Source: Acidimicrobiaceae bacterium (GTDB lineage Bacteria; Actinomycetota; Acidimicrobiia; Acidimicrobiales; RAAP-2). From it: a stretch of DNA of 61,806 nucleotides. Of this stretch, positions 1 through 61,806 are shown in pieces (position 1 is the stretch's first letter; each line of letters starts with the position of its first letter). Position numbers and translations under genes: made by a program. The stretch spans positions 19,669 to 81,474 of the forward strand of contig PKYQ01000016.1 of the NCBI GenBank assembly GCA_003133685.1, given 5' to 3'. The notes under the pieces are model-generated. The model did no database searches. It was not told the origin of the DNA and saw nothing but the letters and a program-made list of their open reading frames with translations.

Positions 1-1542
1 TTGCGCACCGACCACATCGACGCCCAGTACGGCGATGGTCTTAACGCTGCCCTCATCCAGGCGCTCCCGCGCGCGACGATCGACGAGGCCGCGAAGGCTC
101 GCGTCGTCGTGACGTTGACCGGCGACCTTCGCGAAGAACTTCCGATTCTCTTTCTTCGTCTGCGTGAGAGCGCCGTGCGCTACCAGCGTTCGATCGTTGA
201 ACTGGCATTCGGCGCCAGCGCCCTGCGCTCGGTCGCGCGCGTCTCGTTGCCGGTTCGACCAGGGGAGGCACATCTCATCGCCCAAGCGCTCGGTGACGGC
301 ACGCTCCCTCTGGGCGTCGTCTTCGGTCAGAGCGAACTCAACGATGCACGCGAGCTCATCGGCGACAACGGCGAGGGCGTGGTCTTCGTGATCGGTCGAC
401 CGAATCTCGCGGAGTCGGCCGAGGTCATCGAGCACGCCGTACGACTCTTGGCGACGCAGTTCCCACGGGCCACGTTCCTTCCGGCCCTTCGTCGCTCGAA
501 CGTGATGGGCGCGCTCGACATGGGACTCGCTCCGAAGCTTCGCCCCGGACGCGGCTATGACACAGAAAGCGTCGGGCGCGACACACTGGCCCAACTGGAC
601 GCCATTCGTTCCGGTGAGCAGACCGCGATTCTGATGTTGGGCGGATGCCTGCTCGGCAACGTCCTCGACGTGGTCGGCGCGCGAGAGGCCCTCGACACCG
701 CTGACGTGGTCGTCGTCACCGGTCACGGAGGTGCGTCGCTCGCGTACGCCAACGTCGTGCTGCCGGCCGCAATCCAGCACGAACGCCTTGGCACGGTCAC
801 GAACATCGAAGGGCGCGTCACTGCGGTCGCGCCGAAGATCGTCGCCCCCGGTTCGGCGTGGCCTGACGTCGCCATCGCGTCGGAGCTGGCCGAAGAGCTG
901 GGTCAGAGCATTGGACTCACGTCAGTGGAACAGACAGCCAAGACCATTGAAGAGACGACGGGCTATCCGGCGCTGTCGGTCCTCAATGACTCGACGAGCG
1001 ACGGTGTGGTCATCGGCGACGTGGCGGAGCGTTCCGCGCGTCGTCCGCTCGACCCGATGGCCTTTCCTGGTATTCGATCGACCGAGGCCGTCGGGCTCGG
1101 TGCGAACGCAGGGTCGACGGTCCTGGCCGACGTGGCCGCGATGACCTCGACGACGTCGGCGACGCTCACCGACGTGGGCGCCAGCGCGAAGCTCGAGGTC
1201 CCGCTCGCCGATGCCTATTCGTTGCGGGTGAATCTCAGCCGGCGACTCTACGACAACGGCGTCGCCGTGCAGGGCTCGCCGTCATTGGCCACACTGAAGG
1301 CGGTGAGCGTGCTGCGCCTCAACCACTTCGACCTCGACCGTCTGGGCGTCGTCACCGGCGACGTCGTGGGCGTAAACGGTCCGCGCGGATCCATTCGTCT
1401 ACCCGTTGCCCTCGATGACGCGGTGCCGCGAGGGGTGACCGAGATCGCCTTCGGCTCACTCGACGCCGACGGTGACGACGTCGTGCGACCGATACTCCAC
1501 GGTGGCGACGTCATCTCCCAGGTCCGACTGGAGAGCGCATGA
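1..1542 (+). CDS. nuoG: NADH-quinone oxidoreductase subunit G, C-terminal part (cut by window edge)
   Basis: This is the C-terminal 513 residues of the large molybdopterin-oxidoreductase-like subunit of respiratory complex I; the 5' end lies outside the window, so the TTG at base 1 is not a real start. The protein shows the late domains of the family: a region with TNIEGRVTAVAPK typical of the molybdopterin-fold C-terminal part, then a last domain with SLRVNLSRRLYDNGVAVQ. NuoG carries iron-sulfur clusters in its N-terminal part, which is not visible here. The stop codon overlaps the start of nuoH, as expected inside a nuo operon. Identity rests mainly on this context plus the fold-typical motifs. 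Confidence 0.88.
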   Translation: MRTDHIDAQYGDGLNAALIQALPRATIDEAAKARVVVTLTGDLREELPILFLRLRESAVRYQRSIVELAFGASALRSVARVSLPVRPGEAHLIAQALGDGTLPLGVVFGQSELNDARELIGDNGEGVVFVIGRPNLAESAEVIEHAVRLLATQFPRATFLPALRRSNVMGALDMGLAPKLRPGRGYDTESVGRDTLAQLDAIRSGEQTAILMLGGCLLGNVLDVVGAREALDTADVVVVTGHGGASLAYANVVLPAAIQHERLGTVTNIEGRVTAVAPKIVAPGSAWPDVAIASELAEELGQSIGLTSVEQTAKTIEETTGYPALSVLNDSTSDGVVIGDVAERSARRPLDPMAFPGIRSTEAVGLGANAGSTVLADVAAMTSTTSATLTDVGASAKLEVPLADAYSLRVNLSRRLYDNGVAVQGSPSLATLKAVSVLRLNHFDLDRLGVVTGDVVGVNGPRGSIRLPVALDDAVPRGVTEIAFGSLDADGDDVVRPILHGGDVISQVRLESA

Positions 1543-2777
1543 ACTGGCTCGCGACGGTCGACCCGATCTTCGGCGACCGCGGGCACGTGGGCCTCGCCAT
1601 CTTCGTGATCGTCCTCGTCAAGTGTCTGGTGGGACTCGGGCTTCTGATGACCTCGGTGATCGTGATGATCTGGTTCGAGCGCAAAGCGATCTCGGACATG
1701 CAGAGCCGCATCGGCCCCCAACGATGGGGGCCGTTCGGTCTGCTCCAGACACTGGCCGACGGTTTGAAGTTGTTGTTGAAGGAAGACCTGATTCCTTCCG
1801 AGGCCGATCGCACGGTCTTCAAGTTGGCCCCGTTCCTCGTGCTCGTGCCGGCCATCATCACCTTCGGCCTCGTGCCGATCGGCGGGGAGATGACGATCGC
1901 CGGTCACAAGGTCTTGCTCCAGGTTGCCAATCCGCCGATGGGCATCTTGTTGTTGCTGGCGATGTCGGGCATCTCGGTCTACGGCGTCATGCTCGCCGGT
2001 TGGTCGTCGGGTTCGAAGTACCCGCTGCTCTCGTCGGTTCGCGCGAGCGCCCAGATGATCAGTTACGAAGCGGCGCTCGGCATGACGATCGTGACGGTCG
2101 TTCTCGTGACCGGTTCGCTCTCGGTGCACAACATCGTGACCTCGCAGTCCCACGGCATCTGGCACTGGAACTTGATTCGTCTGGGCATCGTGCCGTTCGT
2201 CGTCTTCGTCATCGCGATCACCGCGGAGTTGAATCGACCGCCCTTCGACGTCGTTGAAGCCGAGAGTGAATTGGTTGGAGGGTTCCACACGGAGTACTCC
2301 TCCTTCCGCTTCGCGATTTTCTTCCTGGCCGAGTACATGAACACGATCACGATGTCGGCGATCATCGTCACGCTCTTCCTCGGGGGACCGGCGGGCTGGG
2401 CGCCCAATGTGCCCCACCTGAAATGGCTCTTCCCGATCGCGTGGTTCCTCCTCAAGACGATCGGTTTCGCGTTCTGTTACATCTGGTTCCGGGCGTCGCT
2501 GCCGCGTTTCCGTTACGACCAAGTCATGGACCTCGGTTGGAAGCGCTTGATCCCGCTCAGTCTCGGGTGGATGTTGATCGTGGCCGGATTCCTCGTCGCC
2601 AAGGGCTGGGGTTTCATGATGGCGGCGGTCGTGCTGGTCGCGTACTCGGTGCTGACGCGGGCCTTCTCGCTCGGTCAGAGCCGTGAGGTCGGCGCCGACT
2701 CGGTGTTGCCCATCGTCGGCGGGCGGCCGCTGCCGGGTGAGGTCCTGCGCTCGATGACCGATGAGGAGAGCGACTGA
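1539..2777 (+). CDS. nuoH: NADH-quinone oxidoreductase subunit H (membrane)
   Basis: NuoH is the membrane subunit at the junction of the peripheral and membrane arms of complex I and helps form the quinone site. The 412-residue product has about eight hydrophobic segments and family motifs: ERKAISDMQSRIGPQRWGPFG near residues 45-65, and ELNRPPFDVVEAESELVGGF near 230-250, the most conserved NuoH stretch. The ATG overlaps the nuoG stop by 4 bases (ATGA), so translation is probably coupled. The C-terminal tail after the last helix is polar. Length is usual for actinobacterial NuoH. Confidence 0.97.
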   Translation: MNWLATVDPIFGDRGHVGLAIFVIVLVKCLVGLGLLMTSVIVMIWFERKAISDMQSRIGPQRWGPFGLLQTLADGLKLLLKEDLIPSEADRTVFKLAPFLVLVPAIITFGLVPIGGEMTIAGHKVLLQVANPPMGILLLLAMSGISVYGVMLAGWSSGSKYPLLSSVRASAQMISYEAALGMTIVTVVLVTGSLSVHNIVTSQSHGIWHWNLIRLGIVPFVVFVIAITAELNRPPFDVVEAESELVGGFHTEYSSFRFAIFFLAEYMNTITMSAIIVTLFLGGPAGWAPNVPHLKWLFPIAWFLLKTIGFAFCYIWFRASLPRFRYDQVMDLGWKRLIPLSLGWMLIVAGFLVAKGWGFMMAAVVLVAYSVLTRAFSLGQSREVGADSVLPIVGGRPLPGEVLRSMTDEESD

Positions 2778-3532
2778 TGGCCCGGGCTCTCGACTTCTTC
2801 GGCGGATTCAAGTTGACCTTCCAGCACCTCACCCGGCCGACGGTGACGACCAGCTACCCGAAGGCCAAGCGCCCCAAGCAGCCCCGTCAGCACGGACGCC
2901 ACGTGCTGAACCGCTACGAGGACGGGATGGAGAAGTGCATCGGCTGCGAACTGTGCGCCGGCGTCTGTCCCGTCAACTGCATCTACGTGCGCGGCCTCGA
3001 CAACCCGCCGGACCACCCGGTCAGCCCGGGCGAGCGCTACGGCTACATCTACGAGATCAACTACTTGCGGTGCATCCACTGTGACCTCTGCGTCGAGGCC
3101 TGCCCCACACAGGCGATCACCGAGTCCAAGATGTTCGAGTTCTCCTTCACCAACCGCTCCGACGCGATCTACACGAAGGCCGAACTCCTCGTCGACGACC
3201 AGGGCTTCCCGCAGCGCCTGCCGTGGGAGGACTGGCGCGAAGGTGAAGCGGCGATGACCGGCGGTTGGATGCGCGCGACCTCGCCGAACGGCGACGCCGC
3301 CTACGAGGGCGTGGTCCAATGGACCGCCGATCTCGGCGCGGGCGTACGCGCCGCCGAAGCCGGCCAGTCCGGGGAGCGTGACGACGAGGCGACCGGTTCC
3401 AAGCAGCTTCGAAACATCTTCCCGAAGCACTTCGAGCCCGAGGACGTGCCAATGCAGTTCCGCGGCCTGCGGGGCAAGCTGAACGAGACTCGCGAGAAGA
3501 TGCCCAAGCGTCAACGAAAGGCGAAGTCGTGA
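2777..3532 (+). CDS. nuoI: NADH-quinone oxidoreductase subunit I (2x 4Fe-4S)
   Basis: NuoI carries clusters N6a and N6b, which pass electrons to N2 in complex I. Two ferredoxin-type motifs are visible: C54-IG-C57-EL-C60-AGV-C64 and C99-IH-C102-DL-C105-VEA-C109. The 251-residue protein is longer than the E. coli form because of a polar C-terminal extension of about 80 residues, common in actinobacteria. The ATG shares one base with the nuoH stop; the nuoI stop overlaps the nuoJ GTG. The ligand sets are complete, so both clusters should assemble. Confidence 0.97.
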   Translation: MARALDFFGGFKLTFQHLTRPTVTTSYPKAKRPKQPRQHGRHVLNRYEDGMEKCIGCELCAGVCPVNCIYVRGLDNPPDHPVSPGERYGYIYEINYLRCIHCDLCVEACPTQAITESKMFEFSFTNRSDAIYTKAELLVDDQGFPQRLPWEDWREGEAAMTGGWMRATSPNGDAAYEGVVQWTADLGAGVRAAEAGQSGERDDEATGSKQLRNIFPKHFEPEDVPMQFRGLRGKLNETREKMPKRQRKAKS

Positions 3533-4098
3533 TCGCCAGCGTCTTCGTTTATTCGAATGCGAATGTGCTTGTGTTCGCCACCTCGGCGTTGCTCATCCTC
3601 GCAGGCGCCATCGGGGTGATCTCGGTGAAGAACCCGGTGCACGCCGCGTTGTGCTTGATCATGACCCTCTTCGGCGTCGCCGTGGCCTTCGTCGCGCAGT
3701 CGGCCGACTTCTTAGCCGCGGTGCAGATCATCGTCTACGCCGGGGCCATCGTGGTGCTGTTCTTGTTCGTGATCATGTTCCTCGGCGTCGATCGACGTGA
3801 GCACATCCACTTCGAACCGCTCGTCGGCCAGCGCGCCTTTGCCGCGGTCGGCGTCGCGATCACCGTCGGCGGGCTCATCGCCCTGATGGCGCGTTCGCAC
3901 TGGGTGAGTGGCGCGACCTCGGTCACGACGAAACTCTCCAAGGTCGGCGGGGGCAACGTGAAGGAGCTGGGCACCGCGGTCTTCACGACGTACCTCTTCG
4001 CCTTCGAAGCGACCGCGGCGCTGCTGATCATTGCCGTCGTCGGTGCCGTCTTGCTCGCGCGTCGCGAGCGCCCGACCCACGGTGAGGAGAGCGCGTGA
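3529..4098 (+). CDS. nuoJ: NADH-quinone oxidoreductase subunit J (membrane)
   Basis: Small membrane subunit of complex I. The 189 residues form five hydrophobic helices; the stretch [22 protein letters not shown] around residues 65-85 is the NuoJ signature containing the helix that includes a pi-bulge in known structures. The GTG start overlaps the nuoI TGA by 4 bases, and the stop overlaps the nuoK GTG in the same way. An extra hydrophilic loop (about residues 95-150) lies before the last helix. Confidence 0.96.
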
Positions 4099-4400
4099 AC
4101 GTCCCCGCCGCGTGGTACCTCATCTTGGCCGCGGGACTCTTCGGTATCGGCGCCTTCGGACTCTTGACTCGGCGCTCAGCGCTCATCATGTTTATGTGCA
4201 TCGAATTGATGTTGAACGCCGTCAATCTCACCTTCGTCACTTTCTCGAGGACGCTGAACGACATCAGTGGTCAGGCGATTGTTTTCTTCGTGATGGTCGT
4301 GGCGGCGGCCGAAGTCACCGTCGGTCTCGGCATCGTGGTCTCGGTCTTTCGCCGGCGTTCGTCGACGTCGGTCGACGAACTCTCTGAGATGAAGGGCTGA
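4095..4400 (+). CDS. nuoK: NADH-quinone oxidoreductase subunit K (membrane)
   Basis: Complex I proton-channel subunit of 101 residues with three hydrophobic helices. The conserved NuoK glutamate is seen in [17 protein letters not shown] (helix 2), and a second in [15 protein letters not shown] (helix 3); both match the channel glutamates of the MrpC/NuoK family. The GTG overlaps the nuoJ stop (GTGA). The next gene, nuoL, begins one base after the stop. Confidence 0.97.
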
Positions 4401-4401
4401 G

Positions 4402-6273
4402 ATGGCGACTGTCGCAACCTTGGTCCTTCTCTTGCCGCTGTGCGGGTTTCTTTCAGTCCTGCTCCTCGGTCATTACCTGAGTGAGAAACAAGTGGGCGTC
4501 ATCGGGACCAGCGTCGTCGCCGCGAGCTTCGTACTGGCGGTCGTCTCGTTCGTGCTGCTGCTGCATCACTCGTCGCGCGAAGTGACGGTCAATCTCTTCT
4601 CGTGGATCTCGGTAGGTACCTTGCACGTGCCGGCCGCCTTGCTCGTCGACCCGCTCTCGATCACGATGTGTCTCTTCGTCACGGGGATCTCGGCGCTCAT
4701 TCACCTGTACTCCATTGGCTACATGCACGGTGAGAGGGATTTCCGGAAGTTCTTCCTCTATATGAATCTCTTCGTCTTCTCGATGTTGTTGCTGGTCCTC
4801 GCGAACAACCTGGTGCTCACTTTCGTGGGTTGGGAGGGCGTCGGACTCTGTTCCTACTGGCTCGTGAGTTACTACTTCGATCGCGACTCGGCGGCCTCGG
4901 CCGGCAAGAAAGCGTTCATCTACAACCGAGTCGGTGACGTCGGCATGTTGATCGCCATGTTCTTGCTGTTCTCGCGACTGCACACGCTGACCTACCTCGC
5001 CATCTTTGAAAGAGCCGGCACGCTGACCCCGACGATCGCCACGTTGGTCGTACTGGCCCTGCTGCTCGCCGCGACGGGCAAGAGTGCACAGATTCCACTG
5101 TTTAACTGGTTGCCCGACGCCATGGAGGGTCCGACACCGGTCTCGGCGTTGATTCACGCCGCGACCATGGTGACCGCCGGGGTCTACCTCCTCGTGCGCA
5201 TGTCGCCGGTCCTCGCGCTTTCGCACTCGGGTCGCCTGACCATCGCTGTCATCGGGGGGGTGACGGCGTTCGTGGCCGCCACTATCGCCACGTCTCAGAA
5301 GGACATCAAGAAGGTGCTGGCCTTCTCGACGATCTCCCAAATCGGCTACATGGTCCTCGCCGTTGGCGTCGGCGCCTACGGGGCCGCGATCTTCCTCATG
5401 ATCAGTCACGCATTCTTCAAAGCGTTGCTCTTCCTCGGATCGGGCTCGGTAATCCACTCGCTCAATGGCGAACAGGACATGCGCAAGATGGGCGGTCTCC
5501 AGAAGTACCTGCCCCTCACCTTCCCGACGTTCCTGATCGGATGGTTAGCGATATCGGGAATCCCGCCGTTCGCGGGCTTCTGGTCGAAGGGTGACGTCCT
5601 GACGAACGTCTTCGAGCACAACAAGGCGCTGTGGGCCCTTGGCGTCTTGACCGCGATCCTGACCGCGTATTACATGACCCGACTTTTCATCCTCACCTTT
5701 CGCGGCACCGAGCGATTCCGCGAGGACACCGAGGGACATGACCCGCACGAATCGCCGTGGGTGATGACGACACCGCTCGTCGTGCTCGCCGCACTGACCG
5801 TGCTCGGCGGCATCCTCGACCTGCCCTGGGTTCACCACGATTCACTCGCCGGATTCCTCGCGCCGACGTTTGGCTACGTGGCGGCCGGCGGCCACGCCGA
5901 CACCGTCGCCCAATACGGGCTCGCGCTGGTCGACATCGCCGCGGCGATCTTCGGACTGCTCGCGGCCTTCTCGATCTGGCGCAACATCACGGAGTCGTCA
6001 CGTTACGAGTCGTCGTTCCTCGAGCACGTCTGGCATTGGGACGACTTCTATGACGCGACCATCGGCCGACCGTTGACGGACGCGGCCCAATTCGGCGACG
6101 ACGTCATCGAGCCCGAAGTCATTGACGGTGCCGTCACCGGTCTGGCCGTGAGCGTTCGGCGAAGCGCGGAGGGACTGCGCAAAGTGCAGTCCGGATTCGT
6201 GCGCCACTACGCCCTCGCGACCGTCCTCGGTCTCGCGGTCATCATCGTCTATCTCGTGGCGAGGGTCGGCTAG
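4402..6273 (+). CDS. nuoL: NADH-quinone oxidoreductase subunit L (antiporter-like)
   Basis: NuoL is the distal antiporter-like proton-pumping subunit of complex I. The 623-residue product has the family's many hydrophobic helices, the motif LTFVGWEGVGLCSYWLVSYY (about residues 135-155) with the channel glutamate, the KSAQIPLFNWLPDAMEGPTPVSALIHAATMV block (about 230-260), and a C-terminal amphipathic part rich in D and E followed by a final helix, as in the lateral helix region. It starts one base after nuoK and ends two bases before nuoM. Confidence 0.97.
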   Translation: MATVATLVLLLPLCGFLSVLLLGHYLSEKQVGVIGTSVVAASFVLAVVSFVLLLHHSSREVTVNLFSWISVGTLHVPAALLVDPLSITMCLFVTGISALIHLYSIGYMHGERDFRKFFLYMNLFVFSMLLLVLANNLVLTFVGWEGVGLCSYWLVSYYFDRDSAASAGKKAFIYNRVGDVGMLIAMFLLFSRLHTLTYLAIFERAGTLTPTIATLVVLALLLAATGKSAQIPLFNWLPDAMEGPTPVSALIHAATMVTAGVYLLVRMSPVLALSHSGRLTIAVIGGVTAFVAATIATSQKDIKKVLAFSTISQIGYMVLAVGVGAYGAAIFLMISHAFFKALLFLGSGSVIHSLNGEQDMRKMGGLQKYLPLTFPTFLIGWLAISGIPPFAGFWSKGDVLTNVFEHNKALWALGVLTAILTAYYMTRLFILTFRGTERFREDTEGHDPHESPWVMTTPLVVLAALTVLGGILDLPWVHHDSLAGFLAPTFGYVAAGGHADTVAQYGLALVDIAAAIFGLLAAFSIWRNITESSRYESSFLEHVWHWDDFYDATIGRPLTDAAQFGDDVIEPEVIDGAVTGLAVSVRRSAEGLRKVQSGFVRHYALATVLGLAVIIVYLVARVG

Positions 6274-6275
6274 GC

Positions 6276-7778
6276 ATGCACTCTTCGTTGTGGCTCACCC
6301 TCCTACTCGTGGTCCCGCTCGCCGGGGCGATCGGCGCGGCGTTGACGCGCAAGGTCGAAGGTCGGGCTTACGTCGTCGCGATCGGCGCCTCGGCCGTCGA
6401 GCTCGTCCTCTCACTCGTGGTCGCGTTCCTCTACAACGATCACGTCGCCCGGGCCCAGACGTTCGACTTTGCGACTCGTCACGTGTTGGCGGCGCCCTTC
6501 GGCGTGGCCTACGACGTGGCGATCGACGGTATCTCGTTGTTGATGGTCGTCTTAACGGCGCTCACCGTGTTGTTGGCATTGCTCGGCGCGCGCGATCGCC
6601 GTCAGGAGCCAGCCTTCGTCGCGTGGATGCTGTTACTCACGTGCTTCACGATGGGCAGCTTCCTCTCGCGCGACCTCCTCGAGTTCTTCATATTCTTCGA
6701 ATTGACGCTCATCCCGTGCTATTTCATCATCAGTCAATGGGGCGCCAAAGAGCGGGCCAAGGCGGCGCTCAAGTTCTTCATCTACACCTTTACCGGCTCG
6801 GCGTTCTTGTTGATCGGCATCTTGTACCTCGCCTTCGCGCACCAGCACCAGATCCCGGGCTCGGCGCTCACTTTCTCCTACAGCGCGCTCTCGGCGACGG
6901 CGATGTCCCACGGCACCGCCGTGTGGCTCTTCATCGCCTTCGCCATCGCCTTCGCGGTGAAGGCGCCGATCTGGCCCTTCCACACGTGGTCGCCGATCAC
7001 CTACGCCGAGGCGCCGACGGCCGGATCGATCGAGATGTCGGCGCTGCTCGCCAAGCTCGGCACCTACGGACTCCTTCGATTCGCGGTCGGACTGTTCCCG
7101 CTGGCGTTGGTGAGCATGCGTCCGGTGGTGTTGACGCTCGCCGTGATCGGCATCCTGTACGGCTCGATGCTGGCCTGCACGACGCCGGACCTGAAGCGAT
7201 TCGTCGCGTATTCGTCGCTCGCCCAGATGGGTTTCATCACCTTGGGCGTCATGTCGGGATCCACGATCGCCACCGTCGGAGCGGTGTTGTTGATGTTCAA
7301 CCACGGCGTCATCACGATCGGCTTCTTCTTGATCATCGGGTTCATCGAGAAGCGCCGCGGTTCGATACTGATCAGGGACTTCAAAGGACTTCAGGGTCCG
7401 GCACCGATCATGGCCGCGCTGTTCACCGTGGTCATGCTGGCCTCGATCGGGCTTCCCGGACTGTCGGGGTTCGTGAGCGAGTACTTGATCCTCATCGGCA
7501 CCTTCGCCACGCATTCGTGGTGGGCCGTCGTCGCCACCTTCGGCGTGGTCGCCGCCGCGTTGTATCTGCTCTGGGCCTACCAGCGGGTCTTCCACGGTAG
7601 GGCCGAGGGAGCCAACGCCGAAATCGCCGACACGACGACGCACGAGCAGTGGGTGCTGGTGCCCGTCATCGTCCTGATCGTCGCGCTCGGTGTCTTCCCG
7701 AAGCCGGTGCTCGATCGCATCACGCCGTCGGTCCAGCAACTGATCCACCACGTCGCACCAAACGGGGTGAACAAGTGA
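6276..7778 (+). CDS. nuoM: NADH-quinone oxidoreductase subunit M (antiporter-like)
   Basis: Antiporter-like proton-pumping subunit of complex I, 500 residues. Visible motifs are EFFIFFELTLIPCYFIISQWG (about residues 135-155) with the conserved channel Glu, the helix containing KAPIWPFHTWSPITYAEAPT (about 230-250), and YSSLAQMGFITLG (about 310). Its stop overlaps the GTG of nuoN by 4 bases. Position between nuoL and nuoN is the standard order. Confidence 0.97.
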   Translation: MHSSLWLTLLLVVPLAGAIGAALTRKVEGRAYVVAIGASAVELVLSLVVAFLYNDHVARAQTFDFATRHVLAAPFGVAYDVAIDGISLLMVVLTALTVLLALLGARDRRQEPAFVAWMLLLTCFTMGSFLSRDLLEFFIFFELTLIPCYFIISQWGAKERAKAALKFFIYTFTGSAFLLIGILYLAFAHQHQIPGSALTFSYSALSATAMSHGTAVWLFIAFAIAFAVKAPIWPFHTWSPITYAEAPTAGSIEMSALLAKLGTYGLLRFAVGLFPLALVSMRPVVLTLAVIGILYGSMLACTTPDLKRFVAYSSLAQMGFITLGVMSGSTIATVGAVLLMFNHGVITIGFFLIIGFIEKRRGSILIRDFKGLQGPAPIMAALFTVVMLASIGLPGLSGFVSEYLILIGTFATHSWWAVVATFGVVAAALYLLWAYQRVFHGRAEGANAEIADTTTHEQWVLVPVIVLIVALGVFPKPVLDRITPSVQQLIHHVAPNGVNK

Positions 7779-9247
7779 AGCTCGTGATCCCCTCGATTCA
7801 CTACCTGGCGATCCTGCCGGTCCTGATCTTCTTCGGCGCGGCGCTGGCGCTCGTGCTCGCCTCGGCACTGGCGCGCGGCAAGGTGCCGCTCGTCGTCGCG
7901 ACCTCGACGGTGATCGCCGCCGCCGCGGCGAGCATCGTCGTCAACTACTTCCAGTGGCGCTGCGTCGCCAAGGCCGGCGCCTCGGTCACGATCGCTCACG
8001 CGATCGTGCTCGACGACTTCTCGGTCGTCGCCTCGGGTGTGATCGCCCTCAGCGTGATCATGACCGCGTTGGTCGCGCACGACTGGGCGATTCGCGAACG
8101 GGTCTCGGGCGTCGAGTTCCACATCCTCGCACTCGCGTCGAGCTCCGGTGCGCTCCTGATGACGCAGGCGAACGACCTCATCGTCATCTTCCTGGGACTC
8201 GAGATCCTGTCGATCGGACTGTACGTACTGGTCGCTTTCGACCGTCACCGCTCCAAGTCCTCCGAGGCCGCGCTGAAGTACTTCTTGCTCGGCGGTTTCG
8301 CCTCGGCGATCTTCATCTACGGCGCGGCCCTGGTCTACGGCGCGACCGGCTCGACGAACCTGTCGACGATCTCGTACTTCTTGGGTTCGAACGTGCTGCT
8401 CCACCCCGGCCTCCTCTACGCCGGAGGCGCCTTGTTGCTCGTCGGCTTCGCCTTCAAGATCGCCGCCGTGCCGTTCCACCTCTGGTCGCCCGACGTCTAT
8501 GAGGGTGCGCCCACGCCGGTGACCGGACTCATGGCCTCGATCGTGAAGGTCGGCGCGTTCGCGGCATTGATCCGGGTCCTCATCTCGGCCCTCGGCACCC
8601 AACTCGATACGTGGCGACCGATCCTGTGGATTCTCATCGTGCTCACGACGCTGGTCGGCGCGTCGCTCGCGGTCGTGCAGCGCAACGTGAAGCGGATGCT
8701 CGCGTACTCCTCGATCAACCACGCCGGGTTCATCCTGCTCGGCGTGTGGGCCGGTACGATTCGGGGCACTGCGGCGACGCTCTTCTACGTCATCACCTAC
8801 GCGCCCATCGTCGTCGCGACGTTCGCGATCGTGACGCTGATCGGCGGCGTCGGCGACGATCAGCACTCGATCGAGCGCTACCAGGGCTTGGCGCGACGAC
8901 AACCGTGGCTCGGCGCCGCACTCGCGGTACTGCTGCTCAGTCAACTCGGCGCGCCGCTGACGACCGGCTTCTACGCGAAGTTCGCGGTGCTGGCCTCGGT
9001 CGTGGACGCTGGTGGGGGAGCGCTGGCGCTGATCGCGTTGATCAGTGCCGCGATCGCCGCCTTCTTCTACCTTCGCTGGGCGATGGCGCTGTACTCTGAC
9101 GACGGCCCCGAAGGGACCCGCGTCGTGGTGCCACGTTCGACGGCCGTCGTCATTGCCTTCGGGGTGCTGGTCACGCTGGTCTTCGGCATTTGGCCCGGAC
9201 CGCTCGTGACACTGGCCCAACACGCGACGGTCCTCTTCACGCCGTGA
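7775..9247 (+). CDS. nuoN: NADH-quinone oxidoreductase subunit N (antiporter-like)
   Basis: Third antiporter-like subunit of complex I, 490 residues from the GTG at 7775. A longer reading from 7649 is open, but its extra N terminus is hydrophilic and overlaps nuoM; the GTG gives MKLVIPSIHYLAILPVL, a normal NuoN first helix, and a 4-base overlap with the nuoM stop. Motifs seen: IVIFLGLEILSIGLYVLVAFDR with the channel Glu, FKIAAVPFHLWSPDVYEGAPTPVTG (about 230-255) and YSSINHAGFILLG. Last subunit gene of the nuo operon here. Confidence 0.96.
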   Translation: MKLVIPSIHYLAILPVLIFFGAALALVLASALARGKVPLVVATSTVIAAAAASIVVNYFQWRCVAKAGASVTIAHAIVLDDFSVVASGVIALSVIMTALVAHDWAIRERVSGVEFHILALASSSGALLMTQANDLIVIFLGLEILSIGLYVLVAFDRHRSKSSEAALKYFLLGGFASAIFIYGAALVYGATGSTNLSTISYFLGSNVLLHPGLLYAGGALLLVGFAFKIAAVPFHLWSPDVYEGAPTPVTGLMASIVKVGAFAALIRVLISALGTQLDTWRPILWILIVLTTLVGASLAVVQRNVKRMLAYSSINHAGFILLGVWAGTIRGTAATLFYVITYAPIVVATFAIVTLIGGVGDDQHSIERYQGLARRQPWLGAALAVLLLSQLGAPLTTGFYAKFAVLASVVDAGGGALALIALISAAIAAFFYLRWAMALYSDDGPEGTRVVVPRSTAVVIAFGVLVTLVFGIWPGPLVTLAQHATVLFTP

Positions 9248-10092
9248 GGCGTATCGCAATCGCGACGAGCCTCAGCGACGACGTCAACCTCGATCCCGAC
9301 GCCGAACTACTTCTCGTCGCACTCGCCGATGTTGGTCTCGAGGGCTCGATGTGCGTCTGGAACGACCATTCCGTCAAGTGGGAGGACTTCGATCTCACCG
9401 TCATCCGCTCGACGTGGGACTACACGCGGGTCCGCGACGAGTACCTCGCGTGGGCTCGAGGAATCGAGCGACTCCTCAACCCCTATCCGATCATCGAGTA
9501 CTCGACGGACAAGCACTATCTCCGCGACCTGGCGATCCGTTCGCACCGAATCGTGCCGACGACGTTCTGTGACGTGGGCGAGGAACCCGTCTTCCCCAAC
9601 AGCGGATTCGTCGTCAAGCCGACCGTCGGGGCCGGTTCAATCGACGCCGACAAATACGACCGCGACGACCGCGAGCGTGCGCTCGCGCACGTGCGACGCT
9701 TGCACGCCAGCGGTCGTGACGCGATGATCCAGCCCTACGTCGAGTCGATCGATGACGACGGGGAGCTCGCCTTAGTGTTCATCGACGGCAACTTCTCCCA
9801 CGCCATGACCAAGGGCGCGATGCTCACCACGGCCGCGGATGATCGCGACGCGCTCTTTCGCCGCGAGCAGATGTCGGTGGCCAGCGCCGAGTCTGACGCC
9901 GTGACCTTCGCCGAGGCCGTGCTCGACGAGCAAGAGTTCCGCGGGATCCTCTACGCCCGCGTCGACCTCGTCAAGGTGTCCGAAGGTTGGGCGATCATGG
10001 AACTCGAACTGGTCGAACCGTCGCTCTTCCTCGCCTACGACGAGCGCGCACCGCGCCGACTAGCCGAAGCTATCCGGGCACGGCTCGACTGA
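9244..10092 (+). CDS. ATP-grasp domain protein coupled to the nuo operon
   Basis: The 282-residue product starting MRRIAIATSLSD resembles the ATP-grasp family of glutathione-synthetase-like and DcsG-like ligases: an early VIRSTWDY motif (about residue 55), a central nucleotide-binding part with FVVKPTVGAGS (about 120), and a C-terminal metal/phosphate part with ARVDLVKVSEGWAIMELELVEPSLF (about 240-265), where E and N/S-type metal ligands sit. The GTG at 9244 overlaps the nuoN stop by 4 bases, so it is translated with the nuo operon. Substrate is unknown; nothing else in the window suggests it. A longer start at 9190 would read into nuoN and is unlikely. Confidence 0.8.
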   Translation: MRRIAIATSLSDDVNLDPDAELLLVALADVGLEGSMCVWNDHSVKWEDFDLTVIRSTWDYTRVRDEYLAWARGIERLLNPYPIIEYSTDKHYLRDLAIRSHRIVPTTFCDVGEEPVFPNSGFVVKPTVGAGSIDADKYDRDDRERALAHVRRLHASGRDAMIQPYVESIDDDGELALVFIDGNFSHAMTKGAMLTTAADDRDALFRREQMSVASAESDAVTFAEAVLDEQEFRGILYARVDLVKVSEGWAIMELELVEPSLFLAYDERAPRRLAEAIRARLD

Positions 10093-10116
10093 TCGTTGTC
10101 GCCGTCGTGCGGTTGA

Positions 10117-10785
10117 TTACGGTTGGTCCTTGGCCGTCGACTTGAGGGTCATCGCTCCGGTAGATCCCCGGACAATCGGCGTCACGTCAAATTCGTAACA
10201 AAGTGGATCGGCGAAGCCAAGACCGAGCGGTCGCGTCACGAATGTTCCGGCCAAACCGATTCTTATTTCTTCGAACGCGGGACAAGTGCCGGTATTAGGA
10301 CCGTCGACCCAATTGAGCGTGGAGGACGCCGTGCCCGTCTTCGCGGGCAGCGAAATGATCGGTGGCACGAAAGCCTTCTGGGCGGCGGCGCTGGGGTAGA
10401 TACCCGTGGACCAGTTCACGCCGCCGGCCCACGCCATTTCTACGTCCGCCGCGGCCAAGTGCGAACCGGGCTGAGACGAGTGGTACATCCCCACCAGATT
10501 TTTTGGGGCCTTCCCACTCAGCAGGTTCGCCTTGATTTCAAGGTAACCACGGAGTGCGCAGACATGGTTCGTCACATTCTTGAACGTGACTATTTCGACT
10601 CCGTGATGAAGTCCGTCACCGTTCGTTGCCGAAATCTCGAGCGACGAAATCTGGCACCTCGAGATTGTGCTGGCGCTGGCCGAGGAAGTGACGAGCGGGC
10701 CGACTGAGATGGGCGTCACCGCACCAACGATGGCCACAAATGATGTGAGGAGCGCGAGACTCCTAAGGGCTCGAATTTTGCTCAC
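10117..10785 (-). CDS. Secreted DUF4232-like protein
   Basis: The 222-residue product starts with a signal peptide (SLALLTSFVAIVGAV followed by a small-residue region ending near SASA). The mature part has the DUF4232 pattern: an early Cys in SRCQISSLEIS, then FKNVTNHVCALRGYLEIK, and later paired cysteines (GTCPAFEEIRI and PLCYEF). DUF4232 proteins are exported beta-sandwich proteins of unknown function in actinobacteria. There is no Shine-Dalgarno sequence at the GTG; a promoter directly upstream suggests a leaderless message. Convergent to the ATP-grasp gene with 24 bases between. Confidence 0.7.
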   Translation of the reverse strand: MSKIRALRSLALLTSFVAIVGAVTPISVGPLVTSSASASTISRCQISSLEISATNGDGLHHGVEIVTFKNVTNHVCALRGYLEIKANLLSGKAPKNLVGMYHSSQPGSHLAAADVEMAWAGGVNWSTGIYPSAAAQKAFVPPIISLPAKTGTASSTLNWVDGPNTGTCPAFEEIRIGLAGTFVTRPLGLGFADPLCYEFDVTPIVRGSTGAMTLKSTAKDQP

Positions 10786-10791
10786 CTCGTC

Positions 10792-10820
10792 ATTATGCCC
10801 TTCGTCATCCCATTTGTCGT
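10792..10820 (-). promoter_or_regulatory. Candidate leaderless promoter of the DUF4232 gene
   Basis: On the minus strand ACGACA (10820-10815) and CATAAT (10797-10792) are spaced by 17 bases; the -10 box ends 6 bases before the GTG at 10785, so transcription would begin at or near the start codon. Four of six -35 bases and five of six -10 bases match the sigma-70 consensus. Confidence 0.45.
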
Positions 10821-10899
10821 GAGGGCTTCGAGATGACAGAAGCGTTGTGCGACGAAAGAATTCAGAAACTCGCTACGTCGGACAACTCTTGGACAAACG

Positions 10900-10929
10900 C
10901 TGACGACTCGGGTGAACCCGAAGTAGACC
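10900..10929 (+). promoter_or_regulatory. Candidate leaderless promoter of the 10936 gene
   Basis: CTGACG (10900-10905), an 18-base spacer and TAGACC (10924-10929), then exactly 6 bases to the ATG at 10936. No Shine-Dalgarno sequence is present. This geometry decides the start at 10936 over the GTG at 10930. Confidence 0.4.
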
Positions 10930-10935
10930 GTGTTC

Positions 10936-12048
10936 ATGGTCCGAAAATCCCTGCAACAGCGATCGCGTCGCACGGCAATCCTGGGTGTCACCTTGACGGT
11001 CATTGGTCTGGCTCTGATCGCGGCACCGGTCGCCTCTAGCGCGACGACTCGATCAAGTCCCTCCACGATGAGGGCGTCGGCCGGGGTCGTCGGTCCCGAC
11101 CTTCCGGGCACGAACTGCCCGGCCTTCCCGGCGGACAACGTGTGGAACACGCCCATCTCGACGTTGCCGGTCGACGCCAACAGTGCGACGTGGCTCGCGT
11201 CGATGTCGTCGGCGACAACGTACTTGCACCCGGACTACGGTCCCTCGGGCGACCCGCACGCGCCCTACGGCATCCCGTGGACGGTGGTTCGTAAGAACAC
11301 CGTGTTCACGCACGTGACGTTCCAGTACGCCTCGGAGAGTAACCGACGGGCGTACCCACTGACGGCGTCGACCCCCATCGAAGGGGGATTGGACCGCCAC
11401 GCGTTGATGGTCGATCCGTACCGATCGGCGTCCTCGGCGCCGTGCACGCTCTTCGAGACCTACGACACCTACTTCCACACGTCCGGTCGATTGACGGCCG
11501 GTTCGGGCGCCACGTGGAACTTACGATCGAACGCGCTACGCCCGGCCGGCTTCACCTCCGCCGACGCCGCCGGCCTGGCGATCCTGCCCGGTCTCGTCAA
11601 CTACAACGAGGTGGCCTCGCACGTGATGGATCACGCAATCCGCTTCACCGCTGACTGCACGCAGGAGTCGTATCTCTGGCCCGCGCGCCACGAGGCTGGT
11701 CAGAATAATTCCTCGTGTCCCCCAATGGGCGCGCGGTTCCGACTGAACGCGTCCTTCACCCTGCCGGTGTCACAATGTTCGGCCTTCTGTCAAACGGTGC
11801 TTACGACGATGAAGACCTACGGATTGATCCTCGCTGACAACGGCAGCAATTGGTATTTCCAAGGAACGGCCGACACGCGCTGGACTAACACCGAAGTCGA
11901 CCAACTCAAGGCCATTCCGGCCAACCAATTGGCGGCGGTCGACGAATCGTGCCTGATGATCAGCGCGAATTCCGGCCAGGCACTGCAGCCAACAAGTGCT
12001 GGCTTTCAGACAAAGTGTGGATCGCCTACCGGGACTTCAGGAAACTAG
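10936..12048 (+). CDS. Secreted protein of unknown function
   Basis: A 370-residue exported protein. The N terminus (MVRKSLQQRSRRTAILGV, then a hydrophobic stretch ending in APVASSATT) is a signal peptide with a twin-arginine-like RRTAILG. The mature part begins LPGTNCPAFPADNVWNTPIS, a motif I recognise as recurring in uncharacterised actinobacterial secreted proteins, and carries several Cys that could pair (CPAF, PCTLFE, DCTQE, SSCPP, SQCSAFC). A histidine/acid pair in HVMDHAIRFT and the sequence YLWPARHEAG are well placed for metal or carbohydrate binding, but I see no catalytic signature. No enzyme assignment is justified. Confidence 0.7.
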   Translation: MVRKSLQQRSRRTAILGVTLTVIGLALIAAPVASSATTRSSPSTMRASAGVVGPDLPGTNCPAFPADNVWNTPISTLPVDANSATWLASMSSATTYLHPDYGPSGDPHAPYGIPWTVVRKNTVFTHVTFQYASESNRRAYPLTASTPIEGGLDRHALMVDPYRSASSAPCTLFETYDTYFHTSGRLTAGSGATWNLRSNALRPAGFTSADAAGLAILPGLVNYNEVASHVMDHAIRFTADCTQESYLWPARHEAGQNNSSCPPMGARFRLNASFTLPVSQCSAFCQTVLTTMKTYGLILADNGSNWYFQGTADTRWTNTEVDQLKAIPANQLAAVDESCLMISANSGQALQPTSAGFQTKCGSPTGTSGN

Positions 12049-12192
12049 ACACGTCGCGTGTCTCTCGATGACGAGGGGACCATCGAAGACGAGGACCGCG
12101 CCGACCAATCCGCCCGAATGATTGCGGTAATGGATGACGACCGAGTTGACACTGGGATAGAGGTCTTCGTAGGTGACCGACCCCTGGTGGTG
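12037..12192 (-). pseudogene. Remnant of an NTF2/SnoaL-like protein
   Basis: A minus-strand frame closed by stops at 12193-12195 and 12037-12039 reads VTYEDLYPSVNSVVIHYRN, then GGLVGAVLVFDGPLVIERH. This matches the C-terminal beta-strands typical of NTF2-like (SnoaL) proteins, in which a strand with SVVxxYRN is followed by E/AVLxFDDGLVVxxH. No start codon or N-terminal half remains, and it overlaps the 3' end of the preceding gene. I read it as the tail of a deleted gene. Confidence 0.45.
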
Positions 12193-12251
12193 TCACCGGG
12201 GTGGCCTACTCTGGGTTTCAAATCATCGTTTGAACACACGAGGAGATCACC

Positions 12252-12818
12252 GTGACCACGCTGAAGGATCGCCCGAATACCGCGTTGCTCGTCATTGACG
12301 TTCAGAATGGCGTGGTGTCAAACGCCCACGACCGTGATGGCGTGATTGCGAATATCAATACCCTGGTCGACAAGGCACGCAACGAAGAGGTGCCCGTCAT
12401 TTGGGTGCAACACTCCAGTGAAGAGCTGCCAATCGACAGCGAGCCATGGCAGTACGTGGCGGAGTTGGAGAGAATCGAGTCTGAACCGCTCGTTCCCAAG
12501 TTGTACGGCGACTCGTTCGAGGACACGAATCTCGAAGATTTGCTCGCCGAGCGTGGCGTCGGGCGAATCGTGATCACGGGTGCCCAGACCGACGCGTGTA
12601 TTCGCTCGACAATGCACGGTGGCTTCACCCGTGGGTACGACGTGACGTTGGTCGCCGACGCGCACACCACTGAAGACCTCAGCGAGTATGGCGCGCCAAC
12701 GCCCGACAAGGTCATCGCGCACACGAATCTCTATTGGGAGTATCAAGAGGCACCGGGACGCCGAGGCGGATCAGTTCCCACGGCCGACGTAAATTTCCAA
12801 GCGGACATCGAAGATTGA
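12252..12818 (+). CDS. Isochorismatase-family cysteine hydrolase
   Basis: The 188-residue product has the full Asp-Lys-Cys triad of the family: D16 in ALLVIDVQNG, K83 in EPLVPKLYGDSF, and C116 in GAQTDACIRST, preceded by the usual hydrophobic strand RIVITGA. Family members hydrolyse amides or enol ethers (nicotinamide, isochorismate, N-carbamoyl compounds); the sequence does not fix the substrate. GAGGAG at 12240-12245 sits 6 bases before the GTG start and decides it. It is followed after 54 bases by a DinB-type gene on the same strand. Confidence 0.88.
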   Translation: MTTLKDRPNTALLVIDVQNGVVSNAHDRDGVIANINTLVDKARNEEVPVIWVQHSSEELPIDSEPWQYVAELERIESEPLVPKLYGDSFEDTNLEDLLAERGVGRIVITGAQTDACIRSTMHGGFTRGYDVTLVADAHTTEDLSEYGAPTPDKVIAHTNLYWEYQEAPGRRGGSVPTADVNFQADIED

Positions 12819-12872
12819 TACCTCGTCGCGAACTTCTCCAAGTGACGTCACGGGTCGAAAGGTAACTCGACT

Positions 12873-13433
12873 ATGTACGCCGGACTCGATGCGTGGCCCG
12901 AACCGCCAGTCGACGGTGACGACGCCGCAACCCTGATTGGATCGCTCGAACGACAGCGAGCGACGTTCGCGTGGAAAGCGGGAGGACTCGATGCCGCCGG
13001 TCTTCAACGATCCGTGGGCACGTCCAGCGTCACTTTGGGGGGTCTACTCAAGCACCTGGCGCTCGTCGAAGATCACTATTTCTCGGTACGGCTCTTTGAC
13101 AGAGAGCCGGCGCCGCCATTCAATGCCATCGATTGGGAATCCAATCCCAGTTGGGACTGGACGTGGACGCCCGGTGACACTCCCGAAATTCTGTACGCAC
13201 TTTGGCAGAGCAACGTCGATAAGTCGAGGCGTTCGATCGCACAAGCACTCGCCGATGGCGGATTGGATCAATCGATGGCCCAGAAGTGGCCCGACGGACG
13301 AGCGCCAAGTTTGCGACGGACGTTCGTGGATCTCATCGAGGAGTACGCGCGCCACGTGGGTCACGCCGACCTCATTCGTGAGTCAATCGATGGCCTTGTT
13401 GGCGAGGATCCGCCGGGCATTCACGATCAGTAG
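12873..13433 (+). CDS. DinB/DUF664-family putative metalloenzyme
   Basis: 186-residue helical-bundle protein of the DinB/DUF664 superfamily, which in actinobacteria includes mycothiol-dependent transferases. The putative three-histidine metal site is visible: H in GGLLKHLALVEDHYF (about residue 63) and two in EYARHVGHADLIRE (about 158-163). The C-terminal YxRHxGHADLIRE block is the most conserved part of the family. Probably cytosolic; substrate unknown. Lies downstream of the isochorismatase-like gene without an obvious terminator between. Confidence 0.82.
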   Translation: MYAGLDAWPEPPVDGDDAATLIGSLERQRATFAWKAGGLDAAGLQRSVGTSSVTLGGLLKHLALVEDHYFSVRLFDREPAPPFNAIDWESNPSWDWTWTPGDTPEILYALWQSNVDKSRRSIAQALADGGLDQSMAQKWPDGRAPSLRRTFVDLIEEYARHVGHADLIRESIDGLVGEDPPGIHDQ

Positions 13434-13514
13434 ACCGAAACATCTCATTTCACGCTTGATGTCGCCGCTGGCATTGCCCTTCGAACGACAATCGAACGTC
13501 ACTCGCCTCGCCGA

Positions 13515-13592
13515 TCACCATTCATCTAGGCCATCGCAATCAAGTTCGGTGCAGAGCCGGTGACGCCACTCCTCGTTGAGGACCACGAGGAG
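13515..13592 (-). pseudogene. Short remnant resembling the end of a DinB-type gene
   Basis: A 25-codon minus-strand frame between stops reads LLVVLNEEWRHRLCTELDCD. The pattern VLNEEWRHR resembles the last helix of DinB-like proteins (VLxEEWxHxxYAxRDL). The rest of the gene is absent. The same bases contain an 8-bp inverted repeat (13568-13575 with 13586-13593) that could instead act as a terminator for the converging DinB and VOC genes. Confidence 0.28.
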
Positions 13593-13663
13593 TTACTGGC
13601 GAACGGGGTAACCACTCGGCGGCGGCCAGCGACCCACGCCATCGAAGTGACGGGCGTCGATGA

Positions 13664-14059
13664 CTACGACGGCGGGGCGAAGAACTCCAACGCGATGTTG
13701 TCGGGGTCTCGAAAGGAAAGCCCGGAACCGTAGCCGGCGTCGACGATGCCACCGTGGGCGATGCCGAGTTCATTGAGTCGGTCCACCCACTGTGACAATT
13801 CGTCGCGGTTCGCGCACTGGAACGCCAAGTGATCGAGACCGATACGCCGTTCGTTGAACGCTGAGTCATCGACGAGGTCTGGAAATTGGTGAAGTCCAAC
13901 CATGGTCTGACCTCCGACCAGCCACACGACGTGTCGAAACGGTCCCGTGTCTTCATCAACCAAGGGCGCGGCGTCGAACAGTTGCTGGTACCACGGCACA
14001 CTCCGATCCAAATCGTTCACCGTCAATGCGACGTGGGTGATAGTCGGAAAATTGGGCAT
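13664..14059 (-). CDS. VOC-superfamily (glyoxalase-like) protein
   Basis: 131 residues with two beta-alpha-beta-beta-beta modules. The first begins ITHVALTVNDLDRSVPWYQQLF (H10 as first metal ligand); the second contains GLDHLAFQCANRDELSQWVDRL and ends DPDNIALEFFAPP, with the usual second His and final Glu ligands. This arrangement fits the metal-dependent VOC fold of glyoxalases, dioxygenases and thiol-transfer resistance proteins; the reaction is not predictable. GAAGGGA five bases before the ATG is a good ribosome-binding site. Confidence 0.85.
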   Translation of the reverse strand: MPNFPTITHVALTVNDLDRSVPWYQQLFDAAPLVDEDTGPFRHVVWLVGGQTMVGLHQFPDLVDDSAFNERRIGLDHLAFQCANRDELSQWVDRLNELGIAHGGIVDAGYGSGLSFRDPDNIALEFFAPPS

Positions 14060-14186
14060 CGGCGTCCCTTCGATTGCAGTTGGAGCCTTACTCTATCTAT
14101 CGAGTCGCGAACGTGCGTGGCCCCCGCGTGCGTGACCGCCCGATTGATCTTCGACGGTTCTCGACGCGAGACAGTGACCCACCGCT

Positions 14187-17180
14187 CTAGTGAAGTACTC
14201 GGTCGTCGACTTTCTTGGCCGCCGCCAAAATTTCTTCGGGAACGACCGTCCCTGGTCGATTTGACGGGTCGCTCACCAGGAAACGGCCAAGGACTGGAAG
14301 TTCCGTCAGCGACTCCGCGCGCAACACCGCAGCGGCGACGGGCACGAAGCTTTCTGCCGCGGGATACACGAGGTAACGGGGAAGCCACGTGGGGTCGTAC
14401 TTGGCGTTGAACGTCCACAGCGATTCGATCGGGAAGATTCCCGACAGCCGTTTGAGGGCCCATCGCTCTACGCGCGTGATCGTCCCTTCTCCGCGCTCGC
14501 TGTCCAGGACCGATCGGAACGCCGCGAAGTTCAAACTGAGTCCGCGCGCTCCGGTGTCGCGCAGGTGCTCAATGGTTGAACACAGCGCGAAGTCGATCAA
14601 TCCGTTGGGGTGGTCTCCGGGATCACGGCGCATGAGATCAAGGGAATAGCCGTTGATCGCGGGCGACGGCACGAACTGACAGACCGCGACCGGTTTGCCG
14701 TCAGGCCCGTGCACGATGGTGAGTAGCAATCCCTTGTCCTTGGGATTGAAAAGTCGACCCAACATCATGGAGAAGCCACGTTCGGCCTCGCCCCGTCGCA
14801 GCATCGTGATCAATTCGAGGATGTCGGTGACGCGACTCGGGTCGATGTTCGCGGGGTCGAGGAACTCGACCGTGTAGCCATGACGAGCGAGTCGCGTCGT
14901 CGCTTGTCGAAGACCCTTCATCTTGCCTCCGGCCAGGCTGAACGTGGCACAGTCCACGATCGCTTCGTCACCGATGTAGAGGTGGTGGAGTCCGGCCGCG
15001 CCGTAGATCGGGAGCCACTCCCCGCTGGCGCCGATGACGCCGATCGTCCAGCCGCGGCCTTCGGCGTACGCGCGAAAGGCACTGAACGCTTCGGAGCGCT
15101 CCGCTTCGGGCCCGATGGGATCGGGCGACACTAACGCGACGCCGCCGTAGACGGCGTAGGCAACGAGCGAGTCGCGGAAGAAGAAGAACTGTTTATCGTC
15201 GCGTAGGGAGAAGTAATCGAGTGTTCCTCGGCCGTGTCGGCGCACGATCTCTCTCGCGCGCAACTCGGCCAGACGTCGCTCGGCGCCGCGGCCGGTCATC
15301 GACAAGCGTCGATCAACGACCGGTCGCGTCAAGAGATACAGCGCCGACACAAAGAGCGTCACGCCGACGGCGAGGAGCGAGGGATCGACGAAGTCGGACG
15401 CGGTGTCGGGCAGCGCAATGTTGTTCACTCCGACAAAGCGTTCGATGCACGCCATGAAGACGACCCCGAAGGCGGGGAGGTGGTGTCGTCCGGAGGAGAC
15501 TTCGATACCAATCGTGGCGGCGATGACCGAGACCAGCGCGATCAGTCCGAGCCGCGGCATCGACGCACGCGCACTGGAACGGTCAGTCGACGCCTGGAAA
15601 TAACGTCGTTGCAAGACCAAAAGCGTCAGAATCGAACCGGCGATGAGCGACGCGACGACGGTGCCGCCTCGCAGTACGTGGGCGAAGACGGTGATCGCCA
15701 GCACGACGCACGCCACGAACCAGGCTCGGCGTTGTCCGCGTCGTATCCCCCGGGCCATCATGATCATCGCGATGCCGGCCACGGCGGTGAAGGCAGCCGC
15801 GGACTGCGCCACGCCGAGGGGGAAGATCGTTTGGACCTCGTGGAGACGACTGCGCAGCGGTGGCGTCGCGGTGACGATGACGTTGACGAGTCCGTCGAGG
15901 ACGACAAGTCCGCTCGCCGTGCGACGCACCGTTCGCTGACGTCGTTGCTCTTTGAGACGCTCGAGTGTCACGGGGAAAGGGCTGCCGGTCGGCCACGAAC
16001 CAACCGTCGACGTGGCGCCCGAGGGCGCCGGTTGCACGTAGGTATGCGCGACGATCTGTTCGAGGAGTCGCGCGCGCGCGCGGCGCGTCTCGCCCGCGTA
16101 CAGTCGAACCTGCACCGTGCTGGCCGCCTCGATCTCGACGATTCCGAGACGGTCCACCGAGGTGAAGACCGGCGGCAGACCGAAGCGGCCCCGCCGTTCG
16201 ACGACCACCGTGCGCGACGGCCCGGGAGCGGCGCAGACGCCGCGGTCGAGGAACGCGAGCGCCGGTCGCGGTGCACCGCCAACGACGGCCCCAGCACCTC
16301 CGCGTTCGGCGTTTCGGCGCGCGAACTCCAGCGCGTCGACGTCGTCCACCAGCGTGAGGGCGAGCGGCTCGCTCAGTTCCGTTGGTGCCGCCCGACGGGC
16401 ATCGCGGTCGAATCGTCGCCGAACAATGAGTCCGGCACTGCAGACCACGACCGCCTCAACGACCGCCAGTATCAAGAGATTGAGTACCAGGTTGTCCCAG
16501 AAGCTGCCGGTACTGGGCGTGCGAACAGGAATGTGGTGATGAGTGAAGTGATAAATGATCGCGTTCAGCGACGCGAGCACGTCAAACAAGAACAGCGCGA
16601 TCGCCGGGAACCAGACCCAGCCGCCGAGCCGGCGGTACAGCACGCGCGACGCGACGAACCGAGGGAGCGCGTGCGGGTCTTCGAGTCGATGCGCATCGGC
16701 GCGGTCATCGACGTCGGCGCGCATCGTGTCGATGGTGCAGGTGCCGGCCGCGACCGCCAGGTCGCGTACACCATTGGCCGTGGCGACGTGAAGGATCAGA
16801 TCGCTCGCGAAAGCGACGCCGAGTTGCTCGAGTCGTTCGCGCGCGTCGTGGTTCTGATTCAGTTCGTGGTCATCGCTTCCGGGTAGCACGATAAAACGGT
16901 GTCGAACATTCGTGGTGAAGGCGATGATTTGGTCGCGCAGCGTAGGCAGCGCCGCCAACGTCGCGTCGATGAACTTGACGAGGTCCGAGGTGGGCTCGGG
17001 ATGAAAGAAGTTGCCCGCGACGACCACCACGGCCGCGTCGTCGATGTCGCCCAAAAGGCTGATGAACTCTTGCACGGGACGACAGTTCACGTTGGTGGTG
17101 GGTGAGAGTGAGAGGTCGCTCACCACGTAAACGTGATGGCCGAAAGGAATTGGCAGCGTTCGACGCTCGGTACAACCCAC
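14187..17180 (-). CDS. Membrane protein fusing a metallophosphoesterase-like domain to an MprF/DUF2156 domain
   Basis: 997 residues in three parts. Residues about 1-190 resemble a calcineurin-type phosphoesterase, but the metal motifs are altered: VVSDLSLSP instead of D-x-H, AGNFFHP instead of GDxxD, PGSDDHE instead of GNHD/E. Next come two hydrophobic helices (about 185-265), a soluble segment, and some six to seven helices (about 405-620). The last 340 residues match DUF2156, the aminoacyltransferase domain of MprF-type lysyl-phosphatidylglycerol synthases, with GMKGLRQATTRL-type and YSLDLMRRDPGDHPNGLIDF blocks. Likely role: modification of membrane lipids with amino acids, which lowers surface charge; the N-terminal domain may be regulatory. 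The GTG start leaves 53 bases to the divergent HAD gene. Confidence 0.72.
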   Translation of the reverse strand: MGCTERRTLPIPFGHHVYVVSDLSLSPTTNVNCRPVQEFISLLGDIDDAAVVVVAGNFFHPEPTSDLVKFIDATLAALPTLRDQIIAFTTNVRHRFIVLPGSDDHELNQNHDARERLEQLGVAFASDLILHVATANGVRDLAVAAGTCTIDTMRADVDDRADAHRLEDPHALPRFVASRVLYRRLGGWVWFPAIALFLFDVLASLNAIIYHFTHHHIPVRTPSTGSFWDNLVLNLLILAVVEAVVVCSAGLIVRRRFDRDARRAAPTELSEPLALTLVDDVDALEFARRNAERGGAGAVVGGAPRPALAFLDRGVCAAPGPSRTVVVERRGRFGLPPVFTSVDRLGIVEIEAASTVQVRLYAGETRRARARLLEQIVAHTYVQPAPSGATSTVGSWPTGSPFPVTLERLKEQRRQRTVRRTASGLVVLDGLVNVIVTATPPLRSRLHEVQTIFPLGVAQSAAAFTAVAGIAMIMMARGIRRGQRRAWFVACVVLAITVFAHVLRGGTVVASLIAGSILTLLVLQRRYFQASTDRSSARASMPRLGLIALVSVIAATIGIEVSSGRHHLPAFGVVFMACIERFVGVNNIALPDTASDFVDPSLLAVGVTLFVSALYLLTRPVVDRRLSMTGRGAERRLAELRAREIVRRHGRGTLDYFSLRDDKQFFFFRDSLVAYAVYGGVALVSPDPIGPEAERSEAFSAFRAYAEGRGWTIGVIGASGEWLPIYGAAGLHHLYIGDEAIVDCATFSLAGGKMKGLRQATTRLARHGYTVEFLDPANIDPSRVTDILELITMLRRGEAERGFSMMLGRLFNPKDKGLLLTIVHGPDGKPVAVCQFVPSPAINGYSLDLMRRDPGDHPNGLIDFALCSTIEHLRDTGARGLSLNFAAFRSVLDSERGEGTITRVERWALKRLSGIFPIESLWTFNAKYDPTWLPRYLVYPAAESFVPVAAAVLRAESLTELPVLGRFLVSDPSNRPGTVVPEEILAAAKKVDDRVLH

Positions 17181-17233
17181 GGCATCCAGTCTCGCAGAGA
17201 ACGCCCGAGAAAACCCTTTAGCCTGTTTTCACG

Positions 17234-17722
17234 ATGAGTTCGGACTACCGGCGAGAAAACTGGCATTGGCGTGAGGGTTCGTCGGGAACCGGACCGGCGG
17301 TCATTTTCGACATCGACGGCGTGCTGGCCGACGCGGCCGGTCGCCAGCACTATCTCGATTGGGGCGATTGGAAAAGGTTCTTCGACGCGTGCGGCGACGA
17401 CCCGATCATCGAAGAGATCGAGCGATTGCTCGAGCTCTTGGACTCGACACTGAAGGTCGTGCTCTTGACGGGTCGTCCCCGCCGGGTCCAGCCCCATACG
17501 GTCGGCTGGCTCGAGCGCTACGGCCTGCGCTGGGACCTGCTCATCATGCGTGAATACGGGGACTACTCGGGCGTGGACGAGTTCAAGCGCGGCGCGTTGC
17601 GCGACCTCATAAAGGAGGGCTTCGACATCCGACTGGCGCTCGACGACGACCCGAAGAACCACGCCATGTACGTGAGCGAGGGCGTGCCCTGCATCTACAT
17701 CCACTCGGGTTACTATCTCTGA
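17234..17722 (+). CDS. HAD-family phosphatase, polynucleotide-phosphatase-like
   Basis: 162-residue single-domain HAD protein. Motif I is FDIDGVLAD (nucleophile D and acid D near residues 27-29), motif II is VVLLTGRPRR (T near 78), and the final acidic motif is LALDDDPKNHAMYVSEG (about 138-150). The small cap-less layout with a GRPRRVQPHTVGWLERYG segment resembles the 3'-phosphatase domain of T4 polynucleotide kinase and similar stand-alone phosphatases. Substrate not defined. The stop lies 5 bases from the converging hemY stop. Confidence 0.75.
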   Translation: MSSDYRRENWHWREGSSGTGPAVIFDIDGVLADAAGRQHYLDWGDWKRFFDACGDDPIIEEIERLLELLDSTLKVVLLTGRPRRVQPHTVGWLERYGLRWDLLIMREYGDYSGVDEFKRGALRDLIKEGFDIRLALDDDPKNHAMYVSEGVPCIYIHSGYYL

Positions 17723-17727
17723 GTTGT

Positions 17728-19179
17728 TCAGCGATAGCTGAAGTGCAACATTTCGAGGGCGTCGCGACCGGCCCGGCGTCCGGAACCGATGCTCGCCGGG
17801 ATACCCACGCCGTCGTAGGCGTTTCCACACAAGGTCACGCCGAGCGGTGCGGCGGCGGCCCGAGCGTCGCTCACCATGGTCTCGTGCCCGACGTAGTACT
17901 GCGGCAGACCGTCGGGCCAGCGCTCCACGTGCGCGTCGTTCGGTGTGCCGAACGCGCCCAGGATGACTTTCAGTTCCGCGCTGACTCGCGCGATGAGTAG
18001 TTCGTCACTCATCTCGCTCCAACGAAGGTCGTCGATGCGTCCGACGTGCGCCCGTAGTAAGACGTCGTCATCGCGTCGCAAGTGGGGCCACTTGCGATCG
18101 AGAAACGTGACGGCCGTGATCATCAAAGAGCCGTCGCCCGACCACGGCGTGCCGAGCGGCACGAGTATCCCGGTACCGTTCGCGCTCAACTGGATCGCAC
18201 TCCGCGCAATGCTGAACGTGATCATTGCGGCACCGGCGCTTCGCACGGCGCCGAGTCGCGCCAACGCCGGGTCGTACGCACCGAGAAGGCGAGCGGTGAC
18301 GGGCGCCGGTGTCGCCATCACGACCGAGTCGGCGGGAGTGGTGGTGGCGTGCGTGTCGACCTCCCAGGGATAGTTGCTCGAAGGCGTACGTCGAAGTGCC
18401 GTGACCGCGACGCCCGTTCGTAGCACGACACCGCGATCGCGAAGCCGCCGAGCGACTTCGATGGGGAGTGATCCGACACCGGCGAGGAGGGAATAGAACG
18501 TCGGACCGGTGTTCGTGGTCGTCGCCGACGGTCCCGGTGCGACGGGACCACTGGCGCGCATCGCGCGCATCAGCGAGCCACCCTTGCGCGCCGCCTCCAA
18601 CAACGCGGGGAATACCGACTTGGCCGAGAGGTCATCGATGCGACCGGCCTGGATGCCCCCGAGCATCGGTTCGACAAATTGGTAACAGAGTTCTCGACCG
18701 AGCTTGGTTCGCACGATGTCCCCGATCGTCGCGTCGTCTCCGACCTTCATGCGAACGGGGGCGTGTTCGTCTCTTCGCGCGTCAAGACGCGCACGCCACG
18801 ACAGACCTCGAACGTTCTTCAACTGACCTGATGAGGTCGGTATTCCAAGCGCGAGTCCCGTGGGCAGTTCGTCGAGAGCGCCGCGCAACCAGATCGACGC
18901 GCCACTCGCGTCGATCGATTCGAGTTGATCGCTGCAGCCGAGTTCACGAACGAGGTCGACCGCTTCGGGTCGTCGTGCGAGAAAGCCGTCGGCGCCGAGA
19001 TCGATCGTTCGATCGGCGAAGTGGGTCGTCGTGAGTGATCCACCGACGACGGTCCCGTCTTCGATGAGTTCGATTCGCGGTGTCCGGTCATTCGGTCCGT
19101 CGGCGCCGCCGGAGAGCTCCCACGCGGCACTCAGTCCACTGATGCCGCCGCCCACGACGACGATCGACTCGCGACTCAC
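17728..19179 (-). CDS. hemY: Coproporphyrinogen/protoporphyrinogen oxidase (FAD)
   Basis: 483-residue flavoprotein with the N-terminal dinucleotide motif VVVGGGISGLSAAWEL and a C-terminal FAD motif GVTLCGNAYDGVGIPASIGSGRRAG, both typical of HemY/CgoX. It oxidises a porphyrinogen using oxygen; in actinobacteria this enzyme normally works on coproporphyrinogen III (cgoX) before iron insertion. The GTG overlaps the hemH stop by 4 bases, so the three genes hemE-hemH-hemY are translationally coupled. Amine-oxidase-type flavoproteins are alternatives, but the context settles it. Confidence 0.92.
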   Translation of the reverse strand: MSRESIVVVGGGISGLSAAWELSGGADGPNDRTPRIELIEDGTVVGGSLTTTHFADRTIDLGADGFLARRPEAVDLVRELGCSDQLESIDASGASIWLRGALDELPTGLALGIPTSSGQLKNVRGLSWRARLDARRDEHAPVRMKVGDDATIGDIVRTKLGRELCYQFVEPMLGGIQAGRIDDLSAKSVFPALLEAARKGGSLMRAMRASGPVAPGPSATTTNTGPTFYSLLAGVGSLPIEVARRLRDRGVVLRTGVAVTALRRTPSSNYPWEVDTHATTTPADSVVMATPAPVTARLLGAYDPALARLGAVRSAGAAMITFSIARSAIQLSANGTGILVPLGTPWSGDGSLMITAVTFLDRKWPHLRRDDDVLLRAHVGRIDDLRWSEMSDELLIARVSAELKVILGAFGTPNDAHVERWPDGLPQYYVGHETMVSDARAAAAPLGVTLCGNAYDGVGIPASIGSGRRAGRDALEMLHFSYR

Positions 19180-20084
19180 GAGACGTGTTCCAGGACGACA
19201 TCAGCCAACAACGCCATAAACCCCGCGTCGTCGTTCAGTGACGCTGTTCGGACCAGTTTCAGCCCCACCTCTCGAGCCACGCCCTGGGCTTCGACGTCGA
19301 TATCGAAGAGCACCTCGAGGTGGTCACTCACGAATCCAATCGGACAGGACACGACGTCGGTCACGCCGAGCGCACGCTTGTCGCGCAGGACTCGCAAGAT
19401 GTCAGGACCGATCCACGGATCGGGTGTGCGCCCGGCCGACTGCCACGCCACGTCCCAGTGCGCGACGCCGGCCAATGCGGCCGCGCGCTGCGCGCTGTCG
19501 CGCAACTGTTCGGGGTACGTATCGCCGGTCGCGAGGATCTTCTCGGGCAGCGAGTGAGCCGAGAAGATCACTTCGGTCGTGTCGCGGCGTTCGACCGGGA
19601 TGTTCGACAGGGCGTCATTGACACGAGCGGCGATGATCTCGAGGAATCCCGGGAACGCCCACCAGGCGCCGGTCTCGACGAAATTGACACGGTCCCCGAG
19701 CGCCGCTCTGGCGCGTGACATGTACTGGTCGGTCGACATCGACGACGAGTGCGGTGCGAGGACCAGGCCCACGACGACGTCGAAACCCTCCGTGCGAAAC
19801 GATTCGGCGGTCGTCTCGAGGAGCGGCGGTTCATACTTAGAGCCGAAGCGCACGTCAAAACCTCCGGGAGCGCGCTGCTCGAGCGCGGTGGCGATGCCCG
19901 CCACTTGATCGGCGCTGCGCCGGGCCAATGGCGAAGTGCCGCCTATGGCGTCGTAACGACGCTGAAGATCGGCGAGTTGCTCGGGCGTGGGTGCTCGCCC
20001 GTGGCGAATTCTGGTGTAGTACGCCTCGACGTCACTCGGTGTCGTTGGCGTGCCGTAGGCCATGACGAGCACGCCCGTCGTCAC
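19176..20084 (-). CDS. hemH: Ferrochelatase (coproporphyrin type by lineage)
   Basis: From the GTG at 20084 the product has 302 residues and begins MTTGVLVMAYGTPTTPSDVE, the standard ferrochelatase N terminus. A frame open to 20333 adds an arginine-rich stretch antisense-like to hemE and is not credible. VIFSAHSLPEKIL carries the catalytic histidine. The GTG overlaps the hemE stop (GTGA). Actinobacterial ferrochelatases usually insert iron into coproporphyrin III (CpfC); the sequence alone does not separate the two. Neither HemQ nor the early haem genes are in the window. Confidence 0.94.
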   Translation of the reverse strand: MTTGVLVMAYGTPTTPSDVEAYYTRIRHGRAPTPEQLADLQRRYDAIGGTSPLARRSADQVAGIATALEQRAPGGFDVRFGSKYEPPLLETTAESFRTEGFDVVVGLVLAPHSSSMSTDQYMSRARAALGDRVNFVETGAWWAFPGFLEIIAARVNDALSNIPVERRDTTEVIFSAHSLPEKILATGDTYPEQLRDSAQRAAALAGVAHWDVAWQSAGRTPDPWIGPDILRVLRDKRALGVTDVVSCPIGFVSDHLEVLFDIDVEAQGVAREVGLKLVRTASLNDDAGFMALLADVVLEHVS

Positions 20085-21118
20085 TGCACACCCGCCATTC
20101 CCTCGTCGTGAACGACGCGAACGACCGCTTCGAGCGTCGAGGGATCGGTGGAGGGCAAGACGCCGTGGCCTAGGTTGAAGATGTGGCCTGCGTCGCGCCC
20201 GGCGCGCGCGAGCACTTCGCGCGCGCCCTGCACGGCGACGTCGATCCCGCCGAGACAACGCGCCGGATCGAGGTTGCCCTGGACCGGGCGACCGCCGACG
20301 CGACGGCGCCCCTCGTCTAAGTCCACGTGCCAATCGATCCCCATCACCGAACTGTTCGCCGAACCCATGAGGTCCAGTAGTTCGCCCGTGCCGACACCGA
20401 AGAGAATGGTAGGAACGCCCAGATCGGCAATGCGCGCGAGCACCCGCTCGCTCGCGGGCAGCGCGAATCGGCGGTACTCGTCACGCGTCAGCGCCCCCGC
20501 CCAAGAGTCGAAGAGTTGCACCGCGCGAGCGCCGTGGGCGACCTGGGCACGAAGGAAGGTGACGGTGATGTCCGAGAGTCGCTCGAGGAGGAGGTCAAAG
20601 AGCAGCGGTTCGGTGTGCATCAGGGTCTTGATCAGCGCGAACTCTCTGGTGGGACCGCCTTCAACCAAGTAACTGGCCACCGTGAACGGCGCACCGGCAA
20701 ATCCGATGAGCGGCGTGTCGGTCGCTTCCAGTTCCTTCAGTACCAGATCGACCGTCTCGGTGACGTGGGCGATGTCGACGTCGGTCAAATCGCGAAGGCG
20801 TTCTAAGTCCGCGGCGTTCGTGAAGGGCTTGGCGATCACGGGGCCTCGACCAGGCACGACGTCGACGCCGAAGCCAATGGCGTGATACGGCACGATGATG
20901 TCACTAAAGAGGATGGCGGCGTCGACCCCGTAGCGACGAACGGGCTGCATCGTGACCTCACAGGCGAGCGCCGGATCGGCGATGGCGTCCAGGATGGATC
21001 CGGTGCCGCGCAACTCTCGGTACTCGGGAAGCGACCTGCCGGCCTGGCGCATGAACCACACCGGGACGTGCGTGACGCTCTCACCGCGACAGGCCCGAAG
21101 GAAAACTGGCTCGCTCAC
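20081..21118 (-). CDS. hemE: Uroporphyrinogen decarboxylase
   Basis: Converts uroporphyrinogen III to coproporphyrinogen III. The 345-residue product from the GTG at 21118 begins MSEPVFLRACRGESVTHVPV and then WFMRQAGRSLPEYRELR, the N-terminal signature with the substrate-binding Arg; DAAILFSDIIVPYHAIGFGV contains the catalytic Asp. GVGTGELLDLM and FNLGHGVLPSTDP are further family blocks. AGAAGGAG lies 4 bases before the GTG, which favours it over the ATG at 21142. First gene of the hemE-hemH-hemY unit. Confidence 0.95.
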   Translation of the reverse strand: MSEPVFLRACRGESVTHVPVWFMRQAGRSLPEYRELRGTGSILDAIADPALACEVTMQPVRRYGVDAAILFSDIIVPYHAIGFGVDVVPGRGPVIAKPFTNAADLERLRDLTDVDIAHVTETVDLVLKELEATDTPLIGFAGAPFTVASYLVEGGPTREFALIKTLMHTEPLLFDLLLERLSDITVTFLRAQVAHGARAVQLFDSWAGALTRDEYRRFALPASERVLARIADLGVPTILFGVGTGELLDLMGSANSSVMGIDWHVDLDEGRRRVGGRPVQGNLDPARCLGGIDVAVQGAREVLARAGRDAGHIFNLGHGVLPSTDPSTLEAVVRVVHDEGMAGVQ

Positions 21119-21133
21119 TTCACTCCTTCTGAT

Positions 21134-21206
21134 CCATTTCAATCTACGTGCACCGGCTCGCGGGTCAGTTTGAAATGGCGTTACCTAGTTGCCCTAGACT
21201 TGAAAT
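21134..21206. promoter_or_regulatory. Inverted repeat in the hemE-helD divergent region
   Basis: CCATTTCAA (21134-21142) and TTGAAATGG (21170-21178) form a perfect 9-bp inverted repeat with 27 bases between; a third TTGAAAT follows at 21200-21206. On the plus strand TTGAAA (21170) and TAGACT (21195) could serve as a weak promoter for helD with a 19-base spacer. The repeat is well placed for a regulator of both genes. Confidence 0.4.
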
Positions 21207-21238
21207 TTGTCAATTTTGAGAAAAGAAAAGAGGACCTG

Positions 21239-23545
21239 ATGGCCCACGAGCGTGAGATCAAAGAGGAACAGCTCTTCCTCGATCTCGCCCTTACGGCCCT
21301 TGATCACATGCGCGATGAGGCCCGGTCGCTTCGCGACAGTGCGGCCGTGGCGAACATGCGTGGCGCGGGCGACCTCGTCGAGCGCGATGTCGTCATGGGT
21401 ACGGCGCTGCATCGACTCGATCAACTTGCGATCGGCGACCAACCACTCTTCTTCGGTCGAATCGATTACGCGCCTGATGAATCGGGTCGCGCCGACGAAT
21501 ACCACGTTGGGCGACTGGCCGTCTCGGACGAGGAGTTGAATCCACTTGTGATCGACTGGCGCGCGCCGGTCGCCGAGGCGTTCTACCGCGCGACCGGCGT
21601 CGAGCCGCTCGGCCTGGCGCGACGACGCCACGTTGCCATGCACGGCCACGACGTGACGAGCGTCGAGGACGAATACTTCGCCGACGCCAACGGTGAGCTC
21701 GCGTTGCCCGAGGATGACGTGCGCGCGGCGACCGAAGAGGGTCTCGTCGATGGTGGCCTCGCGCTGGGCGGTCCGGGGGCGCTGCTCGCGGCGTTGGGTC
21801 GTGCGCGCACGGGGCGCATGGGTGACATCGTCGCCACCATCCAGGGCGAGCAGGACCGCATCATTCGAAATCCGCTGGCGGGCGTCTTGTTGGTGCAAGG
21901 CGGTCCGGGAACCGGCAAGACCGCCGTGGCGCTGCACCGCGCGGCGTACCTGCTCTTCACGCATCGCGCGACGCTTGAACGACAAGGCGTACTCGTCGTC
22001 GGACCGAACCCTCTCTTCTTGAACTACATCGAGAACGTGCTGCCGTCGCTGGGTGAGTCGGGCGTGACGCTCTCCACGATCTCCGGTCTCGTCACCAACG
22101 TCGAGATTCGGGGACGAGACGCGGAACCGGTCGACGAGTTGAAGGGCGACCTTCGCATGGCGCGACTCCTCGCTCGCGCCCTGCGCACGCGCCAGCGTGC
22201 GCTGAAAGATGACGTCGAGATCCCCATCGGTCGCGCGATCGTCGTGTTGAAGGCGCGATACACCCAAGAGACGGTCGAGCGGGCCCGACGTCGTCCGGGT
22301 AATCACAATCAACGTCGTTCGGCCGTCGGTCGCGAACTGGCGAACCGATTGGCGAACGAGTACTACGAACGCTTCGTGCGTGAGGGCATTGACGAGGTCA
22401 ACGCCGTTGGCGAATTGGCCGATCTCATTCGCGTCACACCGCAGTTCAAGTGGGCGCTCGAGCGCATTTGGCCGCGACTCTCCGGTCAAGAACTCCTCCA
22501 CGACCTCTTCGGCGCACCAGCCTTGTTGCGCGCGGCCGGACAGGGTTTCGTGAGCGACGAGGAGTTGTCGCTTTTGAACCGGGCCCGGTCGGGTTCGATT
22601 GACGAGGTCCGTTGGACGAAGGCCGACGCCGCCTTGATCGATGAGGCTCGCGTTTTGCTCGGACCACTACGCCGTCCTCGCCCCGTCATCAAACCGGGCG
22701 ACAACGGCATTCTGGAGGGGATCGATCTCGATGCCTACGCCGGTGACGTGCGCGCTGCAGCCCTCAGAGAGGCCCAACGCAACGCTCCGGTCCTGAGCAA
22801 CGAACTCGACGAAGCGGAATTCGTCACCTACGGACACATCGTGATCGACGAAGCCCAGGACCTCTCGCCGATGGAACTTCGGGTTTTGAAGCGCCGTGAT
22901 TTGACCGGTTCCATGACCATTGTCGGCGACATGGGCCAGGCCACCACGGCCTCATCGTCCGCGTCGTGGAACGCCGTGCTCGAGGTCCTCGAACCGCGGC
23001 GTGAGCCAACGCGCGTTGATCTGACCGTCAGTTACCGCACGCCCGAAGAGGTCCTCGACTTCGCCGCGCCCACGTTGAAGGCGGCGGCGCCGGACCTCAC
23101 GCCGCCACGTCCGGTTCGTCGAGCCGGACATTCACCCAGCGTGGATCAGGTGAGCCGCGAAGAGTTCGTGGCGACGCTCGTCGACGTCACTAACCGAGAG
23201 GTCGACGCCGTCGCACCCGGACGCGTCGCGGTCATCGTGACGGGCGAGCGGGTCGACGAGATCGTGACGATCCTGCGTTCGAAAGGGCTCGACGCCATTG
23301 ATCCTCGCGACCAGGAATCCAAGGGGCTGGGAGCCGACCTCATCGTGCTCTCGGCCGAAGGCGCGAACGGCCTGGAATTCGACGGAGTCGTCGTTATCGA
23401 ACCGGGTCAGATTGCCAGTCGCGGCGCCCGGGGCGGCACGTTCATCACGGCGCGAGGTCTGCGCACATTGTACGTCGCGATGACGCGACCGACCCGACGG
23501 CTCGCGATCGTGGCCGTTGAGCCACTCCCCGAGACATTGCGCTGA
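21239..23545 (+). CDS. helD: HelD-type superfamily 1 helicase (RNA polymerase recycling)
   Basis: 768 residues from the ATG at 21239, which has GAGG about 5 bases upstream; the frame is open from 20882 but that part is antisense to hemE. An N-terminal helical coiled region (KEEQLFLDLALTALDHMRDEA) is followed by a conserved YFGRIDY-like segment (LFFGRIDY), WRAPVAEAFY, Walker A GGPGTGKTAVALHR (about residue 221), Walker B VIDEAQDLSPMELR (about 535) and motif VAMTRPTRRL near the end. This order is that of HelD (YvgS/HelR class), which dissociates stalled RNA polymerase using ATP. Rifamycin-tolerance roles are known in mycobacteria; not evident here. Confidence 0.88.
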   Translation: MAHEREIKEEQLFLDLALTALDHMRDEARSLRDSAAVANMRGAGDLVERDVVMGTALHRLDQLAIGDQPLFFGRIDYAPDESGRADEYHVGRLAVSDEELNPLVIDWRAPVAEAFYRATGVEPLGLARRRHVAMHGHDVTSVEDEYFADANGELALPEDDVRAATEEGLVDGGLALGGPGALLAALGRARTGRMGDIVATIQGEQDRIIRNPLAGVLLVQGGPGTGKTAVALHRAAYLLFTHRATLERQGVLVVGPNPLFLNYIENVLPSLGESGVTLSTISGLVTNVEIRGRDAEPVDELKGDLRMARLLARALRTRQRALKDDVEIPIGRAIVVLKARYTQETVERARRRPGNHNQRRSAVGRELANRLANEYYERFVREGIDEVNAVGELADLIRVTPQFKWALERIWPRLSGQELLHDLFGAPALLRAAGQGFVSDEELSLLNRARSGSIDEVRWTKADAALIDEARVLLGPLRRPRPVIKPGDNGILEGIDLDAYAGDVRAAALREAQRNAPVLSNELDEAEFVTYGHIVIDEAQDLSPMELRVLKRRDLTGSMTIVGDMGQATTASSSASWNAVLEVLEPRREPTRVDLTVSYRTPEEVLDFAAPTLKAAAPDLTPPRPVRRAGHSPSVDQVSREEFVATLVDVTNREVDAVAPGRVAVIVTGERVDEIVTILRSKGLDAIDPRDQESKGLGADLIVLSAEGANGLEFDGVVVIEPGQIASRGARGGTFITARGLRTLYVAMTRPTRRLAIVAVEPLPETLR

Positions 23546-23600
23546 GCCAAATCGGCCGCGTTGTCGCACCGGTGTCTCAATTTCCGCTAGAAATGTAGCC

Positions 23601-24197
23601 GTGAGTCAGGCGATTTCCCCCAATAGCCTGGCGAAGCAAGGGAAGATCGTCCACGATCGTCCGCCGATGCTGGCCATTGGCGTGATGATTTGGCTCGGCA
23701 GCGAGCTGATGTTCTTCTCGGGACTCTTCGCCGCATTGTTTACCATTCGCGCCCATCTGGCGTCGTGGCCTCCCGTCGGCACTCACCTCGACGTCTTGCA
23801 GTCGGGCGTCTTCACGATTGTCTTGATCGCCTCGTCCTTCACGATGCAGCGCGCCGTGTGGCTCATCGAAAATCGCCGTCGTTCCGAGGCCCGTACCTGG
23901 GTGATCGCCACGATGATCATGGGCACGCTGTTCGTGTCAAACCAGGCCTACGAGTGGACGCATCTCGCGACGCGTTGGTACACCAACTCCTACGGCTCCA
24001 TCTTCTTCATCACCACCGGCCTCCACGGTCTGCACGTGATCTTGGGACTCGTTGCCATGGCGTTCCTGCTCTATCGCATGCGCGGCACCGAAGGCGACCC
24101 CGGTGAGTTGTCCACGTTCCAGGGCGTGAGTTATTACTGGCACTTCGTCGACGTCGTATGGATCGGGCTGTACTCGGCCCTGTTCTTGCTGAAGTAG
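23601..24197 (+). CDS. ctaE: Cytochrome c oxidase subunit III
   Basis: 198 residues, five hydrophobic helices, starting with the actinobacterial NSLAKQGKIVHDRPPMLAIGV before helix 1 (GVMIWLGSELMFFSGLFAALF). QAYEWTHLATRWYTNSYGSIFF and TGLHGLHVILGLVAM with the conserved His, and SYYWHFVDVVWIGLY at the end, are family signatures. The GTG at 23601 is chosen; earlier codons back to 23517 overlap helD and look non-coding. TAGAAA ends 7 bases before it, so the message may be leaderless. ctaE directly before qcrCAB is the usual actinobacterial arrangement of the bc1-aa3 supercomplex. Confidence 0.95.
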   Translation: MSQAISPNSLAKQGKIVHDRPPMLAIGVMIWLGSELMFFSGLFAALFTIRAHLASWPPVGTHLDVLQSGVFTIVLIASSFTMQRAVWLIENRRRSEARTWVIATMIMGTLFVSNQAYEWTHLATRWYTNSYGSIFFITTGLHGLHVILGLVAMAFLLYRMRGTEGDPGELSTFQGVSYYWHFVDVVWIGLYSALFLLK

Positions 24198-24205
24198 GAG
24201 ATGGC

Positions 24206-25102
24206 GTGACGTCACCCTTCTTCAAGCGCTGCGCCGCACTATCGATCGTCAGTCTCGTCGCCCTCGGCCCCGTGCTGCTCTTCGTGGGCGGCGCGCAGGC
24301 CTCGTACAAGAGAACGCTGTACCAGACCACGCGAAAGAACGCCGGCACGCCCAACTCGACGATGGTGAAGAAGAACAGCGACGGCGTCATCATCGCCTAC
24401 GGCAACTCCTCGATCACCTATCGGGCGCCGTCGACCGCCTTGGTCACACTGGGCGACGCGCTCTTCCAGCAGAATTGCGCGTCGTGTCACGGTGCTGAGG
24501 CGAACGGCGTGCCGGCGAACGGTACCGCCGGCGCCTTTCCCGACCTCGTCGGTCTCGGACCGGCGACGATCAACTTCTGGGTCGACTCGGGGCGCATGCC
24601 CGCGGCGAACCCCCGTTCCATCGAGGCCAACCGGCGCGTCCCGCGTCTGACGCACGACCAGGCCCTCGCGGTGTCGGCGTGGGTGAATTCGCTCTCGCCG
24701 AGTTTTCCACTTATTCCCTATCCGCACCTGAAGAACGCGAACGTCGCCGACGGCGCCGCGCTCTTCGCGCTCAACTGCGCGTCGTGTCACACCATTGAAG
24801 GCGACGGCGACGCGCTCGCCATGAGCACGTTCTCGCCGTCGCTGCGCAAGATTCCCTCGATCGAAGTCGCCGAGGCGATCCGCACGGGCCCCGGCAACAT
24901 GCCGCGCTTCACCGGCAACCTCAGTGACGCGCAGGTCAATGACATCGTGAAGTTCGTGACGACCGAGATCCAACACCCGAACAACCCGGGCGGTTTCGGT
25001 CTGGGTGGCCTCGGACCGGTCGCCGAAGGTTTCGTCGGGCTGGCCTTCGGTGTGGGCGTCCTCGCCCTCGTCGGATTCTGGGTGGGAGAGCGCGATGACT
25101 GA
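24206..25102 (+). CDS. qcrC: Diheme cytochrome c subunit of the bc complex
   Basis: QcrC replaces a separate cytochrome c in actinobacteria and passes electrons from the Rieske protein to oxidase. The 298-residue product has an N-terminal membrane anchor (ALSIVSLVALGPVLLFVGG), two haem c motifs (CASCHGAE and CASCHTIE), Met ligand candidates in GRMPAA and GNMPRF, and a C-terminal transmembrane helix (GFVGLAFGVGVLALVGFWV). AGGAG at 24196-24200 lies 5 bases before the GTG and fixes the start. It overlaps qcrA by 8 bases. Confidence 0.95.
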   Translation: MTSPFFKRCAALSIVSLVALGPVLLFVGGAQASYKRTLYQTTRKNAGTPNSTMVKKNSDGVIIAYGNSSITYRAPSTALVTLGDALFQQNCASCHGAEANGVPANGTAGAFPDLVGLGPATINFWVDSGRMPAANPRSIEANRRVPRLTHDQALAVSAWVNSLSPSFPLIPYPHLKNANVADGAALFALNCASCHTIEGDGDALAMSTFSPSLRKIPSIEVAEAIRTGPGNMPRFTGNLSDAQVNDIVKFVTTEIQHPNNPGGFGLGGLGPVAEGFVGLAFGVGVLALVGFWVGERDD

Positions 25103-26027
25103 CGAACACCGCACGCCGGTCTCGCTGTCGGGTCTGCCCGCGAACGATCCGCACCTGCAGCCCGCGGCTCGCAATCCCCAGCTGGTCGAACGCGTCATCA
25201 GTGTCTGCTTCATCGTCGGCACGCTCTGCATCGCCGGCTTCGGCGCGTGCTACTGGATTGACGCTCAGGCGTGGAAGCTAGGCGCCACGCTCGGTGGCGG
25301 ACTCTTGTTCCTCGGCATCGGCATCGTCGCCTGGGGCAAGTACCTCATGCCGCGCGGTCCGTTCGTCGAAGAGCGCCACACGCTCGCGAACTCCGAAGCC
25401 GATCGCCAAGCATTCGCGGCCGCCATCGTCGAACGAGGCGGTGGCGTCGTCCAACGTCGCAAACTGCTCGGCAAACTGCTCGGTGGGGGAATGGGCATCT
25501 TCGGCATCGTGGCGATGTTCCCTTTACTGCGCAGCCTCGGACCGTTGCCGAAGACGACGATGCAGCACACTGACTGGCGCTCCGGCTCTTACGTCGTCGA
25601 TCAGTCCGGTCGCCGCGTGCAGGTGGGCGACCTCGCCGTGGGATCGATCGAGACCGTCTTTCCCGAGGGCACCGAGAACTCGGACCGCGGCCAAGCCGTC
25701 GACCAGACGGTGTTGATTCGGGTCTCCAACGAGGCGTTCACGACGATGAAGGGTCGCGAGACCTGGGCGCCGCACGGCTACGTCGCCTACTCGAAGGTCT
25801 GTACGCACCTCGGGTGTCCGGTCGGTCTCTACGAGCAAGAATTGCAACTGCTCGTCTGCCCGTGTCACCAGTCGATGTTCAACGTGACGAATGGCGCCGT
25901 GCCGCAGTTTGGACCGGCACCGCGACCACTGCCGCAGCTGCCGCTCTACGTCGACTCCTCGGGGTACCTGCGTAGCCAGAGCGGCTACCACGAGGCCGTC
26001 GGTCCGGGATTCTGGGAGCGCTCGTGA
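25095..26027 (+). CDS. qcrA: Rieske iron-sulfur subunit of the bc complex
   Basis: 310 residues from the ATG at 25095. Three hydrophobic helices in the first 180 residues (VISVCFIVGTLCIAGFGACYW, GGLLFLGIGIVAWG, and GGGMGIFGIVAMFPLL after a twin-arginine-like RRKLLGKLL) are typical of actinobacterial QcrA. The Rieske cluster ligands are C236 and H238 in CTHLGCPVG, and C255 and H258 in CPCHQSMF, with GPAPRPLPQLPL following. Overlaps qcrC and qcrB; the qcrB GTG shares 4 bases with its end. Confidence 0.96.
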   Translation: MTDEHRTPVSLSGLPANDPHLQPAARNPQLVERVISVCFIVGTLCIAGFGACYWIDAQAWKLGATLGGGLLFLGIGIVAWGKYLMPRGPFVEERHTLANSEADRQAFAAAIVERGGGVVQRRKLLGKLLGGGMGIFGIVAMFPLLRSLGPLPKTTMQHTDWRSGSYVVDQSGRRVQVGDLAVGSIETVFPEGTENSDRGQAVDQTVLIRVSNEAFTTMKGRETWAPHGYVAYSKVCTHLGCPVGLYEQELQLLVCPCHQSMFNVTNGAVPQFGPAPRPLPQLPLYVDSSGYLRSQSGYHEAVGPGFWERS

Positions 26028-27559
26028 GCGACGTCATTGACACCAAACGCGCGAAGAAGCAGGCTCTCGGCCCCTACGGCCGCGTCGGCCAGACACTGGA
26101 CGAACTCGACGACCGCTTGGGCCTGGCGCGCGGCGGACGCACGTTCATGGACAAGATATTCCCGGACCACTGGTCGTTCATGCTCGGTGAGATTGCGCTC
26201 TATTCGTTCCTGATCCTGATGGTGACCGGTGTCTTCTTGACGCTGTATTTCATCCCGAGTTCGGCCATCGTGACCTATCACGGTAGCTACGCGCCGCTCG
26301 ATGGTCAGAAGATGACCCAGGCATTCGCCTCGACGGTCAATCTCTCCTTCGCCGTTCGCGGTGGTCTCTTGATGCGACAGATGCACCACTGGGCCTGTGA
26401 CATCTTCGTCGGTGCCATTGTCATCCACATGGCGCGCGTGTTCTTCACGGGAGCCTTCCGCAAGCCCCGCGAGCTGAACTGGATCGTCGGTTCGACGCTA
26501 TTGATCCTGGCGATCGTGAACGGTTTCCTCGGCTACTCGCTGCCCGACGACTTGGTCTCAGGGACCGGCATCCGCATCGCGTACTCGATCATCCTGTCGG
26601 TCCCGTTGGTCGGCACCTACCTGGCGTTCTTCATCTTCGGCGGCAACTTCCCGGGCACGGCGATCATTCCGCGCTTCTTCATCCTGCACTGCTTGATCGT
26701 GCCGCTCATCATCATCGGACTCGTGAGTGTGCACCTCTTCTTGCTCGTGCGTCAGAAGCACACGCAGTTCCCCGGCAACGGACGCACCGAGAAGAACGTC
26801 GTCGGTTCACCGATGTTCCCCGTCTTCATGGCCAAGACGACCGGTTTCTTGTTCATCGTCGGCGGCATCACGGCGCTGCTCGGCGCCTTCGCTCAGGTCA
26901 ACCCGATCTGGCAGTTCGGACCGTACGACGCGGCGAGGATCTCCTACGCCGTGCAACCCGATTGGTACATGGGATTCCTCGACGGCGCGCTTCGAATATG
27001 GCCGTCGTGGTCGTTCCATAGTTGGGGCTACACGATTCCCTTCGAGGTGCTAATTCCCGCCGTCGTGCTGCCGGGACTGATCTTCAACCTGGTCTTCGTC
27101 TGGCCGATGTTGGAGCGCAAGTTCACGAAGGACAACGAGATTCACCACCTGCTCGATCGTCCGAGCAACCGACCCAAGCGCACCGCCGCCGGCGTCACGA
27201 TGCTCAGTTTCTTGGGCATGCTCTTCATCGCCAGCTCCACCGACGTGCTCGCGAAGTTCTTTAACCTGTCGCTCAACACCGTGCTCGTCTCGATGCGTTA
27301 CTTGACGGTCATCGTGCCGATCTTGGCGTATCCGATCACGTATCGCATCTGCCACGAGATCCAAGCCCTGCACGGCGGCGGTCGACGAAAGACGCCGAAC
27401 GTCGTCACGCGCTCGTCCGAAGGTGAATACTCCGCGACGCCCTCGCCGCGCTACGTCGACGACGTCCCGAGCCACCTCGAAGCGACGCCGGTGCCGACGT
27501 ACATCCACGAAGATCCCGAAGAGTCGGGCGACGGTGGCGTGCGCGTCGTCGATCGGTGA
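26024..27559 (+). CDS. qcrB: Cytochrome b subunit of the bc complex
   Basis: 511-residue membrane subunit carrying haems bL and bH and both quinone sites. Seen: HWACDIFVGAIVIHMARVFFTGAFRKPRELNW-type region with bis-His ligands in helix B (about 125-145), the later pair near FILHCLIVPLIIIGLVSVHLFLLVRQKH (about 220-250), and a PDWYMGF variant of the PEWY Qo-site loop (QPDWYMGFLDGALR), normal for actinobacteria. A polar C-terminal tail of about 70 residues follows the last helix. Last gene of ctaE-qcrCAB. Confidence 0.96.
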   Translation: MSDVIDTKRAKKQALGPYGRVGQTLDELDDRLGLARGGRTFMDKIFPDHWSFMLGEIALYSFLILMVTGVFLTLYFIPSSAIVTYHGSYAPLDGQKMTQAFASTVNLSFAVRGGLLMRQMHHWACDIFVGAIVIHMARVFFTGAFRKPRELNWIVGSTLLILAIVNGFLGYSLPDDLVSGTGIRIAYSIILSVPLVGTYLAFFIFGGNFPGTAIIPRFFILHCLIVPLIIIGLVSVHLFLLVRQKHTQFPGNGRTEKNVVGSPMFPVFMAKTTGFLFIVGGITALLGAFAQVNPIWQFGPYDAARISYAVQPDWYMGFLDGALRIWPSWSFHSWGYTIPFEVLIPAVVLPGLIFNLVFVWPMLERKFTKDNEIHHLLDRPSNRPKRTAAGVTMLSFLGMLFIASSTDVLAKFFNLSLNTVLVSMRYLTVIVPILAYPITYRICHEIQALHGGGRRKTPNVVTRSSEGEYSATPSPRYVDDVPSHLEATPVPTYIHEDPEESGDGGVRVVDR

Positions 27560-27694
27560 TCGAGTCGCGAACCACGTTCTGACCTCGCTTCAGCACTCCC
27601 GTCGCGCGAGCGACAACGTGCACCAACGCGGTCCCCACATTTGCCACAATCGTTGAATTCGGTGGCGTTTGCGTAAGTCCTCGTCGCAAGGGAT

Positions 27695-28627
27695 ATGCGT
27701 AACATGGGCAACGTGGCGATTACGAGAGATCCCAATTGGCCTTCGGCCGCCACGCTGCTGAGGGAACGACCCGTAGAGGGTCGGCGCAATGTCGGCCTGA
27801 TCGGCATCTCGACCTACGCGACGTCGGTCACCGAACGCTCCTCGACGAGCACGCCTTCGGCCATTCGCGCCGCACTGGAGCGCTATTCCACCTGGTCGTT
27901 CAGCGAAGCGATCGATATCGCCGAAACCGTGGGACTCGTGGATTTCGGTGACGTCGACTCTCCCGACACCGAGGGCGGCGCCGCGCGCGTGGCGGCGGCG
28001 CTGTCGGGGTGGGCCCCGAGCATTGCGCTGCGTCTCATCCTCGGCGGCGACAACGCGGCGACCTGGCTCGCGCTTCGCGCCCTGAGCGGCGGCGACTATT
28101 CGAACTTCGGTCTGGTGACCCTCGACGCGCACCTCGATATGCGTGACGGCGTGTCGAACGGTTCACCGGTGCGCCAACTCCTCGAAGACGGGCTCGACGG
28201 TCATCACGTCGTCCAGGTCGGACTCGCGGACTTCTCGAACTCGCCGGCGTACGCGCGTCGCGCCCACGACGCGGGCGTCACGGTGATTTCACGCGACGTC
28301 TTGCACCACGAGCCGGTCGAGGAGGCCGCCCGTCGAGCTGTCGCGATCGCCGGGGCCGGGGGACGTCACGTCTACGTCGATATCGACATGGACGCCGCGG
28401 ACCTGATGGCGGTGCCGGCCTGTCCCGCGGCGGCACCCGGTGGGCTGAGCGCTGACGAGATGCGCCGATTCGTTCGGGCCATTTCCGTCCAGCACGGCGT
28501 GGTGGCGATCGATATCACCGAGATCGACGTAGAACGAGACAGCGCGGACCACCGAACGGTTCGTCTCGCCGCGCTGCTGGTGCTCGAGACGCTCGCGGGC
28601 GTGCGAAGGAGACTGCAATGGCCGTAG
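27695..28627 (+). CDS. hutG: Arginase-family hydrolase, probable formimidoylglutamase
   Basis: 310 residues; start uncertain among the ATGs at 27695 and 27704. The ureohydrolase fold is clear: LGGDNAATW at residues 116-124, TLDAHLDMRDG, and VYVDIDMDAADLMAVPACP. The Mn ligands Asp-His-Asp of DAHLD and Asp-x-Asp of DIDMDAAD are present, but the usual GGDH histidine is Asn (N120). First gene of hutGHUI and overlapping hutH by 10 bases, so it most likely hydrolyses N-formimino-L-glutamate to glutamate and formamide. Agmatinase-like activity is the alternative. Confidence 0.8.
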   Translation: MRNMGNVAITRDPNWPSAATLLRERPVEGRRNVGLIGISTYATSVTERSSTSTPSAIRAALERYSTWSFSEAIDIAETVGLVDFGDVDSPDTEGGAARVAAALSGWAPSIALRLILGGDNAATWLALRALSGGDYSNFGLVTLDAHLDMRDGVSNGSPVRQLLEDGLDGHHVVQVGLADFSNSPAYARRAHDAGVTVISRDVLHHEPVEEAARRAVAIAGAGGRHVYVDIDMDAADLMAVPACPAAAPGGLSADEMRRFVRAISVQHGVVAIDITEIDVERDSADHRTVRLAALLVLETLAGVRRRLQWP

Positions 28628-30147
28628 AAATCGGTGTCGGGCCGCTCACGCGCGCGCAGTTGGTGTCGGTCGCCCGAAGCTTCGAAACGGTCACGATCAG
28701 CGACGACGTCGTGGCCCGCTTGGAACGACAACGCAGAGCGATCGACGCGCTCGTCGAGAGCGGCACGCCGGTCTACGGACTCTCGACCGGCTTCGGTTCG
28801 CTCGCGACAACGTTCATCTCGCCCGAGGAGCGACGAGATCTTCAGCGCTCCTTAATCCGTTCGCACGCCGCGGGGGTCGGAGCCGAGGTCGAAACCGAGG
28901 TCGTGCGCGCGATGATGGTCTCGCGACTCACCAATCTGTGCAGCGGCGTCTCGGGCGTTCGCCCCTCGACCGCCGAGGCCTACGCCGCTCTCATAAATGC
29001 GGGCATCACGCCCATAGTGCACGAGTTCGGGTCGCTCGGTTGCTCGGGTGACCTCGCGCCGCTGGCGCACGTGGCGCTCGCGTTGATGGGTGAGGGTGAC
29101 GTGCGCGACCGCGGCGGCCAGCGCCTGGCTGCGGCCGAGGCCCTGCGCGCGAACGGCCTCACGCCGATCGTCCTCGCCGAAAAGGAAGGACTGGCGCTCA
29201 TCAACGGCACCGACGGGATGCTCGGACAACTGATCCTGGCGCTCGATGACGGAATGGCGCTGATGGAACTCGTGGACGTCGCGGCCGCGATGTCGATCCA
29301 GGCGTTGCGCGGGACCGACCAGGTCTTCCTCGCCGAGATCCACGCGCTGCGCCCTCACGCCGGACAGTTGGTGAGCGCGGCCAACCTCTTGGCCCTTCTG
29401 GCCGACTCGGTCATCGTCAGTTCGCACCTGGAGGACCCGACGCAGGTGCAAGACGCGTACTCGTTGCGCTGCGCGCCGCAGGTTCACGGCGCCGCGCGAG
29501 ATACGTTCGGCTTCGCCACGCACGTGGCCGACGTCGAACTGGCGTCGGGAATCGACAATCCGTCGGTACTGGCTGACGGAACGCTCGCGTCCAACGGGAA
29601 CTTCCACGGTGCGCCGGTCGGGTACGCGCTCGATTTCCTCGCGATCGCGGTCGCCGACGTCGCCTCGATGTCGGAGCGACGCACGGACCGCATGCTCGAC
29701 GTGTCGCGCAGTTTCGGACTCCCGCCGTTCCTCGCCGGACAGGCCGGGGTCGACTCGGGACTGATGATCGCGCAGTACGCGCAGGCGGCGTTGGTCTCGG
29801 AGATGAAACGACTGGCGACGCCGGCGAGCGTGGACTCGATTCCGTCCTCGGGCATGCAAGAGGACCACGTGTCAATGGGATGGCACGCCGCGCGAAAGCT
29901 CCGCAAGTCCTTGGAAGCCTTCGCCGACGTGATCGCCATCGAGTTGCTCACGGCCGCGCGCGCGCTCGCGATTCGAGAACCACTCACCGCGTCACCGTCG
30001 ACCGCCGCCGTGAGCCGTCGCGTCAACGCCGTTTCCGGCGGTCCGGGTCACGATCGATGGCTCTCTCCGGAGATCGCGGCGGTGGGCGAGCTCGTGCGCA
30101 GTGGCGAACTGTTGGACATCGCGCGTCGCCACGTGGCACTGTCGTAG
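28618..30147 (+). CDS. hutH: Histidine ammonia-lyase
   Basis: First enzyme of histidine degradation, forming urocanate and ammonia. 509 residues, usual length. The MIO prosthetic group forms from the tripeptide C142-S143-G144 in LGCSGDLAPLAHVAL; many homologues have Ala-Ser-Gly, but Cys at the first position also occurs in this family. YGLSTGFGSLA near residue 45 and the SSGMQEDHVSMGWHAARKL block near 415-430 are family signatures. AAGGAG lies 6 bases before the ATG, inside the end of hutG. Confidence 0.96.
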   Translation: MAVEIGVGPLTRAQLVSVARSFETVTISDDVVARLERQRRAIDALVESGTPVYGLSTGFGSLATTFISPEERRDLQRSLIRSHAAGVGAEVETEVVRAMMVSRLTNLCSGVSGVRPSTAEAYAALINAGITPIVHEFGSLGCSGDLAPLAHVALALMGEGDVRDRGGQRLAAAEALRANGLTPIVLAEKEGLALINGTDGMLGQLILALDDGMALMELVDVAAAMSIQALRGTDQVFLAEIHALRPHAGQLVSAANLLALLADSVIVSSHLEDPTQVQDAYSLRCAPQVHGAARDTFGFATHVADVELASGIDNPSVLADGTLASNGNFHGAPVGYALDFLAIAVADVASMSERRTDRMLDVSRSFGLPPFLAGQAGVDSGLMIAQYAQAALVSEMKRLATPASVDSIPSSGMQEDHVSMGWHAARKLRKSLEAFADVIAIELLTAARALAIREPLTASPSTAAVSRRVNAVSGGPGHDRWLSPEIAAVGELVRSGELLDIARRHVALS

Positions 30148-30165
30148 TGGTGAAGGGCGACTGAC

Positions 30166-31821
30166 ATGGAAGGCGCGCGACCAGTTCGAGCGGCCCGGGG
30201 CACGACGTTGTCGACGTTGGGCTGGCCCCAGGAGGGTGCGCTGCGCATGCTCCAGAACAACCTCGACCCCGAAGTCGCCGAACGACCGGACGACCTCGTC
30301 GTTTACGGCGGCACGGGCCGTGCGGCACGAGACTGGCGCAGTTTTGACGCGCTCGTGCGCACGTTGCAAACCCTCAAGGGCGACGAGACGATGCTGGTGC
30401 AATCGGGAAGGCCGGTCGGCGTCTTCTCGACGCACGAGTGGGCGCCGCGAGTACTCATCGCGAACTCGAATCTCGTCGGTGATTGGGCCACGTGGCCGGA
30501 GTTCCGTCGACTCGAAGCCCTGGGTCTCACGATGTACGGACAGATGACCGCCGGTTCGTGGATCTACATCGGCACGCAGGGGATCCTTCAGGGTACCTAC
30601 GAGACCTTCTCGGCGGTCGCCGATCGGCACTTCGGCGGCACGCTGCGCGGCACCCTGACCTTGACGGGCGGCTGCGGTGGGATGGGCGGCGCGCAACCCC
30701 TCGCCGTCACCATGAACGACGGGGTCTGTCTCTGCGTCGACGTCGACCCGTCACGGTTGCAACGACGAGTCGACCAGCGCTACCTCGACGAGTGGACGGC
30801 CGACCTCGACGAGGCGCTCGCGCGCGTCGAAGGGGCCAAGAGATCGAACGTCGCACGCAGCGTCGGACTCGTCGGCAACGCCGCGACGATGTTCGCCGAA
30901 CTCCTTCGCCGCGGCGTCGAAGTGGACATCGTGACCGACCAGACGTCGGCGCACGACCCACTCAGCTATCTGCCCGAGGGGATCGATCTCGCCGACTGGC
31001 GCGACTACGCCGAGAAGAAGCCCGAGGAGTTCACCGACCGCGCCCGTCAATCGATGGCGAAACAGGTCGAGGCGATGGTCGGCTTCCAGGACCGCGGCGC
31101 CGAGGTCTTCGACTACGGCAATTCGATCCGCGGCGAGGCCCAACTCGGCGGCTACGAGCGCGCGTTCTCGTTCCCCGGCTTCGTGCCCGAGTATCTGCGA
31201 CCGCTCTTTTGTGAAGGCAAGGGACCGTTTCGGTGGGCCGCGTTGTCGGGCGATCCCGAGGACATCGCGCGAACCGACCAGGCGGTCCTCGACCTCTTCC
31301 CGGAGAACGACGCCCTACGACGCTGGATCACGAAGGCTCAAAACCGCGTCGCCTTCCAGGGGCTGCCGGCGCGGATCTGCTGGCTCGGCTACGGCGAACG
31401 CGACAAGGCCGGGCTCGCGTTCAACGACCTCGTCGCGTCGGGCGAGGTGCGAGCGCCGATCGTCATTGGCCGTGATCACCTCGACAGTGGTTCGGTCGCG
31501 TCGCCCTATCGCGAGACCGAATCGATGCTCGATGGCTCCGACGCCATCGCCGACTGGCCGCTCCTCAACGCGATGCTCAACACGGCGTCGGGCGCGACGT
31601 GGGTATCGATTCATCACGGCGGCGGCGTCGGGATCGGTCGCTCGATTCACGCCGGACAGGTCTGCGTCGCCGATGGGACCGAACTCTCAGCTCAGAAGCT
31701 GGCCAAGGTCCTGACGAACGATCCCGGTACGGGCGTCATTCGCCACGTCGACGCCGGCTACGAGATCGCCGAGCAGACGGCCGAAGAGCGGGGCGTTCGC
31801 ATTCCGATGCGCGAGGGGTAA
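30166..31821 (+). CDS. hutU: Urocanate hydratase
   Basis: Second step of histidine degradation: urocanate to 4-imidazolone-5-propionate, with NAD+ as a tightly bound electrophile. 551 residues, normal length. Visible blocks are [32 protein letters not shown] at the N terminus, [16 protein letters not shown] (NAD-binding Gly-rich loop with the conserved Cys), and [22 protein letters not shown] near residues 485-505 near the active site. The stop overlaps the hutI start by one base. Confidence 0.97.
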
Positions 31822-33035
31822 TGACGACACGGGTCATCAAGAACATCGGTGAGCTGACGACGAATGATCCGACCGTTGGCACCGGTGCCACGGGTCGACT
31901 CCACGACGCCGCGATGGTGATCGACGACGCGCACGTTCTCTGGGTGGGGCCCAACGCGCAGGCGCCGGCCGCGGACGAGATGATCGACGCGCAGGAGTCG
32001 GCGGTCATTCCCGGTTTCGTCGACTCACATACCCATCTGGTCTTCGCCGGCGAACGCTCCGGTGAGTTCGAAGCGCGCATGAGCGGCACCCCGTACGACG
32101 GAGGCGGAATTTCGAACACCGTCGCGTCGACGCGAGCGGCGTCGAGCGACGAACTTCGACGCTCGACCGAAAAACGTCTTCGGGAACTTCGCGGCGGGGG
32201 AGCCACGACGGTCGAGATCAAATCCGGCTACGCACTTAACGTCGAAGGCGAGTCGCGTTTGATCGATATCGCGAATGAGTTCAGTGATGAGGTGACGTTC
32301 CTGGGCGCCCACGTCGTGCCCGAGGAGTACGCGAGGGACCGTGAAGGCTACGTGGACCTCGTGCGAGGATCGATGCTGGCAACCTGTGCACCGAAGTCAA
32401 AGTGGGCTGACGTATTTTGCGACCAGGGCGCTTTCGACGTCGACGAGTCGCGCGCGATTCTGACGGCCGCGAAGTCAGCGGGGCTGCAACTGCGAGTACA
32501 CGGGAATCAGCTCGGAACCACCGGTGGCGTCGCCCTCGCGGTTGCAATGGACGCCGCGAGCGTGGATCACTGCACGTTCCTCAGTGACGACGACGTCGAC
32601 CAACTCTGTGCGTCCCAGACCGTCGCGACGCTCCTTCCGGGAGCGGATTTCTCGACGCGCGCGGACTACTCGTCGGCCCGACGGCTGCGCGACCGTGGTG
32701 CGATCGTCGCCCTGGCGACGGACTGCAACCCCGGCACGTCGTACGTGACGAGCATGCCCTTCGTGCTGGCGATCGCCGTGCGCGACATGCGCATGGATTT
32801 TGACGACGCGCTCTGGTCGGCGACGCGCGGGGGAGCGGCGGCGCTCCGTCGCGACGACGTGGGTCACCTGGGAGTGGGCGCACGCGCCGACGTCGTGATC
32901 CTCGACGCGCCGCGCGCCGTGCACCTCGCGTACCGACCGGGTACGTCGATCGTGCGGCGGGTGATCGTCGCCGAGGGGAATTGGTCGTCGGCGTCGTGGT
33001 CTTCTCGGGCTCACGGAACGATCGACGATGCCTGA
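31821..33035 (+). CDS. hutI: Imidazolonepropionase
   Basis: Third step of histidine degradation: imidazolonepropionate to N-formimino-L-glutamate. 404 residues from the ATG at 31821 (TAATG junction with hutU). Amidohydrolase fold: PGFVDSHTHLVFAGERSGEF (HxH metal ligands near residues 67-69), EIKSGYAL, LRVHGNQLG (third His), VDHCTFLSD (His) and ALATDCNPGTS (catalytic Asp near 297). All expected residues are present. Its end overlaps the GNAT gene by 8 bases. Confidence 0.96.
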   Translation: MTTRVIKNIGELTTNDPTVGTGATGRLHDAAMVIDDAHVLWVGPNAQAPAADEMIDAQESAVIPGFVDSHTHLVFAGERSGEFEARMSGTPYDGGGISNTVASTRAASSDELRRSTEKRLRELRGGGATTVEIKSGYALNVEGESRLIDIANEFSDEVTFLGAHVVPEEYARDREGYVDLVRGSMLATCAPKSKWADVFCDQGAFDVDESRAILTAAKSAGLQLRVHGNQLGTTGGVALAVAMDAASVDHCTFLSDDDVDQLCASQTVATLLPGADFSTRADYSSARRLRDRGAIVALATDCNPGTSYVTSMPFVLAIAVRDMRMDFDDALWSATRGGAAALRRDDVGHLGVGARADVVILDAPRAVHLAYRPGTSIVRRVIVAEGNWSSASWSSRAHGTIDDA

Positions 33036-33528
33036 ATCGTCAATCGCCGTTCGTCCAATCGCGCAGCATGATTGGGACCGCGTCTTCGAGATCTTTCGCG
33101 CCGTCGTCGCCGAAGGCGAGACGTACGCCTATCGTGAGAATCTCACGTCCGATGCGGCCCGTTCGTTATGGATCGAAGGACCTCCGGGAGAGACCGTCGT
33201 GGCCCTGCGCGACGGCGTCATCCAGGGTACCGCCAAGTTCGGACCCAATCGACCGGCCCGCGGTTCCCACGTATCGACGGCCAGCTTCATGGTCAGCGCC
33301 GAAGCGCGAGGTTCGGGCGTCGGGCGAGCGATGTGCGAGTACGTCATCGCGAGGGCGAGGGTACAGGGCTACGCCGCGATGCAGTTCAACGCGGTGGTTT
33401 CGACGAATATCCACGCCATCGAGCTGTATCGAAAACTAGGTTTCGTCACCATCGGCACGGTCCCCGAAGCGTTTGATCACGCGACCCTGGGACGTGTCGG
33501 TCTCGACATCATGTATCTGCCACTCTGA
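33028..33528 (+). CDS. GNAT-family N-acetyltransferase
   Basis: 166 residues starting MPESSIAVRPIAQHDWDRVFEIF. The acetyl-CoA motif A is in ASFMVSAEARGSGVGRAMCEYVI (about residues 88-112; R/Q-x-x-G-x-G/A as RGSGVG), and motif B in NIHAIELYRKLGFVTIGTVPEAF. Such proteins with an N-terminal SIRPI/xxDW start acetylate amino groups of amino acids or antimetabolites (Pat/MnaT-like). The overlap with hutI suggests co-transcription with the hut genes, but substrate is unknown. Confidence 0.85.
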   Translation: MPESSIAVRPIAQHDWDRVFEIFRAVVAEGETYAYRENLTSDAARSLWIEGPPGETVVALRDGVIQGTAKFGPNRPARGSHVSTASFMVSAEARGSGVGRAMCEYVIARARVQGYAAMQFNAVVSTNIHAIELYRKLGFVTIGTVPEAFDHATLGRVGLDIMYLPL

Positions 33529-33583
33529 CCGGTTCGCCGTGGCCCGGGCGCCATCGCGAGCACGGTCAAGAATCATCACCCCG

Positions 33584-33595
33584 TAAAGTGGATTT
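33584..33595 (+). promoter_or_regulatory. Candidate -10 box of a leaderless promoter for the AAA ATPase gene
   Basis: TAAAGT (33584-33589) ends 6 bases before the ATG at 33596, and no Shine-Dalgarno sequence precedes that ATG. The -35 region is poor (CACGGT at a 17-base spacing), so this is tentative. Confidence 0.3.
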
Positions 33596-35020
33596 ATGAG
33601 CACCCCCATTGCCCCTACGGACCTGCCGACCACGCTCGGAACACTGCGCGCGTCGAACTACCAACCCAAATCGGTTCGCGAGGAGATTCGCGCCAATCTA
33701 GAGCAGCGCCTGGCTGACGGTCTACCGCTCACTTCGGACGTCCTCGGATACGAAGACACCGTGTTGCCCCAACTCGAGACGGCGTTGTTGGCGGGGCACG
33801 ACATCATCTTGTTGGGTGAGCGAGGACAGGCCAAGACCCGGATGATTCGCTCGCTCGTCGAACTCCTGGACGAGTGGTTGCCGATCGTCGAGGGATCAGA
33901 GATCCGTGACGACCCGTTCGCTCCGATTTCGGCCTACGCCATTGAACTGGTTGCCCAGAAGGGCGAGGACACGCCGGTCGCGTGGATTCATCGTTCGCAG
34001 CGCTTCGCGGAGAAATTGGCGTCGCCCGATACCTCAATGGCCGACCTCATTGGCGAGGTTGACCCGATCAAGGTCGCCGGCGGGCTGTTCCTTGATGATC
34101 CGAAGGCCCTCTCGTACGGACTGGTGCCCAAGTCCAACCGTGGCATCTTTGCCATGAATGAACTGCCCGACCTCGCCGAGCGGATCCAGGTCGGACTGCT
34201 CAACGTGTTGGAGGAACGCGACGTACAGATCCGCGGCCACCTCGTGCGCCTGGACCTTGACGTCATGGTGGTCGCCACGGCGAACCCCGAGGACTACACC
34301 AACCGAGGTCGCCTTATCACGCCATTGAAGGACCGCTTCGGTTCACAGATCCGCACCCACTACCCGTACGAATTGACGACCGAGATCGCCATTATGCATC
34401 AAGAGGCCAGGTTGCCGATGGCCCCGGTTCCGATCACGGTTCCCTGGTTCATCGACGACATCGTCGCGCGCGTCAGTCACGTCGCGCGCAAGAGTCACGT
34501 AATCAGCCAGAGTTCGGGCGTGTCGGTTCGTCTGTCGATCGCGAACTACGAGATCGTCGTCGCGAACGCGCTGCGCCGGACGCTACGCACGAAAGACGGC
34601 TCCGTCGTGCCGCGCGTGAGTGACCTGAGCGCCATGGTGCAATCGACCCAGGGCAAGATCGAGTTCGACACGATGGACGACAGTGACTCGGACCAGGTCA
34701 TCGCGGCGCTGGTCTCCTTGGCGGTTCGTCAGTGCTTCGCTGAGCACGTGTTGCTCGAAGAGGGACCCGCCATCGTCGAGGCCTTCAACACCGAAGCGTT
34801 GGTGCACACCGGTGACGACCTGCCCGACCGCGATTACCTCGCGGTCCTGGCCGCGATGCCCTCGCTCGACGCGCCGGCGCGACGTATCGCGGGACCGAGC
34901 GCGAACGACGGCGAACTCGCCTCGGCGGTCGAATTCGTCCTCGAAGGTCTCTACCTCACCAAACGGCTGGCGAAAGACGCCTCGGGCGCGAGGGCGCTCT
35001 ATCGCTCGAGGAACCGTTAG
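33596..35020 (+). CDS. MoxR/Mg-chelatase-type AAA+ ATPase
   Basis: 474-residue AAA+ protein of the MoxR/BchI group. Walker A is LGERGQAKTR (about residue 77-86); the Walker B position reads GIFAMNELPDL, with Asn-Glu in place of Asp-Glu, usual in this subgroup; sensor 1 is VVATANPEDYTNRGRLITPLKDRFG with the arginine finger region following. Members work with a von Willebrand factor A partner as a chaperone-like pair, and the next gene, overlapping by one base, is exactly such a protein. Target unknown; metal-chelatase activity is unlikely without the large chelatase subunit. Confidence 0.88.
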   Translation: MSTPIAPTDLPTTLGTLRASNYQPKSVREEIRANLEQRLADGLPLTSDVLGYEDTVLPQLETALLAGHDIILLGERGQAKTRMIRSLVELLDEWLPIVEGSEIRDDPFAPISAYAIELVAQKGEDTPVAWIHRSQRFAEKLASPDTSMADLIGEVDPIKVAGGLFLDDPKALSYGLVPKSNRGIFAMNELPDLAERIQVGLLNVLEERDVQIRGHLVRLDLDVMVVATANPEDYTNRGRLITPLKDRFGSQIRTHYPYELTTEIAIMHQEARLPMAPVPITVPWFIDDIVARVSHVARKSHVISQSSGVSVRLSIANYEIVVANALRRTLRTKDGSVVPRVSDLSAMVQSTQGKIEFDTMDDSDSDQVIAALVSLAVRQCFAEHVLLEEGPAIVEAFNTEALVHTGDDLPDRDYLAVLAAMPSLDAPARRIAGPSANDGELASAVEFVLEGLYLTKRLAKDASGARALYRSRNR

Positions 35021-37014
35021 TGCCCGTTCGCTACGGCTACCGTCGCCTCGGCGATGACGATGACTTCAACGATCTGGACGTCGAAGAGATGCTGCGGATG
35101 TTGGCCGATGACTTCATGGAGAACGGCGACCTGGAAGAGGCGATGGACCGACTGCTTCGCGAGGGCTACACGACGGCTGACGGTGAACGCATTGAGGGAC
35201 TTCGTGACCTGCTCGAACAGGCGAGGGCGAAGCGTCGTGAACTCGAACAGCAGGCCGACCCCGACGGCGAAATGCAGCGCTACCGCGATTGGTTGAACGA
35301 CATCGAAACGACGGAGGACGCCGAACTCGATGACCTGCTCGCCGAGGCCGAGGCCTCCGACGACGAACGACGCAAAGAGGTCACGCGCGACCTGGTCGAT
35401 CAGAACAAGATGCAACGGGACCTGATGAGTGACCGCATCGGTGAGCGCCTCGGTGACTATCAGAACTACGAGTTCGTTTCCAGCGAAGCCCGGGAGCAGT
35501 TCGAGCAACTGATGGCCGAGTTGGAACGAGACGTTCTCAACACGTACTTCGAGAAGAGCAAGGAGATGATGGGTCGACCGGACCCGGAGGAACTGGCGCG
35601 CACGCGCGACATGATGGACGCGCTCTCCACGATGATCGAACAGGATCGACGCGGCGAGGATCTCGATCCGACCTTCGATGATTTCATGGAGAAGTTCGGT
35701 GACTTCTTTCCCGGCGCCGAGAGTCTCGAGGACGTCGTGCGCATGATGGCCGAACGCGCCGCGGCGGCCGAGGCGATGTTCAACTCGCTCTCACCCGATC
35801 AGCAGAGTGAGTTGCGTTCGATGTTCGCCGGGATGATGGAGAACATGGAGCTGAACTTCTCGCTGAACCGATTGGTGTCGAACCTGCGCATGGCGACGCC
35901 CGACATCGACTGGAACCGCGCGCACCGGATGCGCGGCGACGACGGTTCGCCCTTCGCCGACGCGGCCTCGATTGCGGAACAGTTGGGTCAATTGAAGGGA
36001 TTGGAGGAGTTCCTCGGCCAGGCCAGCGCCGCCCAGGGGTTGCCCGAGGTCGACGTCGAGGCCGTTCGGCGCAACCTCGGCGATGACGCGGCGCGCCACG
36101 TCGTGCGTTTGCAAAAGGCCCTGCAGGGGCTCAAGGATCAGGGCTTCGTCGATCGTCAGGGTCGTCAACTCCACCTCACGCCCAAGGGAGTTCGCCAAAT
36201 CGGCCAACAGGCCCTGCGCGACCTCTTCACCCAGTTGCGCGATTCGCCGACACTCGGCATGCACCGTGTCGCGAGCGTGTCGCGTGGGGGAGACCGCGAG
36301 GAGACGTCCAAACCCTGGCAGCCCGGTGAGCCGTTCGCGTTGAACCTTCCGAAGACCCTGCGCAACGCCGTCCTACGTCAGGGCCCGGGCACACCCGTGA
36401 AGCTGCACGCCGATGACTTCGAGGTCGAGGAGTTCGAGTCGACGCGCCGCTCGGCCACGGTCTTCGCCATCGACCTCTCACTCTCAATGGCGATGCGCAG
36501 CAATCTGGTCCCGGCGAAGAAGATGGTGCTCGCCCTCACGTCACTGATTCGATCGAAGTTCCCGCGCGACTTCGTCGCGGTCGTCGGCTTCGGCGAGACG
36601 GCCCAGGAACTCAAGATCGAAGACGTTCCAGCGCTCACCATCGACTACGCCTACGGCACCAACCTCCAGCACGCCCTGGCCCTCAGCCGTCACCTCATGC
36701 GCAATGAACGCGGCGAGCGTCAGATCGTGGTCGTTACCGACGGCGAACCGACGGCCCACTTGCTCGACAACGGCGAGCCCTTCTTCGCGTGGCCGCCGGT
36801 GCGCGAGACCCTGGAAAAGACGATGGCCGAAGTCCTTCGCTGCACTAAGGCCGATATCACCATCAATACCTTCGCTCTGGACATCGAGCGAAGCCAGTTT
36901 CCGTTCGTGGAACAGATCGCCAAGGTCAACGGAGGAAGGCTCTTCTACACCGACGTCGACGATCTCGGTTCGTACGCACTCGACGACTTTGTGAAGCACC
37001 GCCGCGCCGGCTAA
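35020..37014 (+). CDS. VWA-domain protein, partner of the upstream AAA+ ATPase
   Basis: 664 residues. The first about 270 are highly charged and helical (repeated E/D/R/M-rich segments, likely coiled coil). The last about 180 are a VWA domain with a complete MIDAS: DLSLS in VFAIDLSLSMAMRSN (about residue 487), a Thr in YAYGTNLQHAL, and VVTDGEPTAH. Fold, order and one-base overlap with the ATPase gene match MoxR-VWA modules, in which the VWA protein binds the client. Cytosolic; no signal or membrane helix. Confidence 0.85.
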   Translation: MPVRYGYRRLGDDDDFNDLDVEEMLRMLADDFMENGDLEEAMDRLLREGYTTADGERIEGLRDLLEQARAKRRELEQQADPDGEMQRYRDWLNDIETTEDAELDDLLAEAEASDDERRKEVTRDLVDQNKMQRDLMSDRIGERLGDYQNYEFVSSEAREQFEQLMAELERDVLNTYFEKSKEMMGRPDPEELARTRDMMDALSTMIEQDRRGEDLDPTFDDFMEKFGDFFPGAESLEDVVRMMAERAAAAEAMFNSLSPDQQSELRSMFAGMMENMELNFSLNRLVSNLRMATPDIDWNRAHRMRGDDGSPFADAASIAEQLGQLKGLEEFLGQASAAQGLPEVDVEAVRRNLGDDAARHVVRLQKALQGLKDQGFVDRQGRQLHLTPKGVRQIGQQALRDLFTQLRDSPTLGMHRVASVSRGGDREETSKPWQPGEPFALNLPKTLRNAVLRQGPGTPVKLHADDFEVEEFESTRRSATVFAIDLSLSMAMRSNLVPAKKMVLALTSLIRSKFPRDFVAVVGFGETAQELKIEDVPALTIDYAYGTNLQHALALSRHLMRNERGERQIVVVTDGEPTAHLLDNGEPFFAWPPVRETLEKTMAEVLRCTKADITINTFALDIERSQFPFVEQIAKVNGGRLFYTDVDDLGSYALDDFVKHRRAG

Positions 37015-37036
37015 ACCACTTATACACCTTGATCAG

Positions 37037-37100
37037 GTAATTACACATTTCCATTTGCTTTTTGTCACGTTTACCGTCACAATGACATGGTTGTAATTAC
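37037..37100. promoter_or_regulatory. Paired GTAATTAC palindromes upstream of whiB
   Basis: GTAATTACA (37037-37045) and TGTAATTAC (37092-37100) are inverted copies, each containing the 8-bp palindrome GTAATTAC, with 46 bases between. Between them lie GTCACGTTTAC and GTCACAATGAC, a degenerate direct repeat. The AT-rich stretch stands out from the surrounding sequence and ends 36 bases before the GTG of the WhiB gene. Probable operator pair of that gene. Confidence 0.45.
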
Positions 37101-37136
37101 ATGGGTGGCGAAAACCACTGGGGGAAGGAATCAACC

Positions 37137-37412
37137 GTGGAAATCGTGGAATTGATGAGCGGCATGGAAGATCGCGGATGGCAAGCACGGGCGAACTGCA
37201 TGGGCGTCGACCCTGATCTCTTCTTTCCCGAGCGCGGCGCGTCGACTCGAGAAGCCAAGGAGGTCTGTCGCGGCTGCGTGGCGCGTGAGGACTGCCTCGA
37301 GTACGCCCTCGACAACGGTGAGAAGTTCGGCATCTGGGGCGGCATGAGCGAGCGAGAGCGTCGCCGACTGCGTCGTGCGCGCGCTATTGAGCGTCGCGCC
37401 CAGGCCAGCTGA
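37137..37412 (+). CDS. WhiB-family iron-sulfur regulator (WhiB2-like)
   Basis: 91 residues from the GTG at 37137, which has AAGGA 7 bases upstream; an ATG at 37101 in frame would add 12 residues but has no ribosome-binding site and abuts the palindrome. Four cluster cysteines: C21 (ARANCMG), C44, C47 (VCRGC) and C53 (EDCLEY); then FGIWGG turn and the basic tail RERRRLRRARAIERR. This spacing fits WhiB proteins that bind 4Fe-4S and act with the primary sigma factor. The short N terminus and NGEKFGIWGGMSERERRRLRR resemble WhiB2/WhmD, involved in division. Confidence 0.9.
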   Translation: MEIVELMSGMEDRGWQARANCMGVDPDLFFPERGASTREAKEVCRGCVAREDCLEYALDNGEKFGIWGGMSERERRRLRRARAIERRAQAS

Positions 37413-37413
37413 G

Positions 37414-38226
37414 TTACAGACGACTCTCAATCGTCTGATCTTCACTCAATCCGAGTTGGGCCCATCGCCGTCGGTCGACGGCGTCGAGTACTGCGAACGG
37501 CACGAGTCCCACGAGCTCGGCGCGAACTATCTCGCCCCCTTCGGGTAGTCGCGCCGCCACTTCGTCGTAGACGACCGACGGGCCAATGACCATCGGGTCG
37601 ATCAGATTACAACTGACCTGCGTGAACTCGCCCGCGCGAAAGGCGAGCGAGCGAACTTCACTTCGTCGAACCGCTTTGGCGAGTGCGCGGGTCTCATCTC
37701 TGGAGACGTCGGAGAGCCAGATATTCCACGCGACCAGAATCGGTCGTGCGCCCACGGCGACGGCACCGAGCTTCGGTGACGCCGAGGTCGCTCCGAAGTC
37801 GGGGGAAAGACCGTCGAATGCGCGCCGGCGCACGTCGGGAAGCGTTCGGATGACGCCGTCAACTGGTCCGTAGAGGAACGTCGGGACCCCGAAGGTTTCG
37901 CTGATCCATTGGGCTGTACGGTCGCGCAGTTCCAACGCTCGGGCTGGTTCTACCGGCGCCAACGCCACGAAGGGCACGACGTCGACGACGCCAAATCTCG
38001 GGTGGACGCCTTCGTGGAGGCGTAGGTCCAGGGCGTCATATGACGCGCTGATGAGCGCGTGAACGTCCCGGCTCAGTGGCTCAGGATCGTTGATGAGGGT
38101 GAAGACCGAGCGATTGTGGAACTCGTCGGCGTGCAGGTCGCGCAGCGAAGGACCGCCCGCCGCGCGTAAATCGCTTAGGAGTTCGAGGTTACGGCCCTCG
38201 GAGATATTGATGACACACTCGAGCAC
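37414..38226 (-). CDS. ftcD: Glutamate formimidoyltransferase (FTCD N-terminal type)
   Basis: 270 residues matching the formiminotransferase domain: starts MLECVINISEGRNLELL, then LHADEFHNRSVFTLIND with a histidine equivalent to the catalytic His, HEGVHPRFGVVDVVPFVAL, and QVSCNLIDP. It transfers the formimino group of N-formimino-L-glutamate to tetrahydrofolate, feeding one-carbon metabolism. No cyclodeaminase domain is present. It lies about 4 kb from hutGHUI, 12 bases after a whiB gene on the same strand, and converges with the other whiB gene with only one base between stops. Confidence 0.85.
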   Translation of the reverse strand: MLECVINISEGRNLELLSDLRAAGGPSLRDLHADEFHNRSVFTLINDPEPLSRDVHALISASYDALDLRLHEGVHPRFGVVDVVPFVALAPVEPARALELRDRTAQWISETFGVPTFLYGPVDGVIRTLPDVRRRAFDGLSPDFGATSASPKLGAVAVGARPILVAWNIWLSDVSRDETRALAKAVRRSEVRSLAFRAGEFTQVSCNLIDPMVIGPSVVYDEVAARLPEGGEIVRAELVGLVPFAVLDAVDRRRWAQLGLSEDQTIESRL

Positions 38227-38238
38227 GCGAGTGACGTA

Positions 38239-38490
38239 CTACGAAGCGTCAGAGTTGAATACGCGACGACGACGACGCTCGCGAAGGATGCGACGACGCT
38301 CGCGTTCTGAGCAGCCGCCCCAGATGCCGTGGTCTACGTGATTCTCGAGTGCGTACTCGAGGCACTGGCTCGCCACGGGACAGGTGGCGCAGATTCGTTG
38401 CGCAATGATCACCCCGACGCCATCTCGCGGGAAGAATGTTCCCGCTGGGTATTCGCGGCACTTACCGTCTGCCATCCATTCGGTAGTCAT
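38239..38490 (-). CDS. WhiB-family iron-sulfur regulator
   Basis: 83 residues from the ATG at 38490, which has AGGGG about 6 bases upstream; the GTG at 38496 is too close to that site. Cysteines C11 (DGKCREY), C34, C37 (ICATCPVA) and C43 (SQCLEY), then HGIWGGCSERERRRILRERRRRR. The residues PVASQCLEYALENHVDHGIWGG are close to the WhiB1/WhiB4-type central part. An additional Cys follows the GIWGG turn. Role inferred: redox- or NO-responsive transcription factor bound to sigma A. Probably co-transcribed with ftcD. Confidence 0.88.
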   Translation of the reverse strand: MTTEWMADGKCREYPAGTFFPRDGVGVIIAQRICATCPVASQCLEYALENHVDHGIWGGCSERERRRILRERRRRRVFNSDAS

Positions 38491-38517
38491 GCTCACCCCC
38501 TAGGCGGTCTCTCTATC

Positions 38518-38592
38518 TCACAGTAGCGACACTTTATGTGACAAACCGATAACGAAAGGCTCATTTGTTCACAAGCCGATGGTTACCATACT
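38518..38592. promoter_or_regulatory. Regulatory candidates between whiB and the 38700 gene
   Basis: TCACA (38518-38522) and TGTGA (38537-38541) are outward-facing half-sites like those bound by CRP/FNR proteins, and GTGACAAA (38538-38545) with TTTGTTCAC (38564-38572) form an imperfect inverted repeat. On the plus strand TTGTTC (38565-38570) and CATACT (38587-38592), spaced 16 bases, could be a promoter for the gene at 38700. Regulation of WhiB1 by a CRP protein is known in mycobacteria; here it is only suggested. Confidence 0.3.
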
Positions 38593-38699
38593 CCTCACAG
38601 ACTGCTGTAAGCCCTTTCAAAGACAAGGACTCGAAGAACCGCCCAGATTCAGTCATTAGACTGGCTTTCCGAATGAATTGCCACACCTAAAGGAGCACC

Positions 38700-38978
38700 G
38701 TGAGCCAGGTCCCAACCCCGGAGACCACCGAAGTCGTCGACCCGGTCGGTCACGTTCAGGTCATCTACCTCGGGCCCGTCGCGCCTCACTGGGAGTGCCG
38801 CATGGTCTTCGGCGACGAAGAGCAGATCCAGGCGTTCGTCGACCGCGTGGACGCCCGGTTGCGCTTCTTGCCACCCCACGACCCGCAGTTCCGACGCAAC
38901 CGCGAACGCGTGAACCGCGACGCCGAACGAGAGAACCTGCTCGTCGAGTGGAACCTCGGGTACGAAGAAGAGAGTTAG
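38700..38978 (+). CDS. Small conserved-looking hypothetical protein
   Basis: 92 residues, mostly charged, no signal peptide or membrane helix. Not a family I recognise. VQVIYLGPVAPHWECRMVFGDE has the look of a beta-hairpin, followed by an amphipathic helix (EQIQAFVDRVDARLRFL) and a charged C-terminal helix rich in R, N and E. AAGGAG four bases before the GTG is a strong ribosome-binding site, so expression is likely. Its stop overlaps the stop of the converging DUF2342 gene. Confidence 0.65.
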   Translation: MSQVPTPETTEVVDPVGHVQVIYLGPVAPHWECRMVFGDEEQIQAFVDRVDARLRFLPPHDPQFRRNRERVNRDAERENLLVEWNLGYEEES

Positions 38979-40096
38979 GCGAGGGGCGAGTTCGTCACTC
39001 GCTCGTACCACGTGTTCGGGTCCGTAAGTTCGGCCGCACTCGGTAGACCGTCCACGCGAAGTAGTGCGTCAAAGACTCGCAGCGAGTGTTCCTTCGAAAG
39101 CGTGTCGACGAACGCCGCCGCCTGATCGTGATGTTCACCTTGCGTTGAGATTCCAAAGAGTGCCGCGGCGGCGTCTTCACCACGCGCGTCACTGCGACGG
39201 TGTCGTTGGTAGGCCTCGACGAGCGCGGGACGCGGTCCGAGAATCGCCTCGGTGATCTGGTGGGCGGCCGATTCGAAAAAGGCCAGGAGCACACTCGCCG
39301 CCGCATTGATCGCGCGCGTGGCGTCAGTCTCTTCGGGCATCTCGATACCGTCGAGCAGCGATTCGGGGTTCTCCATGATTCCCGCGATGTCGTCGGGATT
39401 GATCATCGATTGCAGGCGTGAGAGCAGGTCGCCCTGGGCCTTCGTGGACTCGTGCACCGTGTCAATCAAGAGCGCGCGTAGGGCGTCGCCGGTCCCGGGC
39501 TGGGTCAGAACCAATGACGCGAGGAACTCCAGCGCGAGGGCGAAGACGTAGACCTCGTCGTGTTCGAGCGACCAGGATTCGGCGAAGTTCGCGAGGTTGT
39601 TCACGACGATCTGGCGTTCGGCGTCAATGCGGGGCAGGGGCAGCGCGGCGAGTGACCACGCGCGCTCAGAGAAGTGACCGGCGACCGAGCCGATCTGGAA
39701 TCCCGAGAACAGGGGACCGAGCGTCGCGGCCATCTGGGCCATCATCTGGTTCTCACCGAGGTCGAGACTTTCGCCGATGGCGGCGCCGCTCGAGACCATC
39801 GGTTCTATGAGCGGACGCCACTGGGTGAGGGCCGCGATCGTGAGTGCGGAGCGGTTGACCGCGACCACCGACGCGTCGATCGAGACGCCGAGCAGCGAGT
39901 CCACGTGACGCGCGACGAGCGGCGCGAGTTCCTCGATTCGTTGGCGCTCGATCGGCCGTGGATTGGGGTCGCTGTCGTCGCCTCGAGCGATGTTCAAGGC
40001 CAACTGCGTCGCGGTCGTGAACCAGGCGTCCGGTCCTTGCTGGCCGAGCATGGAGAAAATGTCGCCGAACATGCCGCCGAAGGGATTGTCACTCAT
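38975..40096 (-). CDS. DUF2342 family protein lacking the HExxH motif
   Basis: 373 residues. The N terminus MSDNPFGGMFGDIFSMLG and the following helical architecture with PMVSSGAAIGESLDLG, AATLGPLFSGFQIGSVAGHFSERA and an LP-region match the actinobacterial zinc-metalloprotease-like DUF2342 family (F420-associated TIGR03624 relatives). In that family a HEVTH-type motif follows an LPL...W segment; here the corresponding helix reads EVYVFALALEFLASL, so the metal ligands are absent and peptidase activity is unlikely. In mycobacteria a DUF2342 gene neighbours ylbL-like and UPF0182 genes, as here. A leaderless promoter sits at its start. Confidence 0.7.
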   Translation of the reverse strand: MSDNPFGGMFGDIFSMLGQQGPDAWFTTATQLALNIARGDDSDPNPRPIERQRIEELAPLVARHVDSLLGVSIDASVVAVNRSALTIAALTQWRPLIEPMVSSGAAIGESLDLGENQMMAQMAATLGPLFSGFQIGSVAGHFSERAWSLAALPLPRIDAERQIVVNNLANFAESWSLEHDEVYVFALALEFLASLVLTQPGTGDALRALLIDTVHESTKAQGDLLSRLQSMINPDDIAGIMENPESLLDGIEMPEETDATRAINAAASVLLAFFESAAHQITEAILGPRPALVEAYQRHRRSDARGEDAAAALFGISTQGEHHDQAAAFVDTLSKEHSLRVFDALLRVDGLPSAAELTDPNTWYERVTNSPLA

Positions 40097-40102
40097 AGTG
40101 AC

Positions 40103-40131
40103 ATTTTAGAGCGCGCAGGCGAGCGTCATGT
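40103..40131 (-). promoter_or_regulatory. Candidate leaderless promoter of the DUF2342 gene
   Basis: Minus-strand ATGACG (40131-40126), 17 bases, TAAAAT (40108-40103), then exactly 6 bases to the ATG at 40096. The -10 box overlaps the TAA stop of the upstream gene. No Shine-Dalgarno sequence is present. Confidence 0.45.
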
Positions 40132-41182
40132 CGGTGTGGTGAACGGTGGTGTTGCGCACGAACGTGACGTGGGCCACGCTGAAGGCCGGTGTCAGGTACA
40201 GCGCGGTGTCGAGGGCGTCGAAGGTCTCGGTCGCCCTGCCGTTCAACGCCGTGATGACGTCGCCCTTCTTCAGCTGCCACTGCGCTGGGCTTTTGGGAAT
40301 GACACGAGAGACCGTCACGCCGCCGCCTTGCGCGGTCAAACCGACGATGCCGAGGCTCGCGTGACAGCCGCGACCGGTCGCGACGATGTAGGCGATGCGC
40401 GCGACGAACTGGGCCGAGTACCAGCGGTGGTCCGTGGAGAGAACCGCGACGACCTGGCCGCCCTGATTGACGGCAATGGCGTCGACGAAGCTATTGAGAT
40501 TGGCGTCGGATTTCGTCGAGAGATAACTGATGACGCCGGTCGCGTCGCTCTCGGGATCGCCGAGAATCGTGTTCGCCCACGCGTACTGCGGCGGCTTCGT
40601 CGAACTGTTCAAGATGGGCGACACCGCGACGACCCATTTGCTCGCGGGCAACGGCGCGAAGCTCAATGCGCGAATGTGGCGACCGAGGCGCACGATCGAA
40701 AAGCCCATCACCTGGTCACGTCCGACCCAGTGCACGGGAAAGTTGACGTCATCCGGCGTCGAACCGGTGATGAGCGCGTTGGAAGGTATCTGCGTGGTGG
40801 TGACGGCGAGATTGTGGGGCAGCACCATGGCGGCGACGACGTCGACGTGGCCCGGCGTCGAGATCGAGAGGTCTACCGTCTCGGCCGCGGCTGTTCGAGA
40901 GTTCGACGGAAGTTGGTTGAGCGATTGGGCCAGGTGCGGCGTCGCGGGGGGATCACTCGATTGTGTGAGGTACAAACCGGCCGATCCGACAACCAGCGCG
41001 ACCGCCATGAGAGCGGCCACGGCGCGGGCCGCGGGCGACTTAATCGGCCAGATCTGATGGGTCCGGAGCTTCTCGAAACTCGGCAATTCACTCGGGTGAA
41101 CCCACTCGCGCTCGCCCGTCGGCGGCGGCTTTGCGTGCGCGCGTCGACGACGCCACCAATCCGCTCGTCCCCGACTCTCCAC
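40106..41182 (-). CDS. Membrane-anchored trypsin-fold/PDZ protein without catalytic triad
   Basis: 358 residues: a basic cytosolic N terminus (about 1-48), one transmembrane helix (AARAVAALMAVALVVGSAGLYL), a long extracellular part and a C-terminal PDZ domain (GIVGLTAQGGGVTVSRVIPKSPAQW, then KKGDVITALNGRATETFDALD). Length and layout are those of HtrA/DegP-like proteases. The trypsin part keeps strand-like blocks (HNLAVTTTQIP, VVAVSPILN) but I find no GNSGGP serine motif; its place reads AVNQGGQVVAVLST, with no Ser. The catalytic His is also not evident. Probably a non-enzymatic binding protein. TAGCCT ends 7 bases before the GTG. Confidence 0.65.
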   Translation of the reverse strand: MESRGRADWWRRRRAHAKPPPTGEREWVHPSELPSFEKLRTHQIWPIKSPAARAVAALMAVALVVGSAGLYLTQSSDPPATPHLAQSLNQLPSNSRTAAAETVDLSISTPGHVDVVAAMVLPHNLAVTTTQIPSNALITGSTPDDVNFPVHWVGRDQVMGFSIVRLGRHIRALSFAPLPASKWVVAVSPILNSSTKPPQYAWANTILGDPESDATGVISYLSTKSDANLNSFVDAIAVNQGGQVVAVLSTDHRWYSAQFVARIAYIVATGRGCHASLGIVGLTAQGGGVTVSRVIPKSPAQWQLKKGDVITALNGRATETFDALDTALYLTPAFSVAHVTFVRNTTVHHTDMTLACAL

Positions 41183-41239
41183 TCATTGAAGGCTAGTTAC
41201 CACCAGTAGGCGTATTGGGTCGCCCTAACATCGTTAACC

Positions 41240-42244
41240 ATGGCATTAGACGTCGCGCTCGACATCGGCACCTCGAACACGCGTCTCGCCACCACTGATC
41301 GAGGAATCGTTTTTGACGAACCGACGATGGTCGCGATCGATACCAACTCCGGGCGCGTCATCGAGCTCGGCCACGGTGCGCTCGACATGGTCGCGCGCAC
41401 CCCGCGCCACGTGGTCGTCTTTCGACCACTCGCCCAAGGAGCCACGGTCGACTTTGACGTGACTTCACGCCTCATCGCCGGCCTGTTTGACCGAGCCGGT
41501 GTCTCGAAGATGAGTCGGGCCCGCGTTGTCATGAGCGTGCCCTCGCTGGCGACGTCGATCGAGCGACGGGCCCTGCGTCAGGCGGCTATCCAAGCGGGCG
41601 CGCGCGAGGCGACGTTGATCGAAGCGCCCATCGCGGCGGCGATCGGAATGGGACTACCGGTTCAGGACCCGATCGGTTCGGCCGTGACGGTGCTCGGTGC
41701 CGGAGCGAGCGAGGCCGCGATCATCTCACTCGGTGGCATCGTCACGGGCAGTGCTCGACGACTGGGCGGCAACGACCTCGACGCCGCGATCGCGACGTCA
41801 CTTCGGATTCAACTCGGCGTCGTCGTCGCGCCGGCGGTGATCGAAAGCTTGAAGTTCGCTCTCGCTTCCGCGCTCGGACGAACGAAGGGCCGTTCGGAAG
41901 TCGTGCTGGCACGAACAGTCGACCGTGGTGACCTCGTCGAGATTGACGTCGACGCCGATCTCGTGAACGCGGCCGTCTTAGAGGTCGTCACGACCACGGT
42001 GCGCATGATTCAAGAGTGTCTCGGGGACGCGCCGCCGGACCTTTCCCAAGACGTCAGTGCTCGAGGACTGACGTTGGCGGGAGCTCACGCGCAGTTGAGT
42101 GATTTCGCCGAACTCATAGCCACGCACACCGGCGTCGCGGTCTCCGTCGCCGAGGAGCCGAACACGGTCGTCATTCGTGGACTTCGACTCTGTCTCGAAG
42201 AGATGTCCTCGCTGCACTCGCTCTATCGTGACGCCGATCGTTAA
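41240..42244 (+). CDS. mreB: MreB-like actin-family protein
   Basis: 334 residues with the actin-fold nucleotide motifs: phosphate 1 ALDIGTSNTRLATT, the RARVVMSVPSLATSIERRALRQAA stretch and EAPIAAAIGMGLPV of MreB, phosphate 2 VTVLGAGASEAAIISLGGIV, and adenosine motif LTLAGAHAQLSDFAELI. MreB directs lateral wall synthesis in rods. The protein is a little short, deviates in phosphate 2 (usually D-I-G-G), and there is no mreC, mreD or rodA next to it, so it may be an MreB paralogue with another role. Overlaps the converging HEAT-repeat gene by 4 bases. Confidence 0.8.
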   Translation: MALDVALDIGTSNTRLATTDRGIVFDEPTMVAIDTNSGRVIELGHGALDMVARTPRHVVVFRPLAQGATVDFDVTSRLIAGLFDRAGVSKMSRARVVMSVPSLATSIERRALRQAAIQAGAREATLIEAPIAAAIGMGLPVQDPIGSAVTVLGAGASEAAIISLGGIVTGSARRLGGNDLDAAIATSLRIQLGVVVAPAVIESLKFALASALGRTKGRSEVVLARTVDRGDLVEIDVDADLVNAAVLEVVTTTVRMIQECLGDAPPDLSQDVSARGLTLAGAHAQLSDFAELIATHTGVAVSVAEEPNTVVIRGLRLCLEEMSSLHSLYRDADR

Positions 42245-42873
42245 TCGTCGTCACGACCGAGTTGGTTGACGGCCGCTCGAACCTGCCAGTCACGATCTTC
42301 GCTCGCGCGCGCGAGTGCTTCGTCGATGTCGGGTCCCTCGAAGTTCGACAGTGCGACGATGGCACGTCGTCGCACTGGTGGTTTGTCATCGAGCGCGCCA
42401 AGGATCGCCGGACGAGCCCGGTCGTCACCAATGGCACCAAGCGCCGCGATTGCGGATTCGCGACACCGCGCGTCCTCGTGACTCGTCGCAATGACGCACA
42501 GCTTCTCGACGGCCCCAACGAAGAGGTGCTCACCGAGCGCGAAGACGGCACCGTCAACGACGAGCGCGTCGTCATCATCGAGACAGCGCAGCAGCGCTTC
42601 GAAGATGTGCTCGTCGTCCAATTCCGCGTGAGCGATCTGATTCAATGCCTCACGTCGAACGTCGACGTCCACGTCGCTCAGGGCGCGCAGCCAGTCATCG
42701 GGGGTGACGAGGTTCTGGCGAACCATTCCACGAAGCGCCAGGATCCGATGTCGAGGGATCGGGCTTTGCGTGTTGGCGCGCAGGACATTGGCAAAGTCGT
42801 CACCTAATGCGAAGCCGGCCCGCAATAGTGATTCGTCAATGCTCTCCGCTAGCGTTGATTCATCACCTTGCAT
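42241..42873 (-). CDS. HEAT-repeat protein
   Basis: 210 residues composed of repeated helical pairs: HRILALRGMVRQN, DVDVRREALNQIAH, DALVVDGAVFALGEHL, DARCRESAIAALGAIGDD, PPVRRRAIVALSNFEG and DRDWQVRAAVNQLGRDD. The motif V/CRRxAIxALxxI repeated about every 31-33 residues is that of PBS-lyase/HEAT repeats. Such proteins are scaffolds for protein binding. Cytosolic. Its start overlaps the start of the divergent PDZ-Lon gene, so the two cannot have ordinary separate promoters in between. Confidence 0.82.
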   Translation of the reverse strand: MQGDESTLAESIDESLLRAGFALGDDFANVLRANTQSPIPRHRILALRGMVRQNLVTPDDWLRALSDVDVDVRREALNQIAHAELDDEHIFEALLRCLDDDDALVVDGAVFALGEHLFVGAVEKLCVIATSHEDARCRESAIAALGAIGDDRARPAILGALDDKPPVRRRAIVALSNFEGPDIDEALARASEDRDWQVRAAVNQLGRDDD

Positions 42874-43995
42874 GAACCCATCTCACCACCTGACAAGCGG
42901 CGTCGGAGATCAATCGCGATTCTCGTCGTTCTCGTACTGATCCTCGCGGCCATTGTCACGCTGGACAAGTGGCCCATCAACGAGTACGCCATAACCCCGG
43001 GCGACGCGACGCCGGTGGCGCCGCTGGTGAAGATCATGGGAGTGGCCAGCGAAACGCACCCGGGCAAGATCATGCTCACCGACGTCTATCTTTCGTCGTT
43101 GAACCGGTGGCAGTGGTTGATCATGCACTTCGAGCGACACGTCCAATTCGTCTCCTCGAACGAACTCGTCGACCCGGGCGTGCCGACCGACGAACTCCAA
43201 GCCCAGGGTTATTTGGAGATGAGTGACTCGAAGCAGGCCGCCCAAGTCGCCGCATTTGACGCGCTCGGTTGGAAGACGCCCGCGACGGCGACGGGGGCGA
43301 TCGTGAACTCGGTCGTCGCGCCGTCGCCCGCGCGCAGCGCCGGCATTCGGGTCGCCGACGAGATCGTCGGCGTGAATGGCACGAGCGTTGGTTCGGCCTG
43401 TTCTCTCATCGCCGCGATGCATTCGATTGCGGCCGGTTCCTCGGTCCATCTGTCCATCAAGCGCGCGCGGATTTCAAAAAAAGGTGCGATCTCGTATCGG
43501 AAGGCTTCGACCGTTACTCTCAAGAGCGCGAAGCCCCCGCAGGGCATTGGATCCGCGGGCTGTGCGGGGGTGAGCGGCGCCGGATCGTCGTATCTCGGTG
43601 TTGCGATTGAAGACGGCAACTCGTACCGGTTGCCCGCGCAGGTCAGTATTAATACCGCGAACATCGGGGGACCGTCAGCGGGGCTCGCGATGACGCTCAC
43701 GTTGATCGACAAAATGAGCCGCCAGTCCATCTCCGGAAACCAACCGATCGCCGCGACCGGCACGATTGACGTCTTTGGCAACGTGGGCGACGTCGGCGGC
43801 GTCGCCGAGAAAACTGTCGCGGTCCAGCGCGCGGGCGCGAGATACTTCTTCGTTCCCCAGGTCGAAGTCGCCACGGCCAAAGCGGCCGCACAACCGGGCC
43901 TCAAAATCATCGGCGTGACGACCCTGGCCCAGGCGTTGCGCGACCTTCGAGCACTCGGCGGAGCCGCCCCGCAACCACTTACGCCGCCCCATTAA
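42868..43995 (+). CDS. Membrane-anchored PDZ and Lon-type S16 protease (YlbL-like)
   Basis: 375 residues: short basic N terminus, one helix (SIAILVVLVLILAAIVTL), a first domain, PDZ (AIVNSVVAPSPARSAGIRVADEIVGVNG, about 145-175), and a C-terminal S16 Lon protease domain. The catalytic dyad is present: Ser in NIGGPSAGLAMTLTL and Lys in NVGDVGGVAEKTVAVQRAGA. YlbL in Bacillus and Rv3194c-like proteins share this layout. TTG at 42868 is the only usable start; the ATG at 42872 is out of frame. The promoter must lie in the HEAT gene or upstream. Confidence 0.85.
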   Translation: MHEPISPPDKRRRRSIAILVVLVLILAAIVTLDKWPINEYAITPGDATPVAPLVKIMGVASETHPGKIMLTDVYLSSLNRWQWLIMHFERHVQFVSSNELVDPGVPTDELQAQGYLEMSDSKQAAQVAAFDALGWKTPATATGAIVNSVVAPSPARSAGIRVADEIVGVNGTSVGSACSLIAAMHSIAAGSSVHLSIKRARISKKGAISYRKASTVTLKSAKPPQGIGSAGCAGVSGAGSSYLGVAIEDGNSYRLPAQVSINTANIGGPSAGLAMTLTLIDKMSRQSISGNQPIAATGTIDVFGNVGDVGGVAEKTVAVQRAGARYFFVPQVEVATAKAAAQPGLKIIGVTTLAQALRDLRALGGAAPQPLTPPH

Positions 43996-44033
43996 GCCAT
44001 TTTTCATAAGGCCGACGCCGTAGTCTGGAAGGA

Positions 44034-45722
44034 ATGGACGATCGCCGAATTCTCTCAAGCACGCGCCAATCGTCAGCTGAGATTGCCCGAATGAACTTCA
44101 CCACCTTGAGAAAAGGTGGCTACGACCCCAACGAGGTTCGAATCCAGTTGGAGTCGATTGCGCGCGAAATGGGCCACCTCGAGGCTCGAATTCGCGAGCT
44201 CCAGGATCAGTTGAGCGAGGCCCAGCGCCGGGCCGCCAATCCGACATTCGACGAAGCCACGCTCGCCGGCGCCCTGGGAGCCCAGAGCGCGGCGATCTTG
44301 CGCTCGGCCCACGAAGAGGCCGGACGAGTGACCGCCGAGGCGCAAGAACGAAGCACCCAGGTCTTCACCGAGAGCCAACAGCGCAGTTCGGCCCATCTCA
44401 TCGAAGCCCAGGAGCGGGCCGCGGCACTGATCGCCGAGGCTGAGAGCACGGCCGGTCAGATCGACCACGACGCGCGTCTGGCCGCGGAGCGACTGGTGGA
44501 GTCGGCCAAGGTGAACGGCGAAGCACTCGTCGAAGGAGCTCGCGAACAGGGCCGCGCGATCGTCGAACAGTCCTACGACGCTCGCAAGGCGGTTCTGAAC
44601 GACCTCGCGGTGAAGCGCAAGGCGTTGCAGATCCAGATCGAACAGTTGCGCGCCGCGCGTGACGTCTTAGCCACGTTCGTCACGTCAGTACAAGATCAGG
44701 TCGAGGGAGTGCTCTCGGGAATCAACAACTCCGACGAAGTCGCTCGCAACGCGGCCCTCGAAGCCCTGCGACTTCGACCGAACGTGCCCGAGCCAACCGA
44801 AGAGGAAGTCCTCGCGGGTACACCGCTGCGCCAGGTCGCCGAACCGCAGCTACAAGAGGTCACCGAGACGTCGAGCGAGGCGAGACCACGGGCGCGCCGG
44901 GCGCCCAAAGAAGAGGTCGCGGTCGTTGCCGACGTGACGGAAGTCTCGATGATCGACGACGATGGTTCGGGCACCGACGTCGTGAATGAGATCTTCGCGC
45001 GCCTTCGAAAGGCGACGCTCGAGGAGCGTGGTGCGGCTCCGGTGCCGAAGAGGGCGGCGCCCGCGGCGCCCAAGGCAGTCACCGCGACCGGCGAACTGTT
45101 CGAACGTCGCGACGCGGCGCTCGCCGAGTCCCTCGCGGCGCTGACGCGAAAGGTGAAGCGCGCCCTGCAAGACGACCAGAACATCATGCTCGAACGCCTG
45201 CGCGACGTGAAAGCCATGATCACGACGGAGCTCGAAGACGAACACGAGCAGCGCTCGCGCTACGCCGACGCCGCGATCGACGCCCTCTCGGACGCCGCCG
45301 CCGCCGGTGTGCAGTTCGCGAAGGACGAGGCCGGTGTCAGTGGGGGCGAGGTTGAGAGTGCGGCGTTGAAGGACTGCGCCGCCGACCTGGCCGTGACGAT
45401 CGTGTTGGCGCTGCGAAAGAGAATCCTCACCGACGGCAGTGGCGACGGCCCCGACCGAGCGAACGCCGCCTACAAGGAGTGGCGCGGGGCGCGTGTCGAA
45501 CGACTGTGCACCGACGCGGCGCGTCGGGCCTTCGAGATCGGCGTGGTGGCAGCGTCACAGGGCCGCCACGTCCGATTCTTCGTCGCGCCAAATGACGCGC
45601 CGTGCGACGCCTGCGCAATGGATGCGGCGTCGGGAGAACGGCCCGCCGGTCAGAACTTCCCGAGCGGCTCGGCCTTCCCACCGCTGCACGCCGGTTGCGC
45701 CTGCGCCGTTATTCCAGTTTGA
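44034..45722 (+). CDS. DivIVA-domain coiled-coil protein with phage-head-type Cys/His C terminus
   Basis: 562 residues. Residues about 14-60 match the DivIVA lipid-binding start (EIARMNFTTLRKGGYDPNEVRIQLESI). Residues 60-250 form a long Ala/Glu/Arg coiled coil. A charged linker follows (to about 370), then a helical domain. The last 40 residues contain C524-x-x-C527, then PPLH552-AG-C555-A-C557-AVIPV, which closely resembles the zinc-like CxxC...PPLHxxCxC end of Mu gpF/SPP1 gp7 head-morphogenesis proteins. The RAFEIGVVAASQGRHVRFFVAPNDAPC lead-in also resembles that domain. Function inferred: polar or septal scaffold; the C terminus is unexplained. TAGTCT ends 7 bases before the ATG. Confidence 0.75.
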   Translation: MDDRRILSSTRQSSAEIARMNFTTLRKGGYDPNEVRIQLESIAREMGHLEARIRELQDQLSEAQRRAANPTFDEATLAGALGAQSAAILRSAHEEAGRVTAEAQERSTQVFTESQQRSSAHLIEAQERAAALIAEAESTAGQIDHDARLAAERLVESAKVNGEALVEGAREQGRAIVEQSYDARKAVLNDLAVKRKALQIQIEQLRAARDVLATFVTSVQDQVEGVLSGINNSDEVARNAALEALRLRPNVPEPTEEEVLAGTPLRQVAEPQLQEVTETSSEARPRARRAPKEEVAVVADVTEVSMIDDDGSGTDVVNEIFARLRKATLEERGAAPVPKRAAPAAPKAVTATGELFERRDAALAESLAALTRKVKRALQDDQNIMLERLRDVKAMITTELEDEHEQRSRYADAAIDALSDAAAAGVQFAKDEAGVSGGEVESAALKDCAADLAVTIVLALRKRILTDGSGDGPDRANAAYKEWRGARVERLCTDAARRAFEIGVVAASQGRHVRFFVAPNDAPCDACAMDAASGERPAGQNFPSGSAFPPLHAGCACAVIPV

Positions 45723-45743
45723 AAAACCACCTAGGCTGATTGC

Positions 45744-48644
45744 GTGCGTAGTCCGACTGATATCCCGCCACGGGCGAGACGGCTTGGTCGGTTCTCTCGA
45801 AGATTCTGGTTCGGCCTCGCCTTCGTCGTCATCCTCATCGGATTCTTATCGCTGCGCAATCTTGCGGTCCTCTGGACCGACCAAATGTGGTTCTCCTCGG
45901 TCGGCCTCGGCAAGGTCTTCTCGACGCTCCTGATGGTGAAGGTCGGGCTCGGCCTGACCTTCGGCGCCATTTTCTTCTTCATCATGTGGGGCAATCTGCT
46001 CCTTACGGACCGTTTCGGGGCGCGCGACCTCTCCTTTGACCCCGAGGACGAGATCGTTCGACGGTTCCAGAACGTGGTTCGCCCGTACGCCAAGCGCATT
46101 TACGCGGCGATCGCGCTCGTCATGGGTCTGATCGCCGGACTGAACGCCACCGGCCAGTGGAACAAGTACTTGCTCTTCGCCAACAGTCAGCCCTTCCACG
46201 TCAAGGACGGGCTCTTCCATAAGGATCTGAGTTTCTACGTCTTCACGTTGCCTTTCGTGTCCTTCGTCGTGACCTGGCTCTTGGTGTCACTCATCATCGC
46301 CTTGATCGTCACAACCGGATTTCACTACCTGAACGGCGGGATACGCGCGACGAGGGTGACGCCGAGGGTCTCGCCACGAGTGAAGGCGCACCTCTCACTC
46401 ATCGGCGCCGGCATCGCGCTCATGAAAGCGGTGGGCTATGTCATCGCTAAATGGGAGTTAGTCAATTCGAACAACGGCTTCGTGTCGGGCGCCGGTTACA
46501 CCGACGTTCACGCGCGGATGCCCGCCCTGACGATTCTGTTCTTCCTCTCGATGGCGGCGGCGCTGATCCTGCTCGCGAACGTTCGCATGCGCGGATGGTC
46601 GTTGCCGGCCGTTGCCGTTGGACTGTGGCTCTTCGTGGCGATCGTGATCGGTGTGCTGTATCCGACGATCTTGCAGGCCCTCAAAGTCAGTCCCAACCAG
46701 GACTCGCTCGAGGCGCCGTATATCCAGCGCAACATCGAAGCGACGCGCGCCGCCTTCGGACTTGACAAGGTGCAGTACTCCAACTTCGCGGGCTCGACGA
46801 CTATCTCGAAGTCCACCATCACTGCTGATACGGCAACGCTCAACAACATTCGACTATGGGACCCGGCGTCCAACATCGCGCTCGCGACGGTGACTCGTCG
46901 CCAATCGATTCACGCGTACTACACGTTCTCGACGCTCGGCGTGGACCGCTATTTCATCAACGGCAAGCTCACGCCGGTCTTGATTGGCGCGCGTCAACTC
47001 AACACTGCGAACCTGCCCTCGCAGTCCTGGGTCAACCAGCACCTGCAGTACACGCACGGTATTGGTGCCGCGGTCTTGCCGGCGAACGCCGTTGACTACA
47101 CCACGGGCAATCCCAACTTCGTCGTTTCGAACGTCCCGCCGCAGTCCACGAATGGCATGCCGGTACTCACCCAGCCGGACATCTACTTCGGCATCCACGA
47201 CCCCGGTTGGGTCGTCGCCGATACGAAGCAGCCCGAACTTGACTACCAGGTGAACTCAGGCAAGAACGCCGGTCAACCGGTGGAGACCCACTACGCCAGC
47301 ACCGGTGGTGTGCCGGTCGGCAGCATCTTCAGCCGTATGGCTTTGGCGCTACGACTCGGCGACTTCAACTTCCTGATCTCGAATCAGATCAACTCCAAGA
47401 GCCGCGTTCTTTTCGTGCGCGACGTCCAGCAAATGGCCCAGAAGGCCGCGCCGTTCCTCACCTTCGACTCCAACCCTTACGCCGTGATCGCCAACGGCAA
47501 CGTGCAGTACGTCCTCGACGGCTACACCACGACCGATCAGTACCCCTACAGCGAAAACGCATCGAACCTCAACGTCAACCAGGGCGGACTGCCCGGCAGC
47601 TTCAATTACGTTCGCAACGCCGTCAAGGTCGTCGTCAACGCCTACACCGGCGCGATGACGTTCTACGCGAATAACCCGAACGACCCGATCTTGAAGGCGT
47701 ACCGTGCCGCTTTCCCCACGATGTTTCACCCCATGAGCCAGATGCCCGAGGCGATTCGCACGCACCTGCGCTACCCCGCGAACATCTTCTCGATCCAGGC
47801 GGCCACCCTCGCCAAGTACCACATCTCGACGGCCAGCGCCTTCTTCGCGGCGTCGGACCGTTGGGAGATCTCACCGTCCACCGGGTCGGGTTCCCCGGCG
47901 CAGTCACTGGCGCTCACGACCGTGACCAACAACGCGGGCAATGTCGTCTCGACGGCGCTCGCGCCCATGAATCCGACGTACCAGGTCGGATCCCTGCCCG
48001 AGGCGAACCACCAACAGCTCCTCGAGAACATCGCCTTCGTGCCGGCCGGAAATTCGGCGACCGTCCAGAGCCTCACGGCGTTCATGGTGGCGACCAGTGA
48101 TCCCTCGGACTACGGTCAGATCCACGTGTACATCACGCCACGCGGCCAGTCCGTGACCGGACCGGTGCAGGCCGACTCCGAGATTCAGCAGAATTCCGCC
48201 ACATCCAGAGAGATCACCTTGCTAAACACCAGCGGCGGCGGCTCAAGCGTGCTGCTCGGCAACAACATCATGGTGCCGTTGGACCAGAGCGTGCTCTATA
48301 TTCGCCCGCTCTACCTGACGAGTACGTCGAACCCGCTGCCGCAGTTGAAATTCGTCATCGCGGTCTTCAACCAAGACGTAGCCATCGAGCCGACGCTTTC
48401 CCAGGCGCTTTCCTCGGTCTTCGGCGGAAACTTCTCGGGCGGCAGCACTCCTCCCCCAAAGACCGGAAGCGGCGGCTCCACGAAGGCCGGTCAAGCCGCC
48501 ACGGTCTATCTCAAACAAGCGGCGGCGGACTACACGCAGGGCCAAAAGGATCTGACCAATGGCAATCTCGGCGCGTATCAGAATGAGTTCAATGCCATGA
48601 ACGCTCAGTTGGCGTTGGCCCAGGCGGCCCTGGCCAAGAAGTAG
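45744..48644 (+). CDS. UPF0182-family membrane protein
   Basis: 966 residues: seven hydrophobic helices in the first about 320, then a large extracytoplasmic domain with LGLDKVQYSNF-like, YTHGIGAAVLPANAVDYTTGNP, GIHDPGWVVADTKQPELDY and TDQYPYSENASNLN blocks, all typical of UPF0182. A Ser/Gly-rich linker precedes a C-terminal helical segment rich in Ala and Gln. UPF0182 is widespread in actinobacteria, often next to ylbL-like genes as here; function unknown, likely envelope-related. TAGGCT (45732-45737) ends 6 bases before the GTG. Confidence 0.9.
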   Translation: MRSPTDIPPRARRLGRFSRRFWFGLAFVVILIGFLSLRNLAVLWTDQMWFSSVGLGKVFSTLLMVKVGLGLTFGAIFFFIMWGNLLLTDRFGARDLSFDPEDEIVRRFQNVVRPYAKRIYAAIALVMGLIAGLNATGQWNKYLLFANSQPFHVKDGLFHKDLSFYVFTLPFVSFVVTWLLVSLIIALIVTTGFHYLNGGIRATRVTPRVSPRVKAHLSLIGAGIALMKAVGYVIAKWELVNSNNGFVSGAGYTDVHARMPALTILFFLSMAAALILLANVRMRGWSLPAVAVGLWLFVAIVIGVLYPTILQALKVSPNQDSLEAPYIQRNIEATRAAFGLDKVQYSNFAGSTTISKSTITADTATLNNIRLWDPASNIALATVTRRQSIHAYYTFSTLGVDRYFINGKLTPVLIGARQLNTANLPSQSWVNQHLQYTHGIGAAVLPANAVDYTTGNPNFVVSNVPPQSTNGMPVLTQPDIYFGIHDPGWVVADTKQPELDYQVNSGKNAGQPVETHYASTGGVPVGSIFSRMALALRLGDFNFLISNQINSKSRVLFVRDVQQMAQKAAPFLTFDSNPYAVIANGNVQYVLDGYTTTDQYPYSENASNLNVNQGGLPGSFNYVRNAVKVVVNAYTGAMTFYANNPNDPILKAYRAAFPTMFHPMSQMPEAIRTHLRYPANIFSIQAATLAKYHISTASAFFAASDRWEISPSTGSGSPAQSLALTTVTNNAGNVVSTALAPMNPTYQVGSLPEANHQQLLENIAFVPAGNSATVQSLTAFMVATSDPSDYGQIHVYITPRGQSVTGPVQADSEIQQNSATSREITLLNTSGGGSSVLLGNNIMVPLDQSVLYIRPLYLTSTSNPLPQLKFVIAVFNQDVAIEPTLSQALSSVFGGNFSGGSTPPPKTGSGGSTKAGQAATVYLKQAAADYTQGQKDLTNGNLGAYQNEFNAMNAQLALAQAALAKK

Positions 48645-48783
48645 CGCAGTGATACGGCCCTCTATGGCCGAGATCAAAAACTGAGAGATTGCGAGAAAAT
48701 GATGGCGGTGACGTCCAAAATCTCTCGACCCACGCAATACCCTCGGGTTGATAAACGCCGAACAGCATTCCTTGGGGGCATCG

Positions 48784-48921
48784 ATGCACCACAGTTCCTA
48801 CGCCAAAAACTCGTTTCACGCCCTTCTTGTTCGCCGGGGACTCGGTGCCTTCGTGGTCCGGGCGGCCAACGAGAACGGCGCTGGCGCTACGTCGAACGAA
48901 CTCTCCGCGACTTTGGATTAA
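48784..48921 (+). CDS. Possible small protein of 45 residues
   Basis: In the 415-base stretch between the UPF0182 gene and the tRNA gene, a frame begins MHHSSYAKNSFHALLVRRGL and ends at TAA 48921. GGGGG six bases before the ATG could serve as a ribosome-binding site. No family recognised. The remaining bases of this stretch show no other coding or structured feature beyond a weak CGGCC/GGCCG hairpin just after the UPF0182 stop. Confidence 0.25.
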   Translation: MHHSSYAKNSFHALLVRRGLGAFVVRAANENGAGATSNELSATLD

Positions 48922-49042
48922 CGACGTCAACTCTTCTCAGACGAGACGTGCGCAGCTGGATAAAGTGGTCACGCAATCTTGACGATTCTGAAGTGTTCGT
49001 CCGCAGCGTAGGGAGAGCTAATTCGCTCAGACGTATCGTCGA

Positions 49043-49048
49043 TATAAT
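49043..49048 (+). promoter_or_regulatory. -10 box of the tRNA-Met gene
   Basis: A perfect TATAAT sits 11 bases before the first base of the tRNA. No good -35 hexamer is seen at 16-18 bases upstream. Confidence 0.45.
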
Positions 49049-49059
49049 GGACTCTGCAT

Positions 49060-49136
<77 letters not shown>

Positions 49137-49155
49137 AGTAGTACATAAACGAAGT

Positions 49156-49190
49156 CGAAGGCCCGGGGAAATCCTGGGCCTTCGTTCTGT
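49156..49190 (+). terminator. Hairpin after tRNA-Met
   Basis: CGAAGGCCC (49156-49164) pairs perfectly with GGGCCTTCG (49176-49184), 11-base loop, followed by the modestly T-rich TTCTGT. Probable terminator of the tRNA gene. Confidence 0.6.
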
Positions 49191-49247
49191 TCGGGTGGCC
49201 CTCCGCAGGTGCGCCCGCACCCCTTATTCCATAAACCCCTTTGCAAC

Positions 49248-49321
49248 TGCACGTGCTGCACACGTGCACTCCCCAACGGATTCATCCTTCTCAGACGCGT
49301 GGCGTGTGCACGGGCCGTGCA
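49248..49321. repeat. Cluster of TGCAC/GTGCA palindromes
   Basis: Within 74 bases are the palindrome GCACGTGC (49249-49256), a second CACGTG (49261-49266) running into GTGCAC, and the hairpin TGCACGG-G-CCGTGCA (49307-49321). The words TGCAC/GTGCA occur at least five times. They lie upstream of the helix-turn-helix remnant at 49406 and may be its operator or part of an element origin. Confidence 0.4.
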
Positions 49322-49405
49322 TCCGGCGCTTTGAAGCATCAATGGAGTCTGATAAATGCTTCGATCGACAGGTCCAAAGGAGGCCCGCACGGTCACTCCG
49401 ACCCC

Positions 49406-49649
49406 ATGACGGAGTTGTCCACGATGCACGAACCCACCTGTCTCGCCCAAGACCAGGCGGCTGCCGCATGCGGCAGGTCCAAGGACATCATCCGGCGCTA
49501 GCAGCAAGCGCCACTTGCTTAACTCACGCCAGTGACCCGATGACACTGTCGAGGTCTCCGTTAGCGACCTCGTTGTGGCTCGTCAGGAGCTCGAAGTAGT
49601 CGAGTCTCGCCACGATGCAGTGCGCACCGCGCTCCAGTGGGCCGATTGA
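49406..49649 (+). pseudogene. Frameshifted helix-turn-helix protein of a mobile element
   Basis: Fragment 1 (49406-49501) reads AQDQAAAACGRSKDIIRR then stops; fragment 2 (49536-49649, another frame) reads DTVEVSVSDLVVARQELEVV and then SRHDAVRTALQWAD. Together they match small DNA-binding proteins of actinobacterial plasmids and integrative elements: an AAxxxGRSKDTIRR recognition segment, a D-x-x-x-VxVSDLVxA strand, then a coiled coil. Two stops and a frame change separate them, so the gene is dead. AGGAGG occurs upstream (49378 region) but 20 bases from the ATG. Confidence 0.5.
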
Positions 49650-49947
49650 GAGCGACTTGGTAAGGGTAGAGCCGAATGGGTCGAGTGGACGAGGAGGATG
49701 CCGGGTTATCCCGCTCATCCGCGACCGACTGCGTAAGGATGGCATCGAAACAGTGTCCTGCTGAATGGTTGAACGGGTGTTTGGTGAATTTCATTCTTCC
49801 TGACTTAGGTACCGTTTCCGCAGATGGCAGCCGGTCAGAAGGCTAGTTTCGCGGTCAATCGAGGCTAGGACCGCACGCGCGGATATGGCGTGATAAATTC
49901 CGCTGCAACGCACGTTCGAGATCCAAACGGCGACCGAAGGAACTTCC

Positions 49948-50523
49948 ATGAATAGGCCCATTAGCGCATTGCTTTCCTTGTGTCTCCTGACGAGTGCGGT
50001 CGCCGTCTTCGATGCGGGAGTGTCTGGCGCATCGAACCAGCCACACGCGCTGGTTGCAGCCTGCTCTATGGACCACAGCACGGCCCAGATTTGCCCAGTT
50101 CAGTTCACGGCAAGGGCTGGGAGATCTCAGATGCTGACAGTCGCGACGTACGAGGATTTATCGAACTGCAACTTTGCACCTCCAAGTTCCTATCCCGGAC
50201 TTAACGGGCAGTACACCGTCGCCAAGGTTTCGATTAACTGGGGAGATGGTTCGGCCGTCACGGGAGGCGTCGCGCACGTCGGAACAACGTGCGCCGGGAC
50301 GAGCGCGACCAGCGAGACGGGCCAGATCGAGAAGATCACGGGCGTGCACCGCTACCGCCGCGCCGGCATATTCCACCTCAAAGTCTCGATCATCTGGGTT
50401 CGCGGCGCGGGGAACACCTACCAGAACTGCGCAAGCGTGACGGGCGGCACGGTGCGCAACCTCCTCTCGAACTGTATTGCCTTCAACGCTCCTGTAGGGT
50501 CCGTAGGAGTCGTGAGGCGCTGA
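49948..50523 (+). CDS. Small secreted protein, PKD-like
   Basis: 191 residues. A signal peptide (SALLSLCLLTSAVAVFDAG, cleavage near VSGAS) is followed by a domain with VAKVSINWGDGSAVTGG and GVHRYRRAGIFHLKVSIIW. WGDGS...H-x-Y-x-x-AG-x-F-x-L-x-V is the PKD-domain pattern, a beta-sandwich adhesion module. Cysteines CSMDH, ICPVQ, NCNF, TCAG, NCAS, NCIAF could form three disulfides. AAGGA six bases before the ATG supports the start. It is the only apparently intact gene between the first two tRNA-derived repeats. Confidence 0.65.
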   Translation: MNRPISALLSLCLLTSAVAVFDAGVSGASNQPHALVAACSMDHSTAQICPVQFTARAGRSQMLTVATYEDLSNCNFAPPSSYPGLNGQYTVAKVSINWGDGSAVTGGVAHVGTTCAGTSATSETGQIEKITGVHRYRRAGIFHLKVSIIWVRGAGNTYQNCASVTGGTVRNLLSNCIAFNAPVGSVGVVRR

Positions 50524-50969
50524 GTTCAGCTTTCGAATCCAATTGCCAACTGCGTTTAGGCGGAACACAGAGGTGGAGGCTCCAAGGTGCGGCGGCGGCG
50601 ATGAATATGGTCTGGTATTAGCCTAGAGTTCCCAACGCCTGCCACCGTGGAGTTCCTCTGGTTTGGTGGAGGATGTGGTTGCAATTGGCACCGGACGATC
50701 CACCGAGCGATCACGTACAGAACGAGGTGGAAACTCCTCTAGCCCGGAGTGCCATGAGTGAATTTCGGGGTTTTTAGGTTTTACACTTCTTTTGTACCCG
50801 TGAGTGGTGCGAGCCGTAAGGCGAGAGCGGTACAGCACGTGCGCTGCGATGAGATTTGTTGAGCGTGATGATTTGATCAATGTGGCTAGATTTCAAGCAA
50901 AGTGGCGTAGCAACCGATTCGTGAGTGAGTCGTAGATCGACTATGAGAAGGGCAGCGGCAAAAGCATCT
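50524..50969. other. Gene-free stretch in the element remnant
   Basis: 446 bases, visibly AT-richer than the core genes, with T-rich runs around 50765-50795. Short open frames exist on both strands but none has a recognisable domain or a good start. No hairpin terminator was seen. It may contain decayed coding sequence. Confidence 0.5.
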
Positions 50970-51018
50970 GTCGGGCTCATAACCCGAAGGTCGCAAGTTC
51001 AAATCTTGCCCCCGCCAC
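50970..51018 (+). repeat. tRNA-derived direct repeat, copy 2 (3' part only)
   Basis: Identical over 49 bases to 49086-49134, but the sequence upstream is unrelated, so no acceptor or D arm exists, and the CCA is altered to CGA. This is how an attR site looks. It is immediately followed by a long hairpin. Confidence 0.85.
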
Positions 51019-51025
51019 GAAGAGA

Positions 51026-51067
51026 AGCGCAGAAAAACCGGTGCGACAGCACCGGCTTTTCTGCGCT
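51026..51067 (+). terminator. Long hairpin after repeat copy 2
   Basis: AGCGCAGAAAA (51026-51036) pairs with TTTTCTGCGCT (51057-51067), and CCGGTGC (51038-51044) with GCACCGG (51049-51055); one A-C mismatch and a GACA tetraloop. The internal A and T runs make it a possible bidirectional terminator. The sequence after it (GGTCACGTTTTGGGTCACG) resembles that after copy 3. Confidence 0.6.
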
Positions 51068-51373
51068 AAGTCTGGCCTCGGTCACGTTTTGGGTCACGGT
51101 GATGGTTGTACGCCCATACCGGGCTCTTGCGGTATTTGCGGGTGAGCGTCTCGTTGCTTGTCATTGCACGACGATCGAGTCGGGCAGGCTGAAGTTGGGT
51201 TTGCCGGCGTAACGCAGGTCAAAGGTTCTCGAAGTCGGCGAACCGGCTCCTCAGATTTCTTCGGACTACATCAATCGCACTGGTTACAGTTCGCCCGACA
51301 TTAGATACCGGCGACATGGAAGTGTGTGCGGAAGTTTTTTGGAGGTGAGGGCCAGTTGACGTCGTAGTCGAAC
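51068..51373. other. Non-coding stretch before the diguanylate cyclase
   Basis: 306 bases with no convincing gene. The first 25 bases contain two GTCAC words resembling the sequence after the third tRNA copy. A minus-strand frame with RYAGKPNFSLPDSIVVQ then stop could be a gene tail, but I cannot assign it. Confidence 0.4.
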
Positions 51374-51406
51374 GCCCATGAGAAGTGCAATAATGACCTC
51401 ATGGGC
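51374..51406. promoter_or_regulatory. Perfect 9-bp inverted repeat upstream of the GGDEF gene
   Basis: GCCCATGAG (51374-51382) and CTCATGGGC (51398-51406) flank 15 bases containing AATAAT (51389-51394), a possible -10 box. It lies 78 bases before the GTG of the diguanylate cyclase gene, a good position for an operator covering a promoter. Confidence 0.4.
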
Positions 51407-51483
51407 ATCAACCCTGGTAAAGATCGACAGTTCGGCGGCTGTTTCTTGCGCTTTGACCCAGTACGCGGCAGTACCTGACGTCC

Positions 51484-53043
51484 GTGGAACGTCAGGTGGA
51501 GGACGACGCGATTGGGCGGATCGATGCTCTGGTTTCGTTAGCTCGCAGCGCTCGCGAGGACAATGTCGATGAAGTTCTTCGTACGGTCGTCGAAACAGTC
51601 CACTCGGCTGCGGGCTTTGAAATTGTGGTATTCAACAAGTACCAACCCGGGTGGGACGACTATGAGGTCGTGTTGGTGATCGGACCACCGGATGCGCAAG
51701 CGCTCATGCACACCAGGGAAAGTCGCGAGATGTTTGAAGAGCAACTGGTGAGTAGTCAGTATGAAATACACCCAGGGATTTACTTTGTTCCGAGATCAGC
51801 CGAGGTGTGGAGCAATCTTGATAACTACGTGATTCCATCTCCGAATCGACGCACTATTCCAGGTGGATGGGATTCGGAGGACGCGCTTTTCGTCCAACTC
51901 CGCAATTCAAAGGGCGAGCCACTCGGGATCTTGTCGATCGACGAACCACGATCGGGCAAAATGCCGGACTCGAGTGAACTCCGCATGTTGCGCGCAATCT
52001 GTTCGCACGCCGAACAGTCGCTCGAGAATGCCCAAGACAGCGCTCAAGCCGAGCGAGTTCAAAACCGAATGACGCAACTCCTTGGAGCGTCGAAGCGTTT
52101 ATCCGAATGCCAATCTCACCGTGAGGTTCTTGTTACTGCGTGTGAAGCGCTGGTTCCACGTCTCGGTTTTGAACGCGCGGCTATCTATTTTGGGGACGGG
52201 GATAGCTCACTACCGCTCGCGATAGCGAACTTCGACGAGGTAGCGATCGCTAAAACGCTTGAGCTCCCGGTCTTCGAACTATTTCGTGATCACACTCGTG
52301 AAGTGGGAGGCTGTTGGTTGGTACCCGCGCAAACCGTTCACGGATCAGCGGACAGTGAGTTTCGGTCGAGACGCAATGGAGCTGGGAGATTTGGTTGGTC
52401 CGATGACGTTCTGCTCGCGCCTGTATTCGACGGAGATGGTGTGCCTCGACTGGTCTTCGCGATAGAGGACCCGATCGATCATCTTCGACCCACAGAAATT
52501 GAACGCGAACTCGTCCGGCTGTTGATCGAACAGACAGACGCCGCACTTGAACGAGTAACGTTTCGAACTCGCCTTGAACATCTTGCTGATCATGATTCGT
52601 CGACGGGACTGCTCAATCGTCGAGCTCTCAGTAGCATCCCGCGCGAAGGACCGGCAACGGCAGCTCTGATGATTTGCGATCTTGATCACTTCAAAGCTGT
52701 GAACGACACGTACGGTCACGAAGTCGGAGATGCCGTTATCTGTCGTTTTGCCGATCTTCTTAGGTCGCTATCGCGAGAGCAAGATTTCGCGGTTCGTTTG
52801 GGGGGCGACGAGTTCATGATGTTTTTGCCGGGGACAAACTTACAGCAGGCCCAATCGGTGGCTGAAAGACTGCGTGTCGCGATGTCTCCGTTGATGTCCC
52901 CACTGGTGTCTTCGGAAGTCACTGTGTCGATCGGGCTCACGCAGATTGATCCAAGTGAACACCTCACCGACGCAATGCGTCGCGCTGATAGCGCACTCTA
53001 CGCGGCGAAGAAGAACGGGCGCAATCAAATCGCATCCAACTAA
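51484..53043 (+). CDS. Diguanylate cyclase with two GAF domains
   Basis: 519 residues, no membrane helix, so a cytosolic sensor enzyme making cyclic di-GMP from GTP. Residues about 10-175 and 195-355 form two GAF-like domains (FEIVVFNKYQPGWDDYEVVLV; LVPRLGFERAAIYFGDGDSS). The cyclase domain begins HDSSTGLLNRRAL (about 375) and contains LGGDEFMMFLPG with GGDEF at 440-444. An inhibitory I site R431-E-Q-D434 precedes it by five residues, so product inhibition is expected. DLDHFKAVNDTYGHEVGD is intact. Start GTG 51484 has no clear ribosome-binding site. It lies alone between two tRNA-derived repeats. Confidence 0.9.
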   Translation: MERQVEDDAIGRIDALVSLARSAREDNVDEVLRTVVETVHSAAGFEIVVFNKYQPGWDDYEVVLVIGPPDAQALMHTRESREMFEEQLVSSQYEIHPGIYFVPRSAEVWSNLDNYVIPSPNRRTIPGGWDSEDALFVQLRNSKGEPLGILSIDEPRSGKMPDSSELRMLRAICSHAEQSLENAQDSAQAERVQNRMTQLLGASKRLSECQSHREVLVTACEALVPRLGFERAAIYFGDGDSSLPLAIANFDEVAIAKTLELPVFELFRDHTREVGGCWLVPAQTVHGSADSEFRSRRNGAGRFGWSDDVLLAPVFDGDGVPRLVFAIEDPIDHLRPTEIERELVRLLIEQTDAALERVTFRTRLEHLADHDSSTGLLNRRALSSIPREGPATAALMICDLDHFKAVNDTYGHEVGDAVICRFADLLRSLSREQDFAVRLGGDEFMMFLPGTNLQQAQSVAERLRVAMSPLMSPLVSSEVTVSIGLTQIDPSEHLTDAMRRADSALYAAKKNGRNQIASN

Positions 53044-53137
53044 AACTCGGAGCAGACCAATTTTCCTCAATCCGCTGCGTCAAATGTGAAACGTTAAGTG
53101 GCGTGGGAGCCGTTAGGGATTCGATGGCGCCAGCTGG

Positions 53138-53587
53138 CTAAGGCAAAATATGCAGCGGTGACAAGACCCATACTGAGCTCCGTAATCCACACAGCACTAA
53201 ATTGCGGAAGGCGACTGACAGCCGCAGCGGCAAGAGGTTTGGAACAGATTGTTCCAGTTTTCCCTCCCGCCGGGGTGTCAATCCAAGATTTACAAACTCG
53301 GGCGAACGGCTGAGACCTCCAATAGATTGTGCCCCAAAAAGAATCGCCCTCGTTCTTCCAAACTTGTGCGAGTAAACCAAATCCGACGGGATCGCCGCGA
53401 TGTTCCTTACGCGCGCAATGGGTTCGTTTCGATCTGTGCCCAAGTGATTACGGAAGCGGCCCACCGTAAAAACTTCGTCGCCGATACCAGTTCCTTCGCG
53501 GATGATTGCCTCGTCTGTCGCCACTCCCGTTGCGAGTCCCCAAGCGCCGTAGTCATTTCCAAGAGAGCGGTCCAGGGTCCAGGTCAT
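53138..53587 (-). pseudogene. Remnant of a trypsin-like peptidase gene
   Basis: A minus-strand frame reads GDEVFTVGRFRNHLGTDRNE followed by ARVRNIAAIP and later AQSIGGLSRSPEFVN. This matches a trypsin-like peptidase family in which GDEVFxVGRFxxHxGxxRNxPxVRFGNI is followed by an SxxGxSGSPVFV serine motif; here the Gly after the serine is Arg. The frame continues upstream (WPDPVELIH) into sequence without a start or the His/Asp half, and the end looks random. Probably a truncated, inactive gene next to the tRNA repeat. Confidence 0.5.
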
Positions 53588-53748
53588 GTGGATCAGTTCA
53601 ACGGGGTCCGGCCACCATGGCAAAACCCTTGCACGGTCGTTGCACCCGTTTTGCACGATTGGTTTTGACCGAGAGTGAAAAGTGGGGGCATTCAGACGGA
53701 TCGGTAAGTTCAATGCGGCGTCGTTCGGCGCCTTATGATTGCAACTTT

Positions 53749-53777
53749 TTGGGGGAAACAAACGGGTGTGGTATAGC
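53749..53777 (+). promoter_or_regulatory. Possible promoter of tRNA-Met copy 3
   Basis: TTGGGG (53749-53754), 17 bases, TATAGC (53772-53777), 13 bases before the tRNA. The spacing is ideal and both hexamers are partly consensus. Confidence 0.35.
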
Positions 53778-53790
53778 GACTGTCCATCAT

Positions 53791-53867
53791 CGCGGGGTGG
53801 AGCAGTCTGGTAGTTGGTCGGGCTCATAACCCGAAGGTCGCAAGTTCAAATCTTGCCCCCGTCACCA
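53791..53867 (+). tRNA. Second tRNA-Met (CAT) copy, slightly decayed
   Basis: 77 bases, nearly identical to 49060-49136. Differences: D-stem 3' strand GTTG instead of GCTC (a G-G mismatch at 10-25 and a G-U at 12-23), and acceptor position 71 T instead of C (G-U at 2-71). Anticodon stem with three G-C pairs, CAT anticodon, T arm and CCA are intact. Could still be functional, or a relic duplicated by an element. Confidence 0.75.
53817..53865 (+). repeat. tRNA-derived direct repeat, copy 3 (in second tRNA)
   Basis: Differs from copies 1 and 2 at one base (GCCAC to GTCAC, near the end). Copies 2 and 3 share similar downstream sequence (AGAAG-GCAGA..., a hairpin, and GGTCAC-GTTTGG-TCACG), unlike copy 1. 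Confidence 0.8.
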
Positions 53868-53882
53868 ATAGAAGTGCAGATC

Positions 53883-53911
53883 AGGGCCGGTGCGAAAGCA
53901 TCGGCCCTTTT
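53883..53911 (+). terminator. Rho-independent terminator after tRNA-Met copy 3
   Basis: AGGGCCGGTGC (53883-53893), GAAA loop, GCATCGGCCCT (53898-53908) with one G-T pair, then TTT. Good intrinsic terminator form. Confidence 0.7.
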
Positions 53912-53965
53912 GCTTTGCCGAGGGCCATGGTCACAGTTTGGTCACGACCAGAGTTGGCTGATGAC

Positions 53966-53991
53966 GAAGGACCGCGATTTCGACGTCCTTC
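53966..53991 (-). terminator. Candidate terminator of the gal operon
   Basis: GAAGGAC (53966-53972) and GTCCTTC (53985-53991) form a 7-bp stem 32 bases beyond the galK stop. No T tract follows on the minus strand, so this is uncertain. Confidence 0.35.
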
Positions 53992-54023
53992 TCATCTGGT
54001 CTTGGACCTGGACACACGGTGAT

Positions 54024-55157
54024 TCACATGACGCGATGCGCCCCGGGAGAAGGGAGCGCCCCGAAGATCCGCGGTGGCGTGAAGCCATCGGACGCAAATG
54101 CGGCTGTCACGGAACGCTCAATCGTGCGCTGATCCTCGGAGCGGATCAGCGCAATCACGCAGCCACCGAAGCCCCCACCGATCATGCGGGCGCCGAAAGC
54201 GCCCGCATGTGTCGCGGTATCGACGGCGAGGTCCAACTCTGCACAGGAGACTTCGAAGTCATCTTTCAGGGATTGGTGTCCAGCGGAGAGAATTGGTCCA
54301 ACTTCAATGAAGCGCTTTGATCTCAAGAGCGCCGCGACGCTCAAGACGCGCTCGTTTTCAGTGATGACGTGGCGAGCTCGACGGCGCACGACGTCATCGG
54401 GAATCTTGTCGAGATCAGCGAGCGTCGCATCTCTGAGTGCTTTGACCCCGATGGCTTTCGCTGCGAGCTCACAGGCTGATCGCCGATCGCCATAGGCGGA
54501 GGTCGCAAGTTGGTGGTGCACTTGCGTGTCGATAACAAGGAGTTCAAGTCCTGCTGCCGAGAGGTCAAAGTTAACCTGTTCGATCTCGCCGCTGCGCGTG
54601 TCAAATTCGATCGCGTGACCTGCGGTGCAACAGAGAGACGCTGTTTGATCCATGATCCCTGAAGCGACACCGACATACGCATTCTCTGCTCGTTGGCACA
54701 AGAGAGCCAGGTCTTGCAGGGATATTGTCGATGCGAAGAGATCGCGGAGCGCAAGACCGAGGGCACACTCCAGTGCGGCCGATGAGGACAGGCCTGCTCC
54801 AATCGGCACGTTGCTCTCGATGAAGACGTCCACACCACCTATGGCATGGCCCGCCTCCGTCATCGCCCATACGACGCCGAATGCGTAACTCGACCACGAT
54901 GCCGTGTTCCCGGGTGTGAGGTTGCAAATTCGAGATGACGCTATGGGGGTCGTGGTGGCGGGGGCACCTGAGGACGAAACTCGAATGACATCGTCGTGGC
55001 GACGAGCGACTGCCGCGGTCGTTACGGCTTCGATGGCCATTGGTAAAACGAAGCCGTCGTTGTAGTCGGTGAACTCCCCGATAATGTTCAGGCGCCCTGG
55101 AGCGGCCCAGATGCCTTCTGGGTCGTGTCCAAAGGCTTCGAAGAAGCCCCTGGTCAT
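54024..55157 (-). CDS. galK: Galactokinase
   Basis: GHMP-family kinase forming galactose 1-phosphate. 377 residues from the ATG at 55157, which overlaps the galE stop by 4 bases; a longer frame from 55184 has no support. The galactokinase signature reads GRLNIIGEFTDYNDGFVLP, with Phe29 where His is nearly invariant (GEHTDYN). The ATP loop PIGAGLSSSAALECALGLAL is intact, and GIMDQTASL and MIGGGFGGCVIAL are the other GHMP motifs. Last gene of galT-galE-galK. Confidence 0.93.
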   Translation of the reverse strand: MTRGFFEAFGHDPEGIWAAPGRLNIIGEFTDYNDGFVLPMAIEAVTTAAVARRHDDVIRVSSSGAPATTTPIASSRICNLTPGNTASWSSYAFGVVWAMTEAGHAIGGVDVFIESNVPIGAGLSSSAALECALGLALRDLFASTISLQDLALLCQRAENAYVGVASGIMDQTASLCCTAGHAIEFDTRSGEIEQVNFDLSAAGLELLVIDTQVHHQLATSAYGDRRSACELAAKAIGVKALRDATLADLDKIPDDVVRRRARHVITENERVLSVAALLRSKRFIEVGPILSAGHQSLKDDFEVSCAELDLAVDTATHAGAFGARMIGGGFGGCVIALIRSEDQRTIERSVTAAFASDGFTPPRIFGALPSPGAHRVM

Positions 55158-56113
55158 GCTCCTCGTTCTTGGGCGAAACGCCACGCGTCTTCGACCATTG
55201 TGGTCACGTCTGGATACTCTGGGATCCAGCCGAGGTGGGTTCTCGCTCGCTCGTTCGAAGCTACGAGTACGGCAGGATCGCCGGCGCGCCGGGGACCAAT
55301 CTCGGTCGGCAGTGGGTGTCCGGTGACGTTGCGTACGGCCTCTGCGACCTCTTGAACGGAGAAGCCCGAGCCGTTGCCGAGGTTCACGATGTCGTGGTAT
55401 CCAACCTCTAGAGCTGCCATCGCACGTACGTGCGCATTCGCGATATCGAGGACATGGATGTAGTCGCGTACGCAGGTGCCGTCCGGAGTGGGAAAGTCAT
55501 CACCAAAGATCGTGAGCGACGCTCGTTTGCCCAGGGCCACCTCGAGGGCGATTGGGATGAGGTGTGTTTCCTGGCGGTGTCGTTCTCCGTAGGGGCCGTA
55601 GGCACCTGCAACGTTGAAGTAACGGAGGCTGATTGCAGCAAATTCGCCCGCGTGTGTTCTTCGCGAAAGGTCATTGTCAATGGCGAGCTTGGAGCTTCCA
55701 TACGGATTCACCGGTGCCGTCTTGGTCTCCTCAGTGATGATCGCGACGTCTGGTTCTCCATAGACGGCAGCGGTAGAGGAGACGATGATCTTGTTAACTC
55801 CAAGGGTCTGCATGGCATTGCAGAGGCGAGCCGTCCCAAGGACGTTGTTCTCCTCGTATCGGGCGGGGTGCTCGACGGACTCTCCGACGAGTGAAAATGC
55901 CGCAAGATGGACTACTGCCTCAAAGCCGGCACCGTCGATGACGCGTGCGGCGTCGTGGATTCGACCCTGTACGAAACGCGCTCCCGCCGGCACCGCGTCG
56001 CGATGGCCCTCTGACAGATCGTCAAGCACCGTGACGTGGTGCCCCTCTTCAAGAAGGCGAGCGGCGACGACTGAGCCGATGTAGCCGGCGCCTCCGGTGA
56101 CGAGTAGTCGCAT
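55154..56113 (-). CDS. galE: UDP-glucose 4-epimerase
   Basis: 319-residue short-chain dehydrogenase/reductase-type epimerase interconverting UDP-galactose and UDP-glucose. NAD motif VTGGAGYIGSVVAARLLEEGH at the N terminus; LDDLSEGHRDAVP follows; the active site has Ser/Thr in IVSSTAAVYGEP and the Y-x-x-x-K pair in NPYGSSKLAID. GDDFPTPDGTCVRDYIHVLDIANAHV is a GalE block. Its ATG shares one base with the galT stop. Confidence 0.94.
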   Translation of the reverse strand: MRLLVTGGAGYIGSVVAARLLEEGHHVTVLDDLSEGHRDAVPAGARFVQGRIHDAARVIDGAGFEAVVHLAAFSLVGESVEHPARYEENNVLGTARLCNAMQTLGVNKIIVSSTAAVYGEPDVAIITEETKTAPVNPYGSSKLAIDNDLSRRTHAGEFAAISLRYFNVAGAYGPYGERHRQETHLIPIALEVALGKRASLTIFGDDFPTPDGTCVRDYIHVLDIANAHVRAMAALEVGYHDIVNLGNGSGFSVQEVAEAVRNVTGHPLPTEIGPRRAGDPAVLVASNERARTHLGWIPEYPDVTTMVEDAWRFAQERGA

Positions 56114-57183
56114 CAGGCTGATCGCAGTCGCTCGGCGGCAGACTCTGGAACAACATCAGAGATGAAGGCGTCCATCCCAGACTCTGATCCGGCGAGAAAC
56201 TTGAGTTTGTCGGCTGTCCTGCGGATCGAGAACATCTCGAGGTGCAGTGCGAACTCCTCTTCAGTGCCAGATGGTGCCTGGTGCCATCCAGAGATGTAGG
56301 GCAACGGGATACCAAACAGCGCATCAAAGCGCCGAAAGAGGTCAAGGTAGAGCGAGCAGAACTCAGTCTTTGCCGCGTCACTGAGTGCGGTGAGGTTCGG
56401 GACCCGTATCGTTGGATAGAGATGGACTTCGAACGGCCACTTGGCCGCGTGCGGGACAAAAGCCGTCCAGTGCTCCCCGGCGATGACCACTCTGGTGCCA
56501 TCGTCTTGTTCGTTTGCGAGAACCTCATCGAAGAGATTTTTTCCGGTAGCTAGCGCGTGACGCCGGACTGCGGCAAGTACGCGGGTGGTGCGCGGTGTGA
56601 TGTAGGGATAGCCGTATATCTGACCGTGTGGGTGCTGTTCGGTGACGCCGATCTCTGGACCGCGGTTTTCAAAGCAGTAGATCTGGGCAATGCCTTCGTG
56701 CCCGGTGAGTGCAGCGGTGCGGTCGACCCAAGCATCGAGGATGAGTCGAACTCGATCTGGGGAGAGCGCGCCAAACGAGCTGTTGTGGTCCGAGGTGAAG
56801 CAGATCACCTCGCAGCGACCTACCGCAGGGAGGGTTTCGTCGTTTCCAATACCGGCCCTTGGAGCTGTGGCACCAGCGCCCGAAAACGACGGGAACCGGT
56901 TCTCGAAGACGACAACGTCGTAGTCGGCTTCGGGAATCTCTGAGAGGTTGTGTTCACTTGAAGGACAGAAGGGGCAAGCTTCGTCCGTTGGCAGGTAGAT
57001 CCTGTCCTGGCGATGTGAGGCGATCGTGACCCACGTCTCGGTGAGCAGGTCGTAGCGGAGTTCGGATTGGTGGTGCACGCTCGGGAGGTCTCGTGTGTCA
57101 TGCGCGGTCCTGGGTGGTCTGGCGTCTTCGTCGAAGTAGATGAGATCGCGGCCATCAGCGAGAGTGGTGGTGGTCTTTCTCAC
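56113..57183 (-). CDS. galT: Galactose-1-phosphate uridylyltransferase
   Basis: Exchanges UMP between UDP-glucose and galactose 1-phosphate. The catalytic motif is EQHPHGQIYGYP (His-x-His), and CPFCPSSEHN gives zinc ligands. I choose the GTG at 57183, giving 356 residues beginning MRKTTTTLADGRDLIYFDED, the usual GalT start; AGGGGG lies 10 bases upstream. The frame extends to an ATG at 57297, but the extra 38 residues are unlike the family and would leave only 22 bases to the divergent gene. The gap 57184-57319 then holds the promoters, and a TGACGTCA palindrome (57289-57296). Confidence 0.92.
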   Translation of the reverse strand: MRKTTTTLADGRDLIYFDEDARPPRTAHDTRDLPSVHHQSELRYDLLTETWVTIASHRQDRIYLPTDEACPFCPSSEHNLSEIPEADYDVVVFENRFPSFSGAGATAPRAGIGNDETLPAVGRCEVICFTSDHNSSFGALSPDRVRLILDAWVDRTAALTGHEGIAQIYCFENRGPEIGVTEQHPHGQIYGYPYITPRTTRVLAAVRRHALATGKNLFDEVLANEQDDGTRVVIAGEHWTAFVPHAAKWPFEVHLYPTIRVPNLTALSDAAKTEFCSLYLDLFRRFDALFGIPLPYISGWHQAPSGTEEEFALHLEMFSIRRTADKLKFLAGSESGMDAFISDVVPESAAERLRSA

Positions 57184-57319
57184 TGGACTCGAGCCCCCTG
57201 TTATTGTCGATTCAGACCTCAGAGTTTGATCTGCCTTCATTCTACGGCGGTCGATATGACCAAGAAGGAGTCGTTCCTCTTCGACGTGTGACGTCATGAG
57301 GTAGCAGCAGTGCAGAAGC

Positions 57320-58735
57320 GTGGAAGCATCACCAGAGTACGGACAAGCACGCTATGAAGAGCGAAGAGGTGGGAGTATCGCGACGCGATCAGATTCGAAT
57401 CCATCGAACCCTGAGTTCTCCAATCTCTCTGATGAGGACCGCTGCTCGTGTGGCGCGATCCATCACGTCGCTGTTGGTACCGTTGTCATCGACCATACGG
57501 CGATTGACCAGCTCGTTGCCTACGGACTGAGCCACAGATGGTCCAAGCCGTGTGTCGTGATGGATGCCAATACAGAAGAAGTGCTCGGCGCTAGCGTCAT
57601 CACCGCGCTCAGCCATGCAGGGATGCGACCCGAGCGGTTCTGTTTTCCAGAGCGCCACGGACTGCTCGCCGATGAGACGAGTGTGAGTCGTTTGGAGACG
57701 ATGCTCAAACCGTCCTCAGCAGATGCGGTGGTCGCAGTGGGCTCGGGAGTGATTACGGACATCACGCGCTTTGTCACGCATCTGCTCGGGCGTGACTTCG
57801 TCAGTGTTCCAACCGCGGCCTCGATGGATGGCTACGCCTCAAGCGTCGCGGCGATGGAGTTTGGTGGCATGAAGACGACGTCGTCTGCTGTCGCTCCGAG
57901 TGCGATCTTCGCTGACCCGTACGTCATTGCCATGGCGCCTCGGGACATGACCCGTGCAGGCATCGGAGACCTTCTTGGCAAGGCGTCAGCGCATGTGGAC
58001 TGGCGTCTCTCACACGGTCTCTGGGGTGAAGAACTCTGTGACGTGGTCGAACGACGAGTTGCTGAGCCACTCGTAGACGTCGCGACGCACGTACGTGAGA
58101 TCCTTGAGCAGTCACCTGAGGGAGTAACGCAGCTGCTTCGGGGTCTTGTTGAGTCGGGCATCGCCATGGCGATGATGGGAACTTCGCGACCCGCGAGCGG
58201 ATGTGAACACCACGCATCGCATTTTTGGGATCTTCTGGCCTCAATGGGTCGTCACCAACACGCCCCCCACGGACTTCAGGTTGGTTACGCAACTCATTTT
58301 GCACTTCGCCTTCAAGAGTGGGCACTCGGCGGGAGTGCCGTAGCTCCGTCGCTCCCGTTGCCAATAGGGCCAGAGGGTGATGAGGCACGTTCATGGTTTG
58401 TAGGTCATGAGACCGAGGTTGAGGCAGTTATGGACGAAAAGCGAGCGTTTGTGGCCGCACATAGCGATGCGTGGCCGACGAGTTCGTCACGGTGGGAGTT
58501 GGTTCGGGCAGGTACCGCGAAGGCGAGGAGCATCGCTCCGCTTGTCGCAGGCGCGCTGCTCACCGCAGAGATCCCGACAACTCCGGGCTTTTTGGACCTT
58601 GACGTCGCAACGCTCTCGGCGACGTTCCGATTCGCGAACCGCATTCGGGCTCGCTACACCGTGATTGATTTCTTAGAGGGACAGGGACTGCTCAACGAGG
58701 CCGTTGCGTCGGTCATGGCCGAGATCTCTGCCTAG
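57320..58735 (+). CDS. egsA: sn-Glycerol-1-phosphate dehydrogenase (AraM/EgsA type)
   Basis: 471 residues. Iron-containing-alcohol-dehydrogenase fold of the EgsA branch: NAD part with AVGSGVITDITRF and SVPTAASMDGYASSVAAM; metal ligands Asp and two His in DLLGKASAHVDWRLSH, GCEHHASHFWDLLASM and HAPHGLQVGYAT. It would reduce dihydroxyacetone phosphate to sn-glycerol 1-phosphate. The same gene (araM) lies in the Bacillus subtilis arabinose operon, and here it converges with araD-araA. The N-terminal about 45 residues look non-conserved, so the start (GTG 57320) is uncertain. Confidence 0.85.
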   Translation: MEASPEYGQARYEERRGGSIATRSDSNPSNPEFSNLSDEDRCSCGAIHHVAVGTVVIDHTAIDQLVAYGLSHRWSKPCVVMDANTEEVLGASVITALSHAGMRPERFCFPERHGLLADETSVSRLETMLKPSSADAVVAVGSGVITDITRFVTHLLGRDFVSVPTAASMDGYASSVAAMEFGGMKTTSSAVAPSAIFADPYVIAMAPRDMTRAGIGDLLGKASAHVDWRLSHGLWGEELCDVVERRVAEPLVDVATHVREILEQSPEGVTQLLRGLVESGIAMAMMGTSRPASGCEHHASHFWDLLASMGRHQHAPHGLQVGYATHFALRLQEWALGGSAVAPSLPLPIGPEGDEARSWFVGHETEVEAVMDEKRAFVAAHSDAWPTSSSRWELVRAGTAKARSIAPLVAGALLTAEIPTTPGFLDLDVATLSATFRFANRIRARYTVIDFLEGQGLLNEAVASVMAEISA

Positions 58736-58766
58736 CAATGTTGGCACCACAGAGGGGGCTGGTCGC

Positions 58767-59477
58767 TCAGTCGCCTTGTCCGTAGTAGGCGCCAGGGCCG
58801 TGCTTTCTGGTGAAGTGCCGATCGACGATCACCGAAGCCAGTGGTTGAATGTCGGGGCGAAGCGCCACACTCAAAAACGCCATGTGGGCAATTGCTTCGA
58901 GTGTGACCGCGCGCTCAAGCGCTTGGTTGGCATCCTTGCCCCAGGTGAATGGGCCATGGCCCGGGACGAGTGCCGCGGGAAGGTCTTCGATGCCGTGTTC
59001 ATCGATGACTTCCTTTAGTGCAACGCCGGTATTGAGTTCGTAGGCGTTCGCCACCTCTTCGGCAGTGAGGTGGCGCGACAGTGGCACCGGACCTGGGAAG
59101 AAGTCCGCGTGCGTAGTTCCGAGGATGGGAATCTCGCGTTCGGCCTGAGCCCAAGAAGTCGCCCACGTGGAGTGGGTGTGAATCACGCCGCCGATCTCGG
59201 AGAATGAGCGATAGAGCTCAAGGTGCGTCGGCGTGTCAGTTGAGGGCCTGCGCTCACCTTCTACGATCTCACCGTTGAGGGTAAGGACGACGATGTCATC
59301 GATCCCCATGGTGTCGTAGGCCACACCACTCGCTTTGATCGCGATGAGACCTGCCTCCCGGTCGATCCCGCTCGCGTTGCCCCATGTCAAGGTAACCAGA
59401 TTGTGTCGGACTAAGGCGAGGTTTGCAGCAAGAACTTCCTCCCGAAGACCTTCGCGGTACCGTACGGGAGAGGGCAT
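58767..59477 (-). CDS. araD: L-ribulose-5-phosphate 4-epimerase
   Basis: 236-residue class II aldolase-fold epimerase converting L-ribulose 5-phosphate to D-xylulose 5-phosphate. Seen: LTWGNASGIDREAGLIAIKASGV, the Zn ligands of GVIHTHSTWATSWAQ, THADFFPGPVPLSR, and LVPGHGPFTWG. The ending RHFTRKHGPGAYYGQ is that of AraD and distinguishes it from fuculose aldolases. It starts 3 bases after the araA stop. Confidence 0.94.
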   Translation of the reverse strand: MPSPVRYREGLREEVLAANLALVRHNLVTLTWGNASGIDREAGLIAIKASGVAYDTMGIDDIVVLTLNGEIVEGERRPSTDTPTHLELYRSFSEIGGVIHTHSTWATSWAQAEREIPILGTTHADFFPGPVPLSRHLTAEEVANAYELNTGVALKEVIDEHGIEDLPAALVPGHGPFTWGKDANQALERAVTLEAIAHMAFLSVALRPDIQPLASVIVDRHFTRKHGPGAYYGQGD

Positions 59478-59480
59478 CGG

Positions 59481-60878
59481 CTAGATCTCGACGAATTCGA
59501 TATCGAGCAGTTCGGCGAGGATACGCCAGCGCTCGACGTGGTCGCCAAGATTGAGACAGAAGTGATGTGTTCCGCCGTTTCGGAGCCATGCCGTGAGGTA
59601 GTGGCGCATGCCAGAGTCTGGACGGAAGTGGAAGTACGGCATCTGGACGAGGGGCAGCTCGGGAGTGTCGAGGATCTCTCCGCGGGCGACAGCGAGACGG
59701 TAGTGCTCGCCCTCGAGTGCGATCAACGTCGCTGTCGTGGCAGTACCGGGCTCCGCGGAGAACACCGTCGTCGGAGGATTATCGAGGCCACCTATGCCGA
59801 GCGGTCGATCGACAAGTCGGATGGGGCGGTCGGAACGGGCGATGCGCCAGTTGCCTTCACCCATATGACTGATGAGTACCGAGTCGAGTTCGTAGTCCAT
59901 TGCGTACATCTCGCTGAAGTGTGCATCGCCAATTAGGGTGTGGCTCGCGCAGATGAGTGTCGCGGCGTTGGTGTCGCCCTCGGCGCCGTAGCCGTAGCCA
60001 TCGGCCATCATGTTCGAGGCGGCAAGTAGCGGAAGTTGTTTGAATCGCCCATCTTTTCCGACGGGCTCAAAGTGTACGGCGAGGCCGTGATAGTTGCCTT
60101 CGGCGATGATCTCTCTGAGAGCGATCTCGAAGCGGATCGCGTACTCGTGACTCTCAGGTTTTAAGTTCGGATCCATTTCGAACTGCACGGCGTGCTGTGA
60201 GCGCATCACTTCGACGGCCGCGGGTTCGACGAGCTGCATGTGCCCAAAGACATCACCCAGGTTCTCGTTGATGATCGTCGGTCCAATCTTTCTCAGCAGC
60301 GCCGCTGCGTCATACAACACGTCTTCCATGCCGTTCATCGGATATCCAAAGAGGGCGATCTTGGTGTGCTTGAGCTTGGTTACGGTCTGCGCGGCACGCG
60401 CCCATGACTCGAATGCCGCCAGAAACTCCGGCGAGCGCCACTCTTCAGTGATGACGGAGTACGGGAGTCCGGCGCGCAGCATGGCGTTGGACTGGTCCTG
60501 AGCTCCATGGATACCTTGGTTGTAGGTGAGGTCGTCCATCGTCCATTGCGCGGTGACGACCGGCTCGGGCTGAATATTGGCCAGCAGCAACGGGAGTGGA
60601 TTTTGTTGAAGAGCACGGAGAGTACGCATCGCCGGTCCGTAGGTCAGCATCACGATCATTATGCCGTCGAGGTCCTTGGTGTTGAGGTCTCGAACGATCT
60701 CTTCGATGTCATCGCGGTTTCGTGCAGGTCGGGTGAAGATGACATCGGCGGCGGGAGAGAGCTGTTCGCAGAGGGCCTTTGAAAACTCTGCTTGATGTTC
60801 GGTGATGCGAGGAATCATCTCGTCGTAGAGCTCTTGCATGATGCCGAGCATGCCGATGCGGGGTCGCTCACTCTCCAC
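59481..60878 (-). CDS. araA: L-arabinose isomerase
   Basis: Converts L-arabinose to L-ribulose with Mn. About 465 residues from the GTG at 60878, which is preceded by AAGGGAGA at 8-9 bases; an ATG at 60896 adds six residues but has no ribosome-binding site. Starts ERPRIGMLGIMQELYDEMIP; later MMADGYGYGAEGDTNAATL carries a metal Glu, HMGEGNWRIA another, and GTHHFCLNLGDHVERW near the end the His ligands. The 292-base gap upstream contains no gene and presumably the araA promoter. Confidence 0.94.
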   Translation of the reverse strand: MESERPRIGMLGIMQELYDEMIPRITEHQAEFSKALCEQLSPAADVIFTRPARNRDDIEEIVRDLNTKDLDGIMIVMLTYGPAMRTLRALQQNPLPLLLANIQPEPVVTAQWTMDDLTYNQGIHGAQDQSNAMLRAGLPYSVITEEWRSPEFLAAFESWARAAQTVTKLKHTKIALFGYPMNGMEDVLYDAAALLRKIGPTIINENLGDVFGHMQLVEPAAVEVMRSQHAVQFEMDPNLKPESHEYAIRFEIALREIIAEGNYHGLAVHFEPVGKDGRFKQLPLLAASNMMADGYGYGAEGDTNAATLICASHTLIGDAHFSEMYAMDYELDSVLISHMGEGNWRIARSDRPIRLVDRPLGIGGLDNPPTTVFSAEPGTATTATLIALEGEHYRLAVARGEILDTPELPLVQMPYFHFRPDSGMRHYLTAWLRNGGTHHFCLNLGDHVERWRILAELLDIEFVEI

Positions 60879-61170
60879 GATTGCGTCTCCCTTCATTGAC
60901 CGTGCCGTGCGGCCGCGGTTGTTCTCTAATCAACCTAGTTCTGCCTCAGAGGACGGCGAATTCAAGAACTGGGCGCAACGACCTCGACGAACGTTGAGTG
61001 ACCTGCGACCCCGCAACCGGGGACGTAGGGGTGGCGGCGTACCAGGGTGAGATACTCGTCTACGCAGACCACTGACCAGGTGGATGCCTGTTGAGGGTTC
61101 TCAACAGCGAATCCCTGACTCTCCGTGATCTTCCGACCGCTGGTCACGCTTCCTCGAAAACTCCGGGCGA

Positions 61171-61554
61171 TCAGTTTTTGCAGGCTGGAGTTCCGCCCGG
61201 AAACAGATAGCGGTATCTGGAGACAACGCTGTAGCCGACAGCAGCCGGCCAGCTCACGGGCGGAACGAGCAAGAGTCGTCCGACGAGCCCCCAGACCGAA
61301 CCCACCAAGACGAGGGATCTTGCAACTGCCGCGTGACCTCGCGATCGCTGTCCGTCTTCAACCCACCATGCAGCCCGTTTCACGTCGTCGGTGCTAAGTC
61401 CGAGTGATTGTAAGTCGGCCTCACTGAGCCACTGGCATGGCACCGCTTCAGCCGTATGCGGCTCTTTCCACTTTTTCGTGATCCACGTTGCCCAAGAGGA
61501 GCACACGCCGCAGTTGCCGTCGTAAATCAGGAGCGCGCGATTGGTGCTGTACAC
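61171..61554 (-). CDS. DCC-type thiol-disulfide oxidoreductase-like protein (DUF393)
   Basis: 127 residues starting MYSTNRALLIYDGNCGVCSSW; the DGxCxxC motif (C15, C18) is the DUF393 signature. Later blocks DDVKRAAWWVEDGQRSRGHAAVARSL and a hydrophobic LVGSVWGLVGRLLLVPPVSW with a YSVVSRYRYLFPGGTPAC end fit the family. Role unknown, thought to be redox. It sits between araB and araA on the same strand, which is unusual for an arabinose operon. Confidence 0.85.
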   Translation of the reverse strand: MYSTNRALLIYDGNCGVCSSWATWITKKWKEPHTAEAVPCQWLSEADLQSLGLSTDDVKRAAWWVEDGQRSRGHAAVARSLVLVGSVWGLVGRLLLVPPVSWPAAVGYSVVSRYRYLFPGGTPACKN

Positions 61555-61573
61555 GTTCTCAACCTATCGGCGA

Positions 61574-61806
61574 CTATGCCTCAGTGATCGAAGTCATTCG
61601 TCGAATGCGCTTCAGGTTGTGAAGCCACTCGACGTGTTCTGTTCCCAACGTGTCATGAAGGCCGCGATAGACCGAGTAGATCTCGTCGTAGATGGGCTGA
61701 TTCATTGCTATTGGTTCGTAGCGACGTGCCGTGGCCGGTCGGAGCGCGGTGACTGCCTGGAAGATGTCGTCGAAGCCGCCGCGGTCTGCTCCAGCGGCAA
61801 GAGCTC
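61574..61806 (-). CDS. araB: Ribulokinase, C-terminal end (cut by window edge)
   Basis: 77 codons ending at TAG 61574-61576 read ADRGGFDDIFQAVTALRPAT, then YEPIAMNQPIYDEIYSVYRG and LHDTLG. This matches the C terminus of AraB-type FGGY kinases (A-x-x-AG...D-I..A......Y.P......Y..IY..Y..LH..LG). The catalytic domains are outside the window. Order araB - DCC - araA - araD on the minus strand supports the call. The frame was missed by a simple start-codon scan because no start is in the window. Confidence 0.8.
   Translation of the reverse strand, partial: ALAAGADRGGFDDIFQAVTALRPATARRYEPIAMNQPIYDEIYSVYRGLHDTLGTEHVEWLHNLKRIRRMTSITEA

Follow-up and report, generated by a model that had tools for sequence, protein, structure and literature searches.

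A DivIVA-type scaffold protein with a phage MuF-superfamily domain in a housekeeping locus of Acidimicrobiia

One gene in a 61,806-nucleotide stretch of an Acidimicrobiaceae bacterium genome (referred to here as the window) encodes a protein in which a DivIVA-type N terminus is joined, through a long helix and a linker, to a C-terminal domain whose homology to the phage MuF/SPP1-gp7 family is supported by profile and fold comparisons. In phages, MuF-type domains normally work at the head's DNA gate. We class the fusion as a DivIVA-type scaffold with a MuF-superfamily domain rather than among phage minor head proteins, and our preferred reading (with a probability of roughly 0.6) is that a cellular DivIVA paralog gained a MuF domain from a phage and has retained it as a head for interactions. 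Each half belongs to a known family; in the portion of the literature covered by our search there was no report of a lasting union of the two in a housekeeping locus, nor any description of a DivIVA-Phage_Mu_F fusion (most subscription papers lay outside the scope of the search). A study of motifs in DivIVA, GpsB, Scy and FilP includes Acidimicrobiales DivIVA and contains neither the word 'phage' nor the word 'fusion' (PMC9858780). According to Jamet et al., what the MuF domain does is unknown (PMC5576092), and Iyer et al. describe it as a phage-head domain fused to effectors that are likely to be delivered (PMC5512222).

Architecture of the fusion protein

The gene (44034-45722, + strand) is an open reading frame (ORF) that starts with ATG and is translated into 562 amino acids; its boundaries were confirmed, and its product matches both the DivIVA family of Pfam and phrog_2662. 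The DivIVA match covers residues 14-120 (44073-44393, + strand; PF05103, 2.9e-7 in a whole-protein scan) and passes the gathering score of the family with 30.9 bits against a cut-off of 28, bearing out the DivIVA-like N terminus proposed in an earlier note on this DNA. In the full-length AlphaFold model (mean pLDDT 78.4, with a pTM of 0.42, at which the relative placement of the parts means little), helices span residues 14-18, 32-68 and 74-247, and a folded C-terminal domain begins at about residue 351. The longest helix (44253-44774, + strand; ten-residue pLDDT means of 64-96) corresponds to the long coiled coil of the earlier note; the helix is indeed predicted, and the coiled-coil state is a presumption drawn from that helix prediction. 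A mostly disordered linker follows (residues 248-350, 44775-45083, + strand; low pLDDT), and then the MuF-like domain (residues 354-562, 45093-45719, + strand), which is defined by profile, hhalign and fold matches. The presumed metal ligands lie near its end, as a first pair, C524-x2-C527 (45603-45614, + strand), and a second cluster, H552-x2-C555-x-C557 (45687-45704, + strand), with all five residues at the positions that had been read from the sequence.

The home genome contains a separate canonical DivIVA (238 amino acids, near SepF, FtsZ and FtsQ), and the fusion gene is therefore, as judged from sequence, a DivIVA paralog. The fusion protein shares with actinobacterial DivIVA/Wag31 an N terminus with GYD and the long helix, but it scores 36.4 bits against the 260-bit cut-off of the Wag31 equivalog (NF050102), is encoded at a separate locus and has the extra linker and MuF head.

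Similarity of the C-terminal domain to phage MuF proteins

Assignment of the end of the protein to the MuF type, made earlier for about the last 100 residues, holds for a domain twice that size (approximately 209 amino acids): the helices that precede the metal lobe also align, so that the profile similarity extends beyond the cysteines, and no different known zinc-binding domain emerged. All 23 aligned relatives from the home order match phrog_2662, a portal family with a MuF tail (best 7.8e-15), and the row of the window protein does so at 3e-6 over profile positions 489-708; this alignment (A1) takes 23 rows from 28 proteins and omits L099, L106, L115, L116 and L117, in which the C-terminal domain is missing, cut off or incomplete. 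Comparison with the Pfam profile Phage_Mu_F (PF04233), which had been proposed as a check, gave a divided result. It is matched by 13 of the 23 relatives (best 3.5e-5, these being E-values that do not imply passing of Pfam's own cut-off), and the window protein itself gave nothing at E<=1 in a search of the home genome. The sole Pfam match of the window C terminus is to VG15 (PF25310) and is weak (E 0.01-0.14); it reaches 16.5 bits against a cut-off of 26, and the family is matched by one of the 23 members. A tblastn search of phages found no match for the window MuF domain and three weak matches for its relative L098, which are annotated as capsid maturation protease or portal. The MuF identity thus rests on relatives and profiles, the window domain alone being hard to place.

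Profile-profile alignment with hhalign gave E values of 3e-19 over 130 columns against phage set A3 and 1.3e-11 against phage set A2. The phage-only profile built from A3 (eight rows, five of them viral-contig sequences first found by the chromosomal family's own profile, and hence not wholly independent) was run against 12,187 six-frame ORFs of the loci; at E<=1 it matched 188 of the 200 chromosomal members, together with 23 viral-contig ORFs and no others, eight other ORFs falling between E 1.3 and 9.5. The A2 profile, with five rows that exclude those viral-contig sequences and include two from the weak search with L098, was weaker, matching 76 of 200 members and one other ORF (E 0.029) at the same threshold.

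Structure prediction of the domain, also proposed earlier, produced a confident model (pLDDT 94.1, pTM 0.91), with 43 matches to viral models at E<=0.001 and TM scores on the query of up to 0.72. Head-morphogenesis, minor-capsid and portal proteins rank best; of the 50 matches listed, those that carry a name are called head morphogenesis, minor capsid, capsid maturation or portal, apart from one 'Uncharacterized', and many are unnamed. Against solved structures, the best E in a profile search was 0.066, Foldseek with the domain model returned none at E<=0.001, and VIA-align found for the most part helical bundles of a generic kind, a single Z exceeding 8.

The order of domains in phrog_2662 recurs in a protein of Brevundimonas phage Strzyga, in which Phage_portal is followed by Phage_Mu_F. 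Two ORFs on viral contigs have other layouts: one (L125:2-1534, + strand) combines a NUDIX domain with a MuF-like C terminus, and another (L132:1340-3025, + strand) combines MuF with an ADP-ribosyltransferase domain, a known type of phage MuF-effector arrangement. The MuF polymorphic toxins of temperate phages have the MuF domain in common with the fusion protein, but they carry a toxin domain after it (PMC5576092), whereas the fusion protein ends five residues past C557.

The metal lobe

We surveyed the lobe in 158 of the 200 rows, having set aside duplicates, rows whose sequence has X close to its end and rows with a domain score below 25 bits. It is present in 150 of these non-redundant members; none of the 150 has lost the C-x-C pair or both of the first two cysteines, and 145 keep the histidine. 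The ligand pattern is CCHCC in 119 members, CAHCC in 15 and some other form in 16, a distribution that fits a metal site with four ligands and one to spare, and on these residues the lobe would be a zinc- or other metal-binding element. Several phage rows of the alignment also have the CxxC...HxxCxC pattern; phage Mu itself is without the CxxC and the histidine there.

The remaining eight rows (L115, L117, L203-L206, L208 and L222) are without the lobe and keep at least part of the MuF helices, with frameshifts in draft genomes being a possible cause; such members are still recognized by the family profile. Because it is absent from these eight of 158 rows, the metal lobe appears not to be always needed, and the lobe-less variants, taken together with variants that have no DivIVA half (described below), indicate that the helical MuF core is the most constant part.

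Genomic neighborhood

The fusion gene lies among genes of a housekeeping kind. As the earlier note had it, an MreB-like and a YlbL-like gene are close by. The first belongs to the MreB/Mbl family (41240-42244, + strand; PF06723, 9.9e-79) and the second encodes a YlbL/SepM-like protease with PDZ and Lon(S16), or LonC, domains (42868-43995, + strand), ending 38 nucleotides upstream of the fusion gene; between them is a HEAT-repeat gene (42241-42873, - strand), assigned by Pfam, which recurs at other loci. A UPF0182 gene (45744-48644, + strand; PF03699, 3.5e-244) begins 21 nucleotides downstream. Across 63 loci, one per genome, UPF0182 is downstream on the same strand in 61, YlbL is upstream on the same strand in 47 and the MreB-like gene is on the same strand in 26 (four further loci, L099, L106, L116 and L207, have no ORF that reaches the MuF profile at 1e-4 and are not counted). 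The gap between the fusion gene and UPF0182, taken as its longest ORF, is 1067 nucleotides in one locus and below 260 nucleotides, or an overlap, in the other 60. When 30 loci were fetched by UPF0182 instead, none matched the fusion profile and YlbL was within the examined flank in only four, and we do not claim a general YlbL-UPF0182 pair. In Bacillus subtilis, YlbL contributes to the removal of YneA, an inhibitor of division (PMC6051672); by analogy, the presence of its relative here points to division or envelope control.

Phage genes were not found in these surroundings. No portal or terminase gene is beside the fusion gene, its neighbors being those for the YlbL-like, UPF0182, MreB-like and HEAT-repeat proteins, and ten further window proteins at 26-61 kb include no member of a phage family, all being metabolic or regulatory by Pfam. 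In this the fusion gene differs from those for phage minor head proteins and, more generally, for MuF proteins (PF04233, SPP1 gp7, Mu gpF, phrog_2662); it resembles the latter in its helical domain with a C-terminal Cys/His lobe, and in profile and fold, but the chromosomal form is fused to DivIVA and sits in a housekeeping locus.

A histidine kinase of HAMP-PAS-HisKA type is encoded within 5.5 kb upstream in 16 of the 63 loci, inside and outside the home class, and in 13 of the 63 a presumed secreted protein or lipoprotein gene (identified by eye, with no Pfam match) lies between the kinase and the fusion gene; the two genes are perhaps part of an ancestral cluster. At the window locus the YlbL gene is directly upstream of the fusion gene, with neither of the two between. 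The kinase and then the presumed secreted/lipoprotein gene adjoin the DivIVA-MuF gene at L101:7143-10876 (- strand) and L195:1098-5131 (+ strand), and in L101 both sit between it and YlbL. Elsewhere in the window, a PDZ-domain protein (40106-41182, - strand; HtrA-like by eye, PDZ only by Pfam) adjoins the MreB-like gene, and three tRNA genes, one of them weak (32.8 bits, 50951-51017), lie in 49060-53864.

Distribution, inheritance and selection

The same fusion occurs widely in other Acidimicrobiia, in which 99 of 148 genomes, representing 68 of 81 genera, have a single match to the MuF profile. The other 49 genomes gave no match; of 20 that were listed, 12 belong to a single genus whose genomes measure about 1 Mb. 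The family is present in 55 of 396 genomes of a phylum-wide sample, 18 of which are outside the class; in one other actinobacterial class, 16 of 66 genomes have it. Close relatives come mostly from Acidimicrobiaceae, Acidimicrobiales and actinobacterial metagenome bins, with a few bins labeled Acidobacteria or Saccharibacteria. Of 61 relatives, 59 match, in some genomes by the N- or the C-terminal part alone.

Among the 200 chromosomal ORFs that match the MuF profile (a redundant set), 189 have a DivIVA-type N terminus. The remaining 11 include several contig-end fragments or broken frames, and one gene (L188/L189) that belongs to the family and has no N-terminal profile match. Three MuF-only members (L209, L210 and L212; 324-337 amino acids) have no DivIVA half and keep the synteny, with YlbL 12-24 nucleotides upstream, and because of them we suggest that targeting to the pole is not always needed. 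In genome G047 (locus L116) there is, conversely, a DivIVA-type gene without a MuF head.

In eight comparisons, the DivIVA part and coil had a dN/dS of 0.03-0.11 and the linker one of 0.08-0.26 (the highest of the four regions each time), with 0.028-0.138 for the MuF helices and 0.060-0.132 for the metal lobe; dS was high in several comparisons (up to 1.73), which makes these ratios rough. A quick tree (131 columns with many unresolved forks, class rows thinned from 70 to 30, and rows without the C-x-C end omitted) placed the chromosomal rows apart from all phage rows except the NUDIX-bearing L125, which fell among them; a tree with all 48 chromosomal rows forced into one clade was not rejected (p-AU 0.567). 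These results are consistent with a single origin of the chromosomal fusion, most simply once, early, in one part of Actinomycetota. The earlier suggestion that the phage domain has been domesticated agrees with this class-wide, syntenic inheritance under purifying selection, and the sequence evidence supports a domesticated MuF domain in a gene that is not a prophage remnant.

A conserved motif in the linker

Within the otherwise variable linker, most members from the class carry a V-D-x-L-F-A-R-L-R-like peptide. In the window protein it reads DVVNEIFARLR (residues 315-325, 44976-45008, + strand) and lies inside an isolated predicted helix (residues 314-331); F321 and R325 are almost invariant. 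Of 80 class linkers, a set without duplicates or linkers shorter than 60 amino acids, 58 contain a strict form of the motif, as compared with a fraction of 0.00025 of shuffled linkers and five of 11,987 other ORFs. A looser form survives in three members without DivIVA (as an LFARIR-type peptide) and is absent from 14 listed members outside the class, two of which are fragments without the linker. Mimicry of the FtsZ tail by LFARLR was considered and dropped, because that tail (DDDLPSFLR) resembles it too loosely.

Proposed function and alternative explanations

In the reading that we prefer, the DivIVA part and the long helix would self-assemble on inwardly curved membrane, whether polar or septal. 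The flexible linker, which includes the conserved LFARLR helix, would extend into the cytoplasm, and there the acidic, helical, metal-capped MuF domain would dock a protein partner in the way that its phage counterpart attaches to the oligomeric portal. Membrane targeting and a 'polar' placement are expected by analogy with DivIVA, whose placement on curved membrane has been described (PMC8872289, PMC4255298). Docking is likewise suggested by analogy: SPP1 gp7 is brought to the procapsid by strong binding to the portal protein gp6 (PMC6316719), which together with the acidic character of the head makes the docking of a protein partner the best-supported role. Because the gene is co-directed with YlbL and UPF0182, the partner would probably come from envelope synthesis or division control.

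The MuF head might instead bind chromosomal DNA or nucleoprotein and anchor it at DivIVA sites; in other actinobacteria, DivIVA anchors origins through ParB. We regard a DNA tether of this kind as unlikely. The title of Stiege et al. 2003 calls SPP1 gp7 a DNA-binding protein, and DivIVA is described as a polar scaffold for oriC localization in many Gram-positive bacteria (PMC8872289), but the MuF domain is acidic in all 23 aligned members (pI 4.6-6.0, net charge -3 to -14), which favors protein docking over DNA binding and would make direct binding improbable, with binding through another protein being possible.

Slightly less likely again is an adaptor for envelope stress, in which the head would take a signal from the sensor histidine kinase of the cluster and alter DivIVA-directed wall growth. 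The kinase and the presumed secreted/lipoprotein gene recur upstream, as given above, but neither was found at the other loci among the 63, and in the window just 38 nucleotides separate YlbL from the fusion gene.

A more specific form of docking can be imagined, and we offer it as a long shot. A portal-docking domain, captured once in an early actinobacterium, would now be a core cell-cycle part, the DivIVA-borne MuF head docking on a ring-shaped septal or polar machine, such as a DNA translocase of FtsK/SpoIIIE type, and the LFARLR helix serving as a second docking site. The FtsK/SpoIIIE-type translocase is the cell's closest analog of the portal-motor. If this were true, a phage DNA-gate adaptor would have found a second use in the DNA or envelope traffic of the cell itself.

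Three further explanations are poorly supported. An anti-phage decoy, by which the head would mimic MuF, capture the portals of infecting phages at the membrane and poison head assembly, draws on the fold of portal-associated phage proteins and on the portal-MuF contact documented for SPP1 (PMC6316719), but single-copy, class-wide inheritance at one syntenic place under purifying selection is unlike a defense gene in an arms race, and we think it quite improbable. Convergence, in which a helical domain of other descent bearing a CxxC/HxxCxC metal lobe has come to resemble MuF, is very improbable: short metal motifs do arise repeatedly by chance, the window protein falls short of detection by Pfam and no solved structure backs the fold, but phrog_2662 is matched across the domain in 23 of 23 relatives, and the hhalign scores and viral fold matches agree with it. 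Least probable of all is a prophage remnant or a functionless accidental fusion, for although 96% of MuF genes in bacterial genomes are reported to lie in prophages or remnants (Jamet et al., PMC5576092), the absence of phage proteins among the ten scanned, the class-wide conservation and the low dN/dS speak against it.

Significance

On the preferred reading, of a cellular DivIVA paralog that gained a phage MuF domain as an interaction head, the fusion would show that a part of the phage head has been domesticated into a DivIVA-type scaffold. Most of the sampled genera of the class would possess a housekeeping MuF domain, whereas MuF has been reported as almost always borne by prophages. The natural variants without the membrane anchor or without the metal lobe may help to reveal the role of the MuF fold.
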